Part shown: positions 1 to 34,030 of the stretch, piece by piece | Position numbering within the stretch: position 1 is the first letter of the stretch | How the letters are laid out: every line of letters starts with the position of its first letter | NCBI GenBank assembly: GCA_020356085.1 | Contig: CP070633.1 | Location: 1,444,954 to 1,478,983 of the forward strand | DNA: 34,030 nucleotides | Origin: Candidatus Coatesiibacteriota bacterium | GTDB lineage: Bacteria > RBG-13-66-14 > B26-G2 > WVWN01 | Direction of reading: 5' to 3' | Notes under the pieces: generated by a model | Told to the model about the DNA's origin: nothing | The model's input: the letters and a program-made list of their open reading frames with translations, nothing else | Database searches by the model: none | Made by a program: the position numbers and the translations under genes

Positions 1-961
1 GTTCGAAAACCGGCCCCGCCTCCTGCTCGAGGTCGACCAAGACGAAGTTGGCTTCCGAGAGCACGAATTTAACGCCCAGCCGGCCCAAACCCTGGTAAAG
101 CTGTTCGCGGCCCGCCGCGACCGCCTCGCGGCTCCGCGCGAGGAACTCGTCGTCTTCCAGCGCGGCGACGCCCGCGACCTGCGCCAGGCGGTTGGCGTTA
201 AACGGTTGGCGGATGCGGTGCATCGCCGCCACGACGTCGACGGCGGCCGCGGCCCACCCGAGACGCAGCCCCGCTAAGCCGTAGTTCTTCGAGAAGCTCC
301 GCATCGCCATCACGTGCGGACGGCCGGCCCGCACGTAGTCCAGCGCGTCCGGGTAGGCCTCGTCGGTCACGAAGTCGAAGTAGGCCTCGTCCAGTACTAC
401 CAACGCCGTCTCGGGGATCGCCTCCAAAAACGCCTCCACCTCCGCCCGCGTCACTATAGTCCCGGTCGGATTGTTGGGGTTGGCGATAAACACTACCTTG
501 GTCCGTTCGTCCGCGGCCGCCGCCATGGCCTCCAGGTCGAACCGGTAGTCGCGCAGCGGCACGTCCCGGAACTCCGCCTCCATGATCATCGCCGCGATCT
601 TGTACATAATGAACGAGGGATGGCCGGAGACGACGTTATCCCCCGGCCCGGCAAAGGTTTTGACGGCCAGCTCGCACAAGTCGTTAGCGCCGTTGCCCAG
701 GATGAATTGGTCGAATTCCAGTTGGAATTTCGCCGCGAGCGCCGCGACCAGGTAATACCCCGAGCCCTCCGGGTAACGGAAGACCTCCTCCAAAGCCTCG
801 TGCATCGCGGCGACTGCTTTGGGCGAGGGGCCGAGGGGATTCTCGTTGGAGGCGAGTTTGACGACCTTCTCCAGGCCGAGCTCCCGCTGGACCTCTGCTA
901 CCGGCTTCCCGGGGCGATATGGGAATATCTCGTCGATGACGTCGCGGGGTTTAATAGTCAT
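1..961 (-). CDS. hisC: Histidinol-phosphate aminotransferase, 3' end cut off by the window edge
   Basis: PLP-dependent fold-type I aminotransferase that makes L-histidinol phosphate in histidine biosynthesis. About 320 codons are present and no stop is reached, against a usual length of about 350-370, so only the end of the small C-terminal domain is missing. Translating the reverse strand gives MTIKPRDVIDEIFPYRPGKP at the start, then LASNENPLGPSP, the PNNPTGT motif, VVLDEAYFDF, and the PLP-lysine motif SFSKNYGLAGLRLGW with Lys near residue 225. All are HisC hallmarks. The ATG at 961 is preceded by GAGGAGGA (969-976) at a good distance. It lies 35 bases downstream of the large TPR gene and is probably its last co-transcribed partner; no other his gene is visible here. 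Related tyrosine or aromatic aminotransferases are the main alternative. Confidence 0.9.
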   Translation of the reverse strand, partial: MTIKPRDVIDEIFPYRPGKPVAEVQRELGLEKVVKLASNENPLGPSPKAVAAMHEALEEVFRYPEGSGYYLVAALAAKFQLEFDQFILGNGANDLCELAVKTFAGPGDNVVSGHPSFIMYKIAAMIMEAEFRDVPLRDYRFDLEAMAAAADERTKVVFIANPNNPTGTIVTRAEVEAFLEAIPETALVVLDEAYFDFVTDEAYPDALDYVRAGRPHVMAMRSFSKNYGLAGLRLGWAAAAVDVVAAMHRIRQPFNANRLAQVAGVAALEDDEFLARSREAVAAGREQLYQGLGRLGVKFVLSEANFVLVDLEQEAGPVFE

Positions 962-996
962 GGGCGAATCCTCCTCGGGACGGAAAAAACGAGCCG

Positions 997-3900
997 CTAC
1001 TCGGTAATGAACGGTTGGGCTTCCGAGCAGGCCGGGTCCAACTCGAGCGCGCGGCGGGCCGCCTCAGCGGCGGCCGACCGCTCTCCTAGATTATAGTAAG
1101 CTTTCGCTTGCAACACGAGAGCTTTCGGAAGCCACGCCGGCGCCGTCACCGCGGCGAGTTCGGCCAACGCCTCGCGGTTCCGGCCGGTCTCGACGTAAAC
1201 CTCGGCCAACAGCACGCGGTATTTCTCATTCCGGGGCGCCGCCGCTCGCGCGCGCTCCAGATACGGAACCGCCGTCGCCGCCTCCCGGCGCGCGCGGTAG
1301 TAGAAGCCGAGGGCCGCGTTGGCTCCGGCCGCGGTCGGCTCCAACGTTACGGCCTCGTGGAGAAGGCGGAAGCCCTCTTCGGCGTTCCCCTCCGCCATGG
1401 CCACCTCGCCGAGTCGCGCGCGCAGCGTCGCGTTCACGGGGTCGCGCGCCAGCGCCGCCGTCAACACGCGCCGCCTCCCCGCGCCGTCGTTGCGTTCGCG
1501 GTAGTAATCGTCGTACAAGAGCGTTATCGGCGAACCGGGCCCCTCCAGGCGAACGCCCTCCCGGTATACCGCCTCCGCCTCCGCCTCCCGCCCCAGGTGG
1601 AGATAACCAGCCGCCAGCTCCCGCCGGGCCCAACTGGAGGCCGGCGCGAGCGCGACGGCCGCGCGTAGCAATTCCAGCCCCTCCTCCTCCCCCTGTCGGC
1701 AAAGCTGACTGCCCCACACGACGTACGGTTCGAGGTCGAACGGATTCAAACGCCGCGCCTCTCCGTAATAGGCAGCGGCCCCCTCCGGGTCATCGGCGGC
1801 GAGTAGCGTCTCGCCGTACCGCGACGCCCACAGCGACCCCGGCGGGACCCGCTCCCGGGCCGTCTCTAAAATCTCCCGCGCCTTCCCTACTTCGCCATCC
1901 TCCCGGTATCCGCGAGCTCGGCCGACGTACGTCACCAAGTCCCCCGGGAAAGCCCCCTCGGTCTCCGCCCACCGCACCTCCGCTTTCTCCCGGGCGCCGC
2001 TCCGCGCCAACAATTGCGCGCGCGAGCGCCAAAGCTCCAACTCCCGAGGGGCCTCGGCCGCGGCCAAGACGCCGCCGGCTTTGTCATCCTTCCCGCGTCG
2101 TTCGTAGAACTCCGCTAACCGCCATCGCAAACCGGCGTCGCGAGGATAGGCGGCTACGCCCCCGCGGAGCGTGAGGAGGGCGTCTTTATACTCGCCCCGG
2201 AATTCCGCGGCCCGGGCCAACGCCGCGTAGGCCGCCGGCGAGGCCACGCGTATCGGCGGAAGCGCCGGTTCCCGCGGCGCGCCCCCCGCCAACGCGACCA
2301 ACGCTTCGCTCTGGAGGACGCCCCGGACGGCCCGCGCCAAGCGTTCGTCGCGGGCGTCGACCTCCGCCGCGAGGAGCAATTCCACCGCTCGGTCGAAATA
2401 GCGCCGGGCCTCGCGGGGCCGGCCCTGTAGCAGCGACGCCTCGGCGAGAGTTAGGTTCCACTCGGGACGCTCGTCGTGCACCCTATTATATTTTAATCGG
2501 TCGAGGTACGCCCTCTCGCCGGCGCCCCCGGCCGGGAACTCGCGCCCCACCTCCGCAGCCCTCTCCACGAACGCGGCCGCGAACGCCGCGGCCGCCGGCG
2601 CCTCGCCGCTCCGGCGAGCCAAGAGCGCCAAGCCTAGCAAAGATTGAAGTTCGCTCCGCCGCGGCTCAACGGCGGGGGCGGCCGAGAGTCCTAACGCCCA
2701 CGCCACCGCCTCCTCTCGCGGCGAAACCCCCGGCAACTCCTCGACCTCCGCGAATACCGAACGCCCCTCGCTCCGCGTCTCGGCGTACCCCTCTCCTAAC
2801 CGATACGCCAACGGGCTCGCGGGGTCCGGGGCCACATCCGCCCGACGGTATTCGGCGGCGTATACTTCCTCCAACTCCAGGTCGCGTTCGAAGGCCGGCG
2901 GCACGCCCGCCGCGCGGCGGGGATACGAACTAGCCTCGTACCCCCGGACGCCCAACAACGCGAACAGGAACTCCGGCGCCAGGCGGCCCCCGGGAAGGAG
3001 GGGGGCCGGCCGTAAGTACGTACGCAACGTGCCGGCAGGCCCTACGTTGACAAAGGCTACGCTCCGGCACAATCGCGGGTCCGCGATCACGGCCTCCGCC
3101 AGGAGGCGCCGCGCGCCGGCCGTATCGCCGCGGGAGGCGAGGTAGAGGGCATACGATACCTGGGTCGGGCCGCCGAATACTCCCGCCGGGTCGGCCTCCA
3201 CGGCCCGCGCCAAGTACGTGCCAGCTTCCTCCTCGCCGGCGGCCCAATATAGCAGGCCGAGGCGTTCCAGGTAAGAGGAGTCGCCCCGCGCCCGGCGGGC
3301 CGCGCCCCCGTACGCCCGTCGGGCGGCGTCCAGGTCGCCCCCCTCCTCCGCCAGGTAACACGCGCCCAACCGGCCGAGCGGCTCGGCCTCCCACGGCGTT
3401 ATCCGCGCCGAGCGCGCAAAACACGCCGCGGCGTCGCCGAAGGCGCCCCGTTTAAAAAGCGCCTCGCCCCGCGCTAACTCCTGGCCACCGGCGACGCGCG
3501 CCAACCCGAGGGCCGTGGCTACGACGACGAGAACCGTAAAAACCGCCGTCAGCCAGGTCGGCGACGGCGCCGCCAGCCCCCGCCGCCGAATCCCTCCCTC
3601 GTACATCGCGAGCCCCACGAAGAGGATTAGCGGAATCGGCGAGAGGAGCGCCAATCCCTGGGCTACGGCTAGAATCGCCGCCGCGCCGGCGAGGCTCGCG
3701 CTCACCATCCCGAAAAAGAACCGATCCGCTTCGACCTTAACGAGCGTCGCCCCCGCCCACGTCGCCGTCTGCAGGAGAATGAAGAAAGCTATTGTCCCCA
3801 ACAAACCGGTCGCGCCGACTATTTCGAGGAGCAGACTGTCGCTGCGCCCCGCCAGAAGCTCCGGATAGGCCACCCATTCCGCCGGCGACAACGCGCGCGC

Positions 3901-5169
3901 CTGCGCCGCCCAGCCGAAGGCGGAGCCGATCCCGACGCCGGTTACGAGGTGCGCGCGCAGGGCTTCGAACGCCGCTTTAAAAGCCATTAACGGCGCCGTG
4001 TACGCCGCGGCCTTCAGGAAACGAGCCGGCCCGCCCGGGATGAAAACGACGAGGAGGAGGACGACGACGACGAAGAGCGCGACGGCAGCGGAAGCCAGAA
4101 GCTTGAGGTTCATGCGCCGCTCGGTCCCGCTAAAGGCGAAGACGAACCATAGCACGACCAGTAGACCTAGGATCGCCGACTTGGCCAGCGTCAACGCCGG
4201 GACGGCCGCCGTTAGCGCGACCTGGCCCCACAGGAGCCACCGGGGAGCCACCGGCCGGGGAGACTTCGCCGCCAAGATTAAGAGGGGGACGGCCGCGACG
4301 AAGTAGGCCGTGAGCGCGTTCCGCGGAACGCCCATCGTCCAGAACAACTCCTGCGGCGGGATGTTAAGCGGGATCCAGCGGACGACCATAACGAACTTCG
4401 CCGCCAGGGAGACTTCGAACGCGGTCGCGGTCAGGAGGAGCGCCCACACTACCGGCGCCGGAAGAGCTAGGGTGTCGGCGGAACCGATCTCGCGGGCCAA
4501 GATTACGAACAGCAGGAACCCGTTGGCGAGGAAGTAAACCGTCCGGAAGCTCCCCGCCCAATCCTGGGACCACCAGGCGCCGGCGGCGAGCGCCGCGATA
4601 AAGATAATGGCGGCCACGCCGACGTAGGAGAGGCGCGGCTGGCCCGCGCCGAGTCGCTCGGATTGGAAAAAGAAAACGACCGCGGTAAAACCGAAGTACA
4701 AGCCGTAGCCGCCGGCCGCGAGGTTGAACAATTGGCCGTTGGCGCCGCCGAGGAATAAAAGCGCGAAGAGCGCCCACGCGAAAACGCGCCGGCCGGAGAG
4801 CCACACGTAAGCGCCGCCGCCTACCAGGAGGAGGAATAAAAACAAGTACAGCGGAGGCCAGTTGGGCAGGAGGGTGAAACTATTGGCCGCCGGCAAGGCC
4901 GCCATAGCGCGGGCGGTGAGGGAGACGGAGGCCACGACGCCGGCGATAAAAAAAACCGCCTCGCGCGGCCTGGTGAGCCCGGGCGGGGCAAGACTCTTAA
5001 CGGTAAACCACGTGCGCCCCCCCCAAAAAACCAATACCGCGGCGAACGCCACCGCGGCCCACCCGTAGAGCCCCCATATCGGCGTAGGCCCTACGGCCGT
5101 AAAATCAAGGATTAAAACGCACAGCGAAAAGACTACCGCGAATAGTATCGCGAGCGGCCGTTTGAACAC
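997..5169 (-). CDS. Giant O-antigen ligase/polymerase-like membrane protein with C-terminal TPR array
   Basis: A 1390-residue protein in two halves. Residues 1 to about 575 hold a dozen or so hydrophobic helices. Around residues 407-420 is GVGIGSAFGW, followed by a soluble loop and GATGLLGTIAFF, the pattern seen in Wzy/WaaL-type (O-antigen ligase family) proteins. Residues about 580-1390 are a long run of degenerate TPR repeats (for example ERLGLLYWAAGEEEAG and LRARLGEVAMAEGNAEEGF), expected on the outer side of the membrane. The start is GTG at 5169, with GAGGAG (5174-5179) just upstream. It lies 46 bases downstream of the tandem-Wzz gene, so a polymerase or ligase partnered with a chain-length regulator is a sensible reading. 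Whether it polymerises or ligates glycan cannot be told from sequence, and a protein O-ligase is also possible. Confidence 0.75.
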   Translation of the reverse strand: MFKRPLAILFAVVFSLCVLILDFTAVGPTPIWGLYGWAAVAFAAVLVFWGGRTWFTVKSLAPPGLTRPREAVFFIAGVVASVSLTARAMAALPAANSFTLLPNWPPLYLFLFLLLVGGGAYVWLSGRRVFAWALFALLFLGGANGQLFNLAAGGYGLYFGFTAVVFFFQSERLGAGQPRLSYVGVAAIIFIAALAAGAWWSQDWAGSFRTVYFLANGFLLFVILAREIGSADTLALPAPVVWALLLTATAFEVSLAAKFVMVVRWIPLNIPPQELFWTMGVPRNALTAYFVAAVPLLILAAKSPRPVAPRWLLWGQVALTAAVPALTLAKSAILGLLVVLWFVFAFSGTERRMNLKLLASAAVALFVVVVLLLVVFIPGGPARFLKAAAYTAPLMAFKAAFEALRAHLVTGVGIGSAFGWAAQARALSPAEWVAYPELLAGRSDSLLLEIVGATGLLGTIAFFILLQTATWAGATLVKVEADRFFFGMVSASLAGAAAILAVAQGLALLSPIPLILFVGLAMYEGGIRRRGLAAPSPTWLTAVFTVLVVVATALGLARVAGGQELARGEALFKRGAFGDAAACFARSARITPWEAEPLGRLGACYLAEEGGDLDAARRAYGGAARRARGDSSYLERLGLLYWAAGEEEAGTYLARAVEADPAGVFGGPTQVSYALYLASRGDTAGARRLLAEAVIADPRLCRSVAFVNVGPAGTLRTYLRPAPLLPGGRLAPEFLFALLGVRGYEASSYPRRAAGVPPAFERDLELEEVYAAEYRRADVAPDPASPLAYRLGEGYAETRSEGRSVFAEVEELPGVSPREEAVAWALGLSAAPAVEPRRSELQSLLGLALLARRSGEAPAAAAFAAAFVERAAEVGREFPAGGAGERAYLDRLKYNRVHDERPEWNLTLAEASLLQGRPREARRYFDRAVELLLAAEVDARDERLARAVRGVLQSEALVALAGGAPREPALPPIRVASPAAYAALARAAEFRGEYKDALLTLRGGVAAYPRDAGLRWRLAEFYERRGKDDKAGGVLAAAEAPRELELWRSRAQLLARSGAREKAEVRWAETEGAFPGDLVTYVGRARGYREDGEVGKAREILETARERVPPGSLWASRYGETLLAADDPEGAAAYYGEARRLNPFDLEPYVVWGSQLCRQGEEEGLELLRAAVALAPASSWARRELAAGYLHLGREAEAEAVYREGVRLEGPGSPITLLYDDYYRERNDGAGRRRVLTAALARDPVNATLRARLGEVAMAEGNAEEGFRLLHEAVTLEPTAAGANAALGFYYRARREAATAVPYLERARAAAPRNEKYRVLLAEVYVETGRNREALAELAAVTAPAWLPKALVLQAKAYYNLGERSAAAEAARRALELDPACSEAQPFITE

Positions 5170-5215
5170 GCCTCTCCTCGACTACCCTCTTCCTTCCGCG
5201 CCGCGCGGGGCGCCC

Positions 5216-7081
5216 TTACGCCGGGTTTTTGCCCTGGCGGAGGCGGTAACTGACCGCGGCCAACGTAATGCCGAGAACCGCAGAAACGAATAGGACGATC
5301 AAGACGATACTTACGGGCCCCGGCCCTTCGGGTTGCGTGGGTTTTAACGGCGGTACGACGACGGTCGTAGGTTGGGAGAAAACGGAGCTCCGGGTTTTAA
5401 TATAGGTGTCGACGTATACCTGTTGGAAGAGGGCGAGGCTGGACAAGAGGTAAGGGTTATCTTCGTACGGAATCGAACGGGAGAACAACGAATAGGCCTG
5501 GGCGCCGCCGCGGTAGTCCGTCAACTCGTCGGGGGGATATACGGCCAACCCGGGGGCCAACGCCGACGGCTCGGCGCCGGCGGGCGCGCCGGCCAGGCCG
5601 GTCATCACTCGTTCGAGGTCGGTCAGATAAGCCTCGTACATCTCGTACGTATCTCGGAACGCCTCCTCGTCAGCCTCTTCCAGCATCTCGGCGAGGTTGG
5701 TGGCCAAAGCGTAACAACCATCCGGAGAATCGGCTTTAACGCTTATCCGCAACTCACGCGTGAGGCCCTTGGTCGGCGTCATGATAAGTTCGGCCTCGAT
5801 CATGTCCTCGAGCTCGAAGACGTCGTACTTCCGTTGGAGGCGGTTCGAAAGTTCGTTTAGGTACCACCGCGACATGCACTGCTCTTCGATAATCATCGGG
5901 CTGTGCAACCAGTGGTCCCCCACGATCCCCGTCGAGATCACGAAATCGGTTCTGTATTCGCGCGGCTTCACGAGCGCGTAGACGACGCCCAGGATCAGGC
6001 CCAGGACGAGCGTTACGCCCACAATCCAAGCCTGGCTGCGCAATACCTGGAGGAAATCCGTAAGCGTTAAACTTTCCTGTTCCGACAAACGCTGTACCTC
6101 TCGAGGGGGAGTCCGAGACGGTTTGGGGGCGGGAGGTTCACTCGGGCGAGGAGGCGGTTCCGCCGCGGGTTCGGGCGCCGGCTCCGGTTCCGGCGGCGGC
6201 GTTACCCGGACTTCCTTTTTTTTTTCGTCTTCGCCGGCGGCGCTCGTAGAAGCCTTCTCCGCCGATAACCGGTCGAAGAAGAACGCTATGATCAGGCCCA
6301 ACGCGAACGAGATGACGAAAGCTAGTACGATGAGGCGGAGGCGGTGGGGGCCGGAGGGGACCACCGGGACGACGGGCTCGACGATTACCCGCGTCGGGTG
6401 CGTATAAATCCCCATTAATAACTGCTGTTTCAGGTCGAGCTCGACTTCTTCCAAATGGAGGATATAACTCTCCTTCTCCTCCACGTAGCTGGCGAGATAC
6501 GACATCTCGACCTGGTTGACGCGACCCGAACTCGCGAGGCGGCCGATCTCGTCGTAGCCCCGGTCGATTTGCGCCTCGACTTTCGCGATATCCTCTTCGA
6601 CCTTATTAAGGTACTCGTAGTTGATTTCCCACGACGCCTCATAAAGCTCGTTATGCTCGGCGACTTCCTTAGCCATTATCGCGCGGCAGAGATTCGCGCT
6701 CTTGACCGGGTCGTCGGTTTGGACGATGATCTTGACGCCGCGGGTGGGCGCCCGGTCCCGGCTCTCCGAGAAAATGGACTCGATCGTCACCATATTCTGG
6801 AGGGCGCCGGCGGTATCTTTATAGTCCAGCTCCCGGCCGACGTCGGCGAGGAAGGATTTACTGCTCATCCGGTCGAGAACCGTAGAGGGAGGTTCGAGCG
6901 GATACTCCATCACCCGGCCGATTTCGATCGTCCCCTCCGCCTCGTAGGTGTCTTTTAACGTCAGCGAGAAGACGACCGCGCCCACGGTGACGACCAGCGG
7001 GACCCCTACGACCACCTTCCACTGCCGGCGTATCGTTCGAATAATATCCGAAATCGAGAAATCTTGGGTGTTGTTCGTCAT
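5216..7081 (-). CDS. Tandem Wzz-like polysaccharide chain-length/co-polymerase protein
   Basis: Two Wzz domains fused in one chain. In numbering from the upstream in-frame ATG at 7111, copy 1 has membrane helices at about 32-51 and 259-279. A Pro/Glu-rich cytoplasmic linker fills about 280-355. Copy 2 has helices at about 362-380 and 601-621. Each copy keeps a proline-rich stretch just before its second helix (PVVPVVPSGP, and PPLKPTQPEGPGP), as in Wzz/PCP proteins, with an alpha/beta plus coiled-coil periplasmic domain between the helices. There is no kinase domain. I chose the ATG at 7081 because Wzz proteins begin shortly before the first helix; ATGs at 7111 and 7105 are in frame and none has a clear Shine-Dalgarno. 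It is the first gene of the leftward unit with the ligase-like gene and hisC. It probably sets glycan length or links synthesis to export. Confidence 0.72.
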   Translation of the reverse strand: MTNNTQDFSISDIIRTIRRQWKVVVGVPLVVTVGAVVFSLTLKDTYEAEGTIEIGRVMEYPLEPPSTVLDRMSSKSFLADVGRELDYKDTAGALQNMVTIESIFSESRDRAPTRGVKIIVQTDDPVKSANLCRAIMAKEVAEHNELYEASWEINYEYLNKVEEDIAKVEAQIDRGYDEIGRLASSGRVNQVEMSYLASYVEEKESYILHLEEVELDLKQQLLMGIYTHPTRVIVEPVVPVVPSGPHRLRLIVLAFVISFALGLIIAFFFDRLSAEKASTSAAGEDEKKKEVRVTPPPEPEPAPEPAAEPPPRPSEPPAPKPSRTPPREVQRLSEQESLTLTDFLQVLRSQAWIVGVTLVLGLILGVVYALVKPREYRTDFVISTGIVGDHWLHSPMIIEEQCMSRWYLNELSNRLQRKYDVFELEDMIEAELIMTPTKGLTRELRISVKADSPDGCYALATNLAEMLEEADEEAFRDTYEMYEAYLTDLERVMTGLAGAPAGAEPSALAPGLAVYPPDELTDYRGGAQAYSLFSRSIPYEDNPYLLSSLALFQQVYVDTYIKTRSSVFSQPTTVVVPPLKPTQPEGPGPVSIVLIVLFVSAVLGITLAAVSYRLRQGKNPA

Positions 7082-7127
7082 AACGGATTCGGCGCCGCGC
7101 GCCATACACATAAAGGCATTTTAGCTG

Positions 7128-7156
7128 AAGCTACCATAGAGCTCCCACGGTGTCAA
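7128..7156 (-). promoter_or_regulatory. Candidate sigma70 promoter for the tandem-Wzz unit
   Basis: On the reverse strand a perfect TTGACA (7151-7156) is followed 17 bases later by TAGCTT (7128-7133), a weak -10. It lies just beyond the operon B terminator and upstream of both candidate starts of the tandem-Wzz gene. The -35 and spacing match the other promoters in the window, but the poor -10 keeps this tentative. Confidence 0.4.
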
Positions 7157-7170
7157 TAATTAATTACGAC

Positions 7171-7195
7171 GAAGGCCGCCCCGAGGGCGGCCTTC
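7171..7195 (-). terminator. Hairpin ending the trans-envelope machine operon
   Basis: A perfect 11-bp stem (GAAGGCCGCCC paired with GGGCGGCCTTC) with a 3-base loop lies 21 bases past the stop of the GYF TonB-like gene. On the reverse strand it is followed by an AT-rich stretch, not a clean U-tract, so termination may be partial and some read-through into the tandem-Wzz unit is possible. Confidence 0.6.
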
Positions 7196-7216
7196 GGTTG
7201 ACGGCAATCTTGCGGG

Positions 7217-8593
7217 CTACGCGCCCGCGGAGAAGAACACGAACGGGTACACGACCGTTACGTCTCCCGCGTCGATGGGCGGGAACCGCCACGTCATGAT
7301 CCGCGCGCATACCTCGGCTTCCATCGCGGGGTTCCCCATCGTGGAGGAAACGGTCGAACAGGCCGTTACGGCCCCGGAAGCCGCAATCGTGAACCGGACG
7401 ACGATTTTACCTTCCATCGTCGGGTTCGTCTTGAGGTACTTCTTGTAGATGTATTCGATGCCGGCCTTGCGTTGGTTGACGATGCGGGCGATAACGGCGC
7501 TGGAGCGCAGGCTATTGGAAGCCGCCACGCCGGTGATGCCGGGGGGCGCCACCGAAACGCGCGTTGCCCGGACTTTGGTCGACCCTACGCGCCGCGCTGT
7601 CCCCGCCAAGACGCCCAAACCGCTACCGCCGCCGAGCCCCAGACCCGGGCCGCCGGGGCCGAAACCGCCGCCGGTCCCGCGGCCTACCGTCCCGGAACCG
7701 GTAGTCTTCAAGCCGGCAATGTTACCCGCGATGAGGTCGAGGTCGCCGCCCGTACCCATAAGGTCCGCGACGGAACCGTCCGTCCCCATAGAGGTTATCA
7801 GGCCGACCACGCCGACCGAGGCGTAATCTTCCCCGCCCTGGCCGCCGCCGCCGCCCCCGCCGCCGCCGCCGCCGGTACCAGTCCCCGGCGTGGAGATTAT
7901 ATCCTCCGCCTCGACGAGCGGTTCGAGCGGGACTTCTATCGGCTTGTCGACAACCAACCTGGCAACGCGGCTCAGCACCTCCGCGGGCCGGACCTCTTCG
8001 GGTTCCGGCACCTCCACGAAACTTACCGTCGTGATAATGAGAATGCTGACGAAGAACATGGAGGCCAGCGTTTTAAGGTAATTGCGGTCGTCGGTCCGGC
8101 CCAAGTCGCGGCGGGCCTCTTTGCGCCACGCCGGCATCGTGACGGCGCGCTCGCGCTCGTCGCCGGCTTCGCCGTCGTCCAAATCCTCGAGTTCCTTCTC
8201 GAGCCGCGCCTCTTCGACCTGCTCGCGTATTTGTTTGAGGAAGAACGAACTTAGAAACGACACCTCGCCGGCCCGCGCCCACCGCCGTTCGCTCTCGAGC
8301 CAGATAAAATCCATGGCGTTGAACCGGCGCTCGGTTATCAGCCGCATGACCTCTTGGAGATCCATGGGGCCGATAGTATCCGCGCCGATGCGGACGTGGT
8401 ACGTGACGTCGTTTTTACCCAACACCGGCGCCAGGAAATCGACCTCGCCGGCCCGGGTCCATTCACTCCGCTCGGGGGCCCATACGTAATCGTCGCCCCC
8501 CAACCGGCCGTCGCGCGCCCAGCGCGCGACCTCCTCCGGCGTTAGCGGCCCGTAATTCTTGCCGTCAACGTGGATGTAAAGGTTTCCGGCCAT
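7217..8593 (-). CDS. AgmX/GltJ-like TonB-type protein with tandem GYF domains
   Basis: 458 residues. Two GYF_2-like domains lie in the cytoplasm at about 4-55 and 64-115: YIHVDGKNYGPLTPEEVARW, then YHVRIGADTIGPMDLQEVMR, each ending W-x-RAGEV. A charged linker follows, then one membrane helix at about 173-192 and a long Gly-rich periplasmic region with an 11-glycine tract (241-251). The C-terminal domain (about 362-458) is AgmX/PglI-type TonB-like, with GKIVVRFTIAASGAV, W435-RFPP and DVTVVYPFVF. In Myxococcus xanthus, AgmX (GltJ) combines a zinc ribbon, a GYF domain, a membrane helix and this C-terminus; no zinc ribbon is seen here. It is the last gene of the operon, 107 bases after a paralogue. 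The likely role is to carry ExbB/ExbD energy to outer-membrane or periplasmic partners, with the GYF domains receiving cytoplasmic signals. I see no good Shine-Dalgarno before the ATG. Confidence 0.82.
   Translation of the reverse strand: MAGNLYIHVDGKNYGPLTPEEVARWARDGRLGGDDYVWAPERSEWTRAGEVDFLAPVLGKNDVTYHVRIGADTIGPMDLQEVMRLITERRFNAMDFIWLESERRWARAGEVSFLSSFFLKQIREQVEEARLEKELEDLDDGEAGDERERAVTMPAWRKEARRDLGRTDDRNYLKTLASMFFVSILIITTVSFVEVPEPEEVRPAEVLSRVARLVVDKPIEVPLEPLVEAEDIISTPGTGTGGGGGGGGGGGQGGEDYASVGVVGLITSMGTDGSVADLMGTGGDLDLIAGNIAGLKTTGSGTVGRGTGGGFGPGGPGLGLGGGSGLGVLAGTARRVGSTKVRATRVSVAPPGITGVAASNSLRSSAVIARIVNQRKAGIEYIYKKYLKTNPTMEGKIVVRFTIAASGAVTACSTVSSTMGNPAMEAEVCARIMTWRFPPIDAGDVTVVYPFVFFSAGA
7841..7873 (-). 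repeat. GGC-type trinucleotide repeat encoding 11 glycines
   Basis: A near-pure run of Gly codons (CCG/GCC triplets on the forward strand, interrupted once) in the periplasmic linker of the GYF TonB-like protein. Slippage in whole triplets would change linker length without breaking the frame. Confidence 0.75.
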
Positions 8594-8607
8594 AATCTAA
8601 GTGGCCC

Positions 8608-8623
8608 AGCCCGCTACCGGGCT
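8608..8623 (-). other. Small hairpin just upstream of the GYF TonB-like gene
   Basis: AGCCCG pairs with CGGGCT around a 4-base loop, ending 15 bases before the ATG at 8593. It could hide or shape the ribosome-binding region, where no clear Shine-Dalgarno is visible. No T-run follows, so I do not call it a terminator. Confidence 0.35.
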
Positions 8624-8658
8624 ACTTTTGCCACCTCACTTTACGTTTGCAACCGGGC

Positions 8659-8694
8659 CGCCGGGCGGCGGCCTAACGGGGCCGCCGCCCGGCG
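8659..8694 (-). other. Strong GC hairpin between the two TonB-like paralogues
   Basis: A perfect 15-bp inverted repeat (CGCCGGGCGGCGGCC and its complement) with a 6-base loop starts 6 bases after the stop of the FHA-like TonB gene. No U-tract follows on the reverse strand. It may stabilise the 3' end of the upstream message, or act as a partial attenuator that lowers expression of the last gene. Confidence 0.6.
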
Positions 8695-8700
8695 CGTTGT

Positions 8701-10017
8701 CTACACCTCCGACGCCACGAAGACGAACGGATACACGACCGTAACGTTACCCGAGACCACGGGCGGGAACTTCCAGCTCCGCACCCGGCTCAGGATGGAC
8801 GACGTCAACGGCGCGCAGTTGAGCGTGTCCGTAACGATGCTCGCGCTCGATACGCGGCCGTCGGCCTCGATCGTGAAGCGGATCGTTATCTTGCCGCCGC
8901 CCAGGTTCGGGTTCTTCTTCAACGCGGAGTTATACGCGTTCTGAATCCCGGCCAGGTGGCGCCGGATAACGCTCGCGATAACGGAGGGCGAGCGGTTCTT
9001 CTCGCCGGCCGCCGCTCCGCCCACGGAAGACGGGGCCGCCGCCGAAACCGATACCCTCTTTTTATGGAGACCCGGGCCGCCGGGGCCGCGCGCCCCGCCG
9101 CCGCCGGCTAGGCCGGCTATGCCGTCCATGCCGCCGCCCAGGCCCGTTCCGCCGGCACCGCCGGCGCCTAAGCCCCCTCCCAGGCCGCCGGCGCCGCCCG
9201 CGCCTTTCAACCCGCCGATACCGCTCACGATACCGTCGAGGTCGCTTCCGCCGCTGCCCGAACCGAGCAGGTCGGCGATGGAGCGGCCGGAACCCGTGCC
9301 CAGAGTCGTAATGGCCGCGACGACGCCCGTCGTGGGAATGCCGGCGCCGATTTCGCCGCCGCCGCCGCCGCCGCCGCCAACGCCCATCCCTTCGCCTTCA
9401 GCTATTTCTTCCACGATACCGACCGCGTCGGATTCGGGGACTTCGACCTTCGTAACGCGGCGGACGAGGTCTTCGACGCGGACGTCCGTCTGCTCAATTA
9501 CGGCGTATTGGGAGCCGATCATGAACGCTATCAGGATAGCGCCCACCACCGCCAACGTCCGGTAATATCGGACGTTGTCCGGGTCGATCCACGTCGCTAC
9601 CGCCTCGTAGCCGGGGCCCCGCTTCGGAATCGCTACTTTCTCGACCGGAAGCGGAGCGCGGTACCCGAACTCGAAGGTCATCCCTTCGGCTTCCACGAAG
9701 CCCGAGCGGCCGCGCTGGATCGGGACGACGTACCGGCCGCCTTCGCGCTTCAGGAGGCCGAGCGTCTTGAGGTGGCCGAACGAAAGCATTTCGCCTTCGC
9801 CGCCAATCTCGCCGCGGTAATTTTCGGCCAACATTAGTTCCGCCTCGCCGCTTTTCCCGAGCCGGAACAATACCGCGGATTTCTTCTCACCGGCCGTGAT
9901 GATATGGTCGGTGCGGGCCCCGCCGATCGTTAGTTTATCCGCCAGTTCCATTTCCCGCAGGACCTTACCGTCGCGGATAACGCGGAGCCCAAGGATTTCT
10001 TTGCGTACTTTCGCCAT
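8701..10017 (-). CDS. PglI/GltG-like TonB-type protein with FHA-like N-terminal domain
   Basis: 438 residues. An all-beta N-terminal domain at about 8-120 (KLTIGGARTDHII, GHLKTLGLL, GFVEAEGMTFEFGY) resembles the FHA-like modules that precede AgmX/PglI C-terminal domains in myxobacteria, as I recall them. One membrane helix lies at about 152-170, then a Gly-rich periplasmic region with an 8-glycine tract (214-221). The C-terminal TonB-like domain (about 342-438) has GKITIRFTIEADGRVSSASI, W415-KFPP and NVTVVYPFVF. It is a clear paralogue of the next gene downstream: both keep GVV-x-x-IT, S-(I/V)-ADL-(L/M)-G and LD-x-I...GLK just outside the membrane. The start is ATG at 10017 with a 12-base perfect Shine-Dalgarno. 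It sits 34 bases after the second ExbD. Probable role: force or signal transducer of the ExbB/ExbD motor. Confidence 0.8.
   Translation of the reverse strand: MAKVRKEILGLRVIRDGKVLREMELADKLTIGGARTDHIITAGEKKSAVLFRLGKSGEAELMLAENYRGEIGGEGEMLSFGHLKTLGLLKREGGRYVVPIQRGRSGFVEAEGMTFEFGYRAPLPVEKVAIPKRGPGYEAVATWIDPDNVRYYRTLAVVGAILIAFMIGSQYAVIEQTDVRVEDLVRRVTKVEVPESDAVGIVEEIAEGEGMGVGGGGGGGGEIGAGIPTTGVVAAITTLGTGSGRSIADLLGSGSGGSDLDGIVSGIGGLKGAGGAGGLGGGLGAGGAGGTGLGGGMDGIAGLAGGGGARGPGGPGLHKKRVSVSAAAPSSVGGAAAGEKNRSPSVIASVIRRHLAGIQNAYNSALKKNPNLGGGKITIRFTIEADGRVSSASIVTDTLNCAPLTSSILSRVRSWKFPPVVSGNVTVVYPFVFVASEV
9355..9378 (-). repeat. GGC trinucleotide repeat encoding 8 glycines
   Basis: Eight consecutive Gly codons, a pure CCG/GCC triplet run on the forward strand, in the periplasmic linker just outside the membrane helix of the FHA-like TonB protein. 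It is in the same relative place as the 11-Gly tract of its paralogue. Confidence 0.75.
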
Positions 10018-10024
10018 AATCAGC

Positions 10025-10036
10025 GATCACCTCCTT
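10025..10036 (-). promoter_or_regulatory. Extended Shine-Dalgarno of the FHA-like TonB gene
   Basis: AAGGAGGTGATC is a full-length complement of the usual 16S rRNA 3' end and lies upstream of the ATG at 10017. It fixes the start and suggests high translation. The ExbD genes just upstream have similar sites (AAGGAGGTGA at 10595-10604 and AGGAGGTGAT at 11161-11170). Confidence 0.85.
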
Positions 10037-10051
10037 TCGGGCGAGAATCGC

Positions 10052-10591
10052 TTACCGGTTCTTTAAAACGGCGAGGGAAATTTCGCCGTATTCGGCGCGG
10101 CCGCAAGTGTACATCACCCGTTTGAGCAATTCGAAGGTGATTAACTTATCGCCCTGGATAATTACCTCGCCGCGGAACTCCTTCGTGTCGTCGAGCTCCG
10201 CGATGGCGCGCTTCAGGTCGGCGATCCGCACCATCTCCTCGTACAACCCGTCAATGACGAGGTCGGGGTCCTTGAGGGCTTCGGACGATTCGGCGACCTT
10301 CTTCCCCTCGACGACGATGGACTTGCCCGTCACGGCGACGATAACCGACGACGTCGGCATATTCTCGACGCGGGCCTCCGGGAGCGTCAAATCCGGCGCG
10401 ATCGACATGATGTCGCCCTCCGCCGAGAAGTTCTGGAAGAGGAAGACGCACAGGATGACGAACGTATCGATAAGGGACACCAACATCAGGCGGGCTTCCC
10501 TCTTACGCCCTTCCTCGGCCCGCTCCTTCATCCTCACGTGGAGCCGGCCCCGGGTGCCTTTCTCTTGGATCTTACTTGCCTGTTTGGCCAT
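10052..10591 (-). CDS. ExbD/TolR-like proton-motor subunit (second copy)
   Basis: 179 residues with a basic cytoplasmic N-terminus of about 34 residues, longer than in typical ExbD. One membrane helix at about 35-53 (LMLVSLIDTFVILCVFLFQ) contains the conserved proton-carrying Asp (D42). A periplasmic ExbD-type alpha/beta domain follows, with VIVAVTGKSIVVEGKKV and GEVIIQGDKLITFELLKRVM. It pairs with the ExbB and the first ExbD upstream, 90 bases away. ATG at 10591 is preceded by AAGGAGGTGA, six bases from GGAGG to the start. Keeping the Asp suggests it is an active stator part, not a structural relic. In M. xanthus the AglR motor also has two TolR-like partners (AglQ and AglS). Confidence 0.85.
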   Translation of the reverse strand: MAKQASKIQEKGTRGRLHVRMKERAEEGRKREARLMLVSLIDTFVILCVFLFQNFSAEGDIMSIAPDLTLPEARVENMPTSSVIVAVTGKSIVVEGKKVAESSEALKDPDLVIDGLYEEMVRIADLKRAIAELDDTKEFRGEVIIQGDKLITFELLKRVMYTCGRAEYGEISLAVLKNR

Positions 10592-10681
10592 GTCTCACCT
10601 CCTTCGGCGTCCGCTGCGGCGCTACGGCCGCGTTCCGCCCACCGCTAGTCGGGTAACTATTCATTGGCGACCAGCGCGCCC

Positions 10682-11155
10682 TTACTGCGTAATGTTACCC
10701 GATAGCGAAATATCCGGGAAGCCTTCCATAACGCAAACGTCCATCGCCTGGATAATGTCGTTGTACACGATCTCCGGCTCGGCGATAATGATGACTGACT
10801 CCTGATCCGGATACTGCTTTTTAACGTCCTTTAACGTCTCGGTCAGTTTTTCCCAGTCGAAACTATCTTTCTTCCGGGGGATGAGAGGCAAAATGGCGCC
10901 CGCCCCGCCGACGCGCAATCCCTCGTCGGTGATGATAAGCGAGAGATTGAGTTCGCCGCCTTGGGGCGGCGTGGCGCCCGTGGTCCCGGCCCCCGCCGCG
11001 GTCGGCAACGAAATCTCGATCACGGCCGTCTGCAGCAGCGAGGCCGACATCAACAGGAAGCAGCAACACACCACCAGCATGTCGATGAACGGGACCAGCT
11101 CCGGGTCTTCCCACACCTCGCGGTGTTTTATTCTTTTCTTGGGGGCAAATGCCAA
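10682..11155 (-). CDS. ExbD/TolR-like proton-motor subunit (first copy)
   Basis: 157 residues: a short cytoplasmic N-terminus, one membrane helix at about 21-43 with the conserved Asp (FIDMLVV, D25) and an unusual Cys triplet (VCCCF, 30-32), then a periplasmic ExbD domain with LNLSLIITDEGLRVGG and ESVIIIAEPEIVYNDIIQAM. A Gly/Thr-rich insert sits near residues 53-67. The start is TTG at 11155, chosen because AGGAGGTGAT (11161-11170) is placed correctly for it; an ATG nearby is in another frame. It lies 33 bases after the ExbB gene. It should assemble with that ExbB as a proton-driven stator, possibly as a heterodimer with the second ExbD. Confidence 0.87.
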   Translation of the reverse strand: MAFAPKKRIKHREVWEDPELVPFIDMLVVCCCFLLMSASLLQTAVIEISLPTAAGAGTTGATPPQGGELNLSLIITDEGLRVGGAGAILPLIPRKKDSFDWEKLTETLKDVKKQYPDQESVIIIAEPEIVYNDIIQAMDVCVMEGFPDISLSGNITQ

Positions 11156-11160
11156 CGGAC

Positions 11161-11170
11161 ATCACCTCCT
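11161..11170 (-). promoter_or_regulatory. Shine-Dalgarno that decides the TTG start of the first ExbD
   Basis: AGGAGGTGAT on the reverse strand, with nine bases between GGAGG and the TTG at 11153-11155. No in-frame ATG is nearby, so this site is the main support for the TTG start. Confidence 0.8.
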
Positions 11171-11188
11171 ACGGGTGAGCCCCGCGGA

Positions 11189-11827
11189 TTACGCTTTGCC
11201 TTCGAACTCGGCCAGGGCGTTGATAATCGGCACCATGCTGGCGTCGATGTCGTTATTGATGCGCGTCACGCGGCCCTGGAGCATGCCGTAGACGATAAGC
11301 GAGGGGATAGCCACCATCAGGCCGAACGCGGTGCAGTTCATGGCCTCGGAAATACCCTCCGAGAGCATCGTCGCCTTTTCGGCTGCGGAGGCGCCGCCCA
11401 ACGCGGCGAAGGTCTTAATCAGACCCGTAATCGTCCCCAGCAGGCCCAACAGAACGGCGACGTTGCCGAGCATCGCCAGATACGGCGTGCGCTTATCGAG
11501 CCGGGGCAGCTCGGAGAGACTGGCCTCGTCCACGGCGTCTTGGATATCGCGCATACTACCTCCGGCCGCGGAGAGAGCCGCGCGCGTAATCCGGTACAGC
11601 GCGGCGTCGGAGCGGTTGGCCAGCGCTTTGGCCTGCTCGACCTTGCCTTGCTTGATCAAGTTGAGGACTTCCCGCGTGAACCGCTCCGCGTTCACGTTGG
11701 ATTTGATGAACACAAACCAGACGCGCTCGATGATGATCGATATCGCGAAGATACCGGTCACCAGAATGGGGTGCATCCCCCATCCGCCGGCCCGATAGTG
11801 TTCGGCTAAGAAGTTAAAAAATTCCAT
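11189..11827 (-). CDS. ExbB/TolQ/MotA-family proton channel
   Basis: 212 residues, a typical ExbB length. Three membrane helices lie at about 18-40, 115-141 and 166-187. The family motif LLGLLGTITGLIKTF (126-140) and EGISEAMNCTAFGLMVAIPS (157-176) are both clear, with a cytoplasmic loop between helices 1 and 2. ATG at 11827 follows AAAGGAG. It is the only ExbB in the window but has two ExbD partners directly downstream, a 1 + 2 arrangement matching AglR with AglQ and AglS. It lies 75 bases after the IEGRLEKP-motif gene. It would form the inner-membrane proton channel that powers the two TonB-like proteins. Confidence 0.93.
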   Translation of the reverse strand: MEFFNFLAEHYRAGGWGMHPILVTGIFAISIIIERVWFVFIKSNVNAERFTREVLNLIKQGKVEQAKALANRSDAALYRITRAALSAAGGSMRDIQDAVDEASLSELPRLDKRTPYLAMLGNVAVLLGLLGTITGLIKTFAALGGASAAEKATMLSEGISEAMNCTAFGLMVAIPSLIVYGMLQGRVTRINNDIDASMVPIINALAEFEGKA

Positions 11828-11902
11828 CGGTCACGTACTCCTTTCTGTCATCGGTTCCGAGGTCCCGCTACCTCCGCCGGAGCCGAGGCGCGGCCTCCGC
11901 GC

Positions 11903-12436
11903 CTATTTCGCGACGCGCTCCCGGCCGCGGTCGATAAGAATCAATACTAAGGCGGAGGCGGCCGCGGCCCCGCACGTTATGCCGTAAACCTTAACTTGTC
12001 CCCATTCCTCGTTATAAGCCTGGTATCCGGCCGCCGCCCCCGTCGTGGCCGCGGTGGTTACCGCCATCCAGAGCAACGGGTTCTTGACGTAGTCGAACTT
12101 CGTTTCCTTGATCGCCCGTTCGAACTCCTCTTTATCGATGGGGCGCAGGATGTCGTCCCAGAAGTCGCGCGCGAAACGGACCGTCGCGAAGTCGGGCTGT
12201 TGGCGCTTGATAAATAACGCTACGGGCTTCTCGAGGCGGCCTTCGATGACGGTCTCCTCGAACATATACTCCCCCGTCGCGAGCTTCTCGGCCCGGACGC
12301 CCGCTTCCTCTTTAATCCCGGCGTCGCCCTCGCCACCGGCTTCGCCGCCCTCTTGGGCCGCCGCCGGCGCCGAGGCGAAAGCCAACGCCGCTACTATTAT
12401 AACTCCAAAACCGTGGCGTGACAAGTATTTTGCCAT
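11903..12436 (-). CDS. Small exported protein with IEGRLEKP motif, possibly GltF/CglF-like
   Basis: 177 residues from the ATG at 12436, chosen because it gives a clean signal peptide (HGFGVIIVAALAFASAPAAA then QEGG) and has GGGGAAAGGG-like purines upstream; an in-frame extension to 12505 looks spurious. A Gly/Glu-rich stretch is followed by VIEGRLEKPVALFIKRQQPD and then a segment with RFARDFWDDI. I recall a similar motif (an EG-x-x-x-(K/R)P core, then spaced Arg/Phe residues) in small GltF/CglF-type proteins of myxobacterial machines, but I cannot verify this here. Two hydrophobic segments near the C-terminus suggest membrane anchoring. Its place between the TPR lipoprotein and ExbB supports a role in the complex. 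Confidence 0.6.
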   Translation of the reverse strand: MAKYLSRHGFGVIIVAALAFASAPAAAQEGGEAGGEGDAGIKEEAGVRAEKLATGEYMFEETVIEGRLEKPVALFIKRQQPDFATVRFARDFWDDILRPIDKEEFERAIKETKFDYVKNPLLWMAVTTAATTGAAAGYQAYNEEWGQVKVYGITCGAAAASALVLILIDRGRERVAK

Positions 12437-12607
12437 GATTTCGACCCTTTCCCCGAAACGCCTCGCCGCCGAGGGGCGACTGGCGTTTGCGGGCCCGACC
12501 AGCAAATCCGCCGTCGAGTACGACGAGCGCCGCCGCGCATTCCGCTACTTATCGTGCCCTTTCCCAACCCCCATTCGGGGCGCGGGACCCCGTCTCACCG
12601 AACCGCC

Positions 12608-15600
12608 TTAAAACTCCTCGCCCAGCGGTTCTTCCTCGGGCTCCGCCCCGGTATCGCCGAACTCCTCGGGGGTCCCGACCGACTCGAAGTCGATGTCGCC
12701 TCCGGCCTCCGCCTCGTAGCCGCTCTCCTCGCCCGCGCCGGGCTCAGGCAGCGTCTCTTCGCCGGCCCCCGGTTCCGGTAAGGTCTCGGCCTCGCCGCCG
12801 GCGGCGGGTTCGGTGGTCGGTTCCTCGGTCGGCGTCACCGTTTCCCCCTCTTCCATCGGAGGCGTCTCCTCCTCGAGGGGCGTCGGCTCACCGAACTCCT
12901 CGAACCCCTCGCCCTCGGAGGGGCCGAACTCGGCCTCCTCGCCCGGCACGGGGAGCAGCTCGCCTCCCTCCTCGACCGGCGGCGGCCATTCCTCCATCGG
13001 CATCTCGCCCTCTTCGGGGGCGATACCGCCGAACTCCTCGCCCGGCACGGCGGTTTCCTCGAACGCCGGCTCGGGCACCGGGAAGCCGCCCTCCGGGACC
13101 AGCGCGAAGCGCAGGCCGTAGGAATCGTCGCGCGCCCGGAGGATCTCCACGCACACGACGTTATCGCCGAGATGAAGCGCGCCGGAGAGGTCGTAGGTGT
13201 CGGGTTTGACCCAAGGGTCCTCGGCGTAGGCGTCGGTTTGACCGACGAGCGTCCCGTTCACGTAGAGCTTGTAGGCGCCGCGCGTCTGAATCACGGCCTC
13301 GTAGTTGCCCGGGTCGTAGGTGAACGAGAACTTCTTGCGGAAGTACACGTTCTCGTCGAGGCTGCCGCCCCAGATCGTCTGCGGCTCGCCCGGTACGTTG
13401 GCGACTACCTTCTCGAGGTCCTTCTCCCGCCAGTAGCTCGCGCCGGCGGGGGTCCACACGGCGTCGTCGTAGGCAACCTCCAGCCACCCCTCCTCCAACG
13501 TGTTCGAGGTTAACCAGGAGGAGTCGCTGGTGAAGCCCTGGTTCCCGACGTCCTCGTACTTGACGACCTCGTAGGGGACGATGGCGAGGAGCTGGTTGTA
13601 AGCCTTCCGCGACCAGGGGGAGGTAATCCCCGCAGCCTCGGCAATACTCACGGCCTCGCCGTATTCCGTGATGGCCTTATCCTCCAGCGGGAGCGCCTGT
13701 TCTTCCAACTCCGAGGTATAGGTGTAGTACGCGTCCTCCAGGAGGAATTTCCGCTGGTCGTCGTCGGGCAGCGTTTCCCAGTACTCCGGCCGCAGCTCCT
13801 CCGGAATCTCGGCGTTGCGGAGCGCGTCGCGGAAGTCGAGGTAAACGTCGGCCATCCGGCAATGGGCGGCCACGGACCACTTCCCCACGCCCATGTCGGC
13901 GCACTCGGTGTAACCGGCGATAAGGTCCTGCGACTGCTTGACCTTCTTCTGGAGGTTAGCCTCCATGACCTTTTGGGGCATCACGAACTCGATGCTCTCG
14001 TAGTCGTCGTACTTGATGTCCGTGATTTTAAACATCGACTCGGCGGCGTATTTCTCGGTGCCGCCCATCTCGAACCCCTCGATCGCGGCGTACTTATAGA
14101 CCCCCGCAACTTTCTTGTGGTTTTCGAGGGCGTCTTCGTTGCGGCCGAGCCGCTCCTCGGCCCGGGCCTGGCGGAAGGTCGCCTCCAGCAGCGGCTTCGC
14201 CTCCTCGGGATACTCCTCCGCAAAGCGGGCGAAAGTGTTGGCGGTGCGCGTCCAATCCTGCTGCTGCTCGTACATCAAGCCCGCGCGGAACAACGAATCG
14301 CGTCCCAACCCGGTATTTTTATACTGGGGGTGGTCGGCGATGGCGAGGTAGACGTTGGCGGCATCGTCCCAGTTTTCCTGGCGTTCGTAGCACTCCGCCG
14401 CCTTCTCGTAGCCCGTCTTGACGTCCTCGGCTTGCGGGTAGGCTTTGACGTATTCCAAATACACCCGCGCGGCGTTATCCCAGTCGCGGATCTTATAATA
14501 GGTATCGGCGGCCTTGCCGAGGCTGAGGCGGCCAACGTCCGTCCCCTGGTGATCGGCGGCGTTGGATTCGTACGCCTGGGCCTCCGCCTGTTTGGCCGCG
14601 AACGCGGCGGCTTCGATCGGCGGGAGGGGCGGGTAGAGCACGACGAAGTCCTCGTATTCCGCCTCCTCCAGGAGTTCGGCCTCGATCTCCGGCGCCTCGA
14701 TCTCCTCGATCTCGATGCCGGCGCCCTTCATTTCCGCGGCCTTGAGGCCGGTCAGGCCGGCCAGGCTCTTGGCGCGGTCGAGGTTCTCGTGGACGTTCCG
14801 TTCTTTGGCTTCCCGCTCGGTCTTGGCGTACCACTGCCGCGCGAGCGCGTACTTCGCCTCGGCGCCCTCGTAGGACCCCGCCTTTTCGTAGAACTCGGCC
14901 TCGTTAAAGTAGGACTTCGCAATGCTCTCGACGGCGTTGACGTAGAGCTGGTCGTGTTCTTTGGGGTTGGCCTCGCCGAGGGGCTGCGGGTAGTTATTCA
15001 CGAGTTTTTCGTACGCCTCGCGGGCCCGCTCGTAGTCGTCGACGAAGAAATAGACCTCGCCGACCTTGGAGAGAACGGAGGGAATTTCCTGGCTCTGCGG
15101 GTAGCGGTCGACGAAGGCGTTGCACGCCCGGACGAGATTGGCCTCGTTCAGCGTCAACTGCTTGACCGGCATCGCAATGGGCCCGTACGTCTGGAGGCCG
15201 TTGGTCGCGGGCTCGGCCCCGGCCGCCTCCGATGGCGAGGGCTCGGCCTTCCCTTTCTCCTCCCCCTCCCGGTCCTTATCGAAAATGTCCGAGTAGGCGA
15301 CGATGGCGTTGAAGAGGGCGTTTTCCTGCGTTATCCCCTTCTCGGCCCAGTGGTCGACCTTGTACCGCTCGAGGTCGGTATACCCGAGAGCCGTCTTCTG
15401 GTACTGGTCGCCGGCGTTGGGCAGGTCGCCGATATTATCGTACGCCTGAGCCAGGTAGAAGTTGACGTGGTAGGCCTTCTCGTTGGTGGGGAAGGAAGCC
15501 AGGTATTGGTTGAAGCGGTTGATGGCCTCGCCGTAGAGTTCCTTCGATTCTTCGGGGTGCGTTTTCGTCTTACGGTCGGCGTGGACGTTAAAGTATACGG

Positions 15601-16885
15601 CGACCTCGTAGAGGGAGTTCTCCCACCGCTGGAGCGCTTTGTGGCGGACGTCGAGGCTGTCCTGGTTCTCGTACCACTCCGAGCCCGGGCCGTACCGGTC
15701 GACGATCCGGACGCGGGTGTTGTGGGCGTTGTCGTAATCCTCCTCGCGGAGGTAGCACTCGACCAGCGAGTCGAGCAGCTCCGGCGCCTTGTCGTAGTCG
15801 GGGTAGTATTCGAGAACCGTCTCGTAGGCCGTGGCGGCGGCCTTTAGTTTATCCTGCTTGTAGAGGTAAACGTCCCCCAGCTTGTGGAGCACCCCCGGCG
15901 AGTAGTCCCGCACTTTTTCGCCGCGGAACTCGTCGCTGTAGTGACCCAGCGCTTTGGCGACCGCGGTCTCGTCGTTAGGGTCGCTCGACCACTCGGTAAG
16001 CGAGATGGCCGTAAACTCCATCGCCTCCTCCGTCAAGACCGATCTCTTATCCGAGCTTTCGATCAGCTGCGTAAAGGAGTCGATCGCCTTCTGGTATTCG
16101 AGGGAGGAGACGCCGATGTCGCCCTGGTTGTAGAACGCCCACCCCATTTTGTACAGCGCCTTGTCGTAGAAATTCGGGTTCTCAGACGATACCAACGCGT
16201 AGTACTTTACGGCCTTGTCGAACTCGTATTGGTCGAAGAAGTACTCGCCGATGCGGAAGTACGCCTCCGGCACGAATTTCGATTCGGGGTATTGTTGGGT
16301 TAATTTATAGAGGGTCCGGGCCGACTCCTCTTCCTCGCCCTGGGCTTTAAGGCAGTAGCCCAGGCCGTAGTAGGCCACGTCGGCGTAGGGGAAATCCTTA
16401 TATTTGAGGGCGATCTGCTGGTAGGCCGCGATGGTCTTCTCGTAGTGGGGCTGCGGTTCGGGCTCGTAGAAGATCTCGCCGGCCTCCCCCGCGGACTCCA
16501 GCCGCAACTGGTAATCGTCCAGGGCGAGGACGTGGTCCTCCTCCGAGCGTTCGAGGTAGAGTTCGCCCAGCGCGATCAGGACGTCGGGCGTATAGGGGCT
16601 GATGGGGTATTTGCCGAGAAACTCCTCGTATTTCCGGATCGCCGCATCGCGTTTCTGGCGCTCGTCCGTGGCGAGTTTCTCGGTTTTGGAAAGGCGTTCG
16701 CCCTCGAGCTGCTCGATCTCTTCCTGGCGCTCTGCGATTTTGCCCTGAAGATCCTCGATCACCGCGTCTTCTTTGGCGAGTGTGTCCTCGCGGGTGATGA
16801 CGACCTCTTTGGGTTTGCAGCCGACGATTATAAAAATACAAATCGCGGCCGCTACCGTCGCCGCGCCATATCTCCGATAAATCAT
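12608..16885 (-). CDS. Giant TPR lipoprotein with galactose-binding-like domain and acidic tail
   Basis: 1425 residues. A lipoprotein signal ends at I-V-G-C (Cys23), and Lys at +2 fits transport to the outer membrane. A coiled coil lies at about 34-75. TPR repeats (Tol-Pal/YbgF and BamD style, for example VAYYGLGYCLKAQGEEEESA) fill about 75-1090. Residues about 1115-1265 resemble the beta-sandwich of galactose-binding-like domains, as on glycosidases: W-L-x-V-x-YDDAVW, VYFRKKFSF, LYVNGTLVG, LHLGDNVVCVE. The last 160 residues are Pro/Glu-rich. It lies 63 bases after the smaller TPR gene. It probably scaffolds the machine in the periplasm or at the outer membrane, comparable to AgmU/GltD, and the sugar-binding-like domain suggests contact with glycan. 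Ligand unknown. Confidence 0.8.
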   Translation of the reverse strand: MIYRRYGAATVAAAICIFIIVGCKPKEVVITREDTLAKEDAVIEDLQGKIAERQEEIEQLEGERLSKTEKLATDERQKRDAAIRKYEEFLGKYPISPYTPDVLIALGELYLERSEEDHVLALDDYQLRLESAGEAGEIFYEPEPQPHYEKTIAAYQQIALKYKDFPYADVAYYGLGYCLKAQGEEEESARTLYKLTQQYPESKFVPEAYFRIGEYFFDQYEFDKAVKYYALVSSENPNFYDKALYKMGWAFYNQGDIGVSSLEYQKAIDSFTQLIESSDKRSVLTEEAMEFTAISLTEWSSDPNDETAVAKALGHYSDEFRGEKVRDYSPGVLHKLGDVYLYKQDKLKAAATAYETVLEYYPDYDKAPELLDSLVECYLREEDYDNAHNTRVRIVDRYGPGSEWYENQDSLDVRHKALQRWENSLYEVAVYFNVHADRKTKTHPEESKELYGEAINRFNQYLASFPTNEKAYHVNFYLAQAYDNIGDLPNAGDQYQKTALGYTDLERYKVDHWAEKGITQENALFNAIVAYSDIFDKDREGEEKGKAEPSPSEAAGAEPATNGLQTYGPIAMPVKQLTLNEANLVRACNAFVDRYPQSQEIPSVLSKVGEVYFFVDDYERAREAYEKLVNNYPQPLGEANPKEHDQLYVNAVESIAKSYFNEAEFYEKAGSYEGAEAKYALARQWYAKTEREAKERNVHENLDRAKSLAGLTGLKAAEMKGAGIEIEEIEAPEIEAELLEEAEYEDFVVLYPPLPPIEAAAFAAKQAEAQAYESNAADHQGTDVGRLSLGKAADTYYKIRDWDNAARVYLEYVKAYPQAEDVKTGYEKAAECYERQENWDDAANVYLAIADHPQYKNTGLGRDSLFRAGLMYEQQQDWTRTANTFARFAEEYPEEAKPLLEATFRQARAEERLGRNEDALENHKKVAGVYKYAAIEGFEMGGTEKYAAESMFKITDIKYDDYESIEFVMPQKVMEANLQKKVKQSQDLIAGYTECADMGVGKWSVAAHCRMADVYLDFRDALRNAEIPEELRPEYWETLPDDDQRKFLLEDAYYTYTSELEEQALPLEDKAITEYGEAVSIAEAAGITSPWSRKAYNQLLAIVPYEVVKYEDVGNQGFTSDSSWLTSNTLEEGWLEVAYDDAVWTPAGASYWREKDLEKVVANVPGEPQTIWGGSLDENVYFRKKFSFTYDPGNYEAVIQTRGAYKLYVNGTLVGQTDAYAEDPWVKPDTYDLSGALHLGDNVVCVEILRARDDSYGLRFALVPEGGFPVPEPAFEETAVPGEEFGGIAPEEGEMPMEEWPPPVEEGGELLPVPGEEAEFGPSEGEGFEEFGEPTPLEEETPPMEEGETVTPTEEPTTEPAAGGEAETLPEPGAGEETLPEPGAGEESGYEAEAGGDIDFESVGTPEEFGDTGAEPEEEPLGEEF

Positions 16886-16948
16886 ACTTTCACCACCCTG
16901 ACTTAGACCCGCCGGGCCGCGAGACCTTTTAACCGGCGTTGCTCGTCT

Positions 16949-18874
16949 TTAGGGCATCTCCTCCCCGGACTCCCCCTCACTTTCGGCCCCCGGTTCCGGC
17001 AATTCCTCCTCGGACTCCGAGGAGGCGCCGCCCTCGCTTTCGGCCTCCCCGCCTTCACTCGCCCCAGTTTCTTCGGCGGGCGGGGGTTCTTCACCGGTCT
17101 CTTCGGCCGGCGGTTCCGAAGGCGCCGACTCGGCCGGCGTCTCGGCGGGCGGCGTTTCGCCGGGGCCCGTCTCCGACGGCCCCTCGCCCTCCGGCGCCAA
17201 ACCGGGTGTTTCGCCGGTGCCCGTCCCGGCGCCGCTCGGCGGCGGCGTATACAACGGCCGATAACTGCCGGTCGTGCCGGGTTCGACGGTCTCCTGTTCG
17301 GGGATGACGTTGTACTTTTGGATCTCGCGGCGGTAAATTTGTTCGGGTGTCTCTAGTTCTTCGTCTTTTTGCCCGATTATGATCTGCTCCTTGCGGAGCT
17401 CGTGGATGTGGACTTCTTTTTCGAGCCGGGTCTTCTCCTCTTTTATGACGCCCAGCTTCTCAATCATCTTCTCGTCGTACGAAATCAGCTCTTTCTCGAT
17501 TTCCTGCGCCTCGCGGAAGGTAATCGTCGCCAGGCCGTAATCGGCGCCCAGCATGACGTTGCCGCCGGTAATCGAGCGGCCGGTGAACCACAACTCGAGG
17601 TCGTTGAGGTCTTCCAGGAGGCGGTTAACTTCCTGCTGCTCGAGCCGGATTTGGGCTTGGACGTCGGCCCGGGCTTTCTCCTTCGCGATTTTGTTGAGTT
17701 CCTGGAGCGCGGTGCTGACCCGCTTTACGTTTTCGACCTCGGTGATAATGCCCTCCAGGATCTTGGCCACCTGGGGATCGCCGGCGAATTCGGCCGCGAG
17801 CGAAAAGTTGTTTACGACGTACTCGTACGTGTCGATCGCTTTGTCGTAATTCCCCTGGCCCAGGTAGCAATGCGCCAACGTCAACCAGGCCTCCGCGTAT
17901 ACTTCCGAGCCCTCCATGTGGTCCGTAATCCGCTTCATCAGGCCCGCCGCGCGCCGGTAATGGCCGTCGGCGTCGTCCGCTTCCTCCTCCTGCTCCGCCC
18001 GTTTAATCTCCACCCACCCCAGGCCGAAGACGGCGTTGTCGTAGTTGGAGGAATCGCGGCTCGAGACGTTATTAAATTCGTCCTCCGCCTGGTCGTACCG
18101 GCCCATTTGGTAATGGAGTTGGCCGAGCGTAACGTGGGCTTTGCCCGCCAACGTCCGGCCGAGAGCCGATTTGTGGCGGATTTGGAAGATGTTCTGGAGC
18201 TGGGATATCGCTCGTTCGACGCCGGAGGGGACGTCGTTGTCCCGCATCCCCTCGCGGAGGAAGCACAGCGCGAGCGAGTATTGGCCGAAGCCGTAATACT
18301 CGGTATCGGGGGGGATCTCCTGGAACGTCTTCTTGGCGTTGGCGAAGTCGTTAATGCTGTAGAACGCGAGGCCCGCGAAATAGCGCGCGCCGGCGATGTC
18401 GGGCGAATTCGGGTAGTTCCGAATGAGCTGCTCGTAATACCCGACGGCGGCGTTGTACCGCTCCATCTTCAGGCTGGACAGCTCGAGGCGGTACAGCGAG
18501 CGCGGGACATATTCGGTTTGGGGGAAATTTTTTAGGATGCGGTTGAAGGCGGAGGCCGCGTCGGTATACATACCGGCCTGGTAATAAGCCTCCCCCATCA
18601 TAAACGTCGCGCGGTCGACTTTCGAGAAGGAGGGATAGAGGAGAACGACCTCTTTGAACTTTACGGCGGCGTCGTAATACTGTTCCCGCTTAAACAGGCG
18701 GTAGGCCCGATCGTAGGCCGTGGAGGCCAACGCCTCGAATTCTTTAAATTTTTTCCCTTTGCGGAGCTCCTCGGCGTATTCGCCGGTGACCTCGTCCGCC
18801 GCCCAGAGGCGGCCTACGCCCAAAACGGCCGTCGCCGCCAATACGCATACGCCGATACGGAATATCCGAGACAT
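16949..18874 (-). CDS. Exported TPR protein with coiled coil and acidic Pro/Glu/Ser-rich tail
   Basis: 641 residues from ATG at 18874; a TTG nine bases upstream (18883) is also in frame, and neither has a clear Shine-Dalgarno. A signal peptide (FRIGVCVLAATAVLGVGRLWA, with cleavage likely at the last Ala) leads into about eight TPR repeats at about 35-365, such as KFKEVVLLYPSFSKVD and LGQLHYQMGRYDQAEDEF. Two coiled-coil stretches span about 380-510, and the last 110 residues are low-complexity Pro/Glu/Gly/Ser. It lies 25 bases after the barrel gene, as the second gene of the operon. It likely bridges the barrel and the large TPR lipoprotein, broadly like GltE/AglT, although no lipobox is seen. 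Confidence 0.78.
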   Translation of the reverse strand: MSRIFRIGVCVLAATAVLGVGRLWAADEVTGEYAEELRKGKKFKEFEALASTAYDRAYRLFKREQYYDAAVKFKEVVLLYPSFSKVDRATFMMGEAYYQAGMYTDAASAFNRILKNFPQTEYVPRSLYRLELSSLKMERYNAAVGYYEQLIRNYPNSPDIAGARYFAGLAFYSINDFANAKKTFQEIPPDTEYYGFGQYSLALCFLREGMRDNDVPSGVERAISQLQNIFQIRHKSALGRTLAGKAHVTLGQLHYQMGRYDQAEDEFNNVSSRDSSNYDNAVFGLGWVEIKRAEQEEEADDADGHYRRAAGLMKRITDHMEGSEVYAEAWLTLAHCYLGQGNYDKAIDTYEYVVNNFSLAAEFAGDPQVAKILEGIITEVENVKRVSTALQELNKIAKEKARADVQAQIRLEQQEVNRLLEDLNDLELWFTGRSITGGNVMLGADYGLATITFREAQEIEKELISYDEKMIEKLGVIKEEKTRLEKEVHIHELRKEQIIIGQKDEELETPEQIYRREIQKYNVIPEQETVEPGTTGSYRPLYTPPPSGAGTGTGETPGLAPEGEGPSETGPGETPPAETPAESAPSEPPAEETGEEPPPAEETGASEGGEAESEGGASSESEEELPEPGAESEGESGEEMP

Positions 18875-18899
18875 CGAATTCAAGGTGCGGGGCCGCGGC

Positions 18900-19892
18900 T
18901 TATGGGCCCAGCAGTTCCTCGCGGATTTCTTCGACCCTCATTTCCAGGATCTCGCGCCGCTGGCGGGCTTGTTTCAAACGCTCCTCCGCCCGCTTCAAAC
19001 GCGAACGCAGCGCCCGGAGACGTTCCGTCTCCGCCTTACGGTACAGGGGGCCGACGTACAACTGAACGGCGATCCCGCCCTTCGGGGAATCGTATTCGTC
19101 CTCGTATACGATTCCCGTCGTGGTCTTGGTCGTGTGGGCGCCCCACCACGCCTCCTCCAACTCCGAGACGTAGGGCGTTACGACCAGGCCGTACGGAAGC
19201 TTGAACCGGGCGCCGAGGTTGAAGTCGCGGCCGTCGACTTCGCCGATTACCGAAATCCGCTCGTCGAGGAAATGGTATTCGACCGAGCCGAACATGCCCT
19301 GCCACGGCTTCGAATGGGGCCAGTTGGTGTTCGTCCCCTGGAACCGTGCGCTCCCCACGCCGACGTTGACCGTGACCGGGACGCGGATGATATTGCGCAT
19401 ATTCTTGCTGGCCACGACGTAGTAGGCGTAATTCTGCCGGTCGTTGTCCGCGTACCAGCAGGACTTGGCCCCATAGGGGCCGATCTCGCGATTATCGCTC
19501 AAGTTGAAGATCCCGACCGCGAACGCCGGCCACCGCGAACTCTCTTTCTTGACCAGGACCTTGACGTCGCCGGCGTAAGTCTCGGGGTCGTACTCCCGAA
19601 CGCCGAGCTCTAGCCGGTCCAGCAGCCCGATTTGGAAAAACGCGTCGAGCTCCCGTAAGTTCTTCTGGAACGGTTCGCCGGTGTGGGTGTAGAAATCCGT
19701 CGTACTACTGGTGATGGCGTAACTCGAGACGCCGACGTTGAACTGCGTGTTCTCCATTACGTAAGCGTTCGGCGTATCCAATACGCCGTTCTGGATATAC
19801 ACGCCTCCATACGCGGCCGCCGCGAATAACACCACCCCCGCCGAGGTGACTATACAGCCCCAGCTCGTCCGAGCTCTCGCTAAACCACCCAT
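18900..19892 (-). CDS. Predicted outer-membrane beta-barrel protein with C-terminal coiled coil
   Basis: 330 residues with a signal peptide ending near AAAAYG. Residues about 30-283 alternate short amphipathic strands typical of barrels: FNVGVSSYAI, LDRLELGVREY, PAFAVGIFNL, YAYYVVASKN, VPVTVNVGVG, MFGSVEYHFL, NLGARFKLPYGLVVTPYV, GGIAVQLYVG. The style recalls YjbH or other exopolysaccharide-associated barrels. Unusually, residues about 285-327 form a charged Arg/Glu/Leu coiled coil after the last strand instead of ending in an aromatic residue. That tail would sit in the periplasm, where it could bind the TPR proteins encoded next. It is the first gene of the operon, about 50 bases downstream of the predicted transcription start. 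Exact family not recognised. Confidence 0.68.
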   Translation of the reverse strand: MGGLARARTSWGCIVTSAGVVLFAAAAYGGVYIQNGVLDTPNAYVMENTQFNVGVSSYAITSSTTDFYTHTGEPFQKNLRELDAFFQIGLLDRLELGVREYDPETYAGDVKVLVKKESSRWPAFAVGIFNLSDNREIGPYGAKSCWYADNDRQNYAYYVVASKNMRNIIRVPVTVNVGVGSARFQGTNTNWPHSKPWQGMFGSVEYHFLDERISVIGEVDGRDFNLGARFKLPYGLVVTPYVSELEEAWWGAHTTKTTTGIVYEDEYDSPKGGIAVQLYVGPLYRKAETERLRALRSRLKRAEERLKQARQRREILEMRVEEIREELLGP

Positions 19893-19949
19893 TTCGTTAG
19901 TCTTTCGTCGATGGAATTAAAGGAAATCCTCTATACACCACCATCTAAC

Positions 19950-19978
19950 ATTATAGTCGTTAAACGGGCAAGTGTCAA
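19950..19978 (-). promoter_or_regulatory. Perfect consensus sigma70 promoter of the nine-gene machine operon
   Basis: On the reverse strand TTGACA (19973-19978), a 17-base spacer and TATAAT (19950-19955): both hexamers match consensus exactly. Predicted transcription starts near 19943, giving a leader of about 50 bases before the barrel gene. With the terminator at 7171-7195 this defines a unit of about 12.8 kb. No terminator is visible after murA, so read-through could add to it. Confidence 0.88.
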
Positions 19979-20023
19979 GCCCAAAAATCCTTATTTTCAT
20001 TCAATTCCTTACGGCCCCCGAAC

Positions 20024-21292
20024 TCACTCCTCCGCCACGCGGCGGATGGCGGCGCCCAACGACGTCAGCTTCTCCTCCAAGTCCTCGTAGCCCCGGTCTA
20101 TATGGTAAATCCGGCGAACGTTCGTCTCTCCCCCCGCCGCCAATCCGGCCAAAACTAACGCCGCTCCCGCCCGTAAATCGGAGGCCATAACGTACGCGCC
20201 GTATAACTTGTGGACGCCGTTAATAATAGCCGTCGGCGGCGTGACCTCGACGTTCGCCCCCAGCCGCGCGAGTTCCGGCGCGTGGTTGTAACGGTCCGGA
20301 TAAATCCCCTCTACTATGACGCTCCGGCCGGAGGCCAGCGTGAGTAGCGCCGTCGTCTGCGGCTGCAGGTCCGTCGGAAACCCCGGGTACGGCGCGGTCC
20401 GGACCTCCACCGGCCCCACCGGCAACTCCCCCCGGAGGCGGAGGCCGCCCGCGGCGGGCTCAACCGCCACGTCGGCTTCCGCGAGCGCGGCGGTGAAGGG
20501 CGTCAGGTATTCCGGATCGGCCCCCTCGACGGTAACGTCCCCTCCGGTGATCGCTCCCGCGAGCAGGTAAGTCGCCGCCTCAATCTGATCCCGCATGACC
20601 TCGTACTCGGCGGGTCGCAGCTCCTCGACGCCCGTTACGACCAACTCGGCCGACCCGGCCCCCTCGATCCGCGCGCCCATCGCCGTAAGCATGTTTACCA
20701 GGTCCACCGTCTCCGGTTCCCGCGCGGCGTCCTCGATAACAGTTACGCCCTCCGCCAACGTCGCCGCCATCAGCAGGTTGGCCGTCGCGCCGCGACTCGG
20801 CCCCGCCGGCCCGCTCAGGTTGATCCGTTTTCCCACCAGCGCCGGCGCCTCCGCAACGATATAGCCGCCCTCCAGTTCCACCGTCGCGCCCAACTCGCGG
20901 AGGGCTTTGAGATGGAGGTCGACCGGCCGGGGCCCGAATGCGCACCCGCCCGGTAGCGAGACTTCCGCCCGCCGGAAGCGCGCCACCAGCGGCCCGAGCA
21001 CCGCCAACGAGGCCCGCATCCGCCGCACCAGGTCGTACGGCGCGACGTGTTTATCGACCGTCGAGGCGTCAATCGCCACCTCGTGGGGGCCGATCCATTC
21101 GACCCCCGCTCCCAACGCCCGCAACACGGCCGCCATCGTTTCGATGTCGGCCAGGCGGGGCACGTTCCGGAGCGTCGTCACGCCCTCCGCCAAGAGCGCC
21201 GCGGCCATCATCGGCAGACACGCGTTTTTAGATCCCTGGGCCGCCACGGCACCCTCCAACCGGCGTCCCCCGTCGATAACGTATTTATCCAT
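20024..21292 (-). CDS. murA: UDP-N-acetylglucosamine 1-carboxyvinyltransferase
   Basis: First committed step of peptidoglycan synthesis: transfers enolpyruvate from PEP to UDP-GlcNAc in the cytoplasm. 422 residues, the usual length. Seen: GSKNACLP (Lys22 and Asn23), MRASLAVLGPLVAR, the active-site loop GGCAFGPRPVDLHL with Cys117 (the fosfomycin target), and PGFPTDLQPQ with catalytic Asp308. The active-site Cys is intact, so this is not a fosfomycin-resistant Asp variant. ATG at 21292 follows GAGGT. It is 12 bases downstream of the GT39-type gene and probably shares its promoter. Confidence 0.97.
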   Translation of the reverse strand: MDKYVIDGGRRLEGAVAAQGSKNACLPMMAAALLAEGVTTLRNVPRLADIETMAAVLRALGAGVEWIGPHEVAIDASTVDKHVAPYDLVRRMRASLAVLGPLVARFRRAEVSLPGGCAFGPRPVDLHLKALRELGATVELEGGYIVAEAPALVGKRINLSGPAGPSRGATANLLMAATLAEGVTVIEDAAREPETVDLVNMLTAMGARIEGAGSAELVVTGVEELRPAEYEVMRDQIEAATYLLAGAITGGDVTVEGADPEYLTPFTAALAEADVAVEPAAGGLRLRGELPVGPVEVRTAPYPGFPTDLQPQTTALLTLASGRSVIVEGIYPDRYNHAPELARLGANVEVTPPTAIINGVHKLYGAYVMASDLRAGAALVLAGLAAGGETNVRRIYHIDRGYEDLEEKLTSLGAAIRRVAEE

Positions 21293-21304
21293 AGCGATAC
21301 CTCG

Positions 21305-23209
21305 TCACATCCACCGCGGGTCGGCCCAGCCGAAAAGCCCGCGGAAAAACCGTTGTCCCTCCGCCAACTCCCGGAGCCGGCTTCGCCAATCCTCCCGGCC
21401 GGGGTCCAACCACACCGCTCGTCGGTAATACGCCACCGCCGAGGTCCGGTCGCCTCGGCCGGCGTAAAACTCGGCCAGCCGCGAATACGGCCACGCCTCG
21501 TGGGGATGCCGCCGAACGTAGCCCCCGGCCAGGCGGAGCGCCGCCTCGTAGTCGCCGGCGTCGGCGTATATTTGCGCCAACGTAAAGGTTTCCCCCTCCT
21601 CCGGCCCGCCCCGCGCCGCCGCCGCCTCGAAATACCGCCGCGCGACGTTAACGCGGCCGAGCCGCCACGCGTACCGTCCCAACGCGTTGTCCCTAACCGC
21701 CGGCGCCACGCCGACCACCTCCGCCGGTACCCGGCGGAATACTTCCTCCGGCGAGGTCAGCGAGGCGTCGTGGTATATGACGTCGACGCTTCGGAGGCGG
21801 AACTTCACCGTGGTCGGAAATCCCTCCACCACTTCCCGCGTAAACTCCCCGTCCGTACTCACGATGAAGAGGCGCGGCCAACTCTCCAATAACTCCATTA
21901 CCGCGAACCGCGGCTTGGCGAGCGGGCTGGGGCCCCCCTGCGTCTTGGTGTAAAAATTATAACAGCCCCAGTTGCGATACGGCCACACCAATATTTTCGT
22001 TTGCCAATTCCGATTCCGGTTGATTAGGGCGACGGCGCCGCGGAAATCCTGGACCGGCGTCGCGTACCGGAAGCGCAGCGCCCTCACCTCGTCGACTACG
22101 GCCCGCGCCCCGCCCGCCGCCAGCGCCACGAGGAGCAACGCCGCGGGGAGGCGACGCCGCGCCTCCGTCGCCACCGCGCGACCCACCGCGACGAAGCCGA
22201 ACGCCGCCACCGCCATCACGGCCGGAAACCCGAAATACGAAAACCGGGGGTTCCAATATTGCGTCGTGAGGCGAATGACGAGGACCGGAAGGAACACGGG
22301 TATCACGGCCAACGCTACCGCCGCCGCGGCCGCGAACCGACCGCCCCGGCGCCAGACGGCTATCACGCCGGCCGCGGCCGCCACGGCGAAGAGGACGTTC
22401 GCCGCCCCCCTGTCCCACGTTACGCCCGTGAACGCGCTCGATACGAGCGAAAGCGACAACCGCATCTCCCCTCCCGGGAACCGCGCGCGGTCGAAGAGCG
22501 CCGTCTCGAAAACGGGCCACGCCGCGGCGGCCGCCACGCCGAGGGCCACGACGAAATACAAAAATAAGACGGCGTACCGCCGCGCCGAAGCCGCCGCCGG
22601 CGGCCTAAGAGCCGGTAGCCACGCCGCCGCCGCGATAACGATGTGGGCCCCCAGCACGAGCGTCGTAAAATAATGCGTGTATAGCGCCACCGCCGCGCAT
22701 AGGGCGTACAGCGGGAACCATACGTATTTCCGCCGGTTCGTAAAACCGTACAACAACGCGACGGAGGCCGCGCCGGAGAAAAACATCGCCAGCGCGTACG
22801 GCCGGGCGTTGTGCGCAAAAAAGACGAACGGCGGCGCAACGGCCGCGAGCGCCGCTGCCAAAACGCCCACGCGGCCGTCGCCCCACGCCGCGGCCAGCGC
22901 GAACACGGCCACCAGGGCCAACGTCGAGGCCAGCGCCGCCGGCAGCCGCAACGACCACTCCGACAGGCCGAACGCCCACCGGCACCAGTGTTCGGCGAGG
23001 GCCGTGGCCGGCGGATGCGAATCCATTTTGCGGTCCGCCACGACCTCGCCGGCCGTGCGAAAGTCGGCCAGGCGGGCCCCGGTTATCTCGTCGAACCACA
23101 GGCCATGGGTGCCGAGGCGGAAAAAGCACGTCGCCGCGCCCGCCGCCAACACCAGCACGAGCGCGACGCGAGTCCCGCTCATTCGTAACGAGCGATGGGG
23201 ACCAGCCAT
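21305..23209 (-). CDS. GT39/ArnT-like membrane glycosyltransferase with TPR tail
   Basis: About 634 residues. The first extracytoplasmic loop contains LWFDEITGA (Asp40-Glu41) and later DSHPPA, the signature of the PMT/ArnT/GT39-type superfamily, which uses polyprenyl-phosphate sugars. Some ten membrane helices follow to about residue 380, then a soluble domain and two to three TPR repeats at the C-terminus (FTLAQIYADAGDYEAAL, YSRLAEFYAGRGDRTSA). Homology supports a start near the first helix. The longest frame uses a TTG that is itself the promoter -35 and is rejected; ATG at 23209 would be nearly leaderless, and ATG at 23182 is the alternative. It lies 12 bases before murA. It probably glycosylates lipid-linked or exported substrates at the periplasmic face. 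Confidence 0.75.
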   Translation of the reverse strand: MAGPHRSLRMSGTRVALVLVLAAGAATCFFRLGTHGLWFDEITGARLADFRTAGEVVADRKMDSHPPATALAEHWCRWAFGLSEWSLRLPAALASTLALVAVFALAAAWGDGRVGVLAAALAAVAPPFVFFAHNARPYALAMFFSGAASVALLYGFTNRRKYVWFPLYALCAAVALYTHYFTTLVLGAHIVIAAAAWLPALRPPAAASARRYAVLFLYFVVALGVAAAAAWPVFETALFDRARFPGGEMRLSLSLVSSAFTGVTWDRGAANVLFAVAAAAGVIAVWRRGGRFAAAAAVALAVIPVFLPVLVIRLTTQYWNPRFSYFGFPAVMAVAAFGFVAVGRAVATEARRRLPAALLLVALAAGGARAVVDEVRALRFRYATPVQDFRGAVALINRNRNWQTKILVWPYRNWGCYNFYTKTQGGPSPLAKPRFAVMELLESWPRLFIVSTDGEFTREVVEGFPTTVKFRLRSVDVIYHDASLTSPEEVFRRVPAEVVGVAPAVRDNALGRYAWRLGRVNVARRYFEAAAARGGPEEGETFTLAQIYADAGDYEAALRLAGGYVRRHPHEAWPYSRLAEFYAGRGDRTSAVAYYRRAVWLDPGREDWRSRLRELAEGQRFFRGLFGWADPRWM

Positions 23210-23216
23210 TACTAGT

Positions 23217-23245
23217 ATATTACGGCACGCTTTTCTCCGTGTCAA
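23217..23245 (-). promoter_or_regulatory. Leftward promoter of the glycosyltransferase-murA unit
   Basis: Reverse strand: TTGACA (23240-23245), 17-base spacer, TAATAT (23217-23222). The predicted start of transcription falls at or next to ATG 23209, so the message may be leaderless unless the ATG at 23182 is used. It is back to back with the rightward promoter at 23256. Confidence 0.7.
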
Positions 23246-23255
23246 GAGCCGCGGC

Positions 23256-23284
23256 TTGACGCCCAGGGTACGGTATAGTACAAT
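23256..23284 (+). promoter_or_regulatory. Rightward promoter of the coiled-coil/Wza-like unit
   Basis: TTGACG (23256-23261), 17-base spacer, TACAAT (23279-23284), each five of six to consensus. Transcription would start near 23291, just before GAGG and the ATG at 23302. The -35 elements of this and the divergent leftward promoter are only 10 bases apart, so one regulator could act on both. Confidence 0.78.
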
Positions 23285-23301
23285 AACAAAGAGGTTATGT
23301 T

Positions 23302-23718
23302 ATGGCCACAATGGACGACCTGAAGAAAACCGTCGAGGAGGGCGTGAGCCTGGCCAGGGAGGGCGTAGCGTACGCGGTGGAGCGGGCGGAGGACCTGTCG
23401 CTCCACGCGGCCGTCCGCGTCCGCATCTTCGCGCTGCGGCGCCGTCTCGAGCGCGCTTACGCCGAACTGGGTGAGAACGTGTACCGTCTCCGGTCGCGCG
23501 GCGCCGAGGCCCTCGCCGACGGCGGCGTTAAGCGGCAACTCAAAGAGATCACCAAGCTGGAGAAAGAGATCGACGCCTCGTTCGCAGAGTTGGAGCGCGG
23601 CACGCGCCCGCGCGCGGCGGCCCAACGCCAAACGCGCACGACGGCTCAGCGCAAAACGCGCGCTACGGCCCGCAGCCGAACCCGCCAGCCGAAGCGCGGC
23701 AAACCGGACCGCAAATAA
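23302..23718 (+). CDS. Small coiled-coil protein with basic low-complexity tail
   Basis: 138 residues, no signal peptide. Residues about 1-97 are helical with heptad-like spacing (RIFALRRRLERAYAELGENV, then LKEITKLEKEIDASFAELE). The last 40 residues are Arg/Lys/Thr/Ala/Gln repeats in the style of histone H1-like tails (RTTAQRKTRATARSRT). ATG follows AAAGAGG at a normal distance. It is the first gene of the rightward unit and is separated from the Wza-like gene by one base. The basic tail could bind DNA, RNA or an acidic polymer. I do not recognise a family with a known function. Confidence 0.7.
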   Translation: MATMDDLKKTVEEGVSLAREGVAYAVERAEDLSLHAAVRVRIFALRRRLERAYAELGENVYRLRSRGAEALADGGVKRQLKEITKLEKEIDASFAELERGTRPRAAAQRQTRTTAQRKTRATARSRTRQPKRGKPDRK

Positions 23719-23719
23719 C

Positions 23720-24385
23720 ATGGCCCGCAGAATCCTAACGTTGCTCGGGGGATTGTTCGTCGCGGCCGTCGCGTACGGCCAGGCCGAAGCCCCCGCCGAA
23801 CCCGGCTACGTCATCGGCGAGACGGACGTGCTCAACGTCCGCGTCGCCGGCGAGAACGACCTTACCGGCGACTACACCGTCCGGCTCGACGGCAAAATAG
23901 TTTTCCCCTACGTCGGCGAGATCGACGCCGCCGGCGTGCCGCTGCCGGCCTTCAACCGCCTCCTACGGGAACGCCTCGCCTCCGTTTATAAAGATCCCCA
24001 AGTAACGGTGGAGGTCAGAGAGTACAACTCCTGCGTCGTTTACGTGCTGGGGGAAGTCAAGAAGCCGGGCGTCTACGAATTCGCCGGCCGTACGACGCTC
24101 CTCGAAATCGTCGCGGAAGCCGGCGGCTACGAGCGCAGCGCCGCCCGGGCCAGCACGATGGTCGTCCGCGCCTTCCCCTCCGAACCCGAGGTGATGCGGA
24201 TCGACATGGAGAAGGTTATCGACGAGGGCGTCATTACCTACAATATCCCCCTCGCCAAGGGCGACGTCGTCGTCGTACCCAAAACCTTCATCGCCAACCT
24301 CAACGACTTCCTCTCGGATATATCTCCCTCGCTATCCGCGTATCTGCGGGCCAACTCCGTATACCAAGCAAACTGGGAACGGTAA
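23720..24385 (+). CDS. Wza-like polysaccharide export protein (short, single SLBB)
   Basis: 221 residues. A signal peptide (about 1-20, ending VAYG-QAEA) is followed by a polysaccharide-export domain at about 28-100 (GYVIGETDVLNVRVAGENDL, DGKIVFPYVGEIDAAG) and one SLBB domain at about 106-188 (VYVLGEVKKPGVYEF, LLEIVAEAGGY, GDVVVVP). A C-terminal amphipathic segment (FIANLNDFLSDISPSLSAYL) may be the outer-membrane helix. There is no lipobox, and E. coli Wza has about 379 residues and more SLBB-type domains. The ATG at 23720 comes one base after the previous stop, so the genes are likely translationally coupled. It should form or help form the exit pore for the polysaccharide made with the Wzz-kinase and Wzy-like proteins encoded elsewhere in the window. 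Confidence 0.88.
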   Translation: MARRILTLLGGLFVAAVAYGQAEAPAEPGYVIGETDVLNVRVAGENDLTGDYTVRLDGKIVFPYVGEIDAAGVPLPAFNRLLRERLASVYKDPQVTVEVREYNSCVVYVLGEVKKPGVYEFAGRTTLLEIVAEAGGYERSAARASTMVVRAFPSEPEVMRIDMEKVIDEGVITYNIPLAKGDVVVVPKTFIANLNDFLSDISPSLSAYLRANSVYQANWER

Positions 24386-24394
24386 TCCCCGGCC

Positions 24395-25114
24395 GTGCCG
24401 GACGATAGACTCAACCAAATCACGGCCCTGGGAGGCGCCGTCGTCGTCCTTACCGGCGCCGGCGTCTCGGCCGAGTCGGGCGTCCCCACCTTCCGGGGGG
24501 AGGACGGCCTGTGGCGCACCTACCGCGCCGAGGACCTCGCCACCCCCCACGCCTTCGCCGCCGATCCCCACCTGGTATGGGAATGGTACCAGTGGCGCCG
24601 GGAGCTGGTCGCGGCCTGCCGCCCCAACCCGGCGCACGAGTTTATCGCCCGCCTGGAGCGCGAGCACGGCGGCGAGTTCCTCCTCGTAACGCAAAACGTC
24701 GACGGCCTGCACCGTCTGGCCGGCTCCGAGAAGCTGGTCGAGGTCCACGGCAATCTATGGAAAGTCGGCTGCACCTCCTGCGGCCGGAGCCGCGAGGACC
24801 GCACGGTCCCCTTTCCCGAACTGCCTCCCCGCTGCGACGAATGCGGCGGCCTGCTGCGGCCCGGCGTCGTGTGGTTCGGCGAGGCGCTGCCGGAGGCGCC
24901 CCTCGCCCGGGCTCTCGCGGCCGCCGAGCGGTGCGAGCTGATGCTGGTCGTCGGGACCTCCGCGGTCGTCTACCCGGTGGCGTACCTACCCCAGCTCGCC
25001 CGTCGCGCCGGCGCGCACGTCATCGAGGTCAACTCCGACGAGACGCCGCTCACCCCCCTCGTCGACGAGAGCTGGCGCGGCAAGGCGGGGGAGGTCCTGG
25101 GAAAACGGTTGTAA
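24395..25114 (+). CDS. cobB: Sir2-family NAD-dependent deacylase, class III type
   Basis: 239 residues from GTG 24395. It removes acyl groups from lysines using NAD. Seen: GAGVSAESGVPTFRG (21-35) for NAD binding, TQNVDGLH (99-106), catalytic His118 in VHGNLW, a four-Cys zinc site (C126, C129, C147, C150), VVWFGEALP and VVGTSAVVYPVAYLP. Tyr65 and Arg68 (WYQWRRE) are the Tyr-x-x-Arg pair that in SIRT5 and E. coli CobB binds succinyl or malonyl lysine, so desuccinylase or demalonylase activity is likely. It is nine bases downstream of the Wza-like gene. The Shine-Dalgarno is weak. The link to the polysaccharide genes may be no more than co-transcription. Confidence 0.92.
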   Translation: MPDDRLNQITALGGAVVVLTGAGVSAESGVPTFRGEDGLWRTYRAEDLATPHAFAADPHLVWEWYQWRRELVAACRPNPAHEFIARLEREHGGEFLLVTQNVDGLHRLAGSEKLVEVHGNLWKVGCTSCGRSREDRTVPFPELPPRCDECGGLLRPGVVWFGEALPEAPLARALAAAERCELMLVVGTSAVVYPVAYLPQLARRAGAHVIEVNSDETPLTPLVDESWRGKAGEVLGKRL

Positions 25115-25154
25115 CCGCCGCTAAGACGGAACTGCCGCAACCGGAGGAGGCAAT

Positions 25155-26276
25155 ATGTCAGGCTCCGAACCCCCTCCCGAATTACGTGAAAAAACGGAGG
25201 CGGCCTCCCGCGAAATAGAGGCCGGGAATCTAGAGGCGGCGCAGAACCTCCTCCTCCCGCTCCAAAAAAAGTACCCCTCCGACGCCCGCGTACTCGAACT
25301 CCTCGGCGTCGTTCGATACCACCAGGAAAAATACGCCGAGGCGGCCGACTACTTCGGCCAAAGCTGCGCGGCGGCGCCCCAGGAGCCGGCGGCATGGGTC
25401 TGGCGGGGCCGGGCCCTCGCCTCGGCCGAGGACCACGCCGCGGCGGAGGAGGCCTTCGCCCGGGCGCTCGCGCTCGAGCCGGACAACCTGCACGCGCTCT
25501 TCTACAGCGGCGAGAACGGCCTCTGGGCGCAGGAGTGGGACCGCGCGGTTGAACGCTTCGAGCGCTACGTCGCGCTGGTTCCGGATAATCCCGGCGGATG
25601 GGTGGGCGTGGGCCGGGCGTACAACGGCAAAGACGACCACGCCTCGGCGACGGAGGCCTTCGAGAAAGCGCTCGCCCTCGACGGCAATCACCTCGCGGCC
25701 CTCCTCCACGGCGGCTACAACTACTTGGAGAGTAAAGAATACGCGAAGGCGGTGGGGCTCTTCAGCCGCTACGTCACCGGCGCGCCCGACTACTTCGGCG
25801 GGTGGGCCGCGCTGGGCTACGCCTACGACGACATGGAGAACTACGGGCGGGCGCGGGAGGCGTACCGCAAGGCGACCGAGTTGAATCCGGAGCACTATTA
25901 CAGCTGGATCAATCTCGGTCGGATGCACGACGAACTCGAGGACTACAACGAGGCGCTGGAGGCGTACTTGAAAGCGATAGCGCTCGACCGCGCGGTCGGC
26001 GAGGCGTGGGCCAAGGCGGCGTACGTCTGTATCGAACTCGGCGAGTACGAGCGGGCGGAGAAACTGCTGGCGAAGGCCGAGAGCGTCGAGCCGGACCTAA
26101 AGGAGATAATCTGCTACCGCGCGCGGATGGCCCTCCAACGGGGCGAGAGGGAGCGCGGCTTCGCGCTCTTGCGCGACCTCGTCGCCAAGAACCCCGGCTG
26201 CAAGGAGTGCCTCCCCACGAAAGAGGACTTCGAGGCGTGGTGGGGGGAGGAGGAATTTAAAGAGATCTACAGGTAG
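25155..26276 (+). CDS. Cytoplasmic TPR protein
   Basis: 373 residues and essentially all TPR: about nine 34-residue repeats from residue 10 to 335, many near consensus (AAWVWRGRALASAEDHAAAEE, GWAALGYAYDDMENYGRARE, SWINLGRMHDELEDYNEALE). The short C-terminal end has two Cys (PGCKECLP). There is no signal peptide or membrane helix. ATG 25155 follows GGAGGAGG. It is the last gene of the rightward unit, followed by the hairpin at 26301. Likely a protein-interaction scaffold, partner unknown. Confidence 0.85.
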   Translation: MSGSEPPPELREKTEAASREIEAGNLEAAQNLLLPLQKKYPSDARVLELLGVVRYHQEKYAEAADYFGQSCAAAPQEPAAWVWRGRALASAEDHAAAEEAFARALALEPDNLHALFYSGENGLWAQEWDRAVERFERYVALVPDNPGGWVGVGRAYNGKDDHASATEAFEKALALDGNHLAALLHGGYNYLESKEYAKAVGLFSRYVTGAPDYFGGWAALGYAYDDMENYGRAREAYRKATELNPEHYYSWINLGRMHDELEDYNEALEAYLKAIALDRAVGEAWAKAAYVCIELGEYERAEKLLAKAESVEPDLKEIICYRARMALQRGERERGFALLRDLVAKNPGCKECLPTKEDFEAWWGEEEFKEIYR

Positions 26277-26300
26277 GCGGCGACGTGCGACACGACAAAA

Positions 26301-26325
26301 AAAGCCGGCGCGAGGCGCCGGCTTT
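26301..26325. terminator. Bidirectional terminator between convergent genes
   Basis: A perfect 11-bp stem (AAAGCCGGCGC and its complement) with a 3-base loop. On the reverse strand it runs into seven Ts, a textbook intrinsic terminator for the secreted-protein gene. On the forward strand only a short T run follows, so it also serves the TPR gene, less strongly. Confidence 0.9.
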
Positions 26326-26342
26326 ATCGTATATGTCGAACC

Positions 26343-27170
26343 TCAACGGAATAGCGCCTTCACCTTCCCCAACGACGTCGGCACAATCGCCGAGGGGGTC
26401 CCGTTCCCCAGGTCGATTTGGAAAACGGCGTGGTCATTATGACCCCAGGACCCCAAGACCCAGAGCGTCGTGCCCCACGAGGCGGGGTATCCCGGCCCCG
26501 CCGTGCCGCCGCGTATCCCACACCCGGCCTCGTGGCCGAACGTCGCCACCAGCGACCCGCCCGGGTCGTAGATGTCGCACGTCCCGGTACCGCCGTGGAT
26601 AATAAGGTACTCGCCGCCGAGGCCCGCGAATCGGTCAGTAGCCCCTAACCAACCGCCTTCAGCAGGTATAAAGGTGCTCACGAGGCTTCCGCCGGTTTTA
26701 AAAGCGTAGACTATATGATCGTAATCGCGGCTTTCGGGCCAAACGCAGACGAAATAATACTGGCTCCCCGGGCGGTGAGCGTAGCCGATCGTTTCTCTAA
26801 GGTCGTTATGGTCCCACCGTACAGGGGTACCGCCCTCTTTAAGGTAAGTTACTAACCCTCTTTCGACCGCGAGGGTTATATAGGAGGACCCGAGGAAGCT
26901 ATGGTCGACATCTTCGGGAACGTAACGGCAAAACCACAAGGTCGAAATGCCTACGTAGCTCCCCGTGGGCGTATACTTTATCGCGTAGTTAGATAATCCT
27001 TCACCCAGGTTGACGACGTAAACGTAATCCGCGTCGCGGTAGACGGCCGTGGGCCTATCCCCCAGGAATCTGTGAAAAGAGCTAATCACGGATCCCGGCC
27101 CGGCCCAGGCCGCCGCGGCCGCCAACGCCAAAACGCCGGCAAGCGCGAAGGTTCCCTTCCTCGTGTGCAT
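26343..27170 (-). CDS. Secreted protein, probably beta-propeller-like
   Basis: 275 residues from ATG 27170, which has GGGAGG six bases upstream and opens a clear signal peptide (GTFALAGVLALAAAAAWA, then GPGSVISSF). The in-frame extension to 27230 runs over the promoter and is rejected. The mature part is rich in short beta strands with aromatic and Gly turns: PTAVYRDADYVYVVNLGEG, YTPTGSYVG, YDPGGSLVATFG, YAFKTGGSLVSTF. These repeated blades (TPTGSYV, TGGSLVSTF, PGGSLVATF) suggest a propeller or similar repeat fold. It has its own promoter and terminator, so it is monocistronic. No catalytic motif recognised; possibly a cell-surface or extracellular structural or binding protein. Confidence 0.7.
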   Translation of the reverse strand: MHTRKGTFALAGVLALAAAAAWAGPGSVISSFHRFLGDRPTAVYRDADYVYVVNLGEGLSNYAIKYTPTGSYVGISTLWFCRYVPEDVDHSFLGSSYITLAVERGLVTYLKEGGTPVRWDHNDLRETIGYAHRPGSQYYFVCVWPESRDYDHIVYAFKTGGSLVSTFIPAEGGWLGATDRFAGLGGEYLIIHGGTGTCDIYDPGGSLVATFGHEAGCGIRGGTAGPGYPASWGTTLWVLGSWGHNDHAVFQIDLGNGTPSAIVPTSLGKVKALFR

Positions 27171-27195
27171 AACGAACCTCCCTTTCAACGTTCCT

Positions 27196-27224
27196 ATTAT
27201 GGCGTAATTACCAAGCGCGGTCAA
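27196..27224 (-). promoter_or_regulatory. Promoter of the secreted protein gene
   Basis: Reverse strand: TTGACC (27219-27224), 17-base spacer, CATAAT (27196-27201), each five of six to consensus. Transcription would start about 20 bases before the ATG at 27170. Confidence 0.8.
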
Positions 27225-27276
27225 GTACATTATTTATTTAAGACTAAACATCTTAGATTTATGCGGCGGCTAAAAA

Positions 27277-27300
27277 AAGGCCGGGTTCGCACCCGGCCTT
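27277..27300 (-). terminator. Intrinsic terminator of the Wzz-kinase/TldD unit
   Basis: A perfect 10-bp stem (AAGGCCGGGT with ACCCGGCCTT) and 4-base loop, followed on the reverse strand by a run of seven Ts that includes the end of the stem. It lies 20 bases past the stop of the TldD-like gene. Confidence 0.92.
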
Positions 27301-27320
27301 GAGACTTCCCTGCCATAACT

Positions 27321-28766
27321 TTACGCGCCCTGGATGTTCACCTTCCGGAAGCGGGCGGCGGCGGTGCCGTGGCCCACGTGCATCGTCTGGCCCGGCTGGC
27401 CCTTGCCGCAGTTGGGCGTCCCCCACATCCGCCATTCGCTCTCGTTGCCGATGGCGTCGCAGTTGCCCCAGAAGACCGGCGTCTTGCCCGTGTACGTCGG
27501 GTTCTTGACGACCGCGCCGAGCTTCCCGTTTTTAATCAGCCGGCCCCACTCCGTCGTGAACTGGAAGTTGGTGCGGCGATCGTCGATGGACCACGAGCGG
27601 TTGGTCTCGACGAAGAGGCCCTCCTCCGTCCCGGCGATCATCTCCTCCAGCGAGGAGTCCCCGGGCAGGAGGTTGATGTTGGTCATGCGGATGATGGGGA
27701 TGTTGTTCCACGACTCGGCCCGGGCGGTCCCGTTGGAGCGCGCCTCCGGCCCCAGAACGGGCGCCGTCTCGCGATTCGTGAGATAGCCGACGAACTGCCC
27801 CTCCTTCACGATGTCGGTGCACTGCGCCGGGACGCCCTCGTCGTCGTAGCCGAAGGAGCCCAGGCCGCCGGGAACGGTGGCGTCGGCGACGATATTTACG
27901 ATCGGCGACCCGTACGTGAAGTCGTTGTACTTCTCCAGCGTCAGGAACGACATGCCGGCGTAGGAGGCCTCCTGGCCCAGGACGCGGTCGAGCTCGATGG
28001 GGTGGCCGCACGACTCGTGGACTTGCAGCGCGAGCTGGGAGGGGCCGATGATGAGCGTCGTCTCCTTCGTGGGGCAAACTTGCGCCGTCAGGAGCTGCGC
28101 GGCCTCGGAGGCGAGGCGCGGTACGTGCGCCAGCAGGTCCAGCCCCCGGATATACTCGTACCCCGCGGTCGCGAAGTTTCCCCGGAACGAGTTGGGATAG
28201 GAGCGCGTTTGGATGTCGTCCTCCGACACGGCCGTCGCGACGACGCCTCCCCCCGATTCGACGATCTTCTGCTGGAGGTAGGCGCCTTCCGTGGAGGCGA
28301 AAGTCTTCTCGGTATCCCAGAATTGGAGGAACCCCTCGGCGACTTTAATCCCCTCGCCGGCCTGCAGCTCCTGCGTGGCCCGGACCAGCAGGTCCATCCG
28401 CTCCTCCAACGGGACCTCGAACGGGTTCTCCTCGAACTCGCTCGCCCACGTATCCTCCCGGGGGTCCTGGGGCGCGAGCTGTACGTCGTGAGCCTTGAAC
28501 CGCGCGCTCGCCCGGGCTATAGCCACCGCCTGGGCGGCGACGCGTTCCATCTCCTCCCGGTTCAGGTGGGAGGAGGCGGCGAAGCCCCACGCGCCGTCCA
28601 CGAGCACGCGGAGGCCGAAGCCCTCCGTCTCGGTGGCGGCGATAGTCTCCGGTTTCCCGTTCTTGGCCTCCAGGGCTTCGCTCCGGCGCCGCAACACGCG
28701 GACGTCGCCGTAGCTCGCCCCTTGCGATTTGACCATGTCCAGCACGTCGCCGATAAGGTCTTTCAT
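27321..28766 (-). CDS. tldD: TldD-like metalloprotease
   Basis: 481 residues, normal for TldD. The TldD/PmbA protease family processes peptides, including microcins and modified peptides, usually as a TldD-TldE heterodimer in which TldD carries the zinc. The metal site is intact: HESCGH (His250, Glu251, His255) and Cys453 in PNCGKGQPGQ. Other family marks are GFGLRVLVDGAWGFA, GLGSFGYDDEGVPAQ and the C-terminal GHGTAAARFRKVNIQGA. ATG at 28766. It is the last gene of the unit, 34 bases after the NIF3-like gene. No TldE/PmbA partner is in the window. Some relatives work without one, so a homodimeric peptidase is possible. Confidence 0.9.
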   Translation of the reverse strand: MKDLIGDVLDMVKSQGASYGDVRVLRRRSEALEAKNGKPETIAATETEGFGLRVLVDGAWGFAASSHLNREEMERVAAQAVAIARASARFKAHDVQLAPQDPREDTWASEFEENPFEVPLEERMDLLVRATQELQAGEGIKVAEGFLQFWDTEKTFASTEGAYLQQKIVESGGGVVATAVSEDDIQTRSYPNSFRGNFATAGYEYIRGLDLLAHVPRLASEAAQLLTAQVCPTKETTLIIGPSQLALQVHESCGHPIELDRVLGQEASYAGMSFLTLEKYNDFTYGSPIVNIVADATVPGGLGSFGYDDEGVPAQCTDIVKEGQFVGYLTNRETAPVLGPEARSNGTARAESWNNIPIIRMTNINLLPGDSSLEEMIAGTEEGLFVETNRSWSIDDRRTNFQFTTEWGRLIKNGKLGAVVKNPTYTGKTPVFWGNCDAIGNESEWRMWGTPNCGKGQPGQTMHVGHGTAAARFRKVNIQGA

Positions 28767-28800
28767 ATGGCACCCGCTTTCCGCGACAACCGCGTCGTCT

Positions 28801-29778
28801 TTAACGCTCCACCCGGGCGTACCCGGAGCAGGCGGTGATTTTGATATCTTCCGCCGCCAGGATCTCGTCGAACAGGAGGTTTAACCCCAACGAGTCGGAG
28901 GCGGCGTGGCCCGCGATTACGACGTTGAGGTGGTTCTTTTTGGCAATCTCGAGGTTCTCTTCGGAAATATGCATCCCGACGAAAGTCCCGACGTTGGTGT
29001 TCGTGGCCAGCTTCTCGAACATCCACTTCGAACCGCCGGTCCCGCCGGTCATATCCACGAAGACCTCGCCGGCGCGAATCCGCGCGAAGTTGGTCTCCGA
29101 CTTAGCGGAGCGGGCCAAAACTTGTAATCCCGTCCCGCGGAGCTTCCCCTCCGCGTACTCGGGTTGGGCCCGTAGCAGCCGGAGCACGTCGGCGACGGTC
29201 TCGGACTGTTTCTCGTCGAAGAGGCGTTGGAGATAGGTGGTAACGCAGTTGTCGGCCACCGTGTGCAGGCAGACGAAGGGGAACTCGAGCAACCGGGCGG
29301 CGTCCACCGCGCGCCGGTGGTTTTGGACCAGGATACGCCGTTTGACCTCGTGCTGCCGCGGGTCTAAAATCCCCTCCGCGACGTTGATGGGGACGCCGAG
29401 CGCGGCCAGGATATCGGCTTGCATATCCATGACGCGGTAGAGATTGGCCAGGGCGTGGCCTTCGGGGTGGTGGGCGACGCACGCGTCGATCGAAACGCCG
29501 CGCTCGCGGAGGCGGTCCGCCAACAGAAGTTCGCCCACCTCGAAATCGATCCCGACGCAGAGGCTGGTTACTTCGGCCTCTTCCGGCCCGTTCAGAATGC
29601 GGCAATCGTGATAGGGATGGGTAAGACGTTCGAGGTCGAAATCGGTTTTGCCCTCCTCGGACAAAGCCTCGAACGTCCGGCTCTCCTTCGCCAGATAGGC
29701 CAGCACCCCTTTTTCGCCGCGGGGGTCGTTGGCCCGGCCGATCTCGACAGACCGGTCGAAAAATTCGCGTAATTTCAA
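28801..29778 (-). CDS. NIF3-like (DUF34) family protein
   Basis: 325 residues. Features that fit NIF3 proteins, which bind two metal ions and have poorly known activity: CVAHHPEGHAL (His103, His104, His108) in the first half, and GMHISEENLEIAKKNHLNVV, then IAGHAASDSLGLN (His291, Asp295) near the C-terminus. The central part differs from the GTP cyclohydrolase-like bacterial members. The start is TTG at 29778, supported by AAGGAG seven bases upstream, which lies inside the end of the upstream gene. It is three bases after the nucleotidyltransferase gene. Confidence in the family is moderate; exact function unknown. Confidence 0.62.
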   Translation of the reverse strand: MKLREFFDRSVEIGRANDPRGEKGVLAYLAKESRTFEALSEEGKTDFDLERLTHPYHDCRILNGPEEAEVTSLCVGIDFEVGELLLADRLRERGVSIDACVAHHPEGHALANLYRVMDMQADILAALGVPINVAEGILDPRQHEVKRRILVQNHRRAVDAARLLEFPFVCLHTVADNCVTTYLQRLFDEKQSETVADVLRLLRAQPEYAEGKLRGTGLQVLARSAKSETNFARIRAGEVFVDMTGGTGGSKWMFEKLATNTNVGTFVGMHISEENLEIAKKNHLNVVIAGHAASDSLGLNLLFDEILAAEDIKITACSGYARVER

Positions 29779-29781
29779 AAA

Positions 29782-30795
29782 CTATCTCCTTCCTGCAGCC
29801 GCAGGCGCTTCGCCGTTAAGGGGGCCGCGGGTCAGGACTTCTTTGGCCCACGCGGGTTTCCGGAAACCCCACGCGAACGCGGCGGCCGGATTATCCAACG
29901 ACATCGCGTAAACCGCGGCGGCCCGCGCCCCTCGTCCCGGATCCGCGCCCGCCAAGCCGGGCGCGGCCAAAACCTTTAGTAAACAGAACCTGCCGGCGGT
30001 CTCGACGTCGCCGAAAAACGACTCGGCCAACGCCAGTACGAAGCGCGTCGCGCGGACGGCGCTCCATTTCCGCGCCAGCGACCAATACCTCGGCCCCGCG
30101 ACGCGCCGCGCCGAAAGTAACGTCTCGTAAAAATACAACAACGGCAGCGAGAAGAAATGGTTTTGATGGTGGCACACCGAAACCAAGAGCCGGAACTCCT
30201 CCCGCGCCGCCGTCTCGTCGCCGTCGAGGTAGCACAAGGAGGCCATCCCGCGGCGCGGCGGGAGGGCCGCCGCCGGACTCCAGTGCAAATCTACCGCCTC
30301 CCGCCCGCGCGTATACGTTTGGCCCGGCCACCACCGCGGTTCGTCGAACACCGGACCGAACCCCTCCGCCCGCAGCATCTCCGCGGCCCGCCGATAATCG
30401 TCCGGCGAGACGAGGAGGTCGACGTCCGACATGGGCCGGCAGGAGGGGTCGGGGTAGGTCGCGAACGCCAAGTCGACCCCCTTAAGCGGGAGGACCGGGA
30501 TGCCCGCGCCGGCCAGGAGCAGGCGCAAGTCCTCGTAGAGCTTACGCCGCAAGAGGTTGGCCGCGAGGACTTCGCGCGCCAGCGCCTCGAGGCTCGCGCG
30601 GAATTCGCCGTCGACGACGGAATCGAGGCGGCGCAGGTAGTACCCGACGAGGGCCGCGAGCTTTTCGCGGCGCAGAGCTTCGCCGAGCTTCTCCCACGAA
30701 CCGTAAACGCGCCGCGCCGCCACCAGCGCCTCGACGTCGACGGTCTCTCCCCGCAGAATCCGCGCGAGGACGCGCCGGCCGACGACGCCTCTCAC
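29782..30795 (-). CDS. Nucleotidyltransferase-fold protein of the NTP_transf_5 type
   Basis: 337 residues. The core motif PLKGVDLAF is followed by RPMSDVDLLV, whose Asp124-x-Asp126 pair is the metal site of the DNA polymerase beta-like nucleotidyltransferase fold, and by AVDLHW (Asp169), the probable third acidic residue. This matches the uncharacterised nucleotidyltransferase family common in surface-polysaccharide loci, as I know it. The start is GTG at 30795, overlapping the stop of the Wzz-kinase gene by four bases (GTGA), which implies translational coupling. It may modify a polysaccharide or its carrier with a nucleotide-derived group. The substrate cannot be read from sequence. Confidence 0.75.
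   Translation of the reverse strand: MRGVVGRRVLARILRGETVDVEALVAARRVYGSWEKLGEALRREKLAALVGYYLRRLDSVVDGEFRASLEALAREVLAANLLRRKLYEDLRLLLAGAGIPVLPLKGVDLAFATYPDPSCRPMSDVDLLVSPDDYRRAAEMLRAEGFGPVFDEPRWWPGQTYTRGREAVDLHWSPAAALPPRRGMASLCYLDGDETAAREEFRLLVSVCHHQNHFFSLPLLYFYETLLSARRVAGPRYWSLARKWSAVRATRFVLALAESFFGDVETAGRFCLLKVLAAPGLAGADPGRGARAAAVYAMSLDNPAAAFAWGFRKPAWAKEVLTRGPLNGEAPAAAGRR
29786..29791 (-). promoter_or_regulatory. Shine-Dalgarno that decides the TTG start of the NIF3-like gene
   Basis: AAGGAG on the reverse strand, seven bases before the TTG at 29776-29778 and inside the last codons of the preceding gene. Confidence 0.75.
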
Positions 30796-33158
30796 GCCTC
30801 CGCCTCCTCCGTGTACGACTTGTAATACTGGCTATAGTATTTATAACCGTACGTCCCGAAGACCCGCGCCATCTCGACCTGGTTGAACACGACGCCCAGT
30901 ACCCGACAGCCCGAACGCGCCAACAGCTCGAGCGCCCGCCGTGCGGCGTTACGGTCCGTCCTTCCGGCGCACACGACGAAACACACGCCGTCCGCCAACC
31001 CTCCCAGCACGAGCGCGTCCGTTACCGCTAATACCGGCGGCGCGTCCAGGAACACGCGGTCGAACTTATCGCCCAGAGCGGTCAAGGCCGCGGCGAACTT
31101 TTGCGAACCCAGGAGTTCGGAGGGATTGGGAGGCACGACGCCGCTGGGCAAGACCGTCAAGTTTTCGACCTCGGTCGGCCGCAACGCCTCCTCCAATTCG
31201 ACCTGCCCCATTATTACTTCCGCTAACCCGGGGACGCGTTCCAGGCCGAACGCCTGGTGGACCGTAGCCCGCCGGAGGTCGCAATCCACCAGCGCGACCT
31301 TATCGCCCGCTTGGGCGAATATGATGGAGGTGTTAACCGTGGTTAACGTCTTTCCATCTCCCAAGCCGGTGCTAGTCGTCAGGATCTTGGCAACCTCCAC
31401 GTCCACGCCGGAGGCGCGGATCGCCGTCCGGAGCATACGGAAAGCCTCCGATACCGGCGACTTCGGGTACGCGTGGGTGATGAAGTACGGGTCGTACTGC
31501 CCCGAGCGGTGGACGACGCCGCCGAACGCGGCGCCGATGCGCGGGATTATGCCGATGACGGGACGGTCGAGCCGCCGCTCCACCTCCTCGACCGTATTTA
31601 ACGAGGTGTCCGCAAACTCCAACACGTAGGCCACGCCCACCCCTAGAAAGACGCCCAAGAGGATGCCCACGATAATATTTTTCGCGTAATTCGGGCTAAC
31701 GGGCCGTTTGGGGATGAGCGCGTAGTCGACGACGCGGATATCGGCCGTTCGCATCGCCTCGTTAATCTTGGCCTCCTGGAGCTTCTCCAGGAGCATGGTA
31801 TAGACCTGCTCGTTTACCTGGTAGGCCCGCAGCAGCCGGTTGAGCTCCATCTCCTTCTCGGGTAACGACGCCGTCAAGCCCCGGTACTCCCGCAAGTTCG
31901 TCTCGAGCAGGGCCATCTTTTCGTCGGACAGCGAAACGTTAGTAGCCAACTCGCCCTGGTCGAGCGCTTGGGATAGCGCTTGCGAGAGTTCGTTTTCGGC
32001 GGCGGCTATTTCCTCGTCGAGGGCTTGCACCAGCGGGTGCTCCGGCGTGCGCGTCTGAAGCAGCTCGCTGCGCCGCCGGCGGAGTTCTATAATCCGGTTC
32101 TCGAGCTGCTGGAGCGTACTCCCGGCGGCAAAGTGGGATATGAGGACTTCCTCCGTGGGGAAAGCCCCGTCCTCCCGGTCCAGATTGTGGCGGCGCCGCC
32201 GGAGTAGGTCGAGCTCGAGGGCGGAAATTTGCCGGTCCAAACTCTCCTGGAGCAACTGCGATTCCAAGTTGCCCAGCAAGGTAACGTAGTGGCGCGTTTC
32301 GGCGCTCATATCGATAATGCCGGTTTCCCGTTTGAAATTTTCGAGCGCCAACTCGGCGGCACGGAGGTTGGCCGCCGTCCGTTCGATCTGTTCCTCGATG
32401 AATTCGCGCGTCGTCGTCGCCTGGAGCCGCTTCTCCCCCAAACTCGTCTCGACGTACACGTCCGCTACGGCGTTGGCGAACCGGGCCACCTTCTTGGGAT
32501 CGCGCCCCTTTACGATGACGCGTAGCATATTCACGTTCTCGACGGGTTTAACTTGGATGGACCCCGCCAACCCCGCGACCACGGCATCGACTTTTTGGAC
32601 CTTTAAAACTATCTGATCCCCGGCTCGGGCGCGGTCCGTATTAACGAGAAGCGTACCGAACTCGGCCTGGAACACCTCGCCGACGCGGCCGGTCCCCACC
32701 GCCTCGCCGCCGAACGTTACTCGGTACCCGGAGGCGTCGACGAACTCCAGAACAAGGTCCTCGGCCGGCGTGCCCTCCTCGAAATAGGCCTCCGTTACGG
32801 CGTCCCGGAGCCGGGGCGGCGCCGAGCCCACCCGATACGTCATACGCAGCCGGTTCGCCACCGTCGTCAACAACGCCCGGCTGCGGATCATTTCCATCTC
32901 GGTTTCCAGGAAATAGGGGTCGTAATAAAAAGAGGGGAGGAGCGTCTGGCCGACGACGCGCTGGCTGACTTTAATCGTAACCGAGGTTTGGTACACCTTG
33001 GGCATCCGGAGGCTGACCAGCGTCGCGAGGACGACCGTCGTTAGGAATATAATTACGACCGCCCACTTCCGCCTCGTTACGACGCGAAGGTAGTCGGCCA
33101 GCGAGACGCCCGCCTCGAACGCCCGCAACTCAGTTTCGGCTCGCTTGGTCTCCTCCAT
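30792..33158 (-). CDS. Wzc-like chain-length protein fused to a BY-type tyrosine kinase
   Basis: 788 residues. A Wzz domain has membrane helices at about 31-52 and 490-512, with a long periplasmic coiled-coil part between them and the proline motif PKRPVSPN before helix 2. A CpsD/CapB-like kinase domain follows from about 575. Its Walker A is STGLGDGKT (Lys603), where the usual Pro-Gly-Glu is Leu-Gly-Asp; Walker A' is VALVDCDLRR and Walker B is VFLDAPPVLAVTDA. The C-terminus holds a tyrosine cluster (YGYKYYSQYYKSY), the autophosphorylation tail of BY-kinases. It controls chain length and export of polysaccharide, probably docking to the Wza-like protein. It is second in the leftward unit, with ten bases to the gene upstream and a four-base overlap with the one downstream. 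Confidence 0.93.
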   Translation of the reverse strand: MEETKRAETELRAFEAGVSLADYLRVVTRRKWAVVIIFLTTVVLATLVSLRMPKVYQTSVTIKVSQRVVGQTLLPSFYYDPYFLETEMEMIRSRALLTTVANRLRMTYRVGSAPPRLRDAVTEAYFEEGTPAEDLVLEFVDASGYRVTFGGEAVGTGRVGEVFQAEFGTLLVNTDRARAGDQIVLKVQKVDAVVAGLAGSIQVKPVENVNMLRVIVKGRDPKKVARFANAVADVYVETSLGEKRLQATTTREFIEEQIERTAANLRAAELALENFKRETGIIDMSAETRHYVTLLGNLESQLLQESLDRQISALELDLLRRRRHNLDREDGAFPTEEVLISHFAAGSTLQQLENRIIELRRRRSELLQTRTPEHPLVQALDEEIAAAENELSQALSQALDQGELATNVSLSDEKMALLETNLREYRGLTASLPEKEMELNRLLRAYQVNEQVYTMLLEKLQEAKINEAMRTADIRVVDYALIPKRPVSPNYAKNIIVGILLGVFLGVGVAYVLEFADTSLNTVEEVERRLDRPVIGIIPRIGAAFGGVVHRSGQYDPYFITHAYPKSPVSEAFRMLRTAIRASGVDVEVAKILTTSTGLGDGKTLTTVNTSIIFAQAGDKVALVDCDLRRATVHQAFGLERVPGLAEVIMGQVELEEALRPTEVENLTVLPSGVVPPNPSELLGSQKFAAALTALGDKFDRVFLDAPPVLAVTDALVLGGLADGVCFVVCAGRTDRNAARRALELLARSGCRVLGVVFNQVEMARVFGTYGYKYYSQYYKSYTEEAEA

Positions 33159-33168
33159 GACCCCCGGA

Positions 33169-33861
33169 TTACGGGTTATGCCCGGCCTTGATCCCGTCCG
33201 GGTCGATGCACCGGATTTTTATCTCGCCCTCCGGCGTAATATCGACGACGTAATCTACGTCGTGGGGGTCGTTATCCGCCGGGCAATCGAACAGGAGAGG
33301 GTCGGTGGCGTACGCCGGTCCGTCCTCCGGCTCGATCAGGTCGCCCTGCGGCGAGAGATCCAAAGTCTTTAAATCCTCGGGCTTTGCCTCCGGATGGTCG
33401 AAACCCCACATTTCGGGCCCCAGCATTATCGCGACACTTCCCTGGTTGGAGCGGCATTTCTTTACCTGCTCCTCGGCCGAGAGTTTATGCTCGCCGCGGC
33501 CCCGCAGCGATAGCGCGATCGCGAGGCCCCCGGCCAGAACCAGCGAGACGAAAAGGGCACCGACGACGGCGGCGATAAGGCCCGCGAGCGCGCGGCCCCG
33601 CGCCGGAACGCGACGCCGCCACGCGCGGATCGCCACCACTATAACGACGATATTCCACGCCAACGTTATTGCTAACGCGACGAGAAGGATTATAACGTTA
33701 CGTGTCGTCTCGCGCGGTGCGAGCGAAAACTCGCCCTCGCCCGCCCCCCACTGCGCCAAGGCCCACAGCACGAGGGTAAACAGAATCGGCCACAGGCCGA
33801 CCAGGCCTGCGATTAACGTCGCGGTCGCGCGTTGGGGGGATGCGCCGCTCTCCGTTGCCAT
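33169..33861 (-). CDS. Membrane protein with three helices and a C-terminal pilin-like domain
   Basis: 230 residues from ATG 33861, set by GGAGG four bases upstream; the extension to 34005 crosses the promoter and is rejected. Helices lie at about 17-37, 56-79 and 91-118, followed by a soluble domain. This contains KKCRSNQGSVAIMLGPEMW, then LLFDCPADNDPHDVDYVVD and IKIRCIDPDG with a terminal GHN. The Cys136-x-x-Asn-Gln, Cys193-Pro and Cys218 arrangement resembles the soluble part of small pseudopilin-type proteins I have seen in non-model bacteria, but there is no prepilin cleavage site. It is the first gene of the unit, ten bases before the Wzz-kinase. Function unknown; its position suggests a link to polysaccharide export. 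Confidence 0.65.
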   Translation of the reverse strand: MATESGASPQRATATLIAGLVGLWPILFTLVLWALAQWGAGEGEFSLAPRETTRNVIILLVALAITLAWNIVVIVVAIRAWRRRVPARGRALAGLIAAVVGALFVSLVLAGGLAIALSLRGRGEHKLSAEEQVKKCRSNQGSVAIMLGPEMWGFDHPEAKPEDLKTLDLSPQGDLIEPEDGPAYATDPLLFDCPADNDPHDVDYVVDITPEGEIKIRCIDPDGIKAGHNP

Positions 33862-33898
33862 AAAACCTCCGATATAGACTGCGCCTAACCGAATTTGA

Positions 33899-33927
33899 AT
33901 GCTAACACAATGCCCGCGCCGTGTCAA
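33899..33927 (-). promoter_or_regulatory. Promoter of the Wzz-kinase unit
   Basis: Reverse strand: perfect TTGACA (33922-33927), 17-base spacer, TAGCAT (33899-33904, four of six). Transcription would begin about 30 bases before the ATG at 33861. It drives five tightly packed genes down to the terminator at 27277. Confidence 0.72.
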
Positions 33928-33991
33928 AAATAAAACGGCGCGCGCTCGTTGCTCCGCCGGTACCGCCCCCTTCGTCTTGGCCACCGTAAAA

Positions 33992-34016
33992 AGGGCGGGC
34001 CGCAAGGGCCCGCCCT
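33992..34016 (-). terminator. Terminator of a leftward gene lying beyond the right edge
   Basis: A stem of 10 bp (AGGGCGGGCC with GGCCCGCCCT) and 5-base loop, followed on the reverse strand by a run of five Ts. It sits upstream of the promoter at 33899, so it must end a leftward transcript from outside the window. Confidence 0.85.
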
Positions 34017-34030
34017 CGATTCTCCGTGCG

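Follow-up and report, generated by a model that had tools for sequence, protein, structure and literature searches.

Layout of the nine-gene operon

The window (the whole 34-kb stretch of DNA that was analysed) belongs to a single-contig genome of 2.34 Mb, 78% complete, of an uncultured member of Candidatus Coatesbacteria (NCBI name Coatesiibacteriota). An earlier sequence-only reading had stated that the host need not be a myxobacterium, and indeed it is not. An open reading frame check confirmed nine of nine genes, g1 to g9, all on the minus strand and together spanning positions 7217 to 19892. The operon is preceded by a promoter (TTGACA-N17-TATAAT, 19950 to 19978, minus strand) matching the sigma-70 consensus at 12 of 12 positions, and it is followed by a terminator hairpin with a stable fold (about 7170 to 7196, minus strand). 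The same promoter boxes were found in two congeners. The hairpin is conserved in congeners as well, where it is followed by the T-run TTTTTATT; the hairpin of the window has no good T-run. Thus, the description of nine co-directional genes between a perfect promoter and a terminator held: all the genes are present and both signals recur in congeners. Past the terminator, on the same strand, lies a gene encoding a Wzz-like double chain-length protein (5216 to 7111; Wzz, 6e-10). With a conserved TTGACA box of its own (7156 to 7151), it constitutes a separate unit outside the operon.

Envelope, motor and transducer proteins

The first gene, g1 (18900 to 19892), encodes an exported protein in the GltA/GltB position, which is a probable outer-membrane beta-barrel with a C-terminal coiled coil. 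Its N terminus is signal-like, its AF2 model contained strands and a helix at residues 286 to 327 at low confidence (pLDDT 49.6), and the best Foldseek matches were outer-membrane barrels. The barrel with a coiled coil proposed earlier was backed by the helix and by barrel-like matches, both of which come from this low-confidence model. Homologues of g1 were found upstream of such loci in Hyd24-12 (1.5e-41) and in a Desulfuromonas-labelled MAG (3e-43), and no sequence match was found between g1 and the barrels of a complete myxobacterial glt cluster (locus L176).

The next two genes encode the TPR protein and the TPR lipoprotein of the sequence-only reading, and TPR families were detected in both. 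The exported protein g2 (16949 to 18883) occupies the GltC position, which is colinear with GltC in L176. It scored 41 bits against the GltC model, with a cut-off of 450; generic TPR models scored higher, and the NCBIfam GltC and GltE matches on g2 were dropped as proof for that reason. The lipoprotein g3 (12608 to 16885; lipobox IVGC) is GltD-like. Most of its length aligns colinearly with GltD of L176 (E values of 3e-27 and 1e-11), and it showed no match to the 1390-residue TPR protein adjoining GltD in that cluster, so that g3 represents the GltD-type TPR protein of the core complex. A C-terminal jelly-roll of g3 (residues about 1083 to 1285, DNA about 13016 to 13633) was predicted as a beta-sandwich (pLDDT 64). 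Its best PDB matches in Foldseek were in the sugar-binding region of GH2 enzymes, namely beta-galactosidases and beta-glucuronidases (E value of 2e-6), and a weak Pfam match was likewise to the GH2 sugar-binding domain. We predict from these structural matches that this GH2-like domain binds sugars.

The small exported protein g4 (11903 to 12505, with a likely true start at 12436) carries a VIEGRLEKP motif. In a genome-wide search it was the sole match to the NCBIfam CglF model in the window's genome (E value of 8.6e-4; 5.5e-4 in another search), with a score far under the curated cut-off of 90 bits. The scores of this model in Polyangium and Bdellovibrionota genomes were similar to that of g4, and no match was obtained in control genomes. 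In profile comparisons, g4 was linked at 98.4% to proteins of KSB1/Calditrichota, at 96.7% to the GltF of Myxococcota-type compact operons and, less strongly, at 72.9% to canonical GltF; the compact-operon set was in turn linked to canonical GltF at 94.1%. A direct link between gammaproteobacterial and Myxococcota GltF was weak (15.6%) and leans on the KSB1 intermediate (91.9%) and on position. These links support g4, previously noted as a small IEGRLEKP protein, as a putative GltF/CglF relative with a score under the curated cut-off.

The motor is encoded by g5 (11189 to 11827), an ExbB/AglR-like protein (MotA_ExbB, 2.9e-28), by the first ExbD g6 (10682 to 11155; AglQ/S-like, ExbD 1.6e-16), which keeps its membrane Asp25, and by the second ExbD g7 (10052 to 10591; ExbD 6.1e-10), which keeps Asp42. 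The operon thus holds the AglR/ExbB protein and the two AglQ/AglS-type ExbDs of the core complex. In the ExbB tree, g5 clustered with Myxococcota ExbBs (support 87/85), within a Glt-type clade apart from most generic ExbBs. The tree splits the ExbBs of the two Coatesbacteria classes, yet a single clade was tolerated (p-AU 0.118), and we do not claim a replacement of the motor between them.

We then compared the membrane aspartates of the two ExbDs across 99 loci, a set that contains near-duplicates and second motors, so that the numbers count loci and not independent events. The second ExbD kept its Asp in 99 of 99 loci. The corresponding position of the first ExbD was D in 46, N in 49, G in 3 and S in 1, i.e., the Asp was lost in 53 of the 99, and at least five changes of this residue were required on the ExbB tree. 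The pair is D/D in the window and in its class, as reported for AglQ and AglS (review PMC9389320), for which the same review states that it is unknown whether they form hetero- or homodimers. An AglQ D28N mutant is already known to be paralysed (PMC3858216). Since the loss is confined to the first ExbD, it would favour an ExbD heterodimer.

The last two genes encode single-TM proteins with AgmX/PglI TonB-like tails (NF033768, cut-off 40), at 90 bits for g8 and 95.7 bits for g9. The GltG-like protein g8 (8701 to 10017) scored 89 bits against the GltG model, which covered its C-terminal part, and has its TM at residues 149 to 167. Its N terminus appeared FHA-like by eye; domain searches gave no FHA match in g8 and a weak one in one orthologue. 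The GltJ-like protein g9 (7217 to 8593) contains two GYF_2 domains (3.8e-20), the first of which (residues 4 to 59) matched PDB 7z3c, "Adventurous gliding motility protein X" (E value of 0.027). It scored 44.5 bits against the GltJ equivalog model (cut-off 450), and no zinc ribbon of the GltJ type was seen in it. Taken together, the profile searches gave Pfam or NCBIfam matches for the ExbB, both ExbDs and both AgmX/PglI-tail proteins that had been named, with the tails above cut-off and the GltF, GltC and GltJ matches below their curated cut-offs. According to the review, GltF is similar to a TonB box and GltG and GltJ are similar to TonB (PMC9389320), which fits the gene order of GltF, motor and tail proteins.

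Relatives of the operon and polarity genes

The synteny survey called for by the sequence-only reading revealed conserved gene order. It was kept in three congeners, over all nine genes in two of them and up to a contig end in the third, and in another class of the phylum, where the jelly-roll is a separate gene. In two members of the window's class, the genes are divided between a motor part and a TPR-GltF part. The order is moreover colinear with the myxobacterial glt cluster L176. An order that recurs across congeners and in another class is more than chance and, together with the AgmX/PglI tails and the colinearity, it bears out the proposed membership in the Glt/Agl/Nfs family. The Agl-Glt/Nfs family thus gains, in one more phylum, a member that is genuine and conserved.

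Its compactness had been put forward as a special trait, and this part of the claim did not stand. A core complex gathered in one region had already been described by Luciano et al. (2011; PMC3169522) for Gammaproteobacteria, a betaproteobacterium, Geobacter and Fibrobacter. Our survey of 80 loci found GltF-ExbB-ExbD-ExbD-GltG modules in many more phyla; we consequently dropped compactness as a novelty. The variant features here are a GltJ-like protein and the motor inside one operon, a sugar-binding-like domain, and MglB-MglA without pili.

Like the Agl-Glt machine of Myxococcus xanthus, the set comprises an ExbB with two ExbDs that both bear the Asp, inner-membrane proteins of FHA/TonB-like and GYF/TonB-like build, a putative GltF, a GltD-like and a second TPR protein, and a probable outer-membrane barrel, with MglB-MglA elsewhere in the genome. 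It differs in being a single operon that includes the motor, in having one probable barrel rather than GltA/B/H, in lacking recognisable separate genes for GltE, GltI and GltK within the operon, in the fusion of a GH2-like domain to the GltD-like protein, and in belonging to a class without type IV pili. The M. xanthus Nfs system, whose proteins are paralogues of GltA to GltH, has the same kinds of transducer parts and acts on capsule-type glycan. Here, unlike in Nfs, the motor lies in the same operon, a GltJ-like protein absent from Nfs is encoded, and evidence of sporulation is lacking. With the Group B core of Gammaproteobacteria, Geobacter and Fibrobacter (Luciano et al. 2011) the operon shares TPR proteins, ExbB, two ExbDs and a GltG-like protein in one region, and also a GltF-like gene upstream of exbB, with a weak link for the Gammaproteobacteria. 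In contrast, the gammaproteobacterial loci of the survey as a rule carry N in the first ExbD and have neither a second AgmX-tail protein nor MglA.

Of the 52 loci that had a GltF match, 46 carried the GltF-like gene upstream of exbB at a distance of at most 800 nt, and GltF was single-copy in 13 of 14 genomes of the phylum, the remaining genome being 70% complete. gltF had served as a gliding marker because it seemed restricted to the Myxococcales and the Bdellovibrionales (Keilberg et al. 2012, PMC3441718), and GltF, A and B had been placed in the ancestor of these two orders, with J later still (Luciano et al. 2011, PMC3169522). Our survey extends GltF-like genes to KSB1, Calditrichota, Nitrospinae, Nitrospirae, Hyd24-12 and Coatesbacteria and, with a weaker link, to Gammaproteobacteria. 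That such genes adjoin the motor in many phyla makes the marker weaker and suggests that the full machine arose earlier.

The sequence-only reading had found no MglA-like GTPase or other polarity regulator. This is correct for the window and does not hold for the genome, in which a Roadblock gene (MglB; L143:6094-6594) and a small GTPase gene (MglA; L143:6627-7220) lie side by side. The GTPase matched M. xanthus MglA structures (E value of 2.4e-86), and the Roadblock protein matched the MglB model at 1.1e-25, below the model cut-off. The genome thus encodes the MglA/MglB polarity pair of the gliding set, and the two adjacent genes were present in 14 of 14 genomes of the phylum. PilT-family ATPases were found in most genomes of the phylum's other class and in none of the seven genomes of the window's class, one of which is 100% complete; the flagellar export protein family FlhA was found in no genome of the phylum. 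The usual other client of MglA is therefore missing from the window's class. In 2012, pili were present in every genome in which MglA, MglB and RomR were all intact (PMC3441718). MglA serves other purposes in many genomes. Among 50 other genomes with such ExbB loci, MglA was absent in 18, nearly all of them Gammaproteobacteria, so that the core machine can do without it. A phylum that has both the machine and MglBA, with one class devoid of pili and flagella, offers a natural test of the control exerted by MglA when only the Glt-type machine is left.

Proposed working of the machine and alternatives

An MglA-steered surface machine of the Glt/Nfs type is the most likely reading of these data. 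In this scheme, which draws on homology and on the presence of both membrane aspartates, proton flow through ExbB and the two ExbDs would drive the single-TM proteins g8 and g9. Their TonB-like tails would, judging from the architecture, extend into the periplasm and engage the small exported g4, in line with the TonB-box-like role proposed for GltF. By analogy with M. xanthus, g4 may be joined to two TPR proteins of the periplasm, g2 and g3, as well as to the probable outer-membrane barrel g1. Given the jelly-roll on g3, the output may grip a glycan at the surface or in the periplasm, and the cytoplasmic GYF domains of g9 are a likely dock for direction control by MglA with MglB. The machine would then carry a surface polymer or an adhesin along the cell in one direction, and the result would be either gliding or the arrangement of a polymer. 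That a Glt/Nfs-family machine acts here as a PMF-driven surface transporter is, in our estimate, probable; gliding in particular is put somewhat below an even chance. The organism may thus glide or move surface sugars with machinery that had so far been known chiefly from a single group of bacteria.

The strongest alternative is a non-motile, Nfs-like organiser that drags capsule or exopolysaccharide round the cell surface as the cell stays put, a reading that we hold as a real possibility well short of probable. It has the precedent of Nfs, since Agl-Nfs moves capsule-type spore-coat glycan in M. xanthus and AglR binds GltG/NfsG (PMC3858216), and it would account for the GH2-like domain of g3, although jelly-roll domains are not always sugar-binding. 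Polysaccharide genes next door had been noted earlier: the window does have Wzz and Wzc genes close to the operon, and Wza or Wzc genes adjoin the core in three further loci (L082, L086 and L091). However, the Wzz-like gene is a transcription unit of its own and its linkage to the operon is lost outside the genus, which weakens the proposed link to a polysaccharide operon. The GH2-like domain, the glycan moved by Agl-Nfs and the Wza/Wzc neighbours support a polymer-gripping output, and they would be compatible with gliding and with polymer arrangement.

Ordinary Tol-Pal, which shares with the operon a TolQ/TolR-type motor, a TonB-like transducer and a TPR protein, was ruled out, since TolB was found in none of the seven genomes of the class. 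With TolB missing and the gene order conserved, neither of the outcomes that the sequence-only reading had named as fatal to it came about. This same absence would suit a housekeeping machine for outer-membrane maintenance that stands in for Tol-Pal in the class, as would the near-universal presence of the operon in the phylum, as judged by GltF, and the fact that, besides its ExbB, no clear ExbB/TolQ turned up in the 78%-complete genome of the window. We nevertheless consider such a substitute unlikely: class relatives have further ExbB genes, the operon encodes no TolB-like protein, and its GYF and AgmX parts and GltF are foreign to Tol-Pal. Nutrient uptake by an ordinary TonB-ExbB-ExbD system would explain the ExbB, ExbD and TonB_C families and was ruled out as highly improbable, because none of the nine genes encodes a TonB-dependent receptor and the parts are wrong for it, with two ExbDs, two AgmX-type tails, GltF and GltD-like proteins, and an ExbB in the Glt-type clade.

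Returning to the MglA-steered Glt/Nfs-type machine, we tentatively propose, at rather less than even confidence for the whole, that it is a phylum-wide surface motor of the Agl-Glt type whose host class here has no pili or flagella, that its GltF and GltJ-like parts were not myxobacterial inventions, and that the repeated loss of Asp from the first ExbD only, across many phyla, would reflect an obligate ExbD heterodimer. With two-ExbD motors losing the Asp so unevenly, the question of AglQ/AglS hetero- or homodimers becomes directly testable.

The membrane aspartate of tandem ExbD proteins

Among the 99 loci carrying two ExbD genes (L033-L130), the proton-carrying Asp was replaced by N, G or S in the first of the two tandem ExbD proteins in 53 cases and was lost from the second in none. 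Within the Coatesbacteria class other than that of the window, the residue at this position of the first ExbD drifts among N, G and S. In the Polyangiales-type loci, two motors lie side by side, the second ExbB-ExbD-ExbD set being divergently oriented (L068, L070, L072-L074, L077, L079, L084, L087, L088 and L094).

Possible control signals inside the operon

A promoter-like site (TTGTCA-17-TATAAT, 11/12 match; window 12424-12396) was located within the start of the GltF-like gene. Between g8 and g9, we observed a very stable hairpin (window 8593-8700), which might adjust how strongly g9, the GltJ-like gene, is expressed.

Related genes elsewhere

Outside the operon, the window's genome encodes a second protein with GYF and a TonB/AgmX tail (G000:C1:2335432; L156:4368-5678). 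AgmX-type TonB tails were also found in the products of two genes that lie side by side (G000:C1:2216076-2216723; L153:2865-4754), one of the products, of only 125 aa, consisting of the tail and little else. In a genome from another phylum, a zinc-ribbon protein (L040:13880-15376) is encoded upstream of a compact Glt-like operon; a zinc ribbon is also part of Myxococcus xanthus GltJ. In the window's genome, mglB-mglA is followed by a gene for a DUF4388 protein (L143:7234-8361), an arrangement observed in several Coatesbacteria genomes.
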